Of a DNA stretch of 64,000 bases, positions 1 to 64,000 are shown in pieces. The notes under the pieces are model-generated. The model had not been told where the DNA came from and did no database searches. It saw only the letters and a list, made by a program, of their open reading frames with translations. Position 1 is the first letter of the stretch, and every line of letters begins with the position of its first letter. The stretch covers positions 186,001 to 250,000 of the forward strand of contig NZ_JAERQG010000002.1 of NCBI RefSeq assembly GCF_016734805.1, read 5' to 3'. This stretch comes from Marivirga atlantica. GTDB taxonomy: Bacteria > Bacteroidota > Bacteroidia > Cytophagales > Cyclobacteriaceae. Both the position numbers and the translations under genes were made by a program.

Positions 1-616
1 TGAGCTTTGCCAAATCTTCACTTTGACGGTCAATAATTTGTGTGGCTGTATTCTTAAAATTGATTAACTCTTCATATTCATGTTCTTCAAGAAAATTCTT
101 CAAATTAATCTTAGTCACTTCATCATCTACTAAACCAGTACCAAATTTTCTAATATATCGTTTTGCAGCATGACCTATTAACCCTTTTTGGTTGGCATGT
201 TCCCAATTGGTCACCACAAGTAATTGACTCCTTAGTGCGTACAGCCAGCCAATATGCCGATAAATCATCTTTACTTTGATTGACTTTAATTCCTCATCAG
301 AAAAATGTTGAGCGGTAAATTGATTGCTTACAAAATGCTTGATGCAGGTGCCCCAGCTTCTACTACTATTAACAATTGCACCCCATATTTTTCGGGCCTC
401 CCACATACGATCATAAGCACTATTATTTTTAAAGCCTACATAAAATGCAACTGCTGTACCTATTAATGACAAAGGAAGCCATGGTATGTGTAACCACTGT
501 AAATTAGTGTAATAATATAGCAGTGTAACTGAAGACATCCATGCGGTAAGCCATATAATGTGATGACCGCTGAATTCCATGGCACGCTTAAGGCTGAAGT
601 TTTTAGTAACTAGCAT
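1..616 (-). CDS. Bestrophin-family anion channel (partial, C-terminus beyond left edge)
   Basis: The minus strand reads open from an ATG at 616 to the window edge, giving the first 205 residues of a protein whose family is usually about 290 residues. Hydrophobic segments lie near residues 20-35 and 45-62. They are followed at about 62-80 by FKNNSAYDRMWEARKIWGA, close to the family signature of a conserved FxNNxxYDRWWEAR-type stretch. Bacterial bestrophins (UPF0187) are pentameric membrane channels proposed to conduct chloride or other ions. The ATG at 616 is favoured because the next in-frame upstream codons contain a stop. The C-terminal half is missing only because of the window boundary. 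Confidence 0.85.
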   Translation of the reverse strand, partial: MLVTKNFSLKRAMEFSGHHIIWLTAWMSSVTLLYYYTNLQWLHIPWLPLSLIGTAVAFYVGFKNNSAYDRMWEARKIWGAIVNSSRSWGTCIKHFVSNQFTAQHFSDEELKSIKVKMIYRHIGWLYALRSQLLVVTNWEHANQKGLIGHAAKRYIRKFGTGLVDDEVTKINLKNFLEEHEYEELINFKNTATQIIDRQSEDLAKL

Positions 617-683
617 GATAATGGCATTTGTGAGCCATCAATTTAGTTTGATCTAGTTTAATAAAAAAGAGATTATTGTAAAG

Positions 684-1067
684 TCAATCTTGGAATATCT
701 CAATCAAATAAGAAGTGATTTTACTCACTTTCTTAGCCTTCACATTTTCAAATTGATAGAAATCAGCAAAGGCATAGCGTTTACCATCAGACATAGTGAA
801 CTCGCCATTCACTGCACCTTCCTTACCGTGTGTTATAATATTGTGTAGGCTAATTGCTTCCATTACAATTTCCTGCTGTTGCTGGAACATGGCTTTTAGC
901 GCTGCCTTTCCTTTTATTAGCTGGTTGCCTACCATCTTTAATTCAAAATCATCAGTTACAACATCCATCACTTGATCGACAGCTGCACGAGCAAAAGCAA
1001 TATTTAGTTCTTTTAAGAATTCATTTTTTGGAGAGTTACCGCAATTTGCTCTTATGTCTATGTCCAT
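684..1067 (-). CDS. SnoaL/NTF2-like fold protein
   Basis: A 127-residue protein with the layout of SnoaL-like NTF2-fold proteins: an N-terminal helix with an FARAAVDQVMDVVTDDFE segment (roughly residues 25-42 from this start), then GKAALKAMFQQQQ, then strands ending in YQFENVKAKKVSKITSY. Such proteins bind or isomerise small molecules; the substrate cannot be told from sequence. I chose the second ATG (at 1067) because an A-rich stretch lies just before it, whereas the ATG at 1088 would overlap the upstream gene by 11 bases. The stop of the upstream hydrolase lies 10 bases away, so the two are probably co-transcribed. Confidence 0.7.
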   Translation of the reverse strand: MDIDIRANCGNSPKNEFLKELNIAFARAAVDQVMDVVTDDFELKMVGNQLIKGKAALKAMFQQQQEIVMEAISLHNIITHGKEGAVNGEFTMSDGKRYAFADFYQFENVKAKKVSKITSYLIEIFQD

Positions 1068-1077
1068 TGTTTTAAAT

Positions 1078-2004
1078 TTATTTATCAAGTTGCTTCTTAA
1101 CCCACTGAATCAATTCAATTTCATCTACTATTGACCATGAGTGCGGATGTCTTAATCCTGAGCTTCTGTAGCCCTCATTTTTTGCTATCATGAATTCAGC
1201 TTTGTTATTTCCATATTGTTTTAGTCGGTTAATCAGCTCAGACGCTGGCAAAGCATTGGTATCCATCAAACTTCTATGTCTTTCGTTAATTAACCAATTA
1301 ACGTCTATATCATGATAGACTCTTATAGCTATACTCTCTAAATGTTGCTCGTTTCCTTTAGCATCACTTTCCATATTAAAAGGGGTGAATGCATTCCAGA
1401 CATCTCTATTGTCTTCAGGACTTCCAATTTCTTTGAGCATTAATCCTTGTACATATTTGGCTTCATTTACTCCGGCTTCCGAGAAGTTTTTCTTTAACTC
1501 GCGATCAAAGTAATTCCAGATATGAAATAGATCTACTGGTGAGTCTACTGTAAAAACTGCCTGAGGTTTAATTGATGCTTCATCTGGTTTTTGGTAACAG
1601 TATTCGGCATATCTCAGGCTAATTGTTCCGCCAGCGGAGAAGCCACCTAATACAAAATCTTCTGCTGAAACATTATACTTAGTTTTCACATGATTGAGTG
1701 TTTTGTTCAGTTTCTCTATCACAATAGAATCAGCATATAATTTAGGCTGGCAAGGTATGGCGATAGATAGGATGCTATTAGCAAATGCCACATTCTGTAT
1801 TTTACTTTCAGGGAAAATAGATTCAGCTGGTTGAGCAAATCCGGGCATTAAAACCAGTACACCCTTAATGTTTTCAGAGGAAGGGGCTAACGCGATGTAG
1901 TACTCATCAGGCTCATCGCCAATACTTATTCTTTCAAAATTTTGAGCGCTTATTGAAAGTTGAATGCTGGTTAATAGAATTAGAATGTAAATTAATCTTC
2001 TCAT
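1078..2004 (-). CDS. Secreted alpha/beta hydrolase (esterase-like)
   Basis: 308 residues with an N-terminal signal peptide (hydrophobic 4-17, cleavage expected near SISA-Q at 20). The nucleophile elbow GFSAGG is at about 121-126 (Ser 123), following a LMPGF oxyanion-type strand near 52-56. A histidine-rich HPHSW near 286-290 fits the catalytic His, and an Asp in YHDIDVNW could be the acid. This is the esterase/dienelactone-hydrolase-like arrangement. The substrate is unknown. It probably acts in the periplasm. It precedes the SnoaL-like gene in the same direction. Confidence 0.72.
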   Translation of the reverse strand: MRRLIYILILLTSIQLSISAQNFERISIGDEPDEYYIALAPSSENIKGVLVLMPGFAQPAESIFPESKIQNVAFANSILSIAIPCQPKLYADSIVIEKLNKTLNHVKTKYNVSAEDFVLGGFSAGGTISLRYAEYCYQKPDEASIKPQAVFTVDSPVDLFHIWNYFDRELKKNFSEAGVNEAKYVQGLMLKEIGSPEDNRDVWNAFTPFNMESDAKGNEQHLESIAIRVYHDIDVNWLINERHRSLMDTNALPASELINRLKQYGNNKAEFMIAKNEGYRSSGLRHPHSWSIVDEIELIQWVKKQLDK

Positions 2005-2320
2005 CCTTTAAGATAAGCAGAGCGATTCATTATTGCTGGTCATTACACTAAATTTTTATAAACGGCCAATAGTTTAAATGATAACTATTCAAATTGATTT
2101 GGAGAAATGTGATCCCTGTTATTTACTGTAATGTTTTGTTATTGAGCTCATTAACTTTTCATTGTTTATATTTTATTTAAAAGTGTATAAAGTCAAATAA
2201 TGAAACATGAATTATACTAATCTAATTTTTTATAAAATTTTTAAGTAAATACTTTGCTTTTGAAATTTGCTGACATACTTTTGACCGTTTAAATAAATTT
2301 TCAACATAAACCTTACAAAA
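2005..2320. other. Divergent intergenic region, 316 bp, AT-rich
   Basis: This gap separates the divergent hydrolase and FG-GAP lipoprotein genes. I see no ORF with coding character. A 7-bp inverted repeat with an 8-nt spacer (AATAGTT...AACTATT, 2068-2089) is present but AT-rich and may be chance. A good Bacteroidota promoter for the plus-strand gene lies at 2253-2283. Confidence 0.6.
2253..2283 (+). promoter_or_regulatory. Bacteroidota-type promoter for the FG-GAP lipoprotein gene
   Basis: TTTG at 2253-2256, a 19-nt spacer, then TACTTTTG at 2276-2283 match the -33 (TTTG) and -7 (TAnnTTTG) consensus of the primary sigma factor in this phylum. Transcription would start near 2287, giving a leader of about 34 nt before the GTG at 2321. 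Confidence 0.65.
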
Positions 2321-3463
2321 GTGATTAAAAAAATTAATCGTAAAAGTTTACTTATTCTTTTAACAGCTGTTTTTGCCAGTTGTAGTCAAGATGAACTAAA
2401 TGAAGTTTCAAAAACTGCTGAAAGCTCATCAATTCAAAATTTACAATCTGTTAGTCAGGCACCTTCTAAATGGAATGGTTCATTTGGATACAATGCTGGT
2501 TCATGGAGAGTGGAAAAACATCCTAGAGTTTTAGCCGATGTAAACGGTGATGGAAGAGAAGATGTAGTAGGATTTGCTAATGATGGCGTATATGTGGCGC
2601 TATCAACGGGAACGGGTTTTAGCTACAGGCAGCCATGGTACAATACACCACAAAAAACTTTTTGTTACAATGGTGGATGGGATGTGAATAAGCATCCCAG
2701 AGCAGTAGCTGATGTGAATGGCGATGGTAAAGCTGATATAGTAGGATTCGGTAATGATGGTGTATATGTGGCTTTATCAACGGGGTCTGGATTTAGTTAT
2801 AGACAGCCTTGGTATACTTCACCGCAGAGTACGTTTTGCTATAACGGAGGTTGGGATGTTAATAAACACCCAAGAACGGTTGCAGATGTAAATGGTGATG
2901 GTAAGGCTGATATAGTAGGGTTCGGTGATGATGGTGTTTACGTAGCGTTATCAACGGGAACTGGTTTTAGTTTCAGACAGCCTTGGTATACTTCACCACA
3001 GAGTACTTTCTGCTACAATGGTGGATGGTCAGTAGATAAGCATCCAAGAACAGTTGCTGATGTAAATGGTGACGGTAAAGCTGATATAGTAGGGTTCGGT
3101 AACGATGGCGTATATGTAGCCTTATCAACTGGTTCAGGTTTTAGTTATAGACAAGCTTGGTATACTTCTCCTCAGAGCACTTTCTGTTATAATGGAGGAT
3201 GGTATGTTAGTAAACATCCAAGAACTGTTGCTGATGTAAATGCTGATGGAAAAGCGGATATTATAGGCTTTGGTAACGATGGCGTTTTTGTTGCCTTGTC
3301 AAATGGTAATGGATTTGATTATAGAACTCAAACGTCAACTTATTTTGGATATAACGATGGATGGGATGTTGCATTCCAACCACGTAGAGCTGGGGATGTC
3401 AATGGTGATGGTAAAGCAGATATCGTAGGCTTCGACCTTGATGGCGTTTATGTACAATTGTAA
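2321..3463 (+). CDS. Lipoprotein with FG-GAP/VCBS-like tandem repeats
   Basis: 380 residues. The N-terminus has a lipoprotein signal (lipobox FASC, Cys near residue 21) and a Ser-rich linker. The rest is about five and a half copies of a 58-residue module, with HPR, DVNGDGKADIVGFG, DGVYVALSTG and FCYNGGW in each. The DxNxDGxxD loops are typical Ca-binding FG-GAP/VCBS-type blades, so a small beta-propeller on the cell surface is likely. The start is GTG at 2321; no ATG lies before the signal peptide. No catalytic domain is attached. Very similar repeat texture is common in actinobacterial and fungal secreted proteins, so horizontal origin is possible but untested. A strong hairpin terminator follows. 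Confidence 0.75.
   Translation: MIKKINRKSLLILLTAVFASCSQDELNEVSKTAESSSIQNLQSVSQAPSKWNGSFGYNAGSWRVEKHPRVLADVNGDGREDVVGFANDGVYVALSTGTGFSYRQPWYNTPQKTFCYNGGWDVNKHPRAVADVNGDGKADIVGFGNDGVYVALSTGSGFSYRQPWYTSPQSTFCYNGGWDVNKHPRTVADVNGDGKADIVGFGDDGVYVALSTGTGFSFRQPWYTSPQSTFCYNGGWSVDKHPRTVADVNGDGKADIVGFGNDGVYVALSTGSGFSYRQAWYTSPQSTFCYNGGWYVSKHPRTVADVNADGKADIIGFGNDGVFVALSNGNGFDYRTQTSTYFGYNDGWDVAFQPRRAGDVNGDGKADIVGFDLDGVYVQL
2480..3453 (+). repeat. 174-bp coding tandem repeat, about 5.5 copies
   Basis: The DVNGDG-encoding segment recurs with a 174-bp period (for example near 2711, 2885 and 3059), in frame, giving 58 residues per unit. The middle copies are the most alike at DNA level, while the first and last have diverged. 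The pattern is what unequal exchange within the array would leave. Confidence 0.85.
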
Positions 3464-3474
3464 AACCATCTTCT

Positions 3475-3511
3475 AATAAAAGAGACTTGCTACTGGCAAG
3501 TCTCTTTTATT
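3475..3511. terminator. Bidirectional intrinsic terminator
   Basis: A near-perfect inverted repeat has 16-nt arms (left arm 3475-3490 containing AAAAGAGACTTGC) around the 5-nt loop TACTG. The A-rich left flank and T-rich right flank would act as U-tracts on either strand. It lies between the convergent FG-GAP lipoprotein and mscS-family genes. Confidence 0.85.
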
Positions 3512-3528
3512 TAATTTGTTTGACTCTA

Positions 3529-4344
3529 TTAGCTATTATGCACATGCACATCCATTTGAGGGAACGGAATGCTGAGTCCTTCTTTGGCGAATGTTTTGTA
3601 GATCTTTTCATTCATGTCAAACTTAACTGCCCAATAATCAGCCGCATTTACCCAACAACGAACCGCTAAGTTTACTGAGCTATCGGCTAATTCCGCTAAA
3701 GCAATGAAGGGCTCTGAAGGATCATTGATAATACGATCATCTTGTTTGATTAAGTCCATTAAAACGGCTTTAGCTTTATCATAATCATCGCCATAGCCTA
3801 TACCAACAGTCCAGTCTACTCTTCTTTTTGGTTCTGTACTATAATTGGTAAGAGAGCCATTAAAGAGCCCACCGTTTGGAATAATGATGGTTTTATTATC
3901 ACCAGTTTTAAGCACAGTGTTAATAATGTGTATGGCCTTAACGCTTCCGGAATGGCCTTGAGCGTCAATCCAATCACCCACTGTAAAAGGTTTAAAGATC
4001 AAAATCATCACACCACCGGCAAAATTCTGTAGTGTGCCTGAAAGTGCTAAACCTACAGCCAAACCTGCTGCACCAAGAATTGCAACAAAGGATGTCATTT
4101 CGATTCCAATCATCCCAAAAACGCTGATTACTAGCATTGCCTTTAGCAGGATGTTCAGAATACTTTTAAGAAATGATTTTAGTGATGGGTCGTAGTCTCT
4201 TTTATCCAGCGCTTTTGACAGACCGTTTGTCATTGCTTTTATTACCCAAAGACCAATGATGAGTACAAGAATAGCACCTATCACTTTTGGTCCCCATTCG
4301 ATAGCTAATGCAGCCATCTGATCCATAATTTCATTAATATCCAT
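3529..4344 (-). CDS. Small-conductance mechanosensitive channel, MscS family
   Basis: 271 residues, close to the length of E. coli MscS. There are three hydrophobic helices (about 18-38, 62-82 and 88-115). The pore-lining third helix shows the Gly/Ala pattern AAGLAVGLALSGTLQNFAGG followed by FKPFTVGDWI, the MscS hallmark. The cytoplasmic beta and alpha/beta domains follow (IIIPNG; NYSTEPKRRVDW). It would relieve turgor on hypo-osmotic shock in the inner membrane. It is a single gene flanked by terminators on both sides. Confidence 0.95.
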   Translation of the reverse strand: MDINEIMDQMAALAIEWGPKVIGAILVLIIGLWVIKAMTNGLSKALDKRDYDPSLKSFLKSILNILLKAMLVISVFGMIGIEMTSFVAILGAAGLAVGLALSGTLQNFAGGVMILIFKPFTVGDWIDAQGHSGSVKAIHIINTVLKTGDNKTIIIPNGGLFNGSLTNYSTEPKRRVDWTVGIGYGDDYDKAKAVLMDLIKQDDRIINDPSEPFIALAELADSSVNLAVRCWVNAADYWAVKFDMNEKIYKTFAKEGLSIPFPQMDVHVHNS

Positions 4345-4417
4345 ATTTTAGCTTGGTTTAGTTTAGCTAAAAATAAGTTAAAATTATTGGAATTGGAATA
4401 AGTGGTATTGCAAAAGA

Positions 4418-4441
4418 AAAGGGCCTCGTAAAAGGCCCTTT
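4418..4441 (-). terminator. Intrinsic terminator of the tail-fiber-like surface protein gene
   Basis: AAAGGGCC (4418-4425) pairs with GGCCCTTT (4434-4441) over an 8-nt loop. On the minus strand it is followed by a T-rich stretch, and it begins six bases after the stop of the 637-residue gene. Confidence 0.85.
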
Positions 4442-4446
4442 CAAAA

Positions 4447-6360
4447 TTATTGAGGACAATTAATTGAAGTAAATACTGGATTTCCAGTATCATTAACAGT
4501 CATTCTCCAACAATTTCCATTAGGTGAAGTCATAATTACACCCTTAGATGCATTTTCGATATAAATATCACCGTCAGTAACTTGTAATTTAGATTTAGGG
4601 GTAGAAGTACCTATTCCTACATTTCCATTTTCAGCAATTCTCATTCTTTCTTGGCGTTGAATGGAGCCTATATTAGTAGTGCCAAATTTGATATAGCTTG
4701 ACATGCCGTTACTACCTGATTGCTCACCAGCGATTAGCTCTACTGCCGCATTACCAAAGTAATTACCATTACCATATGCATAACCATAAATACCGGTAAT
4801 TCTATCTTCGGCTTGAATGTTGGCAGGGGTATTTATTGATCCTCTGGCTTTATAGCCTACGAAAGGAGCGTTTTGCTCAGCATTATCACTAATAGAATAA
4901 GAGGCAACACGGCTATAGTTCTCATTTTTTAGAGTAATAAGATCGATGTCTTGACCATTCCCGGTTATTTCAATTTTATTACCTAAATCAGTATTACTTT
5001 GAATCATACTTTGAATTGAAGTTCCTTCAATTAGGATATCTGTTGCATTTATCCCTCCGCTAACATCGAGTTTATATTGAGGATTTTCAGTTCCAATACC
5101 AATATTACCATTTTCAGCAATTCTCATTCTTTCTTGACGTTGAATGGATCCGATATTAGTAGTACCAAATTTGATATAGCTTGACATGCCGTTACTACCC
5201 GATTGTTCACCAGCGATTAACTCTACTGCCGCATTACCACAGTAATTACCATTACCATATGCATAACCATAAATACCGGTAATTCTGTCTTCGGCTTGAA
5301 TGTTGGCAGGGGTATTTATTGATCCTCTGGCTTTATAGCCTACGAAAGGAGCGTTTTGCTCAGCATTATCACTAATAGAATAAGAGGCAACACGGCTATA
5401 GTTCTCATTTTTTAGAGTAATAAGATCAATGTCTTGACCATTCCCGGTTATTTCAATTTTATTACCTAAATCAGTATTACTTTGAATCATACTTTGAATT
5501 GAAGTTCCTTCAATAAAGATATCTGTTGCATTTATCTCACCGCTAACATCGAGTTTATATTGAGGATTTTCAGTTCCAATACCAATATTACCATTTTCAG
5601 CAATTCTCATTCTTTCTTGACGTTGATTGGATCCGATATTAGTAGTACCAAATTTGATATAACTTGACAAGCCGTTACTACCCGATTGTTCACCAGCGAT
5701 TAGCTCTACTGCCGCATTACCAAAGTAATTACCATTACCATATGCATAACCATAAATACCGGTAATTCTATCCTCTGCCTGAATGTTTGTAGGAGAGCTT
5801 AATGTGCCACGAGACTTGTAACCTACAAAAGGTGCGTTCTGATCAGAGTTATTGCTCGCAGAGTAAGATGCAAACCTGCTATAATTATTGTTTTTTATAG
5901 TAAGAACTGATTCGTCTTGTCCATTTCCTATTAATATGGTAGGTGTTTGAAGCGTGTTTGCTTTTTTAGCATTAAGTGCATATGGAACAGATACCATCTG
6001 GTTTATTCCTATCAGTTCATAATTAGTACCGCCCTCTAAATCAATACTTGTTTTTATAAATGTTTTATAGCCATTCCAGTCAATCATACTAAATTGTCCT
6101 GAAGGGTTCTCTCCGGCCCCAACATGAAGACTTATCATTGAATTAATATCAGTTTCAATTGAGTGACTTTCAGAGTATATTATTTCTCCATTAACCTGTT
6201 CGGTGATAATTTCAATTAACAAACTGATTTCAGTATTAGGAATGGCATTTCCTTCGCCATCTTGAATGTATGCTTGATAATTAAAAAGATCTGGACTTTG
6301 AGATTTTGCTACAGTGATAAATGCTGTAAATACAAATAAAAAAAGATAGAATTTTCTCAT
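4447..6360 (-). CDS. Secreted repeat protein with tail-fiber-like modules
   Basis: 637 residues. A signal peptide (1-20) is followed by the domain seen at the N-terminus of many Bacteroidota surface proteins (NYQAYIQDGEGNAIPN..., with VSVPYALNAKKAN near 122-135). Then come three copies of a 161-residue module containing RITGIYGYAYGNGNY, GNAAVELIAGEQSG and GNIGIGTENPQYKLDVSG. The last motif is the tail-fiber-like repeat found in phage fibers and large surface proteins. The C-terminus (SPNGNCWRMTV) resembles the terminal motif of such fibers rather than a T9SS sorting domain. Its start codon overlaps the stop of the upstream gene (TAATG), implying translational coupling. The function is unknown; surface display or adhesion is the best guess. 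Confidence 0.7.
   Translation of the reverse strand: MRKFYLFLFVFTAFITVAKSQSPDLFNYQAYIQDGEGNAIPNTEISLLIEIITEQVNGEIIYSESHSIETDINSMISLHVGAGENPSGQFSMIDWNGYKTFIKTSIDLEGGTNYELIGINQMVSVPYALNAKKANTLQTPTILIGNGQDESVLTIKNNNYSRFASYSASNNSDQNAPFVGYKSRGTLSSPTNIQAEDRITGIYGYAYGNGNYFGNAAVELIAGEQSGSNGLSSYIKFGTTNIGSNQRQERMRIAENGNIGIGTENPQYKLDVSGEINATDIFIEGTSIQSMIQSNTDLGNKIEITGNGQDIDLITLKNENYSRVASYSISDNAEQNAPFVGYKARGSINTPANIQAEDRITGIYGYAYGNGNYCGNAAVELIAGEQSGSNGMSSYIKFGTTNIGSIQRQERMRIAENGNIGIGTENPQYKLDVSGGINATDILIEGTSIQSMIQSNTDLGNKIEITGNGQDIDLITLKNENYSRVASYSISDNAEQNAPFVGYKARGSINTPANIQAEDRITGIYGYAYGNGNYFGNAAVELIAGEQSGSNGMSSYIKFGTTNIGSIQRQERMRIAENGNVGIGTSTPKSKLQVTDGDIYIENASKGVIMTSPNGNCWRMTVNDTGNPVFTSINCPQ
4628..5935 (-). 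repeat. 483-bp in-frame repeat, three copies (third shorter and partly diverged)
   Basis: The same sequence recurs at offsets of exactly 483 bases (for example TTTTCAGCAATTCTC at 4628, 5111 and 5594). Copies 4628-5110 and 5111-5593 differ at only about a dozen positions by eye. The third is almost identical up to about 5763 and then diverges clearly. That mosaic suggests recent duplication or gene conversion. Confidence 0.9.
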
Positions 6361-6818
6361 TACTTCTTAAGTATTTTAAAGGTTTTAAGTTGGTTTTCGC
6401 TTTCTAGTGATATTAGGTAAATACCTTCTTGTAATTTACTTAGATCAATTGTTTTACTGTTTGATGACATTGTATCATGAATGATGTTTTGACCATCTAA
6501 ATTACTTACTGAAATGTTTATGGTCTTATAAGCTAAATCATGAGTAATATTAAGTGTACCTTTTGTTGGGTTTGGAAAGAATGATATATTAATGTTCCAT
6601 TCTTTTTGGATACTGGTGACAGTTGCTTTGTCAAGAAATTGATATCGATTTTCACCCCCCTCAGAAACATTTGAATTAGAAGGATATGCTATGTTTCCCA
6701 AGCTCCAGCTAATCTGAATGCCTTCATTTTGAACTGTTTCACCTGCATTATTAATTGATTGAGCCAGTGATGTACTTAAGCTTATTAAAATTATAATTGG
6801 AACTATATAATATCTCAT
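6360..6818 (-). CDS. Small secreted protein with T9SS type A sorting domain
   Basis: 152 residues: a signal peptide (1-19), a short region (NEGIQISWSLGNIAYPS) and a C-terminal domain of about 75 residues beginning FFPNPTKGTLNI and ending LKTFKILKK. This is the pattern of type A T9SS sorting domains that direct export across the outer membrane. There is little passenger left once the domain is removed. It is the first gene of a two-gene unit with the repeat protein, overlapping it by one base in TAATG, so the two products may work as a pair at the cell surface. Confidence 0.75.
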   Translation of the reverse strand: MRYYIVPIIILISLSTSLAQSINNAGETVQNEGIQISWSLGNIAYPSNSNVSEGGENRYQFLDKATVTSIQKEWNINISFFPNPTKGTLNITHDLAYKTINISVSNLDGQNIIHDTMSSNSKTIDLSKLQEGIYLISLESENQLKTFKILKK

Positions 6819-6837
6819 AAATTAGATTGTTAAACGG

Positions 6838-6845
6838 CAAAAATA
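6838..6845 (-). promoter_or_regulatory. Candidate -7 promoter element for the T9SS/repeat-protein pair
   Basis: On the minus strand this reads TATTTTTG, an exact TAnnTTTG match 20 bases upstream of the ATG. A TTG lies upstream but with only 16 nt spacing, so the -33 element is weak. Confidence 0.4.
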
Positions 6846-7062
6846 TATAATATTAATTTACCAACTATGAAGTATCTTCATTTTTCGATTAGCTCATAAA
6901 ATGTCACGATCTATTATCGGTAACCCATATGCTGAAATCATTTATTTAAGGTTGTTATTGAAATTTTAAAGGTATTGAAAGAGAATTTCTAAAGAGACTG
7001 GGTTGCTAGATATCCTCTGATTAACTTTAATCGATTTTTCAATCACACAAGTGACTTAATAC

Positions 7063-8004
7063 ATGAGAGATTTTAACAATAAAAATATTGTAGTTACTGG
7101 GGGAGCAGGCTTTATTGGTCATCATTTAATACGTACTCTTTGTAATTTTTATCCAAAACAACTCATTATAATTGATAATCTTTGTACTGGTTATGAAGAT
7201 AACATTTCATTTTGCTTGAATGATGCCAATGTGGTATTCTTAAAAAAGGATGTACAAGAAGTTGTTTCATCTGATTTACCAGATCAAGTTGATTACCTTT
7301 TTCACCTTGCTGCAATGGTAAGTGTGCCTTTGTCAATGAAAGAACCATATGCAGCACATTTGGCCAACGAAGTAGGTTTTATCAAAGTTCTAGAAGCTAT
7401 TAAAAATAAAGGATGTCAGAAAGTTATATTTGCTTCCTCATGTGCTGTTTATGGGGAGGCAGATAATGTACCAATAAATGAAAAAGCTGAGGTAAAACCA
7501 CAATCTCCGTATGCTTATTCAAAATTAATTAATGAGTTACATGCCAAGTCCTATTCTCAGCTTAATAAAGTAGACTTTCTAGGATTTCGTTTTTTTAATG
7601 TTTACGGAAAAGGGCAAAGAGCTGATTCACCGTATTCTGGAGTCATCTCTATTTTTATTGACAGACTAATCCACAATAAGGAGGTTTATATATACGGTGA
7701 TGGTAATCAGGTTAGGGACTTCATTCATGTTTCAGATATTGTAGATGTCTTGATAAGGGGGGCAGTAAGTACTGTAAATAATCAGATATTTAATCTTGGG
7801 ACTTCAGTTCCTACTTCTATTAACCAGCTGTTTTCAATAATTAAAAAATCATTAAAATCTGATCAATTGGCTAATTATAAAGATCAAAGGGCTGGAGATA
7901 TAAAGAAGAGCTTCAGCGATAATACCAAACTTAGAAGACATTTTAAAAAGAATAAGTTTATTAAGCTTGATCAAGGACTTGAGTATATAATTAAGGAATT
8001 TTAA
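7063..8004 (+). CDS. NAD-dependent sugar nucleotide epimerase/dehydratase (extended SDR)
   Basis: 313 residues. The Rossmann motif GGAGFIGHH is at 13-21. The YxxxK active site is in SPYAYSK (Tyr 150, Lys 154), and the substrate-side motif VYGKGQRADSPYSGV follows near 185-200. These are the features of GalE/WbpP-like UDP-hexose or UDP-HexNAc 4-epimerases. It stands 3 bases before the CMP-sugar synthetase fusion and starts the nonulosonic acid operon, so it probably prepares the UDP-HexNAc precursor. The exact substrate, and whether it also dehydrates, cannot be read from sequence. Confidence 0.82.
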   Translation: MRDFNNKNIVVTGGAGFIGHHLIRTLCNFYPKQLIIIDNLCTGYEDNISFCLNDANVVFLKKDVQEVVSSDLPDQVDYLFHLAAMVSVPLSMKEPYAAHLANEVGFIKVLEAIKNKGCQKVIFASSCAVYGEADNVPINEKAEVKPQSPYAYSKLINELHAKSYSQLNKVDFLGFRFFNVYGKGQRADSPYSGVISIFIDRLIHNKEVYIYGDGNQVRDFIHVSDIVDVLIRGAVSTVNNQIFNLGTSVPTSINQLFSIIKKSLKSDQLANYKDQRAGDIKKSFSDNTKLRRHFKKNKFIKLDQGLEYIIKEF

Positions 8005-8007
8005 TCC

Positions 8008-9642
8008 ATGAATATATTAGTTATTATTCCAGCAAGAGGAGGTTCAAAAGGTATACCAAGAAAGAATTTAAGACCGCTTAGAGGGAAGCCGTTAATATCA
8101 TATAGTATTCAGACAGCCTTAGGTTCGGCTTATAAACCTGATGTTTATGTGTCAACAGATGATGATGAGATAGCCTTCATTGCTAAAAAATTTCAGGCTA
8201 AAATTCATAAAAGAAATCCTGATTTGGCAAAAGATGCCACTACTCTGGATCCAGTTATCTACTATGCCTGGCAAGAAATTGCGGCTATTGAAAATAAACA
8301 ATATGACTATGTAATAACATTACAGCCTACTTCTCCTCTTTTAGTAACAAGTTCATTGGATAAGGCAATTCAAAAGGCCATAGATAATTCACAAATTGAG
8401 ACCATTATAGCGGCCGTAAATGATACCCACCTTACCTGGAGAAAGGAAAAAAATGGCTTCTTTCTGCCAAACTATAAAGCCAGGCTTAACAGGCAACAGT
8501 TACCACAGGTCTATAAGGAAACGGGTAGTTTTTTTATTAGTAGAACTGATATCATACGAGAGAATTCAAGAATAGGTAAAGAGGTAGACCTTTACATTTT
8601 ACCCGAGGAGCAGGCTATTGATATTGATAGTTTTCAAGATTGGTCCGTTTGCGAATACTTGCTTAGTAGAAAACGCATAGTTTTTAGTGTATCTGGATAT
8701 CCTGAAATAGGATTAGGCCATGTTTATAATTGTCTCATACTTGCCAGCGAACTTGTTGATCACGAATTAATCTTCCTTGTTGACGAAAAAAGTGAGTTGG
8801 CATTCAATAAAATTTCCGCTTACAATTATAAAGTATTGAAGCAACAGGCTGAGAATTTGGTTGATGATGTCATTGGATTAAAACCTGATGCTGTAATTAA
8901 TGATCGTTTGGATACTTCTATATCATATATAAGAAAAATAAATAAGGCCGGTATTTTGACCATTAATTTTGAAGATTTGGGAGCCGGAGCTTTGGAGGCG
9001 GATCTTGTAATTAATGCAATTTATCCTGAGCAAACTAGTCCTGAAAATCACTACTTTGGTCCTCAATATTTTTGTGCAAGAGAGGAGTTCTATCTACACG
9101 AGGAGAAGACTCTTTCTGATAAAGTAGAGAGAGTTCTTATTTCTTTTGGAGGAACTGATCCTAATAACTATACTCAAAAAGTTCTTAATGCCATATATGA
9201 TAAATGCATAACCAGCGATATTCAGATTGATGTAGTATTGGGACTAGGATACCAACATAAAATAGAGGAAAGGGAATACAATAAGGCTATTTTTCATTAT
9301 AACGTAAATAATATCTCTGATTTTATGTTTGCGGCTGATATTGCTTTTTCATCTGCAGGTAGAACAGTTTACGAATTAGCCTTAGCGGGTACTCCCTCAA
9401 TAATTATGGCTCAGAACGAGCGTGAATTAACACACTTCTTTGCTTCAGAAGAAAATGGATTTATCAATCTGGGTTTAGGAATTGAAGTGGAGCAAGCTAA
9501 CTTAGTTGCTGCATTTGAAAACCTGCTTGAGCATTCTGCCATCAGAATAAGCATGCATGAAAAAATGAAGAAAAACCGGATTGAAAAGGGGAGAAGTCTG
9601 GTTATAAAATTGATAAGAAAAACTTTAAATAAAGAGACATGA
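8008..9642 (+). CDS. Fused CMP-nonulosonate cytidylyltransferase / PseG-like UDP-sugar hydrolase
   Basis: 544 residues, two enzymes in one chain. Residues 1-220 are a NeuA/PseF-type cytidylyltransferase (IIPARGGSKGIPRKN at 6-20, LQPTSPL near 105-111, ETGSFF near 171). Residues 223-544 resemble PseG/SpsG, the GT-B-fold hydrolase that removes UDP before the synthase step: GLGHVYNC at 235-242, SFGGTDPNN at 379-387 and SSAGRTVYELALAGTP near 448-463. The fusion would supply both the step before and the step after the NeuB-like synthase encoded next (4-base ATGA overlap). Whether the product is a legionaminic, pseudaminic or other nonulosonic acid is not determinable here. Confidence 0.85.
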   Translation: MNILVIIPARGGSKGIPRKNLRPLRGKPLISYSIQTALGSAYKPDVYVSTDDDEIAFIAKKFQAKIHKRNPDLAKDATTLDPVIYYAWQEIAAIENKQYDYVITLQPTSPLLVTSSLDKAIQKAIDNSQIETIIAAVNDTHLTWRKEKNGFFLPNYKARLNRQQLPQVYKETGSFFISRTDIIRENSRIGKEVDLYILPEEQAIDIDSFQDWSVCEYLLSRKRIVFSVSGYPEIGLGHVYNCLILASELVDHELIFLVDEKSELAFNKISAYNYKVLKQQAENLVDDVIGLKPDAVINDRLDTSISYIRKINKAGILTINFEDLGAGALEADLVINAIYPEQTSPENHYFGPQYFCAREEFYLHEEKTLSDKVERVLISFGGTDPNNYTQKVLNAIYDKCITSDIQIDVVLGLGYQHKIEEREYNKAIFHYNVNNISDFMFAADIAFSSAGRTVYELALAGTPSIIMAQNERELTHFFASEENGFINLGLGIEVEQANLVAAFENLLEHSAIRISMHEKMKKNRIEKGRSLVIKLIRKTLNKET

Positions 9643-10703
9643 AATATTCGGAGTTCTTAAAAACTACGAGCCCTTATAACTATGCTATAGAAAAACCTTT
9701 TATGATAGCTGAAGCAGGCGTGAACCATGAAGGTGATATGGAATTGGCCAAAAGGCTAATACACGAAGCACAAGAAGCAGGAGCTGATGCCATAAAATTT
9801 CAGACCTATAAGGCTGACACCATAGCTTCAAAAGACTCGCCATCTTATTGGGATTTAAATCAGGAATCAACAACTTCTCAACATGCACTTTTCCAAAAGT
9901 ATGATAAATTTTGGAAGAGTGAATATGAAAAGCTGAAAGAGGAATGTGATAAGCACGGTATAGAATTTATGAGCACTCCTTTTGATACAAGCTCAGCTAC
10001 ATTTCTTAATGATTTAATGAGTGTTTTTAAAATATCTTCCTCGGATATTACTAATAAACCATTTGTTGAATTTATGGCTAGATTTAATAAACCCATCATA
10101 TTATCTACCGGTGCAAGCGAACTATATGAAATACAAGAGGCTGTTGGATGGATTAAGCCGTATGATGTAGATGTAACGCTGCTGCATTGTGTTTTGAATT
10201 ATCCAACACCCGATGATCAAGCCAATCTGGGTATGATCAGTGGTTTAAAGCATCATTTTCCAGATTTATTGATTGGTTATTCTGACCATACTCTACCAAA
10301 GGAAATGGATACACTTATATCTGCAACACTTTTAGGTGCAAAAGTGATTGAGAAGCATTTTACGCATGATAAAAGCCTACCAGGAAATGACCATTACCAT
10401 GCTATGAATAAGGAAGATTTGAAGCACTTTTATGGTAAGCTTGAAAATCAACTTACACTTTTAGGTGACAACGAAGTGAGAAGATTACCATCAGAGAAGT
10501 TAGCGGTGGAAAATGCAAGAAGAAGTCTAGTAGCTACTCAAACTATTAAGAAAGGTGATATTGTTACAGTCAAGCATCTTACCTGGAAACGCCCTGCTCA
10601 TGGCATCAGTCCAAAATTTATTGATCAAATAATCGGTAAAGAGGCTTTACAAGATATTCAGGAAGATCAGGTGCTTAAATGGAACTACTTCAAATTTGAT
10701 TAA
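9639..10703 (+). CDS. neuB: N-acetylneuraminate/legionaminate/pseudaminate synthase family protein
   Basis: 354 residues, the normal NeuB length. The N-terminal TIM barrel starts with FMIAEAGVNHEGD (21-33) and contains AIKFQTYKADTIAS. ILSTGAS and GYSDHT are conserved barrel motifs. The C-terminal 70 residues form the SAF/antifreeze-like domain (ARRSLVATQTIKKGDIV...). The enzyme condenses phosphoenolpyruvate with a HexNAc to make a nine-carbon sialic-acid-like sugar. It is coupled to the CMP-synthetase/PseG fusion by an ATGA overlap. Its TAA overlaps the TAA of the convergent pyruvyl transferase-like gene in a shared TTAA. The gene symbol marks the family; the sugar specificity is uncertain. 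Confidence 0.9.
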   Translation: MKYSEFLKTTSPYNYAIEKPFMIAEAGVNHEGDMELAKRLIHEAQEAGADAIKFQTYKADTIASKDSPSYWDLNQESTTSQHALFQKYDKFWKSEYEKLKEECDKHGIEFMSTPFDTSSATFLNDLMSVFKISSSDITNKPFVEFMARFNKPIILSTGASELYEIQEAVGWIKPYDVDVTLLHCVLNYPTPDDQANLGMISGLKHHFPDLLIGYSDHTLPKEMDTLISATLLGAKVIEKHFTHDKSLPGNDHYHAMNKEDLKHFYGKLENQLTLLGDNEVRRLPSEKLAVENARRSLVATQTIKKGDIVTVKHLTWKRPAHGISPKFIDQIIGKEALQDIQEDQVLKWNYFKFD

Positions 10704-11731
10704 AGGGTTTTTAAATAATCAAGAAATGTCTTCATACTTGTGAAGGCATTTTTCATTTTTTCGAATGTAGACCTGAAACTTTCAAAGTTTGAAGATTTGT
10801 CCTCGTTAACCTGCTCCAATACTTTATGAACTACATTTTTATCATCATAATTAAAGATAGGTAGTTCAAGACTTTTAACCATTCCTAAACCTCTTCCATC
10901 TTCATTTATCAAATATGAAGGCTTCCTTCTACTTAAGAAGTCAAGATGCGCATGTACTCTGTAGCCAATGTGTAAATCACAATTTTCGTAGAAAGCAATT
11001 TTTTGCAAATCACTTGATACATCTTTCGCTTCCAAACCTAAGACTTTTGCATAAATAGCTATTAGAGTATAAGATAGACCTTTACGCAGTGGGGTTTGTT
11101 TGCCAGGGAAGATACCCCGATGGTAGCTCACGGTAATTTTAGCCTCTGGAAATTCTTTCTTTATCTCTCTCAATAGTTGAATGCTTTGTTTCCATAAAAC
11201 CTGCTTCGCACCAGTAGAAAATATGATGTGGTCAACATTTTTAAGGCTTGTAAAATTCTTTTCCAAGTCTGGCATATGATACCAAACGGGACAGCCGGTC
11301 ATCACCACATTTTCAACTCCTTTATCTTTTAGAATCGATTCTGTTAGTACATCTCTACAACTTGAGAATTTGATTGTTTGATGAATGTCCTTAATAAAAT
11401 TGCTAGCTTCCTCGGTGAATTCAAATGCCAGTGGATTATGAAATGGACTACCAGACCAGCCAAGCCCAAAAGGAATAATAGGCACTTTTATTTCTTTTAT
11501 TATATTGTTAAGCTTATAAATATTAGGATATATATCCTTGGTATAGGCAGGTCCACCACATAGGATGAGAGCTCTTGACTGATTAATCTTTTTCAGGTGT
11601 GGTCTAATATCCTGAAAGCGATCAATTTCATAGATATCTTCATCTACATATTTTTCTAACAATGCTTTTGCCCTACTTCCAATTAAATAATCACCTATAT
11701 TTTTCTTGGCACCTGTTAAAATTGATATCAT
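10700..11731 (-). CDS. Polysaccharide pyruvyl transferase family protein
   Basis: 343 residues. The N-terminus has NIGDYLIGSRA (11-21), the loop typical of CsaB/WcaK-like transferases. The C-terminal half carries HIGYRVHAHLDFLSRRKPS and NEDGRGLG, which match the conserved HxxxRxH and D-G-R region of the family. Members add ketal-linked pyruvate to cell-wall or exopolysaccharide sugars; some relatives act as glycosyltransferases instead. It is the last gene of a four-gene minus-strand unit and ends tail to tail with the NeuB gene, sharing TTAA. A role in decorating the same surface glycan is inferred. Confidence 0.75.
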   Translation of the reverse strand: MISILTGAKKNIGDYLIGSRAKALLEKYVDEDIYEIDRFQDIRPHLKKINQSRALILCGGPAYTKDIYPNIYKLNNIIKEIKVPIIPFGLGWSGSPFHNPLAFEFTEEASNFIKDIHQTIKFSSCRDVLTESILKDKGVENVVMTGCPVWYHMPDLEKNFTSLKNVDHIIFSTGAKQVLWKQSIQLLREIKKEFPEAKITVSYHRGIFPGKQTPLRKGLSYTLIAIYAKVLGLEAKDVSSDLQKIAFYENCDLHIGYRVHAHLDFLSRRKPSYLINEDGRGLGMVKSLELPIFNYDDKNVVHKVLEQVNEDKSSNFESFRSTFEKMKNAFTSMKTFLDYLKTL

Positions 11732-11742
11732 AAATTATTTTT

Positions 11743-12627
11743 TTATGCTTCTATATGTTTTGCTCTGTCAAAAGCATCTATGAAGGAACCTTCTGTTAGA
11801 TTAATAATTGAAATTTGCTTTTTTTTCGCGTATCTATTAAGTAGGAAGTAACATGAAAAGGCATAAGTAAATTTCTCAAGAACCTCATGTAGTTTTCTAC
11901 TTCCTTTTCCCAGCTTATCCATTGTTCTAGCTTCTGCCTTTTTCTCATCGTAGAAATGTTTCTGAGTAAGAAAAACTTCATTGTCCTCAGAAACAAAAAT
12001 TTCCTTTAACCATGAATGATCAGCGCCTGCCAGATAAATCTTTTTAAAACCCATCCTCATAGACAATATTATAGAAGGAATTAGGACATTGTGAGGTCGA
12101 GGCATACCCCAACCATTCTCCATCATTTTAAAGATAAACTTCTCAAAGCCTTCTAAAGGGGTAGTGTTGAAATAATTAATTGTGATGAACTTGTTTTCAC
12201 TTAACACTTTTTGCCACCCTCTTACTTTTTTGGCTTGAGCAGGAATAAATAATTGTAAAGACCAGGAAGTATTGTCAGCTATTGATTTAAAAAGTTTCTG
12301 ACCTTTTTCTCTATGAAAGCTTTCAACATCTTCCATCCACATTTCCGGTGCATTGAGCACATAAAAATTTGGTTTTATTTGCTTGTAGTATTCACTCTCT
12401 GCAAAATGATTCACACATAATGTTTCATAGTTTTGCTTCATGGAAAGAATCTCGGTAATGGTGGCTTTTAAAGAAGGACCATTGCCAAGTATTACAATTT
12501 TATTAGCATTATTTTTATAGTCTTTGATTCTTTTTGCCGCATATCTCTTGCTAAGTATAATTAGCTTTGGTAAAGTTAAAAGTGTATAAAATGCACTTTC
12601 TAAAAAAATATGCGCTTTTGATTTCAT
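11743..12627 (-). CDS. GT42/MptE-like putative sialyl- or nonulosonyl-transferase
   Basis: 294 residues, cytosolic or membrane-associated through a hydrophobic N-terminal stretch (10-27). VILGNGPSLK at 45-54 and GFKKIYLAGADHSW at 193-206 are the two motifs shared by GT42 (CstII-like) sialyltransferases and the related MptE/DUF115 proteins. An N-x-F and P-x-FYV pair (about 73-90) also fits GT42. Because a nonulosonate operon faces it, a transferase using the CMP-sugar made there is the likeliest role. A methanopterin-type kinase function is very unlikely in this phylum. The start is ATG at 12627, 7 bases from the end of the upstream GT2 gene. Confidence 0.6.
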   Translation of the reverse strand: MKSKAHIFLESAFYTLLTLPKLIILSKRYAAKRIKDYKNNANKIVILGNGPSLKATITEILSMKQNYETLCVNHFAESEYYKQIKPNFYVLNAPEMWMEDVESFHREKGQKLFKSIADNTSWSLQLFIPAQAKKVRGWQKVLSENKFITINYFNTTPLEGFEKFIFKMMENGWGMPRPHNVLIPSIILSMRMGFKKIYLAGADHSWLKEIFVSEDNEVFLTQKHFYDEKKAEARTMDKLGKGSRKLHEVLEKFTYAFSCYFLLNRYAKKKQISIINLTEGSFIDAFDRAKHIEA

Positions 12628-12634
12628 CCGATAT

Positions 12635-13534
12635 TTATTTAGTTATTAATCCTTTCCACACCCAAATCCTGAATTGAATTAGCATTTTGGCAGCAGCCCA
12701 TTTACCATTTAGCATGTAAATTAAGAACAAAATGATACTGCCTATACTCTTTATAATCTCTGAGAAGTATTTTTTTAATTTCTCTGGTAAAGTTGCACTT
12801 TTCAGTCTCTTCATCTCACTGCTACCCACGCCTATTCCTAGTCCTTTAATGTATTCTTTTCGAGTTCTCTTTTCAGGAATGATGTGCTCTACTTCTATTG
12901 AAGGAACATAATGAATAAGCTCATTATTTCCTCTCAATCTAATAAATACCTCTTTTTCATCACCACCTTCGAGCCCATCGGCTCTTCTACCTAGTTCTAC
13001 ATTAAATAGTCCATACTTATCAAATACAGTTGCTCTAAAAGCCATGTTAGCACCAATTGGAAATTTAGAGCTGGGAAATCCCTTAACATTATCTCCCATG
13101 TCTAATGCTGAAACTAAGGTCAGCAGATACTTTGACATCCATTTAGGCTCTTGGGTCTCATATACAGGTACTATTTTACCACCAACTGCTTGTACATCAG
13201 GATGCTTAGAAAAATATTCTATAAGGGTTTCTACATAATCATCTTTAACAAAAGCATCATCATCCAAAAAACTAATGATATTCCCTTTTGATTCTTTAAT
13301 GCCTCTGTTTCTTGCATATGTATGTCCCTGATTTTCCTCTAAATAATATTTTAAAGGTGCTTCAGGGTATTTACTTATTACGGCATCAATTATTTCTTTG
13401 CTATTGTCCGTACTCTTATTGTCAACAATGAGCACTTCATAGTCCTTTTTATTACAATTTTGGTTAGCCAGCTTCTCAATACAAGTTCCAATATATTTAG
13501 CCCTATTATAGGTACATACAACTACAGACAACAT
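12635..13534 (-). CDS. Glycosyltransferase family 2 protein
   Basis: 299 residues. The GT-A fold opens with LSVVVCTYNRAKYI, then VLIVDNKSTD, and the metal-binding FLDDDA motif near residue 91. A hydrophobic segment near 255-272 (IGSIILFLIYML) anchors the C-terminus in the membrane. It transfers a sugar from a nucleotide donor, probably onto the lipid-linked or protein-linked glycan built by this locus. It lies 6 bases from the YfhO-like gene upstream and 7 bases from the GT42-like gene downstream, so it belongs to the same operon. Confidence 0.9.
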   Translation of the reverse strand: MLSVVVCTYNRAKYIGTCIEKLANQNCNKKDYEVLIVDNKSTDNSKEIIDAVISKYPEAPLKYYLEENQGHTYARNRGIKESKGNIISFLDDDAFVKDDYVETLIEYFSKHPDVQAVGGKIVPVYETQEPKWMSKYLLTLVSALDMGDNVKGFPSSKFPIGANMAFRATVFDKYGLFNVELGRRADGLEGGDEKEVFIRLRGNNELIHYVPSIEVEHIIPEKRTRKEYIKGLGIGVGSSEMKRLKSATLPEKLKKYFSEIIKSIGSIILFLIYMLNGKWAAAKMLIQFRIWVWKGLITK

Positions 13535-13540
13535 GACGAC

Positions 13541-15973
13541 TTACTTTCTAGTAATGATATAGGCAATTCCTCCTACCGATAATAGAATTAATATAATTGA
13601 GCAAACCATCATCACATTATTGCCAATATAATAGGCAGCTGGTTCAAACCTGAACTCAATTTTGTGTTCACCTTTAGGGATTTCCAATGCTCTGAGGACA
13701 TAATTAGCTTGAAGAATATCTACTTCATTTCCATCGATAAATGCCTTCCAGCCTTTTGGATAATATATTTCAGAGAACACAGCTAAACCGTCATTATCAC
13801 GTTTAGAAGTGTAATCCAATTTGTTTGGGCTGTAGTTATTGAGGGAGATCATACCTGCTCCGGAAGTATTAGCTTCAAACTTGAATTTGGCTGTATTAAT
13901 AATTGCTGTAGTTTTTGTATCTATTTCACCCAGCTTCTCAATAGTTTCATCTGGCGAACTACTCTCAACAACCGTATCTACAAACCAAGCATTTCCATTT
14001 GCTGATTGATTGTTGATTACCTGAGAAGCTTCATTTCCAAATTTAATATATTTGGTATTAAGCATATTGATAACTCCGAAGCTTGAAAGATCTGTGTTTC
14101 CAGCTCGTAGTTCTTCGATTAAAGCTGTCATTTCAGGTTGTAAATGATATTCTATCAAATCCTGATATCTTCTCATTTTAGCACCATGATAACCGCCAAG
14201 GGAAGCGTGATAATAAGAGGTTCTAGCTTCATTAAAAGGATTGTTCAAATTGAGTACTCTGTAATGGCTGTTGTCCTGATCTATTCGTTCATCTACAGCA
14301 CTTTTGCTAAAAAATGATTTTTTAGGATTTTCTACAAAATTATCTCCATTGAGATACCTTTTAGATATGGGTAAGTAGTCTATAGCAATAACTCCTATAA
14401 AAAGAAAGAATGCTAAGTTGGCTTTTATCTTTTCTTTTGACCAAAGCCATATAATACCAAATGCTAGACCTATCATTAATAATGACCTTAATACATCGGC
14501 TCGGGCCATAGAAGCTCTTTGTTCCCTTATTAATTCAACTAACCATGCCTGATCACCTAAACGTTCATCTACGGCTCCTCTAAATCTCAACATATAGGTT
14601 GAGATAAGCAGTAAAAGTAGAATAGCTCCAATACTAATAACTGCTGAATAAAATTGCTTTTTATTTTTCTCAAATCCTTCATCTATTAATTTCTGTAGGC
14701 CAATAAAACCAAGTAAAGGCATACACAGAAATGGAATAGCCACAGTCATGGAAACTGATCGGAATTTGTTATAACCGGGTAAATAGTCAAAAATCAAATA
14801 ATTGAAAGCTTCAAAGTTGTCTCCCCATGATAAGATGATACCAAAAACTGAAGCGGAAACCAGCCACCATTTTATTGGACCTTTAATCAGGAATGCTCCA
14901 ATAAAGAAAAGGAAAATGGCTACAGCACCAAGATAATAGGGACCGCTGGTAAATGGTTGATCTCCCCAGTAGGTTGGTACAGATTTAACGAAATTCCTGA
15001 TCTGACCTTGACCTGCTCCTCTGCTTTTAAGACCATTAGCAAGGTCAGAATTCATAGAGACTACCTCCTGAGTAGCGCCTCCATAATAATTAGGTACTAG
15101 AAATGTTAATGGTTCCCAAATGCCATTGCTCCAGGCAAAAGCATAATCTCTATCAAGGCCACCACTTGTTGACTGTGTATTTGTGCTTAATTCAGAAGGA
15201 CCTCTAATTGAAAATTTTCCATACTCATAAGCTGTCCATATTTTCCCTAAATTGGCGCCAATACCTAAAATAACAGCAATAGATAAAATACCAATTGTTT
15301 TAGCAAAGTCAGGAATTCCCCCATTTCTTATGGCTTCAATTAGCTTGAATAAACCATAAATCAATACAACTAATAGTAAATAATAGGTAATCTGGTAATG
15401 ATTTGATCTTATTTCTAATGCCATGGATATGGCAGTTAAAATAAAGCCTAAAATATACTTTTTTCTGAACGTCAGAACTATTCCTCCTAATACTGCTGGC
15501 ATCCAACTTATGGCAGCAACTTTCCAAATATGTCCGGCTTCTACTGAAATTATAAAAAAGGTATTGAGTCCATACGCAATTCCACCAGCGATTGCCAAAT
15601 ATGGATTAACCCTGAAAATTAAAAGCAAAAGGTAAAAGGCCAACATTGCCACTAATGTATGACTGGCTGGAGACGGTAATCCTAAACTGACTACTTTTTG
15701 AATGTATTTAGTAAGTTCACCAGACCACTGAACATTAATTAGGTATGCTGGCATTCCGCTAAACATGCCATTAGTCCATAAAGCCTCTTCGCCAGTTTTA
15801 TCACGATATCCAATAATCTCCTGATTGGCTCCGGCACCTTGTAGAATATCATTCTGATTGAGTTTTTCTCCTTCAAAAAACATAGGAGAATACATTACGA
15901 GATTAATGATTACAAAAATTGCAACAGCAATAATATGTGGTAAGGCCTTATTGAAACTTAGTTTTTCTGACAT
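13541..15973 (-). CDS. YfhO-family integral membrane protein
   Basis: 810 residues with about a dozen hydrophobic helices over residues 10-540, followed by a long extracytoplasmic domain (about 560-780) and a last helix near 785-805. The N-terminus (YSPMFFEGEKLNQNDI...) and the late motif YYPKGWKAFIDG are characteristic of YfhO proteins. These are related to GT-C glycosyltransferases and in Firmicutes are implicated in glycosylating lipoteichoic acids. This family is common and often long in Bacteroidota. It is the first gene of the minus-strand glycan unit, and acting on a lipid-linked sugar donor is the best inference. Confidence 0.85.
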   Translation of the reverse strand: MSEKLSFNKALPHIIAVAIFVIINLVMYSPMFFEGEKLNQNDILQGAGANQEIIGYRDKTGEEALWTNGMFSGMPAYLINVQWSGELTKYIQKVVSLGLPSPASHTLVAMLAFYLLLLIFRVNPYLAIAGGIAYGLNTFFIISVEAGHIWKVAAISWMPAVLGGIVLTFRKKYILGFILTAISMALEIRSNHYQITYYLLLVVLIYGLFKLIEAIRNGGIPDFAKTIGILSIAVILGIGANLGKIWTAYEYGKFSIRGPSELSTNTQSTSGGLDRDYAFAWSNGIWEPLTFLVPNYYGGATQEVVSMNSDLANGLKSRGAGQGQIRNFVKSVPTYWGDQPFTSGPYYLGAVAIFLFFIGAFLIKGPIKWWLVSASVFGIILSWGDNFEAFNYLIFDYLPGYNKFRSVSMTVAIPFLCMPLLGFIGLQKLIDEGFEKNKKQFYSAVISIGAILLLLLISTYMLRFRGAVDERLGDQAWLVELIREQRASMARADVLRSLLMIGLAFGIIWLWSKEKIKANLAFFLFIGVIAIDYLPISKRYLNGDNFVENPKKSFFSKSAVDERIDQDNSHYRVLNLNNPFNEARTSYYHASLGGYHGAKMRRYQDLIEYHLQPEMTALIEELRAGNTDLSSFGVINMLNTKYIKFGNEASQVINNQSANGNAWFVDTVVESSSPDETIEKLGEIDTKTTAIINTAKFKFEANTSGAGMISLNNYSPNKLDYTSKRDNDGLAVFSEIYYPKGWKAFIDGNEVDILQANYVLRALEIPKGEHKIEFRFEPAAYYIGNNVMMVCSIILILLSVGGIAYIITRK

Positions 15974-16118
15974 GTTTTTTTATTGGTATAAATAGCGATA
16001 CAAGTATAATCAAATTAAAAGTGGCTGACAAAGGAACGTAGCAGGCTTTAATTACTTATTCATTTCTTAATCAGTTAATCTTTATTAGTTTTATAATCAT
16101 CATAAAACTGCCGATCAT

Positions 16119-17414
16119 ATGAAGTTAATCTCGCTTGTTGTACTAGGTTACTTTCTTAGTATTTCTACACTCTTCTCTCAGGATTTAAATAAAATGGCCA
16201 TTAATAAGGCCGAAAAGATTGAAAAGAAAGTAATTGAATGGAGAAGATACTTTCATGAACACCCTGAATTATCGAACAGAGAGTTTAACACCGCTGAAAA
16301 AATAGCTGAACACCTGAAAGGTTTAGGGTTAGAAGTTAAGGCAGGAGTAGCTCATACAGGAGTGATTGGCCTATTAAAGGGGGATGAAGATGGCCCAGTT
16401 GTGGCCTTAAGGGCTGATATTGATGGACTGCCTGTAACAGAAAGAAATGACTTGCCTTATAAATCAGAAGTTGTTGCCGAATATAATGGGCAAAAAACAG
16501 GCGTAATGCATGCCTGTGGTCATGATACACACATCGCAATCTTGATGGGAGTGGCTGAAGTGTTGAGCAGCATGCGTGATGAACTTAATGGAACTGTGAA
16601 ATTTATATTTCAACCTGCTGAAGAAGGACCACCACCAAGTGAAAAAGGTGGTGCCAGTTTAATGGTAGAGGAAGGAGCTTTAACTAATCCCAATGTAGAT
16701 GTGATCTTTGGACTTCATATCGCAGCAGGCACACTTCTAGGCCAGATTAGTTACAAATCAGGAGGTTTTATGGCTGCATCTGATCGCTTTGAAGTAAAAG
16801 TTAAGGGAAAACAGGCACATGGTTCAACACCTTGGGCATCAATTGATCCGATAGCGGTATCAACACAAATCATCAATAGCCTTCAATATATAATTTCCAG
16901 AAATGCAGAGTTAACTAAGGAAGCAGCTGTAATTACTGTAGGGATGATTCAAGCGGGCGTTCGCTATAATATTATTCCTGAAGAAGCAAGGTTCGTTGGT
17001 ACAATCAGAACGCTTGACATGGAAATGCAAAAGATGATTCATGAGAAGATAAAAACTACAGCTAAAAATATAGGAGAGATTGCTGGCGCTGAAGTAACAG
17101 TAGAAATTGTTAACAACGCACCGCTAACTTATAACAGTCCAGAGTTAACACAGCAAATGATTCCGAGCCTTAAGAAAGCCAGCACAAATGTTCAGTCGGT
17201 AAAAGCAGTTACTGGAGCAGAGGATTTCTCTTATTTTCAGGAAAAGGTGCCAGGTCTGTATTTTTTTGTAGGCGCTAAACCTGAAAGCGAACCTTATATT
17301 CAACCGCTAAACGGCCATCATACTCCTGATTTTATATTGGATGAAGCAGCAATGCTTACAGGTGTAAAAGCTATGCTCAATCTAACATTAGATTTTATGG
17401 AAATGAACAAATAA
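16119..17414 (+). CDS. Secreted M20-family amidohydrolase
   Basis: 431 residues with a signal peptide (1-20). The metal-binding motif MHACGHDTH is at 130-138, and RADIDGLPV near 98-106 and PAEEGPP near 165 complete the IAA-amino acid hydrolase/hippuricase pattern. The dimerisation domain includes GKQAHGSTPW. Family members release amino acids from N-acyl, N-benzoyl or similar conjugates using two metal ions; the substrate is unknown. Its stop codon abuts the stop of the convergent D-threonine-aldolase-like gene with no gap. Confidence 0.88.
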   Translation: MKLISLVVLGYFLSISTLFSQDLNKMAINKAEKIEKKVIEWRRYFHEHPELSNREFNTAEKIAEHLKGLGLEVKAGVAHTGVIGLLKGDEDGPVVALRADIDGLPVTERNDLPYKSEVVAEYNGQKTGVMHACGHDTHIAILMGVAEVLSSMRDELNGTVKFIFQPAEEGPPPSEKGGASLMVEEGALTNPNVDVIFGLHIAAGTLLGQISYKSGGFMAASDRFEVKVKGKQAHGSTPWASIDPIAVSTQIINSLQYIISRNAELTKEAAVITVGMIQAGVRYNIIPEEARFVGTIRTLDMEMQKMIHEKIKTTAKNIGEIAGAEVTVEIVNNAPLTYNSPELTQQMIPSLKKASTNVQSVKAVTGAEDFSYFQEKVPGLYFFVGAKPESEPYIQPLNGHHTPDFILDEAAMLTGVKAMLNLTLDFMEMNK

Positions 17415-18524
17415 TTAAATGCCAGCATTATACCTGAACATTGAAATATGCTTTCCTTCGGTAGTAAGGTAGGCACTCATTAAATTGGTAGTAAGGCAAG
17501 AATGAATCGGAAGACAATACAAAATGTCTCCAATTTTCACTTCATCAATAAATTGTTGCGGAGCATGTATAGTACCATGCTCTTGAGATAACTTCTTCAA
17601 GTAAACTCCATCAATAGGAGTACCCCACTTATTTTGTTTTTCATTGCTAGCCACCAGACCAAATATTTTCTGTTCGGTAGCGTCAATTATTGAGTCTTTT
17701 GAGAAATGTATGGCGCCACCGTAAATAATAATTTCATTTCTTTCAGGATGTTTAGCTACTACGGGGCAAGCAAGTGCAACAGCTATATCCTCATAACTAC
17801 ATGAACCAATGTTGGCTTGCATTACGTCATAAAAAACGAAATTTCCGGGTCTTATTTCATCTACTTCTTCGAAATCCTGACAGATGCTACAAGTTGGCGT
17901 ATCTCCATTTGAGATGATTAAATCTGGATATTCATTAATAAAATGAGCTTTAAGTTTTCTCATCTGACTTGAGGTATATTGATGAATTTCTTCTACCTCA
18001 GCTTTACTTTTGGCTTGGTAAGTATGTCCTGCATGTTGAAGAAATCCTTTAAAAGAGAGCTTATTGCCGTTAGTAATAACCTTAAGAATTTCTTCAATCA
18101 AATCATAATTAGAGGCATCTAAGCCGGTTCTGTGATAGCCGGCATCAATTTTTAAGAAAACACCTACTTTAGAATTAATATTCTTTAACAGAAATGAAGC
18201 CACTTCTTTCGATTCAATACAAAGGTTTAAATCAATTTTTTCAGCCAACTTATTGACAGCTTCTATCTCTAATATGTTGAAGGGAAAAGCAATGGTTATA
18301 TCATTCCATCCTGCATTGGCAAAATACTGAGCCATCTGAACAGATGAAACAGCACATTTGGTGACACCTTCTTCTTTAAACCATTCAGCTATTTCTGCAG
18401 ATTGATGCGTTTTAAAATGTGGTCTAAGATGAGCTTGATGTTTCCGAGCCTTGGTAAGCATTTTAAGAATATTCTTTTTGGCTGTTTCAGGGTTAATAAA
18501 TAGTGTCGGTCCTTTAATCTGCAT
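17415..18524 (-). CDS. D-threonine aldolase / D-serine dehydratase-like PLP enzyme
   Basis: 369 residues of the fold-type III (alanine racemase N-terminal-like) family. The PLP lysine is in RPHFKTHQ (Lys 38). Other expected pieces are FLKIDAGYHRTG, SNGDTPTCS and RPGNFVFYD. The C-terminal PIHSCLT supplies the His and Cys that bind the divalent metal in this family. It would cleave D-threonine or related D-3-hydroxy amino acids, or dehydrate D-serine; sequence alone does not separate these. Its gene is followed (on the minus strand) immediately by the stop of the M20 gene. Confidence 0.85.
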   Translation of the reverse strand: MQIKGPTLFINPETAKKNILKMLTKARKHQAHLRPHFKTHQSAEIAEWFKEEGVTKCAVSSVQMAQYFANAGWNDITIAFPFNILEIEAVNKLAEKIDLNLCIESKEVASFLLKNINSKVGVFLKIDAGYHRTGLDASNYDLIEEILKVITNGNKLSFKGFLQHAGHTYQAKSKAEVEEIHQYTSSQMRKLKAHFINEYPDLIISNGDTPTCSICQDFEEVDEIRPGNFVFYDVMQANIGSCSYEDIAVALACPVVAKHPERNEIIIYGGAIHFSKDSIIDATEQKIFGLVASNEKQNKWGTPIDGVYLKKLSQEHGTIHAPQQFIDEVKIGDILYCLPIHSCLTTNLMSAYLTTEGKHISMFRYNAGI

Positions 18525-18550
18525 ATATTCTTGAATTACTTTGCCAATCG

Positions 18551-19306
18551 CTAAAATGCTTCTACATAAACTAACTTTCCGCCATTGCTAACCTGCTGCT
18601 GTAAATCGGGCGCTCCAGTATAGTATACTATCCCAGCATTTTCCACCCTAACTTCTAATGTTTCCACAGCATTTACCCACATATTGTTATAACCCCTTTG
18701 TAAAATATCAGCTTCTCTGCAAACTAGATTTTTACCATCATATTGGCCATCGCCAAAGTAAGAAATCATTTGTAATTTATCGGTAAAGCCCGTTAAAGTG
18801 AAATTAGTTGCTGAATTACTAATTAGTCGAGTGTAGTTGTTGTTTACTGTTAGGTTGACCTCAGAAATAGCATTTTCTGTTCTAACTTGAAGATTGTTTC
18901 TTAAAGTATCTTTGTTTCTTATTTTACCGATGCTTAATGAAATAATGGTGTTGGTTGCTTTAGAAGTATACCACTTTAATTCTGGTTTATTGAAGTTCCT
19001 GACCCAACCACATCGGTTGTTATTATACACTAATAAGGAATCGTTGATACTTTCGAAATCAACTTTAGATAAGAGATTTTTTCCATAGCTAAGTTCAAAA
19101 TAATCGTCATTTTCTGTTTCAATAATTTCAACACTAATGTCATCATGAATAACCAAAGTCTCAAACGAATCAAATGTTGTAATGGTGACAGTTTCTAATT
19201 TACCTGACTCTTTAAAACAGTCTGGAGCATTTTCATTATTACAGCCAGATACGAGAAAGATGCTGAATAGAGGTGCTAAATATATTAATCTTCTTAAAAT
19301 CTCCAT
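18551..19306 (-). CDS. Lipoprotein with GIN/DUF2807 adhesin-head-like domain
   Basis: 251 residues. The lipobox FLVSGC puts the acylated Cys at 22. The body is all beta, with repeated short strands such as VRTENAISEVNLTVN and LEVRVENAGIVYYTG, the texture of the DUF2807 (putative auto-transporter adhesin head) family, where right-handed beta-helix-like turns end in Y-x-G. These are common single-copy lipoproteins in Bacteroidota with unknown roles. It overlaps the upstream PagL-like gene by 13 bases, so it is probably translated from the same transcript. Confidence 0.72.
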   Translation of the reverse strand: MEILRRLIYLAPLFSIFLVSGCNNENAPDCFKESGKLETVTITTFDSFETLVIHDDISVEIIETENDDYFELSYGKNLLSKVDFESINDSLLVYNNNRCGWVRNFNKPELKWYTSKATNTIISLSIGKIRNKDTLRNNLQVRTENAISEVNLTVNNNYTRLISNSATNFTLTGFTDKLQMISYFGDGQYDGKNLVCREADILQRGYNNMWVNAVETLEVRVENAGIVYYTGAPDLQQQVSNGGKLVYVEAF

Positions 19307-20394
19307 CCCAATCCAAATTCTACTTGCTCAGCTGTAGCAGCATGTGTTTTAAAAGATAGTTGTCCTAAAATGTGCTCATGAAAATGATACTTCAAACCAT
19401 AGCGTTGATAAGTGAAAAGATTTTTCTTACTAGGATCATAAACATAAAATCCAATTTGCGTAGTGAGGTATAGCGAGCCGAATTTAAGATCATGCCCTGC
19501 CACTAAAGCTACTCTTCGAAAATCTGGAATAGGGTCAGTCGAATTAACTAAGAACCAATCTGTTGCAATTTGCTCTTTTAATCCGAGACTATGGAAATAC
19601 TCTATTCCCAAACCAATGTCACTTTTTTTATTTAAGTATTTCTGGCCATATGCTATCAAGTTATAAAAAGGTTTTGGTTGTCTTACTTGCAAAGTGCGGG
19701 TATTTCTACCCCAGCTTCCAATTAAATATAATTTGTAATCATAAACGGATGTTCTTATCTCTTCTTCAATCACTTCATCTTTTCTAGAAATGATTTTGTA
19801 AGAAGCCCCTAAATTTGCAGTGACAATATTAATACCTCTATTCGGAGCTCTTTGAGCTCCATTACTGGCATGGGTAATATTTAAACTTGGTGTAATTGTG
19901 AACTTGTCACTTAATTGGTAGGAGAAAATGAGCCTTGGTTGTAGAAGCACACTATACCTACTAGTAACCATATTGTTTTGGTTATTAGTTTCTCTATTGT
20001 AGGGGTTGGTAGCAAATACTATCCCAGTTCCGACCCTAAAATAAAAAGAAGCTTTTTCTTTTTTAAAAAGCGGTATATCCATGGCTGCAGAGCCAATAAT
20101 AAGCTTACCCAACTTAGGGTTATGCAAGTCATAGTATGACAAACCATAATTCACAATAGGTTTGTTATATAAACTTTCCCAATCTCTACTACCATTAAGT
20201 TGTTGCTGCATGCTTATCTCAAAACCTGAAGGATTTGATACAGCCAGATGTGCAACATATTCATTATGCTTTAAGATGAACCCCTTAATTACCTGAGCAT
20301 TGAGGTTCCAGTCATAATGTTGAGTAGAACCAGAAAAAGCAAAGAGCAGCCAATATAATATGACCAAAAACAGTCGTTTTGTTAGAAACTTCAT
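19294..20394 (-). CDS. Acyloxyacyl hydrolase / PagL-like lipid A 3-O-deacylase
   Basis: 366 residues: a signal peptide (1-24), then amphipathic beta strands ending in an aromatic residue (EFGLGWRF), as expected for an outer-membrane barrel. ITHASNGAQRAPNRGIN near 173-189 contains the His-x-Ser (H175, S177) and PNxGxN pattern of PagL-type deacylases. These remove the 3-O acyl chain of lipid A and so alter the outer leaflet. It lies 3 bases after thyA and overlaps the lipoprotein gene downstream; the link to thymidylate synthase is probably just operon sharing. Confidence 0.75.
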   Translation of the reverse strand: MKFLTKRLFLVILYWLLFAFSGSTQHYDWNLNAQVIKGFILKHNEYVAHLAVSNPSGFEISMQQQLNGSRDWESLYNKPIVNYGLSYYDLHNPKLGKLIIGSAAMDIPLFKKEKASFYFRVGTGIVFATNPYNRETNNQNNMVTSRYSVLLQPRLIFSYQLSDKFTITPSLNITHASNGAQRAPNRGINIVTANLGASYKIISRKDEVIEEEIRTSVYDYKLYLIGSWGRNTRTLQVRQPKPFYNLIAYGQKYLNKKSDIGLGIEYFHSLGLKEQIATDWFLVNSTDPIPDFRRVALVAGHDLKFGSLYLTTQIGFYVYDPSKKNLFTYQRYGLKYHFHEHILGQLSFKTHAATAEQVEFGLGWRF

Positions 20395-20397
20395 TTA

Positions 20398-21192
20398 TTA
20401 AACCGCTACTGGTGCTTTAATATGTGGGTGATACTGGTAATCCTGCAATTCGAAGTCTTCAAACTTAAATTCGAAAATATCTTTTACATCAGGATTGATT
20501 TTCATAGTTGGCAACGGATAAGGCTCGCGACTAAGCTGTAGCTCAGTTTGTTCCATGTGATTAGAATATAAATGAGCATCACCAAGTGTGTGAACAAAGT
20601 CGCCTGGTTCCAGATCACAAACCTGTGCCATCATCATGGTTAATAAGGCATAAGAAGCAATATTGAAAGGAACCCCTAAAAACACATCGGCAGATCGCTG
20701 ATACAACTGGCATGAAAGTTTACCATCGGCTACGTAAAACTGGAAAAAAGCATGACAAGGAGGTAGCGCCATATTAGGAATATCGGCTACATTCCAGGCA
20801 CTAACAATCATTCTACGAGAATTTGGTGTGTTTTTAATCTGATTTATAACCTCTTTAATTTGGTCTATGTGTTTGCCATCTGGCGTTGGCCAGTTTCTCC
20901 ATTGGCTTCCATAAACAGGGCCCAGATTCCCATCTTCATCGGCCCATTCATCCCAAATCGAAACTCCATTCTCCTTTAAATATTTTATGTTAGTATCACC
21001 TTGTAAAAACCATAGCAACTCGTGAATAATAGACCTCAAGTGGCACTTTTTTGTAGTTACTAGTGGAAACCCTTCCTGTAAATCAAAGCGCATTTGGTAG
21101 CCGAATACACTTTTTGTTCCCGTCCCGGTTCTATCTCCTTTCTGAACGCCATGATCCAGAATGTGCTGCATTAATTCGTGATACTGCTTCAT
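20398..21192 (-). CDS. thyA: Thymidylate synthase
   Basis: 264 residues, the same length as the E. coli enzyme. The phosphate-binding [13 protein letters not shown] (19-31), the catalytic cysteine in [10 protein letters not shown] (about 146), [20 protein letters not shown] and HLYSNH are all present. The C-terminus IKAPVAV is the usual closing segment. It makes dTMP from dUMP with methylene-tetrahydrofolate in the cytoplasm. A -7 promoter element sits 20 bases upstream. Confidence 0.98.
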
Positions 21193-21211
21193 GATTTTTC
21201 TAGTTTGACCT

Positions 21212-21219
21212 CAAAATTA
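21212..21219 (-). promoter_or_regulatory. Candidate -7 promoter element of thyA
   Basis: The minus strand reads TAATTTTG, an exact TAnnTTTG match 20 bases before the thyA ATG. I see no TTTG at the usual 19-21 nt spacing, so support is partial. Confidence 0.4.
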
Positions 21220-21335
21220 TAAAATTACTGGGAGCTCTTACCCTTTTACCCAATAAAAATATACCTAAAGCTAAAGCTGTTTTTCTAAACAATTTTAACT
21301 AGTCAATTATTCTTACCTTAACATAGGTATAGCAT

Positions 21336-21494
21336 ATGAATGGAGTGAAAAAGGAACATCTTCCCAGTAAGATATGTCCTGTCTGCAGATTGCCATTTAG
21401 CTGGCGTAAGAAGTGGGAAAGAAACTGGGAACGTGTAAAGTATTGTAGTGAAAGGTGCAGGAGGGAGGCTAAATTAAAAAGAAGTACATCATGA
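21336..21494 (+). CDS. DUF2256 small zinc-finger-like protein
   Basis: A 52-codon gene running from the ATG at 21336 to a TGA at 21492-21494. The product has [18 protein letters not shown] and KYCSERCR, the four-cysteine arrangement (CxxC ... CxxxC) of the DUF2256 family, so zinc binding is likely. Family members are 45-60 residues and of unknown function. Its TGA overlaps the ATG of the NAD(P)HX repair gene (ATGA), so the two are translationally coupled. Confidence 0.85.
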
Positions 21495-22984
21495 AGATTT
21501 TTACAGTTGATAAAATACGAGAGGCTGATCAATTTACGATTGAGAATGAGCCGATCAGTTCTCTTAACTTAATGGAAAGAGCCAGTACCCAAGTAGCTCA
21601 GTGGATTTTAAAGTATTTTCCTAAATATTACAGGCCGATTATTGTTGCAGGTAAGGGAAATAATGGAGGTGATGGATTAGCTATCGCAAGAATGCTCGCT
21701 ACTTTTGGTTATCAAACAAAGGTGTATTTAGCAATGGGCACTGATGGTTCAGATGATTTTAACGCCAACCTTGAAAGGCTTGATAATGGAAGAGTTGATA
21801 TCATAGAAGGATATCAAAGTTTAAAAGAAAGGGCAATTGATAAAAATATACTATGGATAGATGCACTCTTTGGTTCTGGCTTATCAAGACCTATCGAAGG
21901 AGGTCTGGCTGAATTAATCGATTATATTAATAAAGCCGAAGGTAAAAAAATAGCTATAGATATTCCCTCAGGATTATTTGCTGATCAACCGACTGAAGGT
22001 AAGTCCATTTTTCAGGCGGACACAACTTTAAGCTTTCAGTTTCCGAAGCTGGCTTTTCTTATTCCCGAAAATGAAGCATATGTTGGTGATTGGACTATTT
22101 TGGATATAGGTTTGAGTCGAGAATACATTGATCAAACTGAAAGTTCGTTTGAATTAACAAAGCATATTAAGCTTACTAAAGCTTCAAAATTTGCGCATAA
22201 AGGTGATCGAGGAAGATGCACTATTATAGCCGGAGGTTATACAAGAATGGGAGCAGCTGTTCTTGCTGCTCGAGCAGCTCTCCATAGTGGAATAGGTTTA
22301 ATTACAGTGCAAAGTTGTCAGAAAACAATCAATGTGGTGCAGCAAAGTATTCCTGAAGCATTAATTCTTAAAGACTGCAATGAATATAGTTTAGGAGATT
22401 TTTTGGAATATGGAAATCAGGATGTTCTTGTTGTTGGCCCCGCCTTAGGTTTTGCAGAGAAAACTAAGAAACTATTCGTTGAGATTCTGAAAAATTATAA
22501 AGGACAACTAGTTCTTGATGCTGATGCACTAACCTATCTATCGGAAAATACCGAACTTTTACAACTCTTACCCAAAGGAACAATTTTGACTCCTCATATT
22601 GGTGAGTTTGATAGGTTGTTCGGAAAACATGATAATCACTTCGATAGATTGAAGAAGCTTCAGCAGAAAGCTAAAAAGCACCAAATTATTATTTTATTAA
22701 AGGGTAAGTATTCAGCTATTGCCAGCCCAGAGGGACAGATTTATTTTAATTCAACTGGTAATAATAGCATGGCAAAAGGTGGAAGTGGCGATGTACTTGC
22801 TGGAATGATTGGAGGAATGTTTCCTTTAACCAAAAATCCACTTCAAACAGCTATAAATGCTGCATTCTTACATGGTCTCTCAGGCGATATTGCTACAGAT
22901 ACATATGACGAAGATTATGTAACTCCATCTATTTTAATAGAAAACTTACATTTGGCACAAAAAATGTGCACTCAAACACAATAA
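21491..22984 (+). CDS. nnr: Bifunctional NAD(P)HX epimerase / ADP-dependent NAD(P)HX dehydratase
   Basis: 497 residues. The N-terminal YjeF_N epimerase (about 1-210) has [16 protein letters not shown] near 54-69 and IDIPSGL. The C-terminal ribokinase-like dehydratase (about 220-495) has [17 protein letters not shown] and [15 protein letters not shown] near 435-450. Together they repair the damaged hydrated forms of NADH and NADPH. This is the usual bacterial two-domain length. It starts inside the DUF2256 stop codon. Confidence 0.96.
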
Positions 22985-23025
22985 ATCGGAAAACATATAT
23001 TACTTTCAACCGTACAATTTATCTA

Positions 23026-23394
23026 ATGCGAAAGCTGTTTATAACATATTGTCTATTTATTACCGGAATCATTGGTATTCACAATGTGGGTATTTCTAAA
23101 CCACATGTTTTGAATGTTACTGATTCTAATACTGATAGCGAAGTTGTTGAACCTTTCGATGTCTATCCCAATCCTGCTACAGACTATGTGTTTGTCAAAT
23201 TTGATGAGCATATTGCTAACGATGCTTCAATAGAAGTTAGAAGCTTTATAGGCAATAAAATGACTGTAGAATCGGAACTACAAAGCACAGATCTGATTAA
23301 ATTGAATATTGCAGATATCCCTGCAGGCCACTATTACATAGTAATCACTATTGATGGTGCCAGCTCATTGAAGAAGTTTGTGAAGCACAAATAA
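23026..23394 (+). CDS. Small secreted protein with T9SS-like C-terminal domain
   Basis: 122 residues from the ATG at 23026. That start gives a clean signal peptide (KLFITYCLFITGIIGI), whereas the earlier in-frame ATG at 22966 would overlap nnr. The remainder is almost only a sorting-type domain: FDVYPNPATDYVFVKF, LNIADIPAGHYYIVITIDG, SLKKFVKHK. As with some other short Bacteroidota proteins there is hardly any passenger, so its role is unclear. It may be exported by T9SS or may simply be a free-standing domain of that fold. Confidence 0.65.
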   Translation: MRKLFITYCLFITGIIGIHNVGISKPHVLNVTDSNTDSEVVEPFDVYPNPATDYVFVKFDEHIANDASIEVRSFIGNKMTVESELQSTDLIKLNIADIPAGHYYIVITIDGASSLKKFVKHK

Positions 23395-23527
23395 TCCTTT
23401 TACTCCTCTTTTATCATTCTTCCTAATTTCTATAAGCCACAATATTTGTGTACTTTTCAATGATGAATATTGATATTTCAGCATAGATTTATCGACTTTT
23501 TTAGTTGAACCCTAGTTTGGATATAAC

Positions 23528-24199
23528 ATGAATATTAAGAAAAACTTATACTGGCTGGCGGCTATAGGTGAAATTGTAGCTATTTATTTTGAGATTAACT
23601 GGCTACATCAAATAAGCAAACCTTTATTAATGATCACTCTCCTAATCTTTTTTTGGAGTGAATCTGACCATCGAAAGGATGAAAAATGGGTAAGGCACGT
23701 TACGCTGGCTTTGGCATTCTCATGGATAGGAGATATTATGTTGATGTTTACACATCTTAACTTCCTTCTTTTCTTTGCTGGGCTTGCGGCATTTTTGGTT
23801 GCACATATTGTTTACATCATTGCTTACATCAGGGCGACTTACAAGAATTCATTAAACATTAAGTTTTCTGTTATGCCAATTTTATTTCTTGGCTATTTTA
23901 TTTTACTGGCCTATTTAATTATTCCATATGTGGATACAATTATTCAGGTACCTATAACGGTTTATGCAGTTATACTTTTCTTGATGATTTCAGCGGCTTA
24001 TTTTAGAAAAGGCAATACCAACCCTCTCAGTTTTCAGTGGGTATTTGTTGGAGCCATCCTGTTCATTGTGTCCGATTCACTTTTGGCAATAAATCGTTTT
24101 TCGCAGACTATTCCATTCGCAAATATTGCAGTAATGGTTACTTATATAGCTGCACAATGGCTAATTGTTAAGGGTTTGCTTAAACATGATCCAAAATAA
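23528..24199 (+). CDS. Lysoplasmalogenase (YhhN/TMEM86 family)
   Basis: 223 residues, almost entirely hydrophobic with seven or eight membrane helices. FSWIGDIMLMF near 69-79 and the late FIVSDSLLAINRF near 180 are the conserved Asp-containing motifs of YhhN proteins (GDxxL and xSD). Characterised relatives hydrolyse the vinyl-ether bond of lysoplasmalogens. The bacterial function is less clear. It is a single gene between nnr and the methionine operon. Confidence 0.82.
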   Translation: MNIKKNLYWLAAIGEIVAIYFEINWLHQISKPLLMITLLIFFWSESDHRKDEKWVRHVTLALAFSWIGDIMLMFTHLNFLLFFAGLAAFLVAHIVYIIAYIRATYKNSLNIKFSVMPILFLGYFILLAYLIIPYVDTIIQVPITVYAVILFLMISAAYFRKGNTNPLSFQWVFVGAILFIVSDSLLAINRFSQTIPFANIAVMVTYIAAQWLIVKGLLKHDPK

Positions 24200-24281
24200 T
24201 TATTGTTAAATAGTTGTTTTGACAGAATAAAAATGTGTTTATGTGAAAAATACAGAATCAGTATTTATTTTTCACTAATTG

Positions 24282-24315
24282 TTTTGAGATTCCAAAAAAT
24301 GTTTTGATACATTTG
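24282..24315 (+). promoter_or_regulatory. Promoter of the S-box leader / methionine operon
   Basis: TTTTG at 24282-24286, 21 nt, then TACATTTG at 24308-24315: both elements match the Bacteroidota consensus at correct spacing. The predicted start near 24320 lies about 20 nt before the riboswitch. Confidence 0.7.
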
Positions 24316-24342
24316 AATCATATAATCGGAATCAATTTATAA

Positions 24343-24425
24343 AGAAGAGGCGAGAGACAGGCTTGTTGACCCTCTGGCAACCTGAGTGAACAAGGTGCCA
24401 AATCCTGCTCCGAATTTGGGAACTA
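24343..24425 (+). ncRNA. SAM-I (S-box) riboswitch
   Basis: The segment contains GAGAGACAGGCTTG, GACCCTCTGGCAACCT, AAGGTGCCAAATCC and TGCTCC in order, the conserved core of the S-box: k-turn side of P2, GCAACC junction, the GGTGCCAAxTCC block and the P4 region. The compact form with CTCTGGCAACCT is common in Bacteroidota. It precedes osmC-like, metY, metX and hom, so high S-adenosylmethionine would lower expression of methionine synthesis genes. The exact P1 pairing and the switch to an expression-platform structure were not folded. Confidence 0.88.
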
Positions 24426-24439
24426 TAAATTGCAAAACA

Positions 24440-24568
24440 ATGAACAATCACAATCTCGGTGCGCTGAGCACAACACTCCAAAATCTTTCAGAATTACATT
24501 TTGTTAATCATCAAATAGTTTCTCCGCAAATTATTTGTTGTTGTCGCTGTATGCGAATGTGTAAGTAA
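24440..24568 (+). CDS. Cys/Met-rich leader peptide ORF (putative attenuator peptide)
   Basis: A 42-codon ORF starts about 15 nt after the riboswitch (ATG at 24440, preceded by an A-rich GCAAAACA). Its last eleven residues are ICCCRCMRMCK: five Cys and two Met codons within nine codons (24536-24562) right before the TAA. No known protein domain is visible. Position, length and the terminal run of the very amino acids made by the operon fit a leader peptide whose ribosome stalling reports cysteinyl- and methionyl-tRNA supply. An in-frame ATG at 24386 lies inside the riboswitch core and is an unlikely start. This is inference; nothing here proves translation. Confidence 0.6.
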   Translation: MNNHNLGALSTTLQNLSELHFVNHQIVSPQIICCCRCMRMCK

Positions 24569-24591
24569 GCTTACTATCAATCTTTTTGGGT

Positions 24592-24640
24592 TATAGCTTT
24601 TGGTGCCAGTGGTACGCTTTGGCTATATCTCACTTCTTTT
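24592..24640 (+). terminator. Candidate attenuator hairpin downstream of the leader ORF
   Basis: TATAGC (24592-24597) pairs with GCTATA (24622-24627), and GTGCC pairs with GGTAC around AGT inside, leaving an internal loop. A pyrimidine-rich TCTCACTTCTTTT follows. It starts 24 nt after the leader stop codon, close enough for ribosome position to matter. A 12-nt palindrome AGTAAGCTTACT (24564-24575) overlaps that stop and could form an alternative structure. Stability was not calculated. Confidence 0.4.
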
Positions 24641-24666
24641 AATTTTCACATTTTTATTTATTTATC

Positions 24667-27392
<2,726 letters not shown>

Positions 27393-27402
<10 letters not shown>

Positions 27403-28568
27403 CAAAGGTGGCTATTTTTGGTCTCGGCACTGTAGGACAAGGAGTTTTCGAAAAGTTAAATTCTACAGCATCCAGTACTATACAGGTAGAAGCAGTTGTA
27501 GTTAAAAATGAACAAAAAGAGAGAGATGTAAATGGCTATTGTCATCTTTTGAAATCAGAGAATGATGTTTTTTCTAACGATGATATTCAAGTTATTATAG
27601 AACTCATCAACGACTATGAGCAGGCATACCACATTGTCAAGAAGGCTCTGAGTGAGGGTAGAACAGTTATAACTGCCAATAAAAAGATGCTTTCCTTCTA
27701 TCTGGAAGAACTTCTGCAAATTGCTGAAGTAAACGGTTCACACTTGTATTATGAAGCGGCAGTTTGCGGCAGTATTCCTATAATTAATTTGTTAAATGGA
27801 TTCTATACGGGTAATAGACCTGTAGGTCTAAAAGCAATTGCTAATGGTACCAGCAATTACATTTTAAGTAAACTTAATAATGGTGAAACTAATTTTGACA
27901 TGGTTTTGAAAAAAGCCCAAGATGCTGGTTTTGCTGAAGTTGATCCATCAGATGATGTAAAGGGTTTTGATGCCAGGGCCAAATTACAACTAATGATGCT
28001 TCATGCTTTTGGAGTATTAGTAGACCCATTACAAATACCTTCATTTGCTATTAGTGTGGTGAATGAAGAGATTATTCTTTTTGCCAAGAAGTACAATTTG
28101 AGTGTTAAGCTGATAGCCTCAGGGGAGGTGTTTGATAATAAGATTAATGCTAGCGTAATCCCTCATTTCATTAATGATAAAAACTCTTTTAATGATGTTG
28201 AGGAAGAACAAAATCAGGTAGTTGTAACTAATCAGTTATCTGGTGAGCAGATTTTTAGAGGGAAAGGTGCTGGGAAATATCCGACTACACAATCTGTTTT
28301 AGCTGATTTAGAATTAATAAAAAAGGGTATTTCTTATAATTCGGAATATTTAAAAGCAGAAATTTCTAATAGAGATGATGATTACTTTTACCTCTTTAAC
28401 AAAGGTGGCAATAATGAGATACTGCATGATTTTGAAATTCTTTTTAGTGAGAGATCACATTATATAGTAAAAACTAATATTCGTAAACTGGATAAATTGG
28501 TAAAAGTCAATCAAGAAATTTTTGTAGCCCAAGTTGACATTTCAGACTTCGACTTTCTCTCGCTTTAG
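27393..28568 (+). CDS. hom: Homoserine dehydrogenase
   Basis: 391 residues. The NAD(P) motif FGLGTVGQGVFEKLN is at 8-22. The catalytic region IANGTSNYILSKLNNG (about 148-163) is followed by AGFAEVDPSDDVKGFDARAK near 178-197, which contains the acidic and Lys residues that position homoserine and aspartate semialdehyde. The C-terminal region after about 310 is not a recognisable ACT domain to me. It makes homoserine for the acetyltransferase encoded just before it. With metX and metY it forms a compact homoserine-to-homocysteine module. Confidence 0.92.
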
Positions 28569-28633
28569 CTTTGTTAATTTTAGGAGACTACGATAATTTT
28601 TGTGAACTTCCAGCATCAATTAAACACTAGTAA

Positions 28634-29545
28634 ATGAAGATTGCCGTATTATCAAGAAATCCTAAACTATATTCAACAAGAAGACTCATTGAAGCAACTA
28701 CCGAAAAAGGTCATGAAGCTTTGATTTTAGACCATATGCACTGTGATATCATCATGGATGAGGATGGTCCTTCAATTTATTATCATGGTAAAAGGTTAGA
28801 GAAAATTGATGCTATTATACCAAGAATTGGTGCATCTGTTACTTTCTATGGCACAGCTGTAGTTCGTCAGTTTGAGATGATGAAAACATTCAGCGCGGTA
28901 GATTCACTTGCTATTACGCGCTCAAGAGATAAGCTGAGAAGTTTGCAAATACTATCAAGAAGTGGATTAGGTATGCCAAGAACGGCTTTTACAAATCGTT
29001 CTGAGAATGCTGGAGATTACATTCTGGAGCATTTGGGTAAAGCGCCTGTAGTGCTTAAACTTTTAGAAGGAACTCAAGGGTTAGGAGTAGTACTTGCTGA
29101 AACAAGAAAGGCTGCCGAGTCGGTAATAGAAGCTTTTGAAGGCTTAAAAGCCAGGGTAATAATGCAGGAGTTTATTAAGGAAGCAGGTGGAGCAGATATA
29201 CGAGTTTTTGTTGTCGATGGTGAAGTAGTTGGAGCTATGAAGCGTCAGGGTAAAGAGGGTGAATTTAGAAGTAATTTACATAGAGGAGGTTCCGCTAATG
29301 TTATTAAGCTATCAAGAGCTGAAAAATCTGCTGCACTAACAGCAGCAAAGGCCATGGGATTGGCTATTGCCGGTGTTGATATGCTTCAATCTAGCAGAGG
29401 GCCACTGATTTTGGAAGTAAACTCATCACCAGGTTTAGAGGGTATTGAGAAAGCCACAAACGTAGATATTGCTGGGAAAATTATAGAGTATATAGAAAGA
29501 GGCAAGCAGAAAAAGAGGCTACCAAAGGATAAGGTTAAAGCTTAA
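28634..29545 (+). CDS. rimK: RimK-type ATP-grasp ligase (ribosomal protein S6-glutamate ligase-like)
   Basis: 303 residues, the E. coli RimK length. The N-terminus [19 protein letters not shown] and the ATP-grasp motifs [52 protein letters not shown] and [13 protein letters not shown] (metal-binding E and N) are intact. RimK adds glutamate residues to the C-terminus of ribosomal protein S6; close relatives make other amide bonds. It is convergent with the TIGR04283-like gene, and their stop codons overlap in TTAA. Confidence 0.9.
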
Positions 29546-30261
29546 CAATCTTTAGGGTGGCTAATAAGTTTGTAGTAAGTATCTTTTAATATTTCTGGTT
29601 CAACGCCTTTCATAAACATTCGAAATACCTTCAGGTTGGCCATGTTAACCTGAAAATAGGTGTTTGAATCATACTTTCTTGCAGAGACTAAAGTGCTTTT
29701 GGGCATAACTACAAACTTATTTTTCTTCCAAAGTCTTTTAATTAATTCAAAATCTTCCATTACAACATAGCGTTCATCAAAGCCGTCAGCTTCAAGAAAT
29801 AAAGATTTTTTTATAAAAAGGGTTTGATCTCCCCCACGGCACCATAAGAACTTGAATCGGGTAAATAATGAGTTGACAAACAGCAATGGATGTCTTGATT
29901 TGAACTTAAAGCGGAAGCATCCGAAATCATAGCCTTTTTTGATGTGCTTGTTTATGTCTTTAAAAAATGTTTTCGGAGGCTCAACATCTGCATGTACAAA
30001 ATATAGCGTATTAGCTTTAGCTAATTTAGCTCCTTCATTCATTTGGTGAGCCCTTGAAGCCTGTTTAGTTGAAATAACTTTTATGTTTAACTGCTCTGCA
30101 AGATCAGCCGTGTTGTCAGTACTGTTTGCATCAGCTACAATAATTTCAATATGATTACTATCAGGGCTGCTTTTCAAGAGAGTAATAAGGTTTTGAATGT
30201 TAGCAGCTTCGTTTAATGTCGGAATAATGACAGATAATCGTATATTATTTGCTTGCGGCAT
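29542..30261 (-). CDS. TIGR04283-like GT2 glycosyltransferase
   Basis: 239 residues. The GT-A start [21 protein letters not shown] (split here as [12 protein letters not shown] and NIQNLITLL), the nucleotide-binding [14 protein letters not shown] and the metal-binding FVHADVEPP (near 92-100) are clear. The family TIGR04283 is annotated in connection with arsenosugar synthesis and often lies near DUF547 proteins, as here, where the DUF547 gene is divergent by 55 bp. No arsenic-methylating or radical-SAM partner is present in this window, so that role is unsupported locally. Confidence 0.82.
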
Positions 30262-30316
30262 CTAAATCTTGAGTGTTTCCGTAAATGGTTAAAGTCAAAC
30301 TTACGAATAATTCATT

Positions 30317-31117
30317 ATGAAGAGATTTTTCAGTACCACAGTCTTAGTAGTTTTTTTGCTTACTAATTCTTTTTATGCTCATTCTCAGGGGAATATAGCT
30401 AACGAAAAAAATGAGTATGTAAAATTGAGCATGCGCCTTTTAGGTGCCGTTAAAAACGGGGAAGATGTATCCAAATATACTCAAGAAATGAAAGCCCTGT
30501 CACTCGATGAGTTAGGCGAAGCTTTAAAGTCAGATCAGGAAATAAAAGCATTCTGGATCAATACTTATAATGCTTACGTACAGATTCTACTAACTGAAGA
30601 TCCTTCTTTATTTGAGGATAGAGGTGCTTTCTTCAAGAAAGATAGAGTTGAAATTGGCGGTGAGTTATTTAGCTTTGACTTTATTGAACACGGGGTTATT
30701 AGAGGCTCAAAAGTGAAGCTTTCCATGGGATTCTTAAAAGATCCGTTTGCAGGAGAGCTGGAGAAAAAATTCAGGGTTGAAGAAACAGATGGAAGAGTCC
30801 ACTTTGCCTTAAACTGCGGAGCCAAAAGTTGCCCATATGTTGCTGTATTTAGTGCAGTTAATTTAGATAATGAACTTGATGCTATTGCTGAGCAGTTCCT
30901 AAAAAGAACAACCGATTATAAGCCTGGTCAAGAGGAAGCATACGTAACCACTTTATTCAGCTGGTTCAAAGGTGATTTCAGCGATGAAGGCGGAGCAGTT
31001 GGATTCTTAAGAAAGTATGGGGTAATCCCACAAGAGGCTGATCCTGATATTGAATATAAAGATTACGACTGGACCTTAGCTACGGGTAATTTCACGGAAT
31101 TGAGCATTTATCAATAA
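30317..31117 (+). CDS. DUF547 domain protein, secreted
   Basis: 266 residues with a signal peptide (cleavage near AHSQG, 23). The DUF547 pattern is complete: KAFWINTYNAYVQILL near 75-90, FSFDFIEHGVIR, and RVHFALNCGAKSCPYV near 162-177 with two Cys. The domain resembles a papain/transglutaminase-like fold by published comparisons, but no activity is established. It is divergent from the TIGR04283-like glycosyltransferase and convergent with a BamA-like gene 3 bases away. Confidence 0.85.
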   Translation: MKRFFSTTVLVVFLLTNSFYAHSQGNIANEKNEYVKLSMRLLGAVKNGEDVSKYTQEMKALSLDELGEALKSDQEIKAFWINTYNAYVQILLTEDPSLFEDRGAFFKKDRVEIGGELFSFDFIEHGVIRGSKVKLSMGFLKDPFAGELEKKFRVEETDGRVHFALNCGAKSCPYVAVFSAVNLDNELDAIAEQFLKRTTDYKPGQEEAYVTTLFSWFKGDFSDEGGAVGFLRKYGVIPQEADPDIEYKDYDWTLATGNFTELSIYQ

Positions 31118-31120
31118 ACA

Positions 31121-32251
31121 TTAAAAAGCCTCATTGAAAGAGATGTAGAATCCGCTACTCTCTTTCCCTAGGGCATAATCCAAACGAACATTGATATGCT
31201 TTTTGGTGTCAAAGGTGAATCGTAATCCGCCACCACCAGCATAATGCCATCTGTTCATGCCATAGTCAGAAAAACTTTCTGCAACCTGGCCCGTAGAACC
31301 AAAAGCGACTAAGCCAATTCTCCAGAACAGTTCTTGTCTCCATTCCAGCTGAAGCAACGCAAGTTTTTTATCTTGAAAATATCCCTGAAAATAACCACGC
31401 ATCTTTTTATTACCACCTAGCTGAGCCAATCTGTTAAAAGGGATACTTCCAAAACCAGCCATGGTAAAAGCATTGGCAGCAAGCACTGTTTTGTCAAAAA
31501 GTGAATAATAATACGCGTAATCAATTGAAAGCATTGAATAATTATGCGTACTACCTGTATAAGTATTATTCCATTCCAGATAACTCTCTAAGTAATGTCC
31601 TTCTCTTGGATAATAAATCGCATCTCTCGTATCATATATAAGTGCAGGCCCTATACCACTAGTTCTATTGTAATCTGCACCATTAAAATCTTCTCGCTGA
31701 AAAATACCGGCACTATCCCACTCAATAATGTCGTAGTTCTCAAACCAATATCTTAATCCTACAAATAGGTTAGGTTTAATTTGCTTCATGTAAAAGGCCC
31801 TTACTCTAGGGAAAATGGCTCTGTAAGTAGTGAATTCTTCAGGATCACCATTATTGCCAATCCCATACATGGGGTATGCATAATTATAGAAGCCAAGTTC
31901 CCCGGTACTTCGCCAATTGTTTTTATCCCAGTACAATTGAAATGGTATAAAGATGAGTGTCTGGTTCTTAGTAGTGTAGCCAGCGGCCAATTGTATTTGA
32001 CTTGGATTAATAGGCTTTTCTCTACTAATAAAGAAGTTGTACAAGATACTTGCTCCATAGAATAGGCCGGACTCCGGTGTATAATAAACCACAGGCAATG
32101 GAAATAATGAGTTTTTATCAGTTTCGTATAGTGCTGTATCTAATTGCTGAAGGGTACTATCCTGAGCAGAAATGTTAGTAGATACTGAAGAAAGACAAAT
32201 GATAAATATGAGTGACTTTGAAAGATAAAGTCTGCTTAAAAAGGTTTTCAA
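31121..32251 (-). CDS. BamA/TamA-family outer-membrane barrel protein
   Basis: 376 residues: a signal peptide (1-29), then a 16-strand-type barrel without obvious POTRA domains. KKMRGYFQGYFQDKKLALLQ near 285-304 matches the conserved L6-loop (V/L/M)RGxxxG..D signature of Omp85 barrels. YDTRDAIYYPREGHY near 205-219 is another shared feature. The C-terminus GFYISFNEAF ends with aromatic residue F. Short POTRA-less members are frequent in Bacteroidota; their function is unknown, distinct from the essential BamA. It has its own gene unit. Confidence 0.83.
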   Translation of the reverse strand: MKTFLSRLYLSKSLIFIICLSSVSTNISAQDSTLQQLDTALYETDKNSLFPLPVVYYTPESGLFYGASILYNFFISREKPINPSQIQLAAGYTTKNQTLIFIPFQLYWDKNNWRSTGELGFYNYAYPMYGIGNNGDPEEFTTYRAIFPRVRAFYMKQIKPNLFVGLRYWFENYDIIEWDSAGIFQREDFNGADYNRTSGIGPALIYDTRDAIYYPREGHYLESYLEWNNTYTGSTHNYSMLSIDYAYYYSLFDKTVLAANAFTMAGFGSIPFNRLAQLGGNKKMRGYFQGYFQDKKLALLQLEWRQELFWRIGLVAFGSTGQVAESFSDYGMNRWHYAGGGGLRFTFDTKKHINVRLDYALGKESSGFYISFNEAF

Positions 32252-32350
32252 TTATTTAATTTAAGTCTGTGGCTACTTTGATAGAAACTAATTATGTGGT
32301 TAATTTAACTGAGATATTTTGCCGTTGCAAATAGGTATCAACTATTATTC

Positions 32351-34396
32351 ATGCGCTACTATTTACTGTTAATTTTTTTTATTGGATTTACACATACGCT
32401 CAGTGCTCAAAAAAGAAACGAGGTTGATAGTCTTCTGCGAATGGCAGAAACAGCATCGGATAGCAGCAAAGCTGATATTTACCTTAATTTAGCTGTAGCC
32501 TACAGAACTTTGCAGATAGATAAAGCCTATCAATATGCTCGCTTATCTTTAAAACTTGCTGAACTTAATAAGTTAAATAAGCTCGAAGCTGATGCTCATA
32601 ATATCTTAGGATCAATTTATAGGGTGCTGGGTGATTTTGACAAAGCCAGTGAGGAACTTCATGAGGCATTAAAACTTAATGAGCTCTTAGGTAATTCTAA
32701 AGGGATAGCCAATACAGCCAATAGTCTGGGTATCCTTTACTTTAATCAAGAGGATTATCAAAATGCATTGAGCTTTTATCAAAAGGCGTTGAATTTGGTA
32801 GATACTACTCAATATAAAGGTGGGTACGCTACTTTTTGTCTCAACATAGGCGAGGTTTATCAGGTGATGGGGAAATATGATGAAGCAGTAAGGTTGTTAA
32901 ATGAAGCTTTAGAAGTATTTGTTAAAATAAATGATTTGGAAGGCTTGGCTTATACATACGGGGTGTTGGCTAAAATTCAGCTGGAAGAAAACCAATTTGA
33001 AATAGCCTATACTAATTGTGAAAAGGCCTTAGCGTATTTTAAAGAAGATCAGAATGATCTGGGCAAGGTAGAGTACCAATTGCTTTTATCTGCTATATTT
33101 TTAGAATCAGGAAAATTTCAAGCGGCAGAAGATATTGCTTTTCAGTCGTTAGAATTAGCTAAACAAATGAATGCCTCCCATTGGATGATGAATGCACACA
33201 TTAAGTTAGCTGAGATTTATAAAAGGATGAAGCAGTTTGATAAGGCATTTATCCATACTGATTCCGCTTTAGTATTAAAAACAAAAATTCTTGATGAAGA
33301 AAAACAAAGGCAGATTGCCAACCTCCGTATAATTTATGAAACTGATAAGTATATTCAGGAGAATGAGCTGTTAAAAATTGATACTGAACTAAAGGAAAAA
33401 AGAATCTCTCAGCAGCAGGTCATTACAGCAGCTATAGCCATTTGTCTTTTAGCTATTATCATTTTTGCTTTCTTCATTTACAGAGCAAATATTGCCAAAC
33501 AAAGAATTAACCGACTTCTAAGGATACAGAATGAAGAGATTCGTCAACAGCGGGAAGAAATACAAACTCAGGCTGAAGGTTTAAAAGACATTAACAGGGA
33601 GGTTGTACTGAAAAATGAACTAATAGAAGGGAAAAACAAAAGTATAACCGATAGTTTAAATTATGCTAAAAGGATACAAACAGCGCTTCTTCCCTTTCAA
33701 GAAAGAATAACTAAAAGTTTACCAGAGAATTTTATTCTTTATAAGCCAAAGGATATTGTAAGTGGAGATTTCTATTGGTTTAGAGAACTTGGTGATAAGG
33801 TTATAATTGTAGTAGCTGACTGTACCGGTCACGGCATCCCAGGGGCATTTATGAGTTTAATCGGGCATGATATGCTAAATTATATTTGCAACATAAAGCA
33901 TATTATTGAACCCAATGAAATCCTCAGTGAAATGAAATCCACTGTAATACACTTGCTTAGACAAGATGAAGGCAAAAACAGGGATGGTATGGAAGTATCA
34001 ATTTGTGTGTGGGATAAGAAAAGACATATAGTAGAATTTGCAGGAGCTAACCATTCACTAATTTACATACAAAATAATGAGCTTCATCAGATAAAGGGAG
34101 ATAGAGCAACAATAGGAAAAGATGAATTTAAGCACTTTAATAGCTTTACAAAACATGAAATAGCCGTCACTTCTGACTCTGAGTTCTATTTATTTACTGA
34201 TGGTTATATGGATCAATTCGGAGGTTCTGAGAACAAAAAATTTATGTTTGGTTCATTTAAGGAACTTATATTTAAGAACCACCTAAAACAGATGAACACC
34301 CAAAAGCAGATTTTAGAAGAAACTTTACAAGACTGGCAAGGTGAAGAGGAGCAAGTCGATGATATCCTAATATTTGGCTTCAGGCTGATGGATTAA
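32351..34396 (+). CDS. TPR sensor protein with cytoplasmic SpoIIE/PP2C phosphatase domain
   Basis: 681 residues. A signal peptide (1-19) leads into about six TPR units (30-320; for example GNSKGIANTANSLGILYFNQ). One membrane helix (about 357-377, VITAAIAICLLAIIIFAFFI) is followed by a coiled coil (380-430) and a SpoIIE-type PP2C phosphatase (about 455-680) with PKDIVSGDFYWF, VVADCTGHGIPGAFMSLIG and FLFTDGYMDQFGG (metal-binding Asp residues). The TPR part would be periplasmic and the phosphatase cytosolic, so an envelope signal probably controls dephosphorylation of a partner, for example an anti-sigma-factor antagonist. No such partner gene is adjacent. Confidence 0.87.
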   Translation: MRYYLLLIFFIGFTHTLSAQKRNEVDSLLRMAETASDSSKADIYLNLAVAYRTLQIDKAYQYARLSLKLAELNKLNKLEADAHNILGSIYRVLGDFDKASEELHEALKLNELLGNSKGIANTANSLGILYFNQEDYQNALSFYQKALNLVDTTQYKGGYATFCLNIGEVYQVMGKYDEAVRLLNEALEVFVKINDLEGLAYTYGVLAKIQLEENQFEIAYTNCEKALAYFKEDQNDLGKVEYQLLLSAIFLESGKFQAAEDIAFQSLELAKQMNASHWMMNAHIKLAEIYKRMKQFDKAFIHTDSALVLKTKILDEEKQRQIANLRIIYETDKYIQENELLKIDTELKEKRISQQQVITAAIAICLLAIIIFAFFIYRANIAKQRINRLLRIQNEEIRQQREEIQTQAEGLKDINREVVLKNELIEGKNKSITDSLNYAKRIQTALLPFQERITKSLPENFILYKPKDIVSGDFYWFRELGDKVIIVVADCTGHGIPGAFMSLIGHDMLNYICNIKHIIEPNEILSEMKSTVIHLLRQDEGKNRDGMEVSICVWDKKRHIVEFAGANHSLIYIQNNELHQIKGDRATIGKDEFKHFNSFTKHEIAVTSDSEFYLFTDGYMDQFGGSENKKFMFGSFKELIFKNHLKQMNTQKQILEETLQDWQGEEEQVDDILIFGFRLMD

Positions 34397-34513
34397 TCCC
34401 CAATAAAATTATAAAATCCGTTTAAAAATAAAGTATTTAAGGTTTTAATTGTTTGATAATCAATTGAATAAAAGGTTGGTGTAAAATTCTTATGCTATAA
34501 GCCTACTTCCTGT

Positions 34514-34521
34514 TATTTTTG
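34514..34521 (+). promoter_or_regulatory. Candidate -7 element of guaA, very close to the start codon
   Basis: TATTTTTG matches TAnnTTTG and ends 4 nt before the guaA ATG (34526), which would give an almost leaderless mRNA. No -33 element is seen at proper spacing, so this needs transcript-end evidence. Confidence 0.35.
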
Positions 34522-34525
34522 CAGC

Positions 34526-36055
34526 ATGGCTGAGCAAATTATTATCCTCGATTTTGGTTCTCAATATACCCAGTTAATAGCAAGAAGGGTGAGAGAGTTG
34601 AACGTTTACTGCGAAATTTTCCCGTTTTATGATGCACCTGATTTAACTCCTGACATAAAGGGAGTAATTCTTTCAGGTAGTCCTTGTTCTGTGCGAGATG
34701 AAGAATGTCCTCAAATTGATTTATCTAAATACAGAGGCAAAGTTCCATTGTTAGGTGTATGTTATGGTGCTCAGTATTTAGCTCAAAAGAATGGTGGAGA
34801 GGTGGCACCCTCAGAGATAAGAGAATATGGTAGAGCCAAACTATCATCTTTCAATGAGCAGCATCCATTAATGAAGGGTATCAGCCATAATTCACATGTA
34901 TGGATGTCGCACGGTGATACCATTAAGAAGCTACCCGAAAATTTTGAAGTGATTGCCAGCACGCCTTCAGTAGAAGTTGCTGCTTTTACAGTAACCGATG
35001 AATATACTTATGGTATTCAATTTCACCCAGAAGTTACACATAGTACAGAGGGTAAACAGCTTCTAAAAAACTTTTTAGTTGAAATATGTAATTGTGCTCA
35101 AGACTGGACACCAAGTGTTTTTGTGGATGCCAGCATTGCAGAATTAAAAGAACAATTAGGTAATGACAAAGTTGTCTTAGGCTTATCAGGAGGTGTTGAT
35201 TCATCTGTGGCTGCCATGCTTATTCATCATGCCATTGGTAAAAACCTTTATTGTATTTTCGTAGACAATGGACTACTTCGAAAAAATGAGTTCGAAGAAG
35301 TATTAGCTTCTTATAAACATATGGGCTTGAATGTAAAAGGGGTCGATGCAAAGAACCAGTTTTACACTGCTCTTAAGGGTATATCAGATCCGGAGGCAAA
35401 AAGAAAAGCCATTGGTAAGACATTTATTGAAGTATTTGATCAGGAAGCTAAGGCCATAAAGGATGTGAAATGGCTAGCTCAAGGCACCATTTATCCTGAT
35501 ATTATCGAGTCTGTTTCAGTGAAAGGTCCATCTGCTACAATCAAATCTCACCATAATGTGGGAGGATTACCTGAAAAGATGAATCTAAAAGTGGTTGAAC
35601 CTTTGAAAACACTATTTAAAGATGGTGTGCGTTTGGTAGGCAAGGCATTGGAAATTGATCAAAAAATATTAGGCAGACACCCTTTCCCTGGTCCTGGTTT
35701 GGCTATTAGAATTTTAGGAGACATCACTCCTGAGAAGGTAGCCATATTGCAAGAAGTGGATAGTATATTCATCAACATGTTGAAAGAACGTGGACTGTAT
35801 GATGATGTGTGGCAGGCAGGAGCTATATTGCTACCTATTCAGTCAGTAGGTGTGATGGGCGATGAAAGAACTTATGAGCGGGTAGTAGCACTTAGGGCGG
35901 TTGGTAGTGTTGATGGCATGACAGCTGACTGGATGCATTTACCATATGATTTCCTGAGTGATGTTTCTAATGACATCATTAATAAAGTAAAGGGCGTTAA
36001 CAGAGTAGTGTATGACATAAGCTCTAAACCGCCAGCAACCATTGAGTGGGAATAA
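34526..36055 (+). CDS. guaA: GMP synthase (glutamine-hydrolysing)
   Basis: 509 residues, normal for the family. The class I glutamine amidotransferase has its catalytic Cys in [12 protein letters not shown] (about 77), and His and Glu in [10 protein letters not shown]. The PP-loop [14 protein letters not shown] starts near 222, and the C-terminal dimerisation domain ends in PPATIEWE. It aminates XMP to GMP using ATP and glutamine in the cytoplasm. It stands alone upstream of a periplasmic-binding-like gene in the same direction (37 bases). Confidence 0.98.
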
Positions 36056-36092
36056 TCTTTAGTAGAATAGTCTGTTTGAAATAATACAAAAC

Positions 36093-37895
36093 ATGAGAAA
36101 AGTACTCTTACTTACCACATTTACCTTACTATGGTTGGCAGCTCAGGCGCAACAACAGCCAGATTACCAAGCTACTTATTTAAAGGCTAAGGCATATTTT
36201 AGATTGGGTAACTACAGTCAGGCCAGAGATGGCTTTAAGCAGTTGCTTGAGATAAACGAAAAAAATGCGTTTGCGCTCTATGCCAATTACTTCTATGGTA
36301 TTTCCGCTTATCAGCTAGGAGATACTACTAATGCGCTAGAGCGATTCAGAAGGGTGAGCATTACCCATGATCAGTGGGATAAGAGTGATGAATTAAACGT
36401 TTGGTATGGTAAGTTACTATTAGAAAAAGGAGATTTACTTAAAGGATTAAAGGCATTAAATGGAATTGAAAATAAAGAAATTCGAGAAATAGCTAATCGA
36501 GTTGAAGCAAATGCCCTATTGAGTTATGATAGCCTTGCACTATTACAAAAGGGGATTGAGCTTAACCCTTATGATTCAGTTTTAGCTTTAAGGCTAGCTC
36601 AAGTAATAAATAAGCAAGATTTGGTTGAAAGGCCTGTGGAGCTTCAAGAGTTTTTAATTGAATCTTTTCAGTTAAATAAAGAGGATCTAGATGTAATTGA
36701 TCAAGAAGTTTCTCAAATGAAGGAGACTTATAATGTTGGGGTCATGATGCCGTTTCTGGCTGAGGAGCTTTCTACAGCTAAAGGTAACAAAGCCAACCAA
36801 TTCATATTAGACCTTTACCAGGGTATTCAAGTTGCTGCTGCTGAATTAAATAAGAATGGCGAAAGAATAAGACTCTTTGCTTTTGATACTAAAAGAGATA
36901 GTGCTACCACACAAAGAATTATTGATTCAGGTGATTTGTTAGAAATGGATTTAGTTATAGGTCCATTGTATCCTGAGCCTGCAAAATTGATGAAAGCTTA
37001 TTCTGAAGAGAAAAAGATCAATCTTGTAAATCCGATGTCAACTAATTCGGAAGTAATAGGAAGCAATAAGTACTCTTTTCTACTTAACTCTACACCTGAA
37101 ACCAGAGCAAGAATTGCAGCAACATATGCATCAAGTAACTTTGATAACAAGACGGCCACAATTTTTTATGGAAGCGGATCTCAGGATAGCATTTTTGCCT
37201 ATTCCTATAAGAAGTATCTAGAGGCAGACTCATTTAAGATAAACTGGATTACTCCTGTAAAGTCAGCTTTAGCTTCTACCGAAGTACTTAGAACCTTGAC
37301 TGGGGTGTTTGATACTGATACAATTAATACAGGAAAAGTATACATAGCCAACACAAAGAAGGTAAGAGTGAATGAAGGGGACTCATTGCTTTATGCCAGA
37401 GATAGCATAGGCCATATAATGGTAGCTACAGAAAACGACAAATTGTTAGTATTCAATATATTAAGTGCGGTTGAAACTAGAAGAGATAGCGTGCCTGTGC
37501 TTGGTATGGAGAGTTGGATTGATTTTAATCAAATCTCTTTTGAACAATTAGAAAGGTTAGGAGTGTCTCTAATCGGGCAAAATTTCTTCGATTTCAGTTC
37601 AGAAAATGTAGCCAATTTTAAATCAACCTATAAAAGTAAGTTCAATACACTCCCCAGCCAGACAAGTTATAGTGGATATGAAAGCATGCGTTTCTTTGGT
37701 GAGCAACTTATAAATTTTGGTAACTACTTCCAGTACGGATTATATAACAGTGGTTATCAGTCAGGCTATCTTTACAAAGGCTTTAACTACAGTAATGCGA
37801 ATGACAATCAATATGTGCCTATACTAAAGTTGGTGAATCTCGATTTAGTCATTTTACCGGAGGAACAAGTATTAAACTTAGAAACACAAGAATAG
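36093..37895 (+). CDS. Secreted TPR plus type 1 periplasmic-binding-like protein
   Basis: 600 residues: a signal peptide (1-19), TPR-like helices (about 24-200; YFRLGNYSQARDGFKQLLEI) and, from residue 212, a Leu/Ile/Val-binding-protein-like (type 1 PBP) domain beginning YNVGVMMPF and containing DLVIGPLYPEPAKLM. The combination recalls LpoA, the outer-membrane activator of PBP1A in Gammaproteobacteria, and many Bacteroidota proteins labelled ABC transporter substrate-binding. There is no lipobox and no permease gene nearby, so a transport role is doubtful. It lies 15 bases from hemL, in the same direction. Confidence 0.7.
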   Translation: MRKVLLLTTFTLLWLAAQAQQQPDYQATYLKAKAYFRLGNYSQARDGFKQLLEINEKNAFALYANYFYGISAYQLGDTTNALERFRRVSITHDQWDKSDELNVWYGKLLLEKGDLLKGLKALNGIENKEIREIANRVEANALLSYDSLALLQKGIELNPYDSVLALRLAQVINKQDLVERPVELQEFLIESFQLNKEDLDVIDQEVSQMKETYNVGVMMPFLAEELSTAKGNKANQFILDLYQGIQVAAAELNKNGERIRLFAFDTKRDSATTQRIIDSGDLLEMDLVIGPLYPEPAKLMKAYSEEKKINLVNPMSTNSEVIGSNKYSFLLNSTPETRARIAATYASSNFDNKTATIFYGSGSQDSIFAYSYKKYLEADSFKINWITPVKSALASTEVLRTLTGVFDTDTINTGKVYIANTKKVRVNEGDSLLYARDSIGHIMVATENDKLLVFNILSAVETRRDSVPVLGMESWIDFNQISFEQLERLGVSLIGQNFFDFSSENVANFKSTYKSKFNTLPSQTSYSGYESMRFFGEQLINFGNYFQYGLYNSGYQSGYLYKGFNYSNANDNQYVPILKLVNLDLVILPEEQVLNLETQE

Positions 37896-37910
37896 AAATA
37901 ATATCGTTAT

Positions 37911-39203
37911 ATGCGTACACTAAAAAACAGCAAGCTTTTATTTGAACAAGCACAAAAGTCTATCCCTGGAGGTGTTAATTCACCAGTTAGAGCTTTTAAG
38001 GCGGTAGGAGGTGATCCTATTTTTGTAAAGCGTGCAAAAGGAGCTTATATGTATGATGAAGATGATAACCGCTATATAGAACTAATTAATTCATGGGGTC
38101 CAATGATTCTTGGTCATGGCAATGAGTTAATCGAAAAAGCAGTTGCTGATGCGCTTTCTAATTCTCTTTCTTTCGGTGCACCTACCGCTAAAGAAATTGA
38201 AATGGCTGAGTTAATCTGCGAAATGGTACCTTCAATAGAAAAGGTAAGAATGGTTAATTCAGGTACTGAAGCCACCATGTCTGCTATCAGGTTGGCCAGA
38301 GGTTACACTGGTAGAGATAAAGTAATCAAGTTTGAAGGGTGCTACCATGGCCATGGTGATAGCTTTTTAATTGCTGCCGGAAGTGGTGCTGCTACTATGG
38401 GAACACCTAACTCACCTGGTGTAACAAAAGGCACTGCAAAAGATACGCTTACTGCACCTTTCAATGATTTTGAAGCAGTCGAGCAATTGGTAGCTCAGAA
38501 TGAAAATGAAATTGCGGCCATCATTCTTGAGCCAGTAGCAGGCAATATGGGGTGTGTAATGCCTAAAGAAGGATATCTTCAATCCCTAAGAAAGTTATGT
38601 GATAAGCATGGCATTATACTGATCTTTGATGAAGTGATGACGGGTTTCAGACTTTCCAAAGCTGGCGCTCAAGGTGTTTACAATGTGCAGCCTGATATGA
38701 CTACTCTGGGTAAGATTATAGGAGGAGGTATGCCTGTGGGTGCTTATGGTGGTAAAAAGGAAATCATGGATTATGTATCACCTCAGGGGCCGGTTTATCA
38801 GGCTGGTACCTTGTCAGGTAATCCTATTGCTATGTCTGCTGGTATTGAAATGTTAAAATACCTTAATGAGAATGAAGAGGTGTATACTCAATTAGAACAG
38901 TCAACTAAATATTTGGCTAAAGAAATTGAAAAGGTAAATGCCTCATTGGGTTATAATTACACAATTAATCAGATTGGTTCAATGATTAGCCTCTTCTTTA
39001 CTGAAGAGCCTGTAGAGAATTTTGAATCGGCCAAAAACTGTGATACAGCTCGTTTTGGTAAATATTTTCAGGCCATGTTAGATGAGGGAGTTTATTTACC
39101 ACCGGCACAATTCGAATCCTGGTTTATATCTACTGCGCTTTCTACAGAAGATTTAGAACAGATAGTTGAAGCACATAAAAAAGTTTTAACTTCCATGAGC
39201 TAA
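37911..39203 (+). CDS. hemL: Glutamate-1-semialdehyde 2,1-aminomutase
   Basis: 430 residues, class III aminotransferase fold. It has FEQAQKSIPGGVNSPVRAFK at the N-terminus, VNSGTEATMSAIRLARG, YHGHGD, LIFDEVMTGFR and the PLP Lys in TTLGKIIGGGMPVGAYGG (about 267). The enzyme makes 5-aminolevulinate for haem from glutamate-1-semialdehyde. The C-terminal PPAQFESWFISTA is typical. Other hem genes are not in the window. An AT-rich hairpin follows the stop. Confidence 0.98.
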   Translation: MRTLKNSKLLFEQAQKSIPGGVNSPVRAFKAVGGDPIFVKRAKGAYMYDEDDNRYIELINSWGPMILGHGNELIEKAVADALSNSLSFGAPTAKEIEMAELICEMVPSIEKVRMVNSGTEATMSAIRLARGYTGRDKVIKFEGCYHGHGDSFLIAAGSGAATMGTPNSPGVTKGTAKDTLTAPFNDFEAVEQLVAQNENEIAAIILEPVAGNMGCVMPKEGYLQSLRKLCDKHGIILIFDEVMTGFRLSKAGAQGVYNVQPDMTTLGKIIGGGMPVGAYGGKKEIMDYVSPQGPVYQAGTLSGNPIAMSAGIEMLKYLNENEEVYTQLEQSTKYLAKEIEKVNASLGYNYTINQIGSMISLFFTEEPVENFESAKNCDTARFGKYFQAMLDEGVYLPPAQFESWFISTALSTEDLEQIVEAHKKVLTSMS

Positions 39204-39227
39204 GCTATTTAAGGGTAAAATCTTAAA

Positions 39228-39250
39228 CTAAAGCTTCTAATTAGCTTTAG
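39228..39250 (+). terminator. Probable hemL terminator
   Basis: CTAAAGCT (39228-39235) pairs with AGCTTTAG (39243-39250) over a 7-nt loop, followed by AAATTATTTTATT. The stem is AT-rich and the T-tract imperfect. Confidence 0.5.
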
Positions 39251-39271
39251 AAATTATTTTATTGTTATATT

Positions 39272-39279
39272 TACCTTTG
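39272..39279 (+). promoter_or_regulatory. Candidate -7 promoter element
   Basis: TACCTTTG is an exact TAnnTTTG match, placing a start near 39283 and a 14-nt leader before the GTG at 39297. The upstream -33 region reads TTTAG, imperfect. Confidence 0.45.
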
Positions 39280-39296
39280 AAAAAAAATATATTCGT

Positions 39297-40346
39297 GTGA
39301 AAAACATCAGGTTTGCTTTCATTTTAATCATTTTATCAGGGCTGGGTCACTTGGCAGAAGCGCAGTTTCGTAGAGGTAGTGCTAATAAAACGGTTACCTA
39401 TGAAGAGATGTATAATGATCCGTATGATATCAATAAGCTCTTTGTAGGGATTACTCCTATGTATGGTGACATCAATGTTGGTAACATAACTTCTGGCTTT
39501 GGACTTGATGCTATTTATTATTTAAATGATTTCATGCACTTCAAAGGCAATGTAAGAACACCATATTTTACGGGAAGTGACTTTGCCAGAAGTGCCGCAT
39601 TAAATAGTGAAAACTTTGATGGCAGAGCACGAAATTATATTTATGCTGAAGCAAGCATCTCTTATCATATTTGGGATAAAGAACAGGAGTCAGAAAGTAT
39701 GATTTCACTTTATTCAAAGAATTATGAAGGTGCTCAATGGGCCGCGAAGGTTCCAAAGCGAGCAGAGATTCCAAACAAGAGAAGAGAGATACTTTTTGCA
39801 AGATTAGGCGGAGTTTATTACGAAACAACATCAGAGTTATCGAGAGCGATAAAAGCACAGGGCGTAAATGTACGAGGCTATGGAGTGGAAGGTGGATCAG
39901 ACACTCTGAATGCAGCCAATATAGGTAGCGAGTCAATCTTCGGAAATGTATTAGGTTATGGGCTTAGCGTTGGTGGAGGTATCACCTGGATGAAAAATTT
40001 CGCTGCTAAGCCTGATAAAACTTATGAAGAGCTGGTTGACGACCATATTTTCACCACATTTCTGGATTTGTTTATATTACCTGTAATTACGGTTGAAGAA
40101 TTTCTACATAAGCCAAGTGATGCTACGCAGTTTTTCAGATACAGAGGTAGAGACATTAATACATTTATGTTTGGAGGTAGATTAGGTATTGATGGACATT
40201 TCAACAGAACATTAGGCTGGGGGTATGCAGCAGAGATAGGCGTGAGGCCCGGATTGCAAAAGAGGGGCTTTTACGGTTTAATTAAGATAACCTTCCCAAT
40301 GTATGGTACTAAGCTTGACTACAAAGTGGAAGCTTTCGGTAGATAA
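39297..40346 (+). CDS. Secreted/outer-membrane protein of unknown function
   Basis: 349 residues from a GTG start; the signal peptide runs to about residue 22 (GLGHLAEAQ). I do not recognise a family. The body alternates polar and hydrophobic residues in short strands with glycine-rich ends (GYGLSVGGGITWM, FMFGGRLGIDGHF, YAAEIGVRPGL), and the last strand-like segment ends in aromatic and basic residues (YKVEAFGR), which hints at an outer-membrane barrel. A non-barrel insert (AAKPDKTYEELVDDHIF) lies near 240-257. It is monocistronic, with its own promoter-like element and terminator. Confidence 0.6.
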   Translation: MKNIRFAFILIILSGLGHLAEAQFRRGSANKTVTYEEMYNDPYDINKLFVGITPMYGDINVGNITSGFGLDAIYYLNDFMHFKGNVRTPYFTGSDFARSAALNSENFDGRARNYIYAEASISYHIWDKEQESESMISLYSKNYEGAQWAAKVPKRAEIPNKRREILFARLGGVYYETTSELSRAIKAQGVNVRGYGVEGGSDTLNAANIGSESIFGNVLGYGLSVGGGITWMKNFAAKPDKTYEELVDDHIFTTFLDLFILPVITVEEFLHKPSDATQFFRYRGRDINTFMFGGRLGIDGHFNRTLGWGYAAEIGVRPGLQKRGFYGLIKITFPMYGTKLDYKVEAFGR

Positions 40347-40377
40347 AATATAAGTTCTTATTCAATAATATATGATG

Positions 40378-40403
40378 GGTAGTCTTTTCGACTACCTTTT
40401 TTT
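40378..40403 (+). terminator. Intrinsic terminator
   Basis: GGTAGTC (40378-40384), loop TTTTC, GACTACC (40390-40396), then seven T. It follows the unknown outer-membrane-like gene by 31 bases. Confidence 0.9.
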
Positions 40404-40500
40404 ATGCCTTTTAATTCAGGGGCTTTGGTGTTCACCATTTTATAGAATATAAGACAAAAGAATACTTTATGATAGACCTAGAGCTTTTTAAAACAAAAAA

Positions 40501-40518
40501 CCCTGACATTTGTCAGGG
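40501..40518 (-). terminator. Intrinsic terminator of the charged-protein/lipoprotein pair
   Basis: CCCTGAC (40501-40507) pairs with GTCAGGG (40512-40518) over ATTT. The run of A just before it becomes a T-tract on the minus strand. It lies 32 bases after the stop of the 207-residue gene. Confidence 0.85.
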
Positions 40519-40549
40519 TCTTTAAACTATCTATTAAACAACAAAACAA

Positions 40550-41173
40550 CTAATTCTTTTCTAATTCTACCTTTTCAGTTTCTTCTACTTCTTTCTCAAC
40601 TTTCTCTTTATCCATTTTCTTATGATTGGCTTTCATCATTTTAGCGTGTACTTTTTCATGATGTAATTCCATCTTTTCTCTGGCTGCTGCTATCTTTTCT
40701 TCAGCCATCCTGATTTTATTTTCCTTTTCCGCAATTTCTTCTTCAGTCATGCTACCATTCTTTTGAGCCTGATATACTTTTTCCTTTGCAGCAGCAATCT
40801 TAGCTTCAGACCTTTTGAGTGCTTCTTTAGCAGCCATCATGTTGCTGTGCGCATCCATCATTTTCTTTTTGGCTTCTTCTGATTTGAGCTGAGCAAATTC
40901 TTCTGAGCCTTGTCCTTTATGATGCATTTCATGTTTTTTCATGCTCGCATCTTTATGATGGTGCACATTTTTCATACTATCACCTTCTTTTCGATGCATG
41001 GCTTTGTGTTCTTTATCCATTTCCTTATGGATGTCAAGCTCTTTCTCAACCTCAGATTTTATTTTCTTTTTTTCCTGTGATTTACCTTGAGCCAAGACAT
41101 TAACACTTCCCAAAAGAAAGATGAGTAGCAATAGACCAGCAATGCTTGTGTATTTTTGAATATTCATGTTCAA
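40550..41173 (-). CDS. Secreted Lys/Glu/Met/His-rich coiled-coil protein, unknown
   Basis: 207 residues with a signal peptide (cleavage near NVLAQG, 30). The mature part is almost wholly Lys, Glu, Met, His and Ala in helical patterns (EKEMDKEHKAMHRKEGD, HHHKDASMKKHEMHHKG, MMDAHSNMMAAKEALKRSEA). The dense Met and His residues could bind copper or other metals, and the helices suggest a coiled coil. I do not recognise a family. A small lipoprotein with a similar acidic helical tail precedes it by 11 bases, so the pair is probably an operon acting in the periplasm. Confidence 0.65.
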   Translation of the reverse strand: MNMNIQKYTSIAGLLLLIFLLGSVNVLAQGKSQEKKKIKSEVEKELDIHKEMDKEHKAMHRKEGDSMKNVHHHKDASMKKHEMHHKGQGSEEFAQLKSEEAKKKMMDAHSNMMAAKEALKRSEAKIAAAKEKVYQAQKNGSMTEEEIAEKENKIRMAEEKIAAAREKMELHHEKVHAKMMKANHKKMDKEKVEKEVEETEKVELEKN

Positions 41174-41184
41174 ATAGTTTTTGG

Positions 41185-41397
41185 TTAAATATCTTCTAGC
41201 AATTTATCTACTTCCTGCTCTACTTCTTCAGCCTCTTGCTTGGCGCTTTGACTTTCATCTTTGGCTTCTTTGGCTAATTCTTCTTCCATTTCCACAGTTA
41301 TAGAATCATTGTTCATTTGTTCTTTTTGCTTATCTGAACTGCATGATGTGATAAAAAGAAGACCAAAAAAGGCTACTAAAAGAATGTTTAATTTCAT
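41185..41397 (-). CDS. Small acidic lipoprotein
   Basis: 70 residues. The lipobox FITSCSSD places the lipidated Cys at 19. The remaining residues are mostly Glu, Lys, Gln and Asp in one long predicted helix (MEEELAKEAKDESQSAKQEA...). There is no recognised domain. It is the first gene of a two-gene unit with the Lys/Glu/Met/His-rich protein. Confidence 0.6.
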   Translation of the reverse strand: MKLNILLVAFFGLLFITSCSSDKQKEQMNNDSITVEMEEELAKEAKDESQSAKQEAEEVEQEVDKLLEDI

Positions 41398-41500
41398 AGG
41401 TTAATTGGTTATAGTGTCTCATTAAGTTAACCATTTGAAATTTGAAAAGAAATATTTTTCGCAGAATTATGCAATCGTTTGAATAAGATTAGCAATAACT

Positions 41501-41995
41501 CTATTGAGTTATTTTTTTTACTTCTAAAAGGTCTTTGCACTCATTTAAAAGCGAGGAGGTGGTTTTATTAAAAACAGGATGAACAAAGTTCGGAGCTATT
41601 TCATGAAGAGGTTCAAGAGTAAATCTTCTTTCATGTAGATAGGTGTGAGGTATCACTAACCTTTGGCTTTTAATTACCTCATTAGCATAATATAAAATGT
41701 CAATATCAATAATTCGCTCTCCCCACATTTCCTTTCTAATACGACCAATTTGTTTTTCAATGGCCAGTATTTTCTCAAGTAAAGCTGTGGACGATAAGTT
41801 TGTTGAAATTTCTATTACTTGATTGAGAAAGTTTTGTTGGTCTGTTTTACCCCAGGCAGCAGTTTCATAAATAGATGATGTTTGCTCCACTTCTATTTCA
41901 TCACCTGCAATATATTGCATGGCACTCAATAGGTTTTTGTTTCTGTCACCTAAATTTGTTCCCAATAGTAAAAAAGCCTGCTTCATCATTTCCAA
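41501..41995 (-). CDS. folK: 2-amino-4-hydroxy-6-hydroxymethyldihydropteridine pyrophosphokinase
   Basis: 164 residues. FLLLGTNLGDRNKNLLSAM, SSIYETAAWGKTDQQNFLNQ, ERIIDIDILYY and IPHTYLHERRFTLEPLHEI are the conserved HPPK motifs, including the Asp pair that binds Mg2+. The enzyme makes the pyrophosphorylated pterin precursor of folate. An alternative start three codons in (MKQAFLL) is equally good. No other folate gene lies beside it here. Confidence 0.95.
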   Translation of the reverse strand: MEMMKQAFLLLGTNLGDRNKNLLSAMQYIAGDEIEVEQTSSIYETAAWGKTDQQNFLNQVIEISTNLSSTALLEKILAIEKQIGRIRKEMWGERIIDIDILYYANEVIKSQRLVIPHTYLHERRFTLEPLHEIAPNFVHPVFNKTTSSLLNECKDLLEVKKITQ

Positions 41996-42175
41996 ATAAT
42001 AGTTTAATTTATGTTTTTATGTGCAATCAATTTTGTGTTTTCCATCCAAAGGCTGATCAGACCAAAAATAGAATTATGCTTTCATAAGCCATTCTTTTAT
42101 AGCAGTTTTGTTAATTGAAATCATTAAAAATGATAAAATTATTTAATTAGTACTTTATTTATCAACTTATACTTT

Positions 42176-43927
42176 ATGAAAAGCTTCTTTAAAATATTTT
42201 TTGCCTCGCTTCTGGCCTTCATGGTATTCTGCATCGGAGGGTTCTTTTTATTAGTTGGCATAGCAGCCTCAGGTGATGAGGTAAAAGTTCCTAAAAATGC
42301 ATATTTAAAAATTGATCTTAACAGACCTATCCTGGAAATGACTGCTGATGATCCATTTGCAGAACTTAGTCAAGCATTAGGTGACGGTCCCGCACCGGTT
42401 AGTCTCAAGGCTATTCTGGAATCTATTGAACATGCTGCAACAGATGATAATATCAAAGGCATTTATCTTGAGGCCTCAATGCCAATGGCTGGTTTTGCTC
42501 AGCTTGAAGAAATAAGAGTTGCCTTAAATGAATTTAAAGTTTCAGAAAAACCAATCATAAGTTATAGCGAGATATTTTCAGAAGGCGGTTATTATGTGGC
42601 TTCTGTAGCGGATCATTTGTTACTTAATCCGGTAGGAATGTTGGAATTCAATGGTCTGGCTTCGGAAGTAACCTTCTTTAAAGGAACTTTCGAAAAACTA
42701 AATATTCAGCCTCAGATTTTCAGAGTAGGTAATTTTAAAAGTGCCGTAGAACCTTTTATCCGCAAGGATATGAGTGCTGCAAATAAGGAGCAGATAAGCG
42801 TTCTTTTGGACAATGTTTATGGGCACTTCTTGAGTCAGGTTGCTGAATCAAGAGGCCTCAAATTGGAGGATCTTAAAAATGTTTCTTCCAAAATGTTGGT
42901 ACGCGAACCAAAGGATGCCGTAAAATATGGCTTAATAGATAATGTTGTTTACTATGATGAGGTACTTGCCCTATTAAGGGAGAATGCCGGCCTTGGTGAA
43001 AATCAGGATATTCCGATGATTGGCATTACCAACTACGAGAAAACATTTGTTGCGGAGAAGTATAAAGCTAATAGAATTGCTGTTATAGTGGCTGAAGGTA
43101 CAATTGTAAGTGGAAAAGGTGATGGCACTACTATCGGTTCTGATAAATTTGCTCGAGAGATTAGAAAAGCGAGATTAGATGATAAAATCAAGGCTATAGT
43201 ATTAAGAATAAATAGTCCTGGTGGAAGTGCCTTAGCCTCTGATGTGATGTGGAGAGAAGTGCAGTTGGCAAAACAGGTGAAACCCGTTATTGCTTCTATG
43301 TCGAGTGTTGCAGCATCTGGTGGGTATTATATGGCTATGGGTTGTGATACTATTGTTGCGCATCCTAATACAATTACTGGTTCGATTGGTGTTTTTTCAA
43401 TAATTCCTGATTTATCAAAATTCATGGATACTAAGTTGGGGATCACTTTTGATGGAGTTCAAACCGGAGAATATTCAAATCTTTACACAGTAACAAGAAG
43501 CTTAAATGAAGCAGAGCAGCAAATAATCCAAAACGGAGTAAACCAGATTTACGAAGATTTCACAACTAAGGCGGCTAATGGCAGAAATATGTCTCATGAA
43601 GCACTTCTTGAGGTAGCTTCCGGAAGAGTTTGGTCTGGTATTGAAGCCAAAGAAAAAGGTCTTGTAGATGTTTTAGGCAATATGGATAAAGCTGTAGAAA
43701 TTGCAGCAAATGCCGCTGGTTTAGCAGAGGACGATTACATGCGTGTTTACTATCCTGAGAAATTACCATTTATCCAGCAATTGGCTAAAAGCCTTGAAGG
43801 AAATACCAAAGTGTTAATTGATGCTTACACTTTAGGAGAGATGGCTCCATATATGAAAGACTTTAAACATGTAATGGAAAACAGAGGATTGCAAACTCGC
43901 ATGCCTTTTGATTTGGAAATCAAATAA
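42176..43927 (+). CDS. sppA: Signal peptide peptidase SppA, 67K type
   Basis: 583 residues, a two-domain S49 peptidase like E. coli SppA. There is one N-terminal membrane helix (8-28). The first domain holds the general-base Lys in RVGNFKSAVEPFIRKDMS (about 180-197), and the second the nucleophile Ser in ASMSSVAASGGYYMAMG (about 370-386). It degrades cleaved signal peptides in the membrane. It lies 42 bases upstream of bioB with no terminator seen between them. Confidence 0.95.
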   Translation: MKSFFKIFFASLLAFMVFCIGGFFLLVGIAASGDEVKVPKNAYLKIDLNRPILEMTADDPFAELSQALGDGPAPVSLKAILESIEHAATDDNIKGIYLEASMPMAGFAQLEEIRVALNEFKVSEKPIISYSEIFSEGGYYVASVADHLLLNPVGMLEFNGLASEVTFFKGTFEKLNIQPQIFRVGNFKSAVEPFIRKDMSAANKEQISVLLDNVYGHFLSQVAESRGLKLEDLKNVSSKMLVREPKDAVKYGLIDNVVYYDEVLALLRENAGLGENQDIPMIGITNYEKTFVAEKYKANRIAVIVAEGTIVSGKGDGTTIGSDKFAREIRKARLDDKIKAIVLRINSPGGSALASDVMWREVQLAKQVKPVIASMSSVAASGGYYMAMGCDTIVAHPNTITGSIGVFSIIPDLSKFMDTKLGITFDGVQTGEYSNLYTVTRSLNEAEQQIIQNGVNQIYEDFTTKAANGRNMSHEALLEVASGRVWSGIEAKEKGLVDVLGNMDKAVEIAANAAGLAEDDYMRVYYPEKLPFIQQLAKSLEGNTKVLIDAYTLGEMAPYMKDFKHVMENRGLQTRMPFDLEIK

Positions 43928-43969
43928 ATTGCCCGTTTTTTTACCAATCAATTCAACAACTAAAACTGA

Positions 43970-44983
43970 ATGACTGAAATTAGAAATAACTGGACCAAAG
44001 AAGAGATTAGTGAGATATATAATCAGCCTATTTTAGAGCTGATTTATAGGGCTGCTACAGTTCACAGAGAGTTTAATGATCCTCAAGAGGTGCAAGTTTG
44101 TACACTTTTAAGTGTGAAAACAGGTGGTTGTCCTGAAGATTGTGCTTATTGCCCGCAGGCTGCCAGGTATCATACAGATGTTAAAGTACATAAGTTACTT
44201 CCTACCGAAGAGGTAATAGAAAGTGCACGCATTGCAAAGGAAAATGGAAGTACTCGTTTCTGTATGGGGGCCGCCTGGAGAGAAGTGAGAGATAATAGAG
44301 ATTTCGATAGAGTGTTAGATATGGTAAAAGGTATCAACTCTATGGATATGGAAGTTTGCTGCACATTGGGTATGCTTACCGAAGAACAAGCGCAGAAGCT
44401 AAAAGATGCCGGCTTATATGCTTATAACCACAACTTAGATACTTCCGAAGAACATTATGATGATATCATTTCTACCAGAACTTATGATGACAGGTTGGAT
44501 ACTATCGGAAATGTAAGAAAGGCTAAAATATCGGTTTGTTCAGGAGGTATAATAGGACTTGGTGAGCAGCACACTGATAGAGTTGGTATGCTACATACAT
44601 TGGCTACTATGGAAGAGCACCCTGAATCAGTTCCTGTAAATGCATTGGTTCCTGTAGAAGGCACTCCATTAGAGAAGCAGCCAAAGGTTTCTGTTTGGGA
44701 AATGGTTAGAATGATTGCCACAGCAAGAATTACAATGCCTGAGGCGATGGTGAGGCTTTCAGCTGGTAGAGTAAGGATGAGTAAGGAAGAGCAGGCCTTA
44801 TGTTTTATGGCGGGTGCTAATTCAATTTTCGCTGGAGATAAATTATTAACTACACCTAATCCAGAAGTTAATGAAGATGCGGAATTATTCCAGACACTAA
44901 ATTTGAAGCCAAGAAAAGCCTTTAAAGATAAAGAAAAGGGAGTTGAATTTCAGCAAATTCCTAGCGCTGTAAACGCTGAATAA
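43970..44983 (+). CDS. bioB: Biotin synthase
   Basis: 337 residues. The radical-SAM CxxxCxxC is in [16 protein letters not shown] (about 52-67). [41 protein letters not shown] and the Arg in AGRVRMSKE, plus [15 protein letters not shown], complete the BioB pattern with ligands of the auxiliary 2Fe-2S cluster. It inserts sulfur into dethiobiotin. No other bio gene accompanies it. A bidirectional terminator follows. Confidence 0.98.
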
Positions 44984-45007
44984 GATATAATGAATCATTT
45001 TAAAAAG

Positions 45008-45038
45008 GGCATTCTGCTATTAGTGGAATGCCTTTTTT
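45008..45038. terminator. Intrinsic terminator after bioB (possibly bidirectional)
   Basis: GGCATTC (45008-45014) pairs with GAATGCC (45026-45032) over an 11-nt loop, with A before and seven T after, so it can serve bioB and, from the other side, the small minus-strand gene. Confidence 0.85.
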
Positions 45039-45247
45039 TAATTATTTAGTTTCATTATTTGATTGATTATAATCAAAATTAAAATTGCTAGACCGGATGA
45101 GACTAAAGCCAATAATAACATTAAATAAGAATTTGGGCTAAAGCTATTGTAAGGTAGGAAGAGCATAAATAGACTAGTAATTAATATAATTAGAAGAATA
45201 GAAATCGATGTTTTGAAGAAGGAGAAATGTTTTAATTTAAAGTTCAT
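45038..45247 (-). CDS. Small membrane protein, unknown (possible)
   Basis: 69 residues from the ATG at 45247. Two hydrophobic helices (about 14-34 and 42-64: SISILLIILITSLFMLFL; LMLLLALVSSGLAILILI) make up most of it. No family is recognised. An earlier in-frame ATG at 45310 would overlap the divergent amylase leader and is less likely. The ORF could be coding, as its composition is typical of short membrane proteins, but without relatives it remains uncertain. Confidence 0.4.
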   Translation of the reverse strand: MNFKLKHFSFFKTSISILLIILITSLFMLFLPYNSFSPNSYLMLLLALVSSGLAILILIIINQIMKLNN

Positions 45248-45331
45248 ATATAATTTATTGATAATTTGCGCATGGATTCCAAAATACACATTTTGTGTTA
45301 TCTTTTCCATTTTACTCGATCGAAATTGCTC

Positions 45332-47017
45332 ATGAAAAAATTAAACCAACTTGTTTTACTACTTTTAACAATTCTATTTGCATGCCAACAAACAAATGAG
45401 AAGTCAGATTTTTCTCAGGAAAAAACAGAATTGAAAGCCCCTTTCCTATGGGAGAATGCCACTGTATATTTCATGCTAACAGATCGCTTCAATAATGCCG
45501 ATTCAACCAATGAACAGAATTATGGACGTAAAGCTGATGGTGCTCCACTCAGAAGCTTTATGGGGGGAGATATCAAAGGAGTAACTGAAAAAATTAAAGA
45601 TGGATACTTTGATAGGCTAGGAGTAAATGCTATCTGGATGACGCCTGTTGTAGAGCAAATTCATGGTTATGTGGATGAAGGTACGGGTAAGAGTTATGGT
45701 TTTCATGGTTACTGGGCAAAAGATTGGACTGCTCTAGACAAGAATTTTGGTGATATGGAAACCTATTCTGAGTTTGTTAAAACAGCTCATGAACACGGTA
45801 TTCGTGTAATTATGGATGTGGTGCTTAATCATACAGGACCTGTTACTCCAGATGATCCCCAATGGCCAGAGAGTTGGGTGAGAACCTCTCCTTCATGCAA
45901 CTATCAAAACTATGAAAGTACAGTGAGCTGTACATTAGTGGAAAATCTTCCTGATATCCTCACAGCAAAGGAAGAGGAGGTAGCACTTCCTCAACAGCTC
46001 ATCAACAAATGGAAGGCAGAGGGTAGATATGAAAAGGAAGTAGCAGAATTAGATGCTTTCTTTAAACGAACAGGTTACCCACGTGCTCCAAAATATTATC
46101 TTATTAAATGGTTGGCAGACTATGTGCGCGAGTTTGGTATAGATGGTTTCAGGATTGATACAGCCAAACATGTTGAAGCCGGAGTTTGGGGCGAGTTATA
46201 CAAGGAGTTATTACAAGCCTTAAAAGACTGGAAAGCTGAACATCCGGAAGAGAAGTTAGATGACAAAGATTTTTATATGCTAGGTGAAGTGTATGGCTAT
46301 TCTATACATAATGGATTAAACTATGGTTATGATGGAGATACTTTAGTTAACTTTTATGATCAGGGTTTTAAAAGCATTATTAATTTTTCTCTTAAGTATG
46401 AAGTTAAAGAAAAAACAGCTGATAAGTTATTTAGTGAATATGCTGCCATTCTGAATAATGGTGAACTAAAAGGAAATACAGTGTTGAATTATTTAGCATC
46501 ACATGATGATCACCACCCTTTTGATGCTGATAGGACCAATGTTTTTGAAACGGCTAATTATCTAATGTTAACACCTGGCTCAGCACAAATATATTATGGA
46601 GATGAATCAGCGCGTAAGCTCAATGCAGAAGCTGAAGGCGATGCAAAACTGCGTTCATTTATGAATTGGAATGAAATTGAGGACAATGCCCAGAGAGAGG
46701 GCTATACTATTAAGGAAGTACTCGCTCACTACCAGAAACTTGGTCAGTTCAGAAAAAATCATCCATCAGTTGGAGCAGGTGAACATCAAATGCTGAATGA
46801 GAGCCCTTATGTCTTTAAAAGGAGTTTTTCTAAAGGAAATTATACCGATGTAGTTGTTGTTTCAATGGAGCCCAATCTTAATGAGCTATCTGTAGAGAAT
46901 GTTTTTACTGAGGGCACAAAAGTGCGTAACTACTATACAGGTGAGGAAACCGTAGTTGAGGATGGAAAGGTCAATTTGGAAAGAAAAGGGAGATTAATTT
47001 TGTTGGAAAAAATATAA
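45332..47017 (+). CDS. Alpha-amylase-family (GH13) lipoprotein
   Basis: 561 residues from the ATG at 45332, which yields a clean lipoprotein signal (LLTILFACQQ; Cys about 18). An upstream in-frame ATG at 45266 adds residues unlike a signal. The catalytic barrel shows VYFMLTDRFNN, MDVVLNHTG, GFRIDTAKHVE (nucleophile Asp about 273), YMLGEVYG (acid/base Glu about 316) and LASHDDHH (Asp about 391). It would hydrolyse alpha-1,4-linked glucans in the periplasm or at the surface. No SusC/SusD pair or other starch genes lie next to it, so it is not in a typical polysaccharide utilisation locus. Confidence 0.92.
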   Translation: MKKLNQLVLLLLTILFACQQTNEKSDFSQEKTELKAPFLWENATVYFMLTDRFNNADSTNEQNYGRKADGAPLRSFMGGDIKGVTEKIKDGYFDRLGVNAIWMTPVVEQIHGYVDEGTGKSYGFHGYWAKDWTALDKNFGDMETYSEFVKTAHEHGIRVIMDVVLNHTGPVTPDDPQWPESWVRTSPSCNYQNYESTVSCTLVENLPDILTAKEEEVALPQQLINKWKAEGRYEKEVAELDAFFKRTGYPRAPKYYLIKWLADYVREFGIDGFRIDTAKHVEAGVWGELYKELLQALKDWKAEHPEEKLDDKDFYMLGEVYGYSIHNGLNYGYDGDTLVNFYDQGFKSIINFSLKYEVKEKTADKLFSEYAAILNNGELKGNTVLNYLASHDDHHPFDADRTNVFETANYLMLTPGSAQIYYGDESARKLNAEAEGDAKLRSFMNWNEIEDNAQREGYTIKEVLAHYQKLGQFRKNHPSVGAGEHQMLNESPYVFKRSFSKGNYTDVVVVSMEPNLNELSVENVFTEGTKVRNYYTGEETVVEDGKVNLERKGRLILLEKI

Positions 47018-47025
47018 ATTGTGGC

Positions 47026-47092
47026 TTCTAAAAGCAATGAACTTTTAGAATAAATTTATTTGGAAATAGTTTCATATGAAGCTATTTCCAAA
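47026..47092 (+). terminator. Two hairpins after the GH13 gene
   Basis: TTCTAAAAG / CTTTTAGAA (47026-47050, 7-nt loop) and TTTGGAAATAG / CTATTTCCAAA (47059-47092, 12-nt loop, itself holding TTCATATGAA) are both perfect inverted repeats. The stems are AT-rich and lack clear T-tracts; they may act in termination or mRNA protection. Confidence 0.4.
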
Positions 47093-47185
47093 GTTGTTGA
47101 AATATAAATTGAGTATTTTTCTTGTAATTATTTGAAAGTAACTTTATTGGCTCGACATATCTCGACTTAATCTAAGTACCACCAG

Positions 47186-47500
47186 TCAAAATAGATCAAG
47201 TGCAGATGGAGCATAAAAGGGTTCTTCTCTCCAGATATGCGTAATTGTGGCACCTGCCATTACTAATGCAGCCAATGGCAGTAGTCTTCTTAATGACTTT
47301 ACAAACATAGGATAATTAAACCCAAACCATCCAAAACTTCTAGTATTCCAATTATTAAGAGGCTAATAGGGGAGAAATCAGTTGCCATTCTATATTAGGG
47401 GCTACTATTAATTCTTCTTAAGGTGTAAGAATCTTCATTGCTCCTGCTCCTAAAAGGAGATCGCTAAAAGAATTTATAGAATCCATGCTACTACTTTCAT
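47186..47500 (-). pseudogene. Decayed DoxX-family membrane protein gene
   Basis: Reading the minus strand across frames recovers a DoxX-like protein in order: MKVVAWIL and ILLAISF (47500 on), LLLGAGAMKILTP and EELIVAPNIEWQLISPLLAS, then IIGILEVLDGLGLII, then RRLLPLAALVMAGATITHIW and REEPFYAPSALDLF. These are the conserved family segments, but they lie in different frames and are broken by several stops. At least three frame changes are needed. No intact start-to-stop reading exists. A degraded single-copy gene is therefore the best explanation. It sits between the GH13 gene and a large metalloprotease gene. Confidence 0.8.
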
Positions 47501-47554
47501 AGCTATTCTGATAGGTCTGGTATTTAATTTAACCAATTTCGAGGCATAAAAAAA

Positions 47555-47575
47555 GAGGTGCCTTTTGAGCACCTC
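47555..47575 (-). terminator. Intrinsic terminator of the metalloprotease gene
   Basis: GAGGTGC (47555-47561) pairs with GCACCTC (47569-47575) over CTTTTGA; on the minus strand it is followed by seven T. It lies 25 bases after the stop of the M43 gene. Confidence 0.88.
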
Positions 47576-47599
47576 CTTTCAACAAGATTTATATTGATG

Positions 47600-50257
47600 T
47601 TAGTTCTTCAATATTCTTCTTACAACAACATTCTCACCATCATTGATAGTTAGGATGTATAGACCTCTATCTAATTCAGATACATCAATTGATGATTCCT
47701 GATTAGAAAGAGCACCTTTCATCCAAACTCTACCAGTAGTAGAAGTAATTGTAAAGTTTGAAGCCTCCATTTTACCAGTAAATACATTCAGCTTAGATGA
47801 AACTGGATTAGGATAAGTACTGAATCCTGCCGGAGCAACACCTCTTGAAACTGAAGGGCTGGCAGTTCTTGAACCACTACCTACGCAGAAGTTTGTTGAT
47901 TCAGAACTAGCGAAATCACCACCTGAAGCTAATACTGTGCTACCTGCTGAAACAGTGTAAGAACCATTTCCATATGAACAGCAGATACCATCACCATAAG
48001 CATCAGTAATAACGAAATCGTAGCATCCTGAAGCTAAATCAACTGGAACATTGATAGTTGATCCATCAGCTTGAGAACCATAAGTTCCACCAGAGGCAAC
48101 AACAGAAGAACCGCTTCTTATTTCCCAGGCAGTTTCCTCAGGGTAGTTGTCAAAAGTGATTGAAACCGTTACAGAAGTGGTTCCTCCACCGCCACCACCA
48201 GAAGTAGTGCTTAAACCAATGTTATCGATGGCCATATCTGATCTGTATCCATTACCTGTGGTACCAACGAATCTTAATTTAACATCATCACCTAAATAAG
48301 ATGATAAATCAACAGAAGCTGATTTCCATGAGTTATTTTGGTTACCTGATTTTGACCATACGTTAGTCCAGCTTCCACCAGCAGCTTGTGCCTGAAGTAC
48401 TAAACTTCCCATGTTTGAGCCATACATATGGTAGCTGAATGTAAAGTTAGCCGCAGAAGCAGAACCTAAATCAAAGCAAGGGCTATTTAAGTAAGTTACT
48501 TTGCTTGGGTAGTTAGGGCTAGATGCCTCAACATACATATAATAAGATCCTTGATCAGCGCTAGAAGGACCTGTGCTGCTTGATGGAGTACCATTGGCAT
48601 CTCTTGTCCAGTTTAAATCATCTCCTGAACCTTGTGACCATGCACCTAAACCAGATTCAAAGCCTTCGCTGTAAGGGAAGCTAGAAACTGTTGAAGTACA
48701 AGATAGCGAACCGCCACCACCTGACTGAGTAGTAACTGAGATAGATCCTGAATAAGAACTTTCATTTGAAGAGCAGATAGTTTTTACTCTACAAGTATAA
48801 GTTGTACCTGCAGTAGCACCAGTAACATTGATGCTGTTATTGCTACTTGTTAAAACAGAACCATTAACATCTACTTCGTAAGAAGCAGCACCAGAAACAG
48901 CATTCCAAGATAATGTGAAGCTTGTTTGAGCTACGTTAGATGAAGATAGTCCTGAAGGAGTATCGCATGGGTCTGGAGTTGTGCTACCAATGGTGAAGTT
49001 TGTGCTTTCAGAATTAGTGAACTGACCACCTGAAGCTAAAGTAGTAGATCCATCAGTTAATGAATAAGATCCGTTTCCATACTGACAGCAGATACCGTCA
49101 CCATATTGATCGTTGATAGTGAAAGTATAATCACCATCAGGTAAACATATATTTTCAGTGTAAGATTGGTTGTTGCCATAGCCACTTCCAGATGCTACAG
49201 TAGTAGAACCTTGAGTGATTGACCAAGAAGTCTCAGAACCGTAGTTGTCAGTTGTTAGGGCAAATGTAACTTCAGTATCGTTACAAGTACCGCCACCAGG
49301 GTTTCCAGGGTTGTAAACTGGGTCTAACAAGAAACCTGAACGGCCTCCTCCTGAAGAGAAAGTAGCTTGCATTCTAGCATCTTGTCCAGCAGAGAACATA
49401 AACATACAGGCATCATTTACATAATCCATGTAGTTCATAAACATATCGCTTAAGCCGCCTGAACAACTGTTAGTTCCAGCAGACGGACAACCATTGTTTG
49501 GACCACCTGCGACAGGAGTGTCGTTAACAAAGTCATCAACACCACAACCACCATCACCCCAGATGTGACGAAGGTTTAACCAGTGACCAACTTCGTGAGT
49601 AGCAGTTCTTCCTCTATCAAAAGGAGCTGATAGGTAGAAGCTTCCTCCACCTGATGCAGTAGCATCACCAAAATATTGAGGAGACATTACAACTCCGTCA
49701 GTAGATGGGCTACCACCAGGGAACTGAGCATATCCTAAGATACCACCACCTATGTCAGCTACCCACATGTTAAGGATTCTAGCAGGTTCAATTGGAGGGT
49801 AGGCAGACTTAACTGCATCATTTGTTCCCCAAGTTGATCTGCTGTTTGAGAATCTTTTGATCTCAATCAATTCGAATCTAATATCAGTATCACCTGATCT
49901 TACATTGGTGAAAATTGATGGCACCTGATTGTAGTCGCTATTAGTTGCAGCGAAATCTTTGTTCAATCTATCAATTTGTGATTGAACTTGTGCATCAGAG
50001 ATGTTCTCTTGAGAGTTTGCATAAACTACATGAACCACACATGGAATAATAATTTGACCATTCTCTGTACGCTGAGCTGCTCCATTTTTAATGAAGTCAT
50101 TTGTAAGGTTTTCAATTTGCGCTTGACGCTGCGCATAAGATGGGTCTTCTTTTAACAAGCGTTCATGAACCTCTTGTGAGGCGCATTCGCGTTGTTGGGC
50201 TTGGCTGAAATGAAAACAGCACACTGCTGTTAGCATTAATAGTAAACGTTTCATCAT
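47600..50257 (-). CDS. T9SS-exported M43 (pappalysin-like) zinc metalloprotease
   Basis: 885 residues. A signal peptide (1-20) and propeptide-like region lead to an M43 protease domain with HEVGHWLNLRHIWGD near 221-235 and the Met-turn FMNYMDYVND near 273. After it come a module with DGDYTFTINDQYGDGICC, a fibronectin type III domain (FTLSWNAVSGAASYEVDV), a MAM/jelly-roll-like domain (FPYSEGFESGLGAW...FRF) and a second YGDGICC module. The last 75 residues are a type A sorting domain (TYPNPVSSKLNVF ... VVRRILKN). It is probably a secreted or surface-bound extracellular protease. It is a single gene with its own terminator. Confidence 0.92.
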   Translation of the reverse strand: MMKRLLLMLTAVCCFHFSQAQQRECASQEVHERLLKEDPSYAQRQAQIENLTNDFIKNGAAQRTENGQIIIPCVVHVVYANSQENISDAQVQSQIDRLNKDFAATNSDYNQVPSIFTNVRSGDTDIRFELIEIKRFSNSRSTWGTNDAVKSAYPPIEPARILNMWVADIGGGILGYAQFPGGSPSTDGVVMSPQYFGDATASGGGSFYLSAPFDRGRTATHEVGHWLNLRHIWGDGGCGVDDFVNDTPVAGGPNNGCPSAGTNSCSGGLSDMFMNYMDYVNDACMFMFSAGQDARMQATFSSGGGRSGFLLDPVYNPGNPGGGTCNDTEVTFALTTDNYGSETSWSITQGSTTVASGSGYGNNQSYTENICLPDGDYTFTINDQYGDGICCQYGNGSYSLTDGSTTLASGGQFTNSESTNFTIGSTTPDPCDTPSGLSSSNVAQTSFTLSWNAVSGAASYEVDVNGSVLTSSNNSINVTGATAGTTYTCRVKTICSSNESSYSGSISVTTQSGGGGSLSCTSTVSSFPYSEGFESGLGAWSQGSGDDLNWTRDANGTPSSSTGPSSADQGSYYMYVEASSPNYPSKVTYLNSPCFDLGSASAANFTFSYHMYGSNMGSLVLQAQAAGGSWTNVWSKSGNQNNSWKSASVDLSSYLGDDVKLRFVGTTGNGYRSDMAIDNIGLSTTSGGGGGGTTSVTVSITFDNYPEETAWEIRSGSSVVASGGTYGSQADGSTINVPVDLASGCYDFVITDAYGDGICCSYGNGSYTVSAGSTVLASGGDFASSESTNFCVGSGSRTASPSVSRGVAPAGFSTYPNPVSSKLNVFTGKMEASNFTITSTTGRVWMKGALSNQESSIDVSELDRGLYILTINDGENVVVRRILKN

Positions 50258-50799
50258 AATTAATAAAGGTTTATTGGTTATAAATTGTACTATTCTTATT
50301 TAATGTTTCATTTAATAATACTTGTTTAGTCCTTTTCGACCAATTCAGCGCTTACTTTAGATAGTGTAAGAAGAACACCATGTGTAAGATTTTTCGTCCA
50401 TTACTTTTGGCCAAGGACTTCGCTATTTACAAAAAATTAATGACAGAATAAAAAATTATTTAAGAATATTTTTTCAGTATAATCTATCATATATACCGAT
50501 TGACACGGTATAAAACCGTCTGTATTTAGCTTTAAAACAGTTTAAAGTAAATTTTGAACTTCAATTACTCATTAATTGAATGTTAAATATTTTTCGATAA
50601 AACTTATGTAAGAAATGATTAAAAAAATGATTATTTATTGGCAGCGTTGAATTTTTAGCTTTGATGAATTAACAAAATAGTATCTGTCTTAAATTGAATT
50701 TTGTAAAGAACTAATTGTTTAATACTCTTAAGAATCATAAATAATTAAACCAGACGTTTAGTTTCGAATCATCATTGTTGTTTTTTATAAATCAAAATT
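50258..50799. other. AT-rich intergenic region, 542 bp, no gene seen
   Basis: This gap lies between two divergent genes. I find only a 24-codon ORF near 50382 with no family resemblance. The one notable element is a 7-bp inverted repeat with a 7-nt spacer at 50492-50512, described separately. Confidence 0.6.
50492..50512. promoter_or_regulatory. Inverted repeat, possible operator
   Basis: TATACCG (50492-50498) and CGGTATA (50506-50512) are perfect 7-bp arms around ATTGACA. A second overlapping pairing (ACGGT/ACCGT at 50505-50519) is also possible. Dimeric regulators often bind such sites; nothing identifies the protein. It lies between the divergent M43 protease and carboxypeptidase-regulatory-like genes. 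Confidence 0.3.
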
Positions 50800-51891
50800 A
50801 TGCGGACTTCATTTTTTCTACCTCTAATAGTGGCTATGTGGTTATGCCCCTTTGTGACTTATGGTCAGTCATCCAATTACTTAACAATTCAGGGTAAAGT
50901 ATTCGACAGTGTAAAAGAATTGCCAGTTCCATTTGCTCATATTCAATTAAACAATAGCACTTTAGGCGTAGTGGCAAATAAAGAAGGTGAATTTATTTTG
51001 AAATACCCAGCTAACTCAAGGGCTGATTCAATTACAATTTCTAGTGTAGGCTATCAATCAGTAAGAATGCCGATAACTGATAAGCTTTTAGCTATTGAAT
51101 TAGAGCCGGACATACTGTATTTAAAAATAGTTGAAGTGAAGGGAAATAAAGAGTCTATTTTCGAAACAGTTAGTCGTGTGCTTGATACTTATACTGAACA
51201 AATAGGTGATCGGACTTATCAGTTAGATGCTTATTATTACAGCTACAGAGTAAAAGATAATTCAATAGATACAGCTGTTAGTGAGGCAGTAACTACTATG
51301 CTTTTTGAGAATGGCTATTCAAAGAGGCGAAAAATGAAAGCTGCTGTATTACAAAAAAGAAACTATAGTGACCGATTGTCGTCATTGCCATGGCCCTCTC
51401 ACTCTTTTGCTATGGCGGACATTAGGCCAAATATTCGTTTGCTTCATCGGAAAATTTCACGTGATTTTAAGGTTGATAGTGTACAATCAGATGGCAGGCT
51501 GACTACAGTTTATTACCATATTGATAATCCTACAATTAATAAAATTATCTATGAAAACACCAAATCTTGTTCAGGGGCAATTCAGTTTTATGAAAGCGGT
51601 TATCGATTAAAAAGTCATCGTATAAAATATAGTATAGAAACTGATGGGGATGGACTTAAGGATGTGTTGTTAGAGATGAATTATGATGAAGTTAAAGGAG
51701 TGAATTTGCCAATTTTTTGCATAATGGATTATACAGGTATATCAGAAGGAGACCCTTTTCATGGAAAAGAAATTACTAAAGTTAATGAAATTAAATTTGA
51801 AGACTTTGATTTCCCTGCTCATCCTATTATTGAAATTCAAGACGCTCGTTATGATTCTACTTTCTGGGTGCACTATAATAGAATAAAGTAG
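50800..51891 (+). CDS. Carboxypeptidase-regulatory-like domain protein, secreted
   Basis: 363 residues: a signal peptide (cleavage near TYGQ, 23), then a CarboxypepD_reg-like Ig-fold domain (about 28-108) with GKVFDSVKELPVPFAHIQL and SVGYQSVRM. This N-terminal domain occurs in SusC-type receptors and many other Bacteroidota envelope proteins. The remaining 250 residues are unrecognised and contain YYSYRVKDNS and HRIKYSIETDGDGLKDV. There is no TonB-dependent barrel here, so it is a short stand-alone member. It could be a surface or periplasmic protein of unknown role. Confidence 0.75.
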   Translation: MRTSFFLPLIVAMWLCPFVTYGQSSNYLTIQGKVFDSVKELPVPFAHIQLNNSTLGVVANKEGEFILKYPANSRADSITISSVGYQSVRMPITDKLLAIELEPDILYLKIVEVKGNKESIFETVSRVLDTYTEQIGDRTYQLDAYYYSYRVKDNSIDTAVSEAVTTMLFENGYSKRRKMKAAVLQKRNYSDRLSSLPWPSHSFAMADIRPNIRLLHRKISRDFKVDSVQSDGRLTTVYYHIDNPTINKIIYENTKSCSGAIQFYESGYRLKSHRIKYSIETDGDGLKDVLLEMNYDEVKGVNLPIFCIMDYTGISEGDPFHGKEITKVNEIKFEDFDFPAHPIIEIQDARYDSTFWVHYNRIK

Positions 51892-51906
51892 ATGCTTAAT
51901 TTAAAC

Positions 51907-51939
51907 ACTCATCCCATGACTCGAAGTCATAGGATGAGT
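51907..51939. terminator. Hairpin between convergent genes
   Basis: ACTCATCC...GGATGAGT with inner ATGACT/AGTCAT around CGA forms a long stem with one mismatch. It lacks a good T-tract on either side, so termination is possible but not certain. Confidence 0.45.
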
Positions 51940-51948
51940 TGATCATAT

Positions 51949-52794
51949 TTAATTACTTACTCTTTTAAATTTCTTAAAGTCTGGTTTACGTTTTTCCAGA
52001 AATGCATTTCGGCCTTCTTTGGCTTCCTCTGTTATATAGGCCAATCTAGTAGCTTCACCTGCAAATACCTGTTGACCAACCATGCCATCATCTGTTGCAT
52101 TGAAAGCGAATTTCAACATTCTGATTGAAGTAGGAGACTTCGCTAATATTTCCTGTGCCCATTCAAAAGCCGTGTCTTCTAATTCTTCATGTGGAATGAC
52201 AGCATTTACCATTCCCATTTCATAAGCTTCCTGTGCGGAGTAGTTTCTACCGAGGAAGAAAATCTCTCTGGCTCTTTTCTGGCCAACCATTTTAGCGAGA
52301 TAAGCAGAACCATATCCGCCATCAAAGCTTGTTACGTCAGCATCAGTTTGTTTGAAAATAGCATGCTCTTTACTGGCAAGTGTTAAGTCACATACAACAT
52401 GTAGACTGTGGCCTCCGCCAACTGCCCAACCAGGTACCACAGCAATAACCGCTTTTGGCATAAAACGAATCAGCCGTTGTACCTCAAGTATATTTAATCT
52501 GGCAACACCGCCTTCATCAACATAACCTTGTTCACCACGTGCATTTTGATCTCCACCGCTGCAAAAGCTGTAAATACCATCCTTGGTAGAAGGACCTTCT
52601 GCTGATAATAATACCACACCCACTTCAGGGTCTTCACGGGCATCTAGCATGGCTTCAAATAATTCACCAGTAGTTTTTGGTCTAAAAGCATTACGTACGT
52701 TTGGTCTGTTAAACGCTATTCTGGCTACGCCATCTGCTTTTTTATACGTTATATCACTGTATTCTTTTACAGTTTTCCAGTTGATTGTTGCCAT
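51949..52794 (-). CDS. menB: 1,4-dihydroxy-2-naphthoyl-CoA synthase
   Basis: 281 residues, crotonase fold. RIAFNRPNVRNAFRPKTTGE, CSGGDQNARGEQGYV, GWAVGGGHSLHVVCDLTLAS and QTDADVTSFDGGYGSAYLAK are the MenB hallmarks. The Asp in QTDADV is where E. coli MenB has Gly (QTGPKV). From the family literature this marks the type that supplies its own carboxylate and does not need bicarbonate. It closes the naphthoquinone ring in menaquinone synthesis. It lies 1 base after menD, in the same operon. Confidence 0.96.
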   Translation of the reverse strand: MATINWKTVKEYSDITYKKADGVARIAFNRPNVRNAFRPKTTGELFEAMLDAREDPEVGVVLLSAEGPSTKDGIYSFCSGGDQNARGEQGYVDEGGVARLNILEVQRLIRFMPKAVIAVVPGWAVGGGHSLHVVCDLTLASKEHAIFKQTDADVTSFDGGYGSAYLAKMVGQKRAREIFFLGRNYSAQEAYEMGMVNAVIPHEELEDTAFEWAQEILAKSPTSIRMLKFAFNATDDGMVGQQVFAGEATRLAYITEEAKEGRNAFLEKRKPDFKKFKRVSN

Positions 52795-52795
52795 A

Positions 52796-54484
52796 TCAAT
52801 TTTGTATGTGTTTTTTAAATAATTCGAATATTTGTTGGTTGTTTTTACTATCTGATTTTATTTCAAGCAGGCTACAGTTTTTGCTTTCCAACCACTTAGA
52901 CAGGTTTTGTGCTAAGCTATCACTGTCGTTTGTAGGATAATAGTCAATATCAAATTCCTGAGACAATGAAGCAGCATCTAACTTTTGTTCGGTTTCAAAG
53001 AACTCCTCTAACTCCGGCTGGTCTCTTGGCCCGTTAATCATCCTAAAAATGCTTCCTCCATTATTATTTAGGAGTACAATTTTTAAATTATGATAGAGGT
53101 ATTTATGCCAAAATGCATTTCTATCATAAAAGAAAGCAACATCACCTGTTATGAGTACATGCTGCTTATCAGAGGCTGCTATGGCATGCCCAATGGCTGT
53201 ACTGTTTGATCCATCAATTCCGCTTGTTCCCCTGTTGCACCAAACATGATTGGCTGATTCCAGACCAATAAAGTTCACGTATCGGACAGATAAGCTGTTT
53301 GCCAGGTGGATATCTGCATTTTGAGGTAGTGCGTCTATTACAGTCTTCAAGCTGCTAAACTCATTAAAAGATGATTGATCTATTAAAAATTCATTTTTCT
53401 TTTTATCAAGCTGCTCATTTAGTTGTTTCCACTTTGTCAAAAAGCCTTTATCTTTTTTGAGACTGTCTTTAAGCATGGAGAGAAAGTTGAATGGATTTAC
53501 CGTGATACTTGTAGTTAATGACTGAAAAGGATCAGAAATATCAGACTTAAATTCATTCACATGCCACTGTTCAATAGAGTTGTTTCTAAGTAAGAGCTTT
53601 AGATTTTTTGATATAATGCTCCTTCCAAAACTGATGACTAAATCAGGAATAAACTCAAGATGAGCTTGTTTAGCTAAATACATACCTGCTGAATCAGTAT
53701 GTTTTATAGCATTTTTTAGTTGATGTCCATTACTGATAACATCTGCCAAAATAGGGATTTGTAAGCTGGCGGAAACCTGATCTAAGGAGGTTAAAAATTC
53801 CTGTGTATAATTATCCTGCCCCAGGAGAAAAGCAACTTTATCTTTACCATCAAAAGTAGCTTTCAATTCTTCAATCTGTTCAGTTTGTAATTCTTTTCGT
53901 CCGGCAACTTTGCTAATTACCCGAGCGCTTTTATCAACTTCCCAACTATGATCTTTTGTTGGATAGAAAGGCTCACGAAAAGGAATATTAACATGTACTG
54001 GTCCTTTTTCATCAAACTGTGACTGCAGACAAGCCTCATTAACAATCCTATAAGCTTGCCATGCTTCATTAGGATGTTCGCCAATAAGCGGTAAATGAAA
54101 ACTAGCCTTAACATGCCTGCCATAAATATTTTGCTGCCTGATGGTTTGTCCATCCCATTGGTCAATCCATTCGGGAGGGCGATCTGCGGTCAAAACTAAA
54201 AGAGGCACTTGCTGGAAATAAGCTTCTGCAATAGCAGGAGCATAATTAAGAGCAGCAGATCCGGAAGTACAAATAAGAGCAATAGTTTTACCTGAGCTTT
54301 GAGCCATGCCCAAGGCAATAAAGGCGGCACTTCGCTCATCAGAAATGGAATAGCATTTAATGTCAGGATGTCTGTTAAATGCAATGGTTAAAGGAGCGTT
54401 TCTGCTACCTGGTGAAATGATTGCACGCTCAACACCTTGTTTCGCGCATATATCAGCTACGGTATTTACATGAATTTGTGCCAT
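52796..54484 (-). CDS. menD: 2-succinyl-5-enolpyruvyl-6-hydroxy-3-cyclohexene-1-carboxylate synthase
   Basis: 562 residues, thiamine diphosphate enzyme. The N-terminus has VERAIISPGSRNAPLTIAF (18-36) and CTSGSAALNYAPAIAEAYFQ; then LTADRPPEWIDQWDGQTIRQ; and the C-terminal ThDP motif region contains GTSGIDGSNSTAIGHAIA and LLNNNGGSIFRMI. It condenses isochorismate and 2-oxoglutarate early in menaquinone synthesis. It directly precedes menB; other men genes are elsewhere. The DUF3108 gene lies 12 bases upstream and is probably co-transcribed. Confidence 0.97.
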   Translation of the reverse strand: MAQIHVNTVADICAKQGVERAIISPGSRNAPLTIAFNRHPDIKCYSISDERSAAFIALGMAQSSGKTIALICTSGSAALNYAPAIAEAYFQQVPLLVLTADRPPEWIDQWDGQTIRQQNIYGRHVKASFHLPLIGEHPNEAWQAYRIVNEACLQSQFDEKGPVHVNIPFREPFYPTKDHSWEVDKSARVISKVAGRKELQTEQIEELKATFDGKDKVAFLLGQDNYTQEFLTSLDQVSASLQIPILADVISNGHQLKNAIKHTDSAGMYLAKQAHLEFIPDLVISFGRSIISKNLKLLLRNNSIEQWHVNEFKSDISDPFQSLTTSITVNPFNFLSMLKDSLKKDKGFLTKWKQLNEQLDKKKNEFLIDQSSFNEFSSLKTVIDALPQNADIHLANSLSVRYVNFIGLESANHVWCNRGTSGIDGSNSTAIGHAIAASDKQHVLITGDVAFFYDRNAFWHKYLYHNLKIVLLNNNGGSIFRMINGPRDQPELEEFFETEQKLDAASLSQEFDIDYYPTNDSDSLAQNLSKWLESKNCSLLEIKSDSKNNQQIFELFKKHIQN

Positions 54485-54496
54485 TCGGCCGGCAAT

Positions 54497-55315
54497 TTAA
54501 TCAGCTAAAGGTTGAATGTCATTATATTTCAAGCCTTTTGTATCAACTAAATATGCTTTTATCCAGCCTACTTTAATTTTAGCTTCTACTTTTAAAGGTA
54601 TTTTATTTTCATCATCAGATACCCATACAGTCATATCTTCACCACCATCGAATATGGTACCATCAACCAATAAGGCGCTGAATTTTATGGTACTATACTT
54701 TTTCTCAGAAGGCATTTCCATCACTTCTTTGCCAAGGAAACGAATGAATAAATAGTTGACTTTGCCGTCAATCACCATATTAAAAGGAATTTTATCCCCA
54801 GCTCTGTACTGACTGTAATCTAAATTACGTGCATAATAAACAGCACTCAGCAAATCCCAAACACATTCGTCATACCGAAATCCTACTGATTTAGTTTTCT
54901 CAATATCAGAGTTCCAAACTGAACCTTTGATGAAGTTATTTTCTGGATAGTACCAATAAGAATTGTCTACTTTATAACTGCCTTCACTGGTTTTTCTATT
55001 AAAGTAAAGAGGAGATAAGGTGCCTTTTGTTCCTATTGCATCAAAAGTATCTCGAACAGTATAAACCCAATCCCACTTGGGTTTTGATCTGCCGTAGCCT
55101 TTGAACCAATAGGAGGGTCTATCATTAAAAACAGTGTCTTCAACAGCAAAAACCACTTCACCGGCATCTACCCATAACAATCCCCAATTGTATTTTACAT
55201 CATATTGTATACGCTCTCCGCTTATGAAAGCTTTTGTTTGAGGCATGCAATCTGGTTGAGCAAATAATGCCGAAGCACTAAAGGCGAAAATAAGGCTGAG
55301 AAAAAGTTTAATCAT
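54497..55315 (-). CDS. DUF3108 protein, secreted
   Basis: 272 residues with a signal peptide (cleavage near ALFAQ, 20). The DUF3108 features are GERIQYDVKYNWGLLWVDAGE near 34-54, VRDTFDAIGTKGTLSPLYFNR, and the C-terminal DMTVWVSDDENKIPLKVEAKI near 232-252. This domain is a periplasmic beta-rich fold of unknown function, common in proteobacteria and Bacteroidota. It precedes menD by 12 bases, which probably reflects shared transcription rather than a shared pathway. Confidence 0.85.
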   Translation of the reverse strand: MIKLFLSLIFAFSASALFAQPDCMPQTKAFISGERIQYDVKYNWGLLWVDAGEVVFAVEDTVFNDRPSYWFKGYGRSKPKWDWVYTVRDTFDAIGTKGTLSPLYFNRKTSEGSYKVDNSYWYYPENNFIKGSVWNSDIEKTKSVGFRYDECVWDLLSAVYYARNLDYSQYRAGDKIPFNMVIDGKVNYLFIRFLGKEVMEMPSEKKYSTIKFSALLVDGTIFDGGEDMTVWVSDDENKIPLKVEAKIKVGWIKAYLVDTKGLKYNDIQPLAD

Positions 55316-55450
55316 ATAGCTGATAGAATACTGAAACGCTTAAACAAATATTGAAGTTATTAATCTTTCAACTGTATTATTGTTCATAATTATATAATTG
55401 GTACTGAGGTCAACTTATTCTTTATTAGATTAGCAGTTTAAGAATTTCAA

Positions 55451-56806
55451 ATGACATTAAAAGATATATTAATTGGCTTCGGAAATGCCATGTGGGGAAC
55501 ACCTTTACTAGTGCTACTCATGGGCGGTGGGTTATTCTTCCTCCTTTATTCAAGGTTCTTACCTTTTCGTTATTTCGGTCATGCTATCAATATTTTAAGA
55601 GGTAAATATGATGGTGATAAAAGTGAAGGTGACATCAGTCATTACCAGGCTTTGTCCACGGCACTTGCTGCAACTGTAGGTATGGGTAACATCAGTGGAG
55701 TAGCGGTTGCCATTACCATGGGCGGCCCAGGTGCTATTTTTTGGATGTGGGTGAGTGCTTTTGTAGGTATGGCTACGAAATTCTTCACATGCACGCTAGC
55801 TGTAATGTTTAGAGGTAAAGATTCCTTAGGCAGATTGCAGGGAGGCCCAATGTATGTGATACGAGAAGGACTTGGGAAAAAGTGGTATCCTTTAGCGGTT
55901 CTATTTTGTGTGGCAGGAGTTTTCGGAACCGTACCTAGTTTCCAGGCCAATCAATTAACTGCTGCTATAGGAGAGGGACTATTGATACCAATGGGAGTAG
56001 AAATGACCTTTGCCGTAAAACTTGTAATAGGAGTTATTTTAGCTGGAATTGTTGCTATGGTAATGTTTGGCGGGATTAAAAGAATAGGTACTGTGGCCGG
56101 AAGTATGGTGCCTTTTATGGTGCTGATATATGTAATAGCAGTAGTTGCTATTCTAATTATTAATAGAGAGCTGGTTCCTGAATATTTCGTCTTAATCATT
56201 ACTGATGCCTTCACTGCTAAGTCGGTTCTTGGTGGAGCAGTAGGAGCTATCATAATAGCCGGTGCGAGAAGAGCTGCTTTCTCAAATGAAGCAGGAATAG
56301 GTACTGCACCTATGGCACATGGAGCAGCAAAAACTAATGAACCCATTCGCGAAGGTTTGGTAGCCATGTTAGGACCAGCAATTGATACTATCGTGGTTTG
56401 TACGATGACGGCTTTAGCCATTCTACTTACTGGCATTTGGCAAGAACATACGGAAGGTATAAGTGGCGTAACCTTAACAATCAAAGCATTTGATGACACT
56501 TTAATAGGAGGTAGGTTTATTTTAATGATTGCCTTAGTCGTATTTGCAATCACTTCCTTATTCAGTTATAGCTATTATGGTGGCAAGTGTTTCTCTTTCC
56601 TTTTTGGGGCGCAATACGAAAGATATTATCAGTACTTCTATGTATTGATGGTAGTTTGGGGAGCGGTAACTTCCTTGGGTGCGGTAATTGGTTTGATAGA
56701 TGGGATGTATGCTGTCATGGCTTTTCCAACCATGATTTCAGCCTTGATCTTAGCGCCTAAAGTGATGAAGGCTGCGAAGGTCTATTTTGCTAAGAAGGAT
56801 TTGTAG
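55451..56806 (+). CDS. Alanine/glycine:cation symporter (AGCS family)
   Basis: 451 residues with about eleven membrane helices. GMGNISGVAVAITMGGPGAIFWMW near 76-99 (split: GMGNISGVAVAITMGG and PGAIFWMW) and the conserved AAFSNEAGIGTAPMAHGAAK near 275-294 are the AGCS signatures. It imports alanine, glycine or similar amino acids with Na+ or H+ across the inner membrane. It is a stand-alone gene convergent with a histidine kinase gene 12 bases away. Confidence 0.94.
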   Translation: MTLKDILIGFGNAMWGTPLLVLLMGGGLFFLLYSRFLPFRYFGHAINILRGKYDGDKSEGDISHYQALSTALAATVGMGNISGVAVAITMGGPGAIFWMWVSAFVGMATKFFTCTLAVMFRGKDSLGRLQGGPMYVIREGLGKKWYPLAVLFCVAGVFGTVPSFQANQLTAAIGEGLLIPMGVEMTFAVKLVIGVILAGIVAMVMFGGIKRIGTVAGSMVPFMVLIYVIAVVAILIINRELVPEYFVLIITDAFTAKSVLGGAVGAIIIAGARRAAFSNEAGIGTAPMAHGAAKTNEPIREGLVAMLGPAIDTIVVCTMTALAILLTGIWQEHTEGISGVTLTIKAFDDTLIGGRFILMIALVVFAITSLFSYSYYGGKCFSFLFGAQYERYYQYFYVLMVVWGAVTSLGAVIGLIDGMYAVMAFPTMISALILAPKVMKAAKVYFAKKDL

Positions 56807-56818
56807 AGTATTTATAGA

Positions 56819-58486
56819 TTAGTTACTATCAATTGACTTTTTAAGCATTTCCAATAATTTAAATTCATCGACAGGTTTGATGAGGTAATCATCAAATTCC
56901 GATTTCTTCAATTCTTGTATTTCAGCTTCCATGGCGTGACCTGTTTGAGCGATAACAGTGATATCGCTGTTATATTCTTTGATAAGCTTAACAGCCTCAT
57001 AGCCGTCCATAATAGGCATATTAATATCCATTAGAACCACATCAATATCATTATGAGATTTGACAAGTTCAATGGCTTCCTGGCCATTATAGGCTTCTAT
57101 TATTTTACCTATATGGTCCTTCAAATAAGCTTCCAATAGGAATCGATTAACTTCATTATCTTCAACTACCAAAACAACTGCATCTTGGAGGGCTTTGAAT
57201 TTTTTATTTAATGGAGTCTTTGAAGCAATATTTTTTGTTGGTGTGTCCGTAGGATTATGAGGTATTGAGAAGTAAAAACAGCTGCCCTTTCCTAATTCAG
57301 ATTCTACCCATATTTCGCCTTCCATAAGTTTCAATAAGCCTTTCACTATTGAAAGTCCTAAGCCTGATCCTTCTTTTACATTTCGTCCACTCTGATCTGT
57401 TTGTGAAAATCTTTTAAAAATATTTTCTTGTTGGTCTGCTGGAATACCGATGCCAGTATCTCTTACATAAAATTGTAATGTATCTTCTTTCTGTTCATAA
57501 GCTATGGTGATAGCACCTTCTTTTGTGAACTTTAAAGCATTTGTCAATAAATTAATTAATATCTGAGTAAGACGATGACAGTCTGTTATAATATGAGACT
57601 CTTCATCAGCTAATCCTTTAATACTTTTGATCTCAGCTTTAGAATTTCTCTGTGAAAGCGAACATTGTTGAATTACATCATCTATCAATATATTTAAATT
57701 ACAATTCTCCTTAATAATTGAAATTTGATTAGATTCAATTTTAGAGGTATCTATAATATCAGAAATTAACCTGAGTAATCTTTCTCCAGATTGCTTGATA
57801 TTTCTTAGGTAATCATCTTGGCTAGACTCACTTAAATTTTTGTTTCTTAGTAAACTTGAAAATCCTAAAATGGCATTTAGGGGCGTTCTTATTTCATGAC
57901 TCATGTTAGAGAGAAAAGCTGATTTTAACTCATTGCTCTCTTGAGCTTTTTTCTGTGCTTTTATTAAATCTGTAACGTCTGTAATGGCTAAGTTATGACT
58001 AGATTTATCAAGTCTGCTGGCATCAATGTTGACGTAAATCACATCATCTTTAGTATTAAGCCTAATTTGACTACATCTATTCACTTGTTCATTGCGAAAG
58101 TGAACCATGAATAAATAAAAAGCATCCTTATCATCCCAGTGAATAAAATCAGTAAATGGTCTATCCAGAATATCAGACTTTGGGCGGCTAAGCATTTCAG
58201 CCATCAGTTCATTCACTCTAATAATTTTGTGATCTTCATCCAGGCTTAAATAACCAATTGGAGCATGGTTGAATAAGTCACTGTATTTTTGTTTTTCTGC
58301 CTCTAATTCTTCCTGAAATCTGAGCAATTCATCATTTTGCATTTTAAGCTCAATCTGATGAACATTCAATTCGTGAATTAACTCAGAGGTTTCTTTTTCA
58401 GATAAAGTTGAAATGTCTTTTTCTTGCCTTTCGGCTAATTGTTCTGCTTCTTTCCTTAATTTTTTGAAATCTATATTACGGTCCAT
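56819..58486 (-). CDS. Hybrid histidine kinase with PAS domain and receiver
   Basis: 555 residues, no membrane segment. An N-terminal coiled coil and PAS domain (about 70-175; YSDLFNHAPIGYLSLDEDHK), HisKA with HEIRTPLNAILGF (His about 196), HATPase with LINLLTNALKFT, DTGIGIPADQ and GSGLGLSIVKG, then a receiver domain (about 425-550) with VLVVEDN, DVVLMDINMP (phospho-Asp about 486) and the Lys in DYLIKPVDE. It autophosphorylates and passes phosphate to its own receiver; the partner is not obvious. It lies 69 bases after the CheB-CheR-PAS gene and is probably co-expressed with it. Confidence 0.93.
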   Translation of the reverse strand: MDRNIDFKKLRKEAEQLAERQEKDISTLSEKETSELIHELNVHQIELKMQNDELLRFQEELEAEKQKYSDLFNHAPIGYLSLDEDHKIIRVNELMAEMLSRPKSDILDRPFTDFIHWDDKDAFYLFMVHFRNEQVNRCSQIRLNTKDDVIYVNIDASRLDKSSHNLAITDVTDLIKAQKKAQESNELKSAFLSNMSHEIRTPLNAILGFSSLLRNKNLSESSQDDYLRNIKQSGERLLRLISDIIDTSKIESNQISIIKENCNLNILIDDVIQQCSLSQRNSKAEIKSIKGLADEESHIITDCHRLTQILINLLTNALKFTKEGAITIAYEQKEDTLQFYVRDTGIGIPADQQENIFKRFSQTDQSGRNVKEGSGLGLSIVKGLLKLMEGEIWVESELGKGSCFYFSIPHNPTDTPTKNIASKTPLNKKFKALQDAVVLVVEDNEVNRFLLEAYLKDHIGKIIEAYNGQEAIELVKSHNDIDVVLMDINMPIMDGYEAVKLIKEYNSDITVIAQTGHAMEAEIQELKKSEFDDYLIKPVDEFKLLEMLKKSIDSN

Positions 58487-58555
58487 TTAAATACTGATTT
58501 ATTTTGTAAAGTAAGGATGCAAACTTTCTAAAGTTAATAATTTGATTGAAAGCTA

Positions 58556-61500
58556 TCAACTATCCATGGTGATGCTATCATCATTTGATAAATTTTTAAT
58601 AATTACCTGAATAATGTCTTTACCTAGATAAGTGCATTTTATTGGCTGAGCCTCTGCTGTGAATATGCTTTTATCCTTGCGCTGAAATTTACCAATTACT
58701 TTTAAGGGGTCTTCCGAATCAGATTTTTTGACTTGTTCTAATACTTCTTCTGAATGAGGCTGCTCAATTTTAGGGTGTAAATCAAACACACTAAGCTCTA
58801 AAATCTCCGGCTTACTATAACCAAACTCATCAATGGCTTTAGCATTAGCATCAATTATGTCCATTTTTAAATCGTGAAGAATAATGGAGTCAGGAGAGTT
58901 ATCGAATAGGTTATGATATTTCAATTCGCTTTCCTTTAATCTAGCTAAATTCTCTTCGCTTTCAGTTTTATCTAGCACAAAAGCATGAACAGAGATCAGT
59001 TCGTTGGATTCATTAAATAAAGCTGAGGAGTACCATTCACAAAAAATGATAGAGCCATCTTTTTTGTAATTTTTAGTACTGACATGCACGTTGTCTTTTT
59101 TTCTTTCCTGAAGTTCTTTATTGAGTTTTTCAGAAAGTTCTAGATCATCATTGTGTAACCAGGAGAAATCATCGCTGGTTTTACCCAAAACTTCTTCTTT
59201 GCTCCATCCGAATAGGTCTTTGGCTTTTTCTGACCAATAAGTTATTTCAAAACTACTGTTAAATTCAATTACTGCCAGCGGAGTGTTTTCTGTATGAAAT
59301 TTTAACTTTTGTAAAGTTTTGTTAAGATCATTCTGTACGCTTTTAATTTTCGTTATATCTATAAAGGTTAGTACTAAACCGGTTACTACATTGTCAAGTG
59401 TTCTATAGGGTTTAATCTTCGATAAATAGTGTTTGTCTTTGCTATCAATATCTTTTTCTACCGTATTAAGTGTATTGATTACATGCTTCATGTCTTCAAT
59501 GAAATCAGGATAATTTAGCTTGGTCACAAAGTTTTCAATAGGCCTATTAATATCACCCTCAATTAAACCAATGATTTCGGTCGTTTTAGGTGTGAATTTC
59601 TTGATGCGTAGGTTCAGGTCTAAAAATATAATAGCTATTTCTGTGTTGGCTAATATATTGCTGATGTCATTGTTAGTTTCAGAAAGCTCTTCAATTTTAT
59701 TTTGATATTCGGTGTTTAAAGTAGTTAGCTCTTCATTTATTGATTGTAGCTCTTCTTTCGAAGTTTCCAACTCTTCATTAGTACTTTGGAGCTCTTCGTT
59801 AGATGATTGTAGTTCTTCGTTGGTAGCTTTTATTTCTTCATTTGCAGTTTCTGCTTCCTCAATCACGGCCTGCAAATACTCCTTATTTTGTCTTAATTCA
59901 TTTTCCAGTGTTTTAATGTAATCTATATCCTCATGTCGTGAAGCTTTTTTGTCATCGGATTTTATTTCGACTTCCTTAACATCTTCAAATACAACCAGAA
60001 ATAGATTAGGGTCTTTTTTTTCTTTTTCAAGATTAAGGACATGTAAGTTAATTATGCTGTAACTCTTATCCTTTTTTAACTGAATCGTTTCTTCGTAAGC
60101 TTGTAATTTATCGCCTTTTACTTTGCTAATGGCCAAACGCAGCTTCACCTTTAGATCGGGCTTTGCCATTTCTACAATATTCATATTGGCAACCCCTTGA
60201 ACAGGAGATAAGTATTTGGAAGTGTCACCTTTTAAATAAAGTATTTCCAACTCTTTATTAATCAGTACCGCTGCAGGAGTAAAGTGTTCTAAAATTTGAT
60301 GCTGAATAATGTCTCCTAAAGAAGATTCTGCTTTAGGTGTGTAAGATCTGGATTTGGACTGTACCTGCTCTATTATTGGCGATCTGTTTGTAAACAAATT
60401 AGAATGAGCATGTAAGCTCTTCTGAGGTTTCTTCTGGTAAAACTTATTTTTCTTGTCAATAACCTCAAATGATTCACTTTTTTTACCTAATGTTTCTGAA
60501 GCACCTAATAGTAAAAATCCATCTTCTTTAAGGCTGTAGTGAAAACTCGTAATCACTTCCTCCTGAAGCTGGCTATTCATATAAATCAATAAATTTCTAC
60601 AGCTAATGAAATCTACTTTCGAAAAAGGTGGATCCTTAATTAAGCTTTGCTCAGCAAATACTATCATATCCCTTATGGATTTGTTAACCGTAATAGTTTT
60701 TTCATGAGCCGTGAAGTATTTTTTTAATAAATGTGGAGATAGATCAGTAGTAATATTATCGGGATAAGTACCCTGTCTTGCTTTTTCCACTGCCCTTTTA
60801 TCTAAATCCGTGGCAAAAATCTGAACAGAATACTCGTTAAGATTATATTTCTGGATATGCTCTTTTAATAGTATGGCTATAGAATATGCTTCTTCTCCGG
60901 TTGAACAAGCTGTAATCCAAAGTCGAATATGTTTATCTTCCTGGGCCTGCTCAAATAGTTGAGGTATTATTTCTTTAGATAAGAAACTAAAAACCTCCTG
61001 ATCTCTAAAGAAGCTTGTTACCCCGATTAAAAGATCTTCAAAAAGCACTTTTACTTCGTCATTATTCTTCTTTAATTTTTCAAGGTACTCTTCAATCTTC
61101 AGCGTTTTTAAAATATTCATTCTCCGCTCTATTCTGCGGACAATGGTGTTAGCCTTATAATTAGAGAAGTCATGGCCTGTTTTTTCATACAGGAGACTAA
61201 AAATCTTATTAAATGTATTGAAGCTATAAATATCCGATAGGTCCTGATTACTATTTAAATCAGTTAAATATTTTAAATAATTTTTTAATTCTATTAAGAT
61301 TTTATCGGCATCCAATATGAAATCTACCATGCCTGAGGATATAGCACTATTCGGCATTCCATCGAATTTGGCATCTTCAGGTGACTGAGCGAATACTACA
61401 CCATTTGCAGACTTTATTTCTCTGATTCCTAAGGTTCCGTCTGTGCCGGTACCGGATAAGATTACAGCTATGGCATGATCCTTCTTATCCTTCGCGAGGG

Positions 61501-61885
61501 ACCTGAAGAAATCATCAATAGGTAAGCGTATACTTCTAGGCTCTTGCTGTGCTTTAAGATGAAGTACATTATTTCTTAACTCTAATACTTTCGCGGGAGG
61601 AATGATATATACGTGGTCAGGTTCAATTTCCGTTTTATCCACTATTTGGATTACCTCCATCTTGGTATATTTACCGATCAGCTCAGATAAAATGCTTTCA
61701 TGATCCGGATCAAGATGTTGCACTATTACAAAAGCAGCACCTAAATCTGTAGGCATACTTCGGAAAAACTTCTCTAGTGCCTGAAGACCGCCTGCCGAAG
61801 CACCAATGCCAATTACAGGTATAGGTCTGGATTGCGTATTATCAATATTTGTTTCTTTATTTTCGTTTTTCTCTTTGTGGTCCAT
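58556..61885 (-). CDS. CheB-CheR-PAS fusion protein without kinase domain
   Basis: 1109 residues, cytoplasmic. Residues about 22-205 are a CheB methylesterase (GIGASAGGLQ with Ser 30, VQHLDPDHES with His 57, GTGTDGTLGI with Asp near 150) lacking the usual receiver. Then comes a CheR methyltransferase (about 215-480; LWITACSTGEEAYS, SCRNLLIYM). Next are a PAS, a long coiled coil full of EELQSTNEELETSKEELQ repeats (about 650-740) and three more PAS units (about 745-1105). Many relatives end in a histidine kinase; this one ends after the last PAS, and a separate hybrid kinase is encoded next. There is no chemoreceptor gene nearby, so the target of methylation is unknown. Confidence 0.92.
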   Translation of the reverse strand: MDHKEKNENKETNIDNTQSRPIPVIGIGASAGGLQALEKFFRSMPTDLGAAFVIVQHLDPDHESILSELIGKYTKMEVIQIVDKTEIEPDHVYIIPPAKVLELRNNVLHLKAQQEPRSIRLPIDDFFRSLAKDKKDHAIAVILSGTGTDGTLGIREIKSANGVVFAQSPEDAKFDGMPNSAISSGMVDFILDADKILIELKNYLKYLTDLNSNQDLSDIYSFNTFNKIFSLLYEKTGHDFSNYKANTIVRRIERRMNILKTLKIEEYLEKLKKNNDEVKVLFEDLLIGVTSFFRDQEVFSFLSKEIIPQLFEQAQEDKHIRLWITACSTGEEAYSIAILLKEHIQKYNLNEYSVQIFATDLDKRAVEKARQGTYPDNITTDLSPHLLKKYFTAHEKTITVNKSIRDMIVFAEQSLIKDPPFSKVDFISCRNLLIYMNSQLQEEVITSFHYSLKEDGFLLLGASETLGKKSESFEVIDKKNKFYQKKPQKSLHAHSNLFTNRSPIIEQVQSKSRSYTPKAESSLGDIIQHQILEHFTPAAVLINKELEILYLKGDTSKYLSPVQGVANMNIVEMAKPDLKVKLRLAISKVKGDKLQAYEETIQLKKDKSYSIINLHVLNLEKEKKDPNLFLVVFEDVKEVEIKSDDKKASRHEDIDYIKTLENELRQNKEYLQAVIEEAETANEEIKATNEELQSSNEELQSTNEELETSKEELQSINEELTTLNTEYQNKIEELSETNNDISNILANTEIAIIFLDLNLRIKKFTPKTTEIIGLIEGDINRPIENFVTKLNYPDFIEDMKHVINTLNTVEKDIDSKDKHYLSKIKPYRTLDNVVTGLVLTFIDITKIKSVQNDLNKTLQKLKFHTENTPLAVIEFNSSFEITYWSEKAKDLFGWSKEEVLGKTSDDFSWLHNDDLELSEKLNKELQERKKDNVHVSTKNYKKDGSIIFCEWYSSALFNESNELISVHAFVLDKTESEENLARLKESELKYHNLFDNSPDSIILHDLKMDIIDANAKAIDEFGYSKPEILELSVFDLHPKIEQPHSEEVLEQVKKSDSEDPLKVIGKFQRKDKSIFTAEAQPIKCTYLGKDIIQVIIKNLSNDDSITMDS

Positions 61886-61956
61886 TCTTTTCAGAGCTAA
61901 AAATTAACTTGTTGATCGTTAGGGTCGATAATACTTATACTGTTCTCTTTTGAAAC

Positions 61957-63450
61957 TCAATATTTCGCTGGCTTACCTTTCGGAAGGCTATTTATGATGA
62001 AATCTCTTAAATCTTCATTAGCTGTTTTGAGGTCATCTTTTCGTAGGTACATCATGTGCCCACTTCTATAGCCTTTAAAGCTCAAGCGGCTCTGCATTTT
62101 GCCGCTCGGATCAATCTGCCACATGGTATACTTTGAATTAAAGTAGGTGGTACCTCCATCATAATAGCCAGTTTGAAACATTACGTTTAAATAAGGATTT
62201 TCAGCCATGGCTTGTCTTAAATCTTCTCTTGTATTGTTGTTCTCAAAGCTCCAAGGTCGTACCGGGCCAAACATATTGTATTTGATATCGGTCTGGAAGT
62301 TCAATTCCTCGCGAATGTAAGAATTGATAGCTGGGGTAAAAGCGTGTAACCATGAAGTCAGTTCCGGGCTGTAGTCAGGAGAACTTCCCGCTTCAATGCG
62401 GTCAATACCTAAATAACGAGAATCAAGCCTGCCAATGGTATATCCTTTTTTGTCTCTTAAAAGTTCTTTCCAGAAGAAGCTAGTTGGCACATCAAGGTTA
62501 TGCTGTAAAATAGAACTTGTTGATAATCCGGAATAGTAAGCCATTTTTTCAGCTAGCTTTTCTTTGTCCTCTTGTGAAAAAAATCCTCCTTTAGCTAATG
62601 CAGGCATTAAAGTATTAATAGCAAACTCCTCTGATTCAGGAAGTATTTCTAACAAATCTTTATTTTGAAGTGCCTCTGGCAATACACCATGGTGCCAGGC
62701 AGCAGCTGTAAAATAGGGGAAGTTTATAGCCGTTGATAAAGGACTATCAGAGTTCATGGCTTTATAGTCAGCTGGTGAAACCAAAATCACCCCGTTAAGA
62801 TACATCCATTGTTTTTCCTGAAGTGCTAAAGCTAAGCCCGAAACCCTGGTGCCACCATAGCTTTCCCCAATCAAAAATTTAGGGGAATTCCATCTTTGCG
62901 TTCTCGTTACAAAAGTGTTTAACCATTCAGCCAGGTAGTCAATATCAGCATTTACGCCAAAGAATTTTTCTTTTTCAACTTCTTTACCCGTGGCAGGGAT
63001 AGTTCTTGAATAGGCAGTGTTTACGGGGTTTACGAAAACTATATCGGCTACATCTAAAACTGAATAAGGATTTTCTTTAGTACCATAAGGTTGTATGGGA
63101 TAGCCCTCGTCATCAATATTTAGAATTTTAGGCCCCGTGTAAGCTACATGCATCCAAACTGAAGCAGAGCCCGGCCCACCATTAAAAGATATCAATAAGG
63201 GCCGATTAGCGGTGTTTTCTACATCAGTTCTTTTATAATAAGTATAGAAAAGCGTGGCAGTTGGTTCGCCCTTTTCATCCCAAACAGGTTGTGTGCCCGT
63301 AGTTGCACTATACGTTATTTTACTGCCATTGATGGTAGTGCTGTGGGAGGTGACCACTGTAGTGTCCACTGCAATTTCTCTGTTTTGACTGAGTGCATTA
63401 AATGTTGAAAGAAATGTAACTAAAACTACTAATCCGATATTTTTCATCAT
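61957..63450 (-). CDS. Secreted S10-like serine carboxypeptidase
   Basis: 497 residues with a signal peptide (cleavage near ALSQN, 22). The S10 features LISFNGGPGSASVWMH (oxyanion NGGPG, near 87-102), FLIGESYGGTRVSGLALAL (nucleophile Ser about 195), FQTGYYDGGTTYF (Asp) and YRSGHMMYLR (His) are in family order. It would remove C-terminal residues from peptides in the periplasm or outside the cell. It is a single gene; a DinB-like gene lies upstream in the same direction, 122 bases away. Confidence 0.92.
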   Translation of the reverse strand: MMKNIGLVVLVTFLSTFNALSQNREIAVDTTVVTSHSTTINGSKITYSATTGTQPVWDEKGEPTATLFYTYYKRTDVENTANRPLLISFNGGPGSASVWMHVAYTGPKILNIDDEGYPIQPYGTKENPYSVLDVADIVFVNPVNTAYSRTIPATGKEVEKEKFFGVNADIDYLAEWLNTFVTRTQRWNSPKFLIGESYGGTRVSGLALALQEKQWMYLNGVILVSPADYKAMNSDSPLSTAINFPYFTAAAWHHGVLPEALQNKDLLEILPESEEFAINTLMPALAKGGFFSQEDKEKLAEKMAYYSGLSTSSILQHNLDVPTSFFWKELLRDKKGYTIGRLDSRYLGIDRIEAGSSPDYSPELTSWLHAFTPAINSYIREELNFQTDIKYNMFGPVRPWSFENNNTREDLRQAMAENPYLNVMFQTGYYDGGTTYFNSKYTMWQIDPSGKMQSRLSFKGYRSGHMMYLRKDDLKTANEDLRDFIINSLPKGKPAKY

Positions 63451-63572
63451 ATTTTGATTATCTGAGTGTGGATTTCTAAGTTACAAACTTTATTGATTTT
63501 TAATGAAGGGATAGGGGGTTGAGAAGGAGGTTATAAGATAAAACTTCTTTTGTCTGGTTAAGATATTACTAA

Positions 63573-64000
63573 TCAATCATGGGCTTGCTGCCTAACCCAT
63601 TCTATATAGTCAGTTTGCGGAATATCTGTAATGCCGAGCTGACGAAGCATCATAACTAATTGTCCGCGGTGGTAATTACCGTGGGTAAAAACCGTTTGAG
63701 CTATTTCTCTGAAGGGAATTTCATAATGCTTTCCTTTATGATCGAACTGTAACAATTGTTCCAGATCATTTTTGATAACGAATTCTTTAAAACTTTGAGA
63801 GGTTTGTTGCCAGCCAATAAACATATCCTGAGTACTTCCTGAGAAATTCTTGATAACATCTGTATTCCAGCCATTGCTTTGCATTCTGTTGAGCCAGCCC
63901 ATTTCAGCAGACCACAGGTGCGCGACTGTTTTCATGATGGAAGGAAAACTCGCTTCAATGGTTTGATTGAGCTGTTCATCAGCTAATGAGGACAGTTTTT
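63573..64000 (-). CDS. DinB-family protein (partial, N-terminus beyond right edge)
   Basis: The frame is open from the stop at 63573 to the window edge. An internal ATG at 63935 is not the true start, because in-frame codons before it read LSSLADEQLNQTIEASFPS, a normal part of the fold. The rest has TVAHLWSAEMGWLNRM and THGNYHRGQLVMMLRQLG, the conserved His positions (HxxxH-type metal ligands) of the DinB/YfiT four-helix bundle. Such proteins include thiol-dependent transferases; the role is unknown. Confidence 0.83.
   Translation of the reverse strand, partial: KLSSLADEQLNQTIEASFPSIMKTVAHLWSAEMGWLNRMQSNGWNTDVIKNFSGSTQDMFIGWQQTSQSFKEFVIKNDLEQLLQFDHKGKHYEIPFREIAQTVFTHGNYHRGQLVMMLRQLGITDIPQTDYIEWVRQQAHD

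Follow-up and report, generated by a model that had tools for sequence, protein, structure and literature searches.

A Cys/Met-coded leader ORF set against a SAM-I riboswitch upstream of metY in Bacteroidota: a putative nested two-input mRNA leader

For a given set of genes, a riboswitch and a leader-peptide attenuator are usually viewed as alternative solutions. Leader ORFs with runs of cysteine codons have been predicted before cys operons in actinobacteria, in Mycobacterium without conserved terminators (PMC1262725), and the mycobacterial polycysteine leaders were later studied (Canestrari 2020, as cited in PMC13236596). In Rhodobacterales, uORFC-8-2 precedes cysS, has two tandem Cys codons and was proposed to act through ribosome-mediated attenuation (PMC8632094). 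Riboswitches controlling upstream ORFs (uORFs) are described in Mycobacterium tuberculosis, namely the B12 switch of ppe2 (PMC11260477) and the Mbox of pe20 (PMC12810186), and the SAM-II riboswitch of S. meliloti metA controls translation close to an upstream AUG, a terminator lying further downstream (PMC9373788). Leader-peptide attenuation has been mentioned in general terms for a flavobacterium (PMC9723704), and short ORFs occur in long 5′ UTRs of B. thetaiotaomicron (PMC7366714). In the open-access literature (subscription papers and preprints were outside the scope), no report of a leader peptide coupled to a SAM riboswitch was found for Bacteroidota; each half of the arrangement is known, and the joint is new as far as that literature was searched.

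Here, we analyze such an arrangement in the window, i.e., the whole 64 kb stretch of DNA under analysis, which belongs to a genome of 4.19 Mb in 14 contigs. Its relevant features are as follows.

24284..24315, + strand: candidate promoter with a Bacteroidetes sigma-A type TAnnTTTG box, read from the sequence
24334..24431, + strand: SAM-I (S-box) riboswitch aptamer, by RF00162 score
24440..24568, + strand: leader peptide ORF of 42 codons, read from the sequence, with a counterpart ORF in 124 of 130 family metY upstream regions including the window
24536..24565, + strand: codon tail Cys Cys Cys Arg Cys Met Arg Met Cys Lys (CCCRCMRMCK), read from the sequence
24564..24575, + strand: palindrome AGTAAGCTTACT of 12 nt across the leader stop, read from the sequence
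24587..24632, + strand: post-leader hairpin (H2-like), then a T-rich stretch (z −3.02 for 24569-24645)
24667..25110, + strand: OsmC-like protein, operon gene 1 (PF02566, E 2.3e-15, above the Pfam cut-off)
25122..26450, + strand: metY, O-acetylhomoserine sulfhydrylase (TIGR01326, 669 bits, cut-off 495)
26437..27402, + strand: metX-like homoserine acyltransferase, 321 aa (TIGR01392, 280 bits, below the cut-off of 500)
27393..28568, + strand: hom, homoserine dehydrogenase (NF004976, 289 bits, cut-off 205; PF00742)

The first-pass annotation had placed an S-box riboswitch at 24343-24425, and this interval indeed falls inside the RF00162 match at 24334-24431, which scores 64.6 bits against a gathering threshold of 44.4, passes the curated threshold and is the only Rfam match at gathering threshold across the window. 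Helix P1 of the aptamer pairs 24333-24341 with 24424-24432. The 42-codon ORF with a Cys/Met end that had been read ahead of the operon is likewise present, with its ATG at 24440, 7 nt after the 3′ strand of P1, its tail CCCRCMRMCK and its stop at 24566-24568; the palindrome reported over the stop, AGTAAGCTTACT, was found at 24564-24575 and is a weak candidate for the post-leader helix H1 described below. The leader peptide matched no NCBIfam or Pfam family at E ≤ 1. The candidate promoter has a TTG at 24284 and TACATTTG at 24308-24315, the TAnnTTTG consensus being taken from the available part of PMC9723704; a generic sigma-70 scan was not above chance (2 found vs 2.4 expected). The gene order after the leader (osmC-like, metY, metX-like, hom) is that of the operon named in the first-pass annotation and is confirmed by Pfam and NCBIfam, with MetX and OsmC under the NCBIfam cut-offs, the latter though above that of Pfam. 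The MetX-like protein is short (321 aa) and scores under the MetX cut-off. When cysteine synthesis was sought in the same genome, adjacent cysE-like and cysK-like matches were found at C10:116135-117531, both under curated cut-offs, and no poly-Cys ORF was present within the ~300 nt read upstream of the cysE-like gene.

A search with the peptide sequence gave matches in 74 of 196 family genomes at E ≤ 1, and among the matches listed none outside the window lay at a metY leader. Such a search misses relatives because the body of the peptide is not conserved, and a position-based search was therefore needed. We read upstream of the 28 family loci with an OsmC-like gene from 390 genomes, a gene that most of the sampled family genomes lack (28 of 390 have it). 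An upstream ORF with at least three clustered Cys codons was present at 26 of these 28 loci, the clusters being mostly the final residues (e.g., CMCCCC, MCCCSCC and CCMCICCPCCC) and internal in L087-L089; the exceptions were L090, with two Cys only, and L085, with none. Rfam detected the SAM-I aptamer at all 20 of the OsmC-like loci L064-L083 and also at L087, L090 and L096. Marivirga aurantiaca, Fulvivirga aurantia and Shiella aurantiaca are among the carriers of the poly-Cys upstream ORF. ATGCGAATGTG, encoding Met Arg Met Cys, is common to the window and four of four aligned congeners, with the ORF body diverging.

Since OsmC is rare in the family, the survey was redone starting from metY. 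Matches at E ≤ 1e-150 were obtained in 148 of 192 genomes, with 149 places listed, and we read the upstream regions of 130 of these, including the window, leaving out one second copy and the 18 places with the lowest scores. Leaders were called by a rule blind to cysteine, which demanded the SAM-I core by regular expression, P1, and a first ATG between −3 and +45 from the 3′ end of P1 opening at least 8 codons. Rfam scans covered the window and 57 loci, and elsewhere the aptamer was recognized by the core-sequence regular expression. Of the 130 regions, 128 contained the aptamer core and 124 an ORF, 4 had no ORF and 2 no core. The leader ATG lies −3 to +15 nt from P1 in 123 of the 124 family leaders; taking a uORF start codon within reach of the aptamer closing helix as the criterion, these 123 leaders meet it.

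The last 12 codons of the 124 leaders contain at least three Cys in 84 (window included), at least two in 96 and none in 19. By comparison, at least three Cys were reached in 0.4% of shuffled ORFs, in 15 of 124 ORFs read in frame +1 and in 1 of 124 in frame +2. Of the 1487 residues encoded by the last 12 codons, 452 are Cys, vs 13 of 2395 in the first halves. Met is also enriched in this 12-codon tail, with 147 occurrences in the 124 ORFs taken together, not counting the start Met, vs 42 of 3239 body residues. All counts are unweighted for the relatedness of genomes. Even so, and with relatedness uncorrected, the Cys tail is far beyond chance across relatives. Among 32 pairs of related leaders, TGT and TGC differ in 53 of 191 Cys:Cys columns, and 36 columns pair Cys with another residue; the pairs were preselected for Cys tails, and the count is biased accordingly. 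Judged by sequence, and with this preselection in mind, the leaders keep codon identity while synonymous positions and the body vary. The window, as one of the 84 family leaders that do so, also has the layout expected of an amino-acid leader peptide, a short ORF ahead of the pathway genes in which codons for the amino acid concerned are bunched toward the stop.

The first-pass annotation had offered conservation of the small ORF and its Cys/Met tail as a check, and would have been refuted by relatives that keep the hairpin without the ORF or without its Cys/Met codons. The opposite was seen among relatives: the position and the tail are widely kept, and the peptide body and the hairpin sequence change. 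Because ORF position and Cys/Met tail are so widely kept, the two-input control that it proposed is well supported as a reading of the anatomy, although the regulation itself is inferred, no expression data being available.

The arrangement extends beyond the family (Cytophagales and Bacteroidia, as names of the order and class genome samples, are inferred). In the class sample, all 17 metY matches outside the family were read under a looser rule that accepted any ORF before metY, and 15 of 17 had at least three clustered Cys in the upstream ORF (L316 had only CC and L318 none); Rfam found the aptamer at 12 of 17, and aptamer and Cys ORF occurred together at 11 of 17. In the order sample, the 21 best-scoring non-family loci, from 84 matching non-family genomes, included 19 with the aptamer core and 17 with a poly-Cys leader, in which runs reached seven Cys. 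As a control, we inspected 31 loci picked for a SAM-I aptamer alone, including the other site in the window's genome (L001), with the caveat that some of them front metY and some have no long ORF in the stretch read. A Cys cluster was present at 5 of the 31: L041, L043 and L048 are metY leaders by coordinates, the gene at L045 is unidentified, and the ORF at L057 is ~200 nt away. No Cys-rich ORF was found in nine metH-type SAM leaders (L042, L053-L056 and L058-L061; DGAMGTMIQ motif). These control loci indicate that the poly-Cys leader mainly accompanies metY.

The two parts also occur apart. Poly-Cys leaders without a riboswitch were found at L304, L307, L311 and L315, and 40 of the 124 leaders have fewer than three Cys in the last 12 codons, so that some lineages lack the Cys input, whether by loss or otherwise (three of the 19 leaders with none have CCCC just upstream). 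Since each occurs without the other, aptamer and Cys leader are separable modules. An ORF start against P1 with zero Cys in the last 12 codons was observed at L210, L217, L191, L196, L197, L224, L227, L244 and L245, which, as far as sequence can tell, is an apparent loss of the cysteine input.

Several further observations concern related elements. L001 (G000:C7:360439-360550) is the second SAM-I riboswitch of the genome, scoring 71.4 bits, with a metH-like ORF 39 nt downstream and no Cys-coded ORF. In the A2 alignment of 20 aptamers, metY/osmC leaders share an A/U-rich P1, mostly GATTTATA/TATAAAT, and the other aptamers, metH-like ones among them, have P1 strands of CTTATC/GATAAG or GATGAG; the two P1 types may suggest two lineages of SAM-I switch. 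A second leader type was seen before an osmC-like gene on contigs mostly titled with Bacteroidales genera, with an MMCMCCCM-like run in the middle of the ORF followed by a mostly conserved HVEG (L128, L134, L136, L141, L142, L147, L150, L151, L155, L156, L160, L162, L163, L165 and L169). From the end of these ORFs to the osmC-like match the distance is 86-97 nt, the 14 that were scanned with Rfam (all but L151) have no SAM aptamer, and at L128 and L136 a tRNA lies ~200 nt upstream. The pattern TGYTGYTGYTRR gave 22 to 64 matches in each of 10 genus genomes vs 1 to 8 when reversed; the matches were not sorted by coding frame and may or may not include poly-Cys leaders.

The region after the leader stop is structured. 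The hairpin and T-rich tail noted in the first-pass annotation are both present in the window, where 24569-24645 folds with an MFE of −18 kcal/mol and only 1 of 200 shuffles folds as well; the fold of the leader ORF itself is unremarkable (z 0.06). A terminator scan of the window leader (24200-24700) returned 0 sites. To generalize, we used 79 Cys-tailed leaders from an earlier count of 109 ORFs, which had missed P1 at 14 loci, the window among them; the window is absent from this set. Across the 79 leaders, the last 11 codons plus 90 nt are more structured than shuffles, with a mean z of −1.41 and 49% below −1.5; no such excess was seen for the leader body (mean z −0.04, 77 leaders) or for the final 60 nt ahead of the gene (mean z 0.27, 40 leaders). 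Pairing of the Cys codons with downstream RNA was not general (mean z −0.32, 79 leaders). Few terminator-like sites follow the leaders (6 of 79 vs 2.2 expected), and a similar scan of 20 kb of the same genome is evidently insensitive, because it found 12 sites vs 11.8 expected. An intrinsic terminator as the general output, at 6 of 79 leaders vs 2.2 expected, is not supported. Of the attenuation suggested in the first-pass annotation, the Cys/Met leader peptide holds, and the device need not be a classic intrinsic-terminator attenuator.

RNAalifold predicted 0 pairs on A3, an alignment of 17 leaders. In one subclade, a leader-end helix (H1) and a strong hairpin (H2) could be aligned in 19 hand-picked leaders (A4). 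This alignment goes back to 20 leaders, reduced to 17 in A3; L213, L226 and L254, which did not align, and L220, nearly identical to L218, were then removed, and six relatives were added. In A4, 92.1% of the H1/H2 cells are paired and 9 pairs show double changes, compared with at most 52.7% and 2 in slid versions. Paired cells, double-change cells and the covariation score exceed all 500 shuffles, and the number of pairs with double changes exceeds 490 of 500; further pair types showed no excess, since 318 of 500 shuffles reach their number. It should be kept in mind that the 19 leaders were chosen by eye and that the H1/H2 structure was read from the same alignment. As a separate observation, A4 leaders have a mostly conserved GTGACAGG-like loop with compensatory stem changes, i.e., a structured RNA after the leader; its carriers include L190, L214, L218, L229, L235, L239, L241, L247, L255, L070 and L072, and this GTGACAGG-loop RNA might be definable as a motif of its own.

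Modelled folding of the window leader adds only a little. With P1 forced, the mean unpaired probability of 24425-24448 falls from 0.64 to 0.51, and that of the AUG rises from 0.36 to 0.42. The unconstrained fold has no P1 and an MFE of −75.4 kcal/mol vs −69.2 kcal/mol with P1 forced; in it, the 5′ side of the aptamer (24343-24356) is predicted to pair with ~24610-24640, the 3′ part of the hairpin plus the tail. This pairing may be a direct link between both elements or may be chance, and it was seen in one sequence only. When a ribosome masks the Cys codons, the window hairpin stays in the predicted fold, and it is partly paired with the aptamer 5′ side only in the unconstrained and at-stop folds. 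The folds ignore the ligand, proteins and the initiating ribosome, and the support that they lend to a masking of the leader start by P1 is weak and modest at most.

Based on these results, we consider it somewhat more probable than otherwise that the locus is a nested two-input mRNA leader in which SAM gates translation of the leader and the Cys/Met tail reads tRNA charging; the regulation is inferred. The first-pass annotation had a riboswitch and a leader peptide in series, and both parts are there, but their coupling looks tighter than that, since the leader AUG directly adjoins P1. The constant distance between P1 and AUG leaves no room for a separate expression platform. The A/U-rich P1 strand lies inside the ribosome landing site, for which reason SAM is proposed to control ribosome loading. 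From this geometry, P1 stabilized by SAM would cover the A/U-rich initiation region and keep ribosomes off the leader, and at low SAM the leader would be translated. The codons then suggest that the ribosome would pause at the terminal Cys codons, often accompanied by Met, if Cys-tRNA and perhaps Met-tRNA are short. The fold of the region after the stop may depend on whether there is no ribosome on the leader, one held up close to its end or one that is terminating, and this fold may in turn gate transcription or stability of the osmC-metY-metX-hom mRNA; the output step is inferred and could equally be Rho-dependent or run via mRNA decay. The expected polarity would be expression only when SAM and Cys/Met are both scarce. 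The parts, their fixed spacing, the in-frame enrichment for Cys and Met, the wide conservation and the structure after the stop are observed; the effect of SAM on the leader, SAM binding, Cys sensing, polarity and output are inferred in the absence of transcript, translation or ligand data.

Two independent regulators in series would need the riboswitch to act through long-range structure on transcription or decay, with the poly-Cys leader as a separate Cys attenuator. The poly-Cys leaders without an aptamer (L304, L307, L311 and L315), the riboswitch leaders with an ORF start but no Cys, and the unconstrained window fold, which pairs the aptamer 5′ side with the post-leader hairpin region, speak for such independence. 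That pairing comes from a single sequence, however, and with the AUG so close to P1 (−3 to +15 nt in all but one of the 124 leaders) no space is left for an expression platform; we regard the serial arrangement as doubtful. It could also be argued that the ORF is untranslated and that the pattern reflects chance or nucleotide-level structure, and direct translation data are absent, yet no computed result favors this, and both the frame-specific Cys enrichment, relative to shuffles and to the other two frames, and the interchange of TGT and TGC run against it; we find it scarcely tenable.

A Cys-rich peptide may itself be a sensor, as exemplified by CruR, which senses as a nascent chain. For the present leader, such a sensor would respond to metal, sulfide or redox state; the conserved residue is Cys, and an OsmC-like thiol protein is the first gene of some operons. 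Against this, the leaders differ without constraint in how many Cys they have and how these are spaced, Met residues are interspersed, and the tail in most cases runs right up to the stop; the tail is therefore codon-like rather than motif-like. A sensing peptide hence seems quite improbable to us. The same two sensors might instead have another output without switching hairpins, the leader being translated to protect the mRNA from Rho or decay, or being coupled to the genes by re-initiation. General U-tract terminators were not found in the 79 leaders (a similar scan was insensitive in this genome), and both outputs have counterparts in M. tuberculosis, where the available parts of the reports describe Rho-dependent termination at the pe20 Mbox (PMC12810186) and termination-reinitiation at ppe2 (PMC11260477). 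Nevertheless, structure is specific to the stretch that follows the leader stop, where a subclade also shows covariation, and the stops lie 61-216 nt (70 of 79) or 575-685 nt (9 of 79) before metY, which is far for tight coupling. We consider this second output the less likely one while keeping it as a serious possibility.

Returning to the nested leader, whether it represents a class of RNA logic gates, in which a SAM-I riboswitch has as its expression platform the translation of a Cys/Met-coded attenuator across many families of the order and class (inferred to be Cytophagales and Bacteroidia), is in our estimate evenly balanced. SAM would decide on loading of the sensor ribosome, and tRNA charging on its stopping point. 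Two modes of control here seem joined, one controlling the input of the other, and there are enough species for comparing joined leaders with those that lost the Cys input and those lacking the riboswitch. If true, this would be a natural two-input RNA circuit in which one leader combines information on the methionine-branch end product with information on the supply of cysteine; it would account for the small Cys-ending ORFs before metY and would indicate that the use of sulfide by MetY is adjusted to cysteine in addition to SAM.

Among known systems, the window aptamer is like other SAM-I/S-box riboswitches (RF00162) in scoring well over the family threshold and fronting methionine genes, but the nearest start codon, set against P1, is that of the leader peptide, not of a metabolic gene. 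The S. meliloti metA SAM-II riboswitch would share translational action at an upstream AUG, which is inferred for the window; in the available part of its description no amino-acid-coded leader is mentioned, and AUG2 is in frame with AUG1. In ppe2 and pe20 of M. tuberculosis, a riboswitch governs a small ORF ahead of the main gene, as is proposed here, but the ligand, phylum and genes differ, and the accessible portions of those reports do not describe the uORFs as amino-acid-sensing leaders. Tandem Cys codons in a uORF are shared with uORFC-8-2, which differs in having two Cys codons and a U-run terminator in its consensus, with no riboswitch mentioned in the portion of the source at hand. 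The mycobacterial polycysteine attenuators, as far as the partly available sources describe them, are also short ORFs with a Cys run near the stop upstream of a sulfur amino acid operon, and their Mycobacterium alignment (PMC1262725) has no conserved terminator hairpin. They differ in that the window ORF stands behind a SAM aptamer, in Bacteroidota, before metY and with Met among its Cys codons. A cited title calls the mycobacterial ORFs leaderless, which does not hold for the window ORF: judged from the layout, with no mapped start, it begins ~100 nt into the transcript, provided that the aptamer is transcribed. By analogy, the window leader would work like a polycysteine attenuator placed under a translational riboswitch, a function that is inferred.
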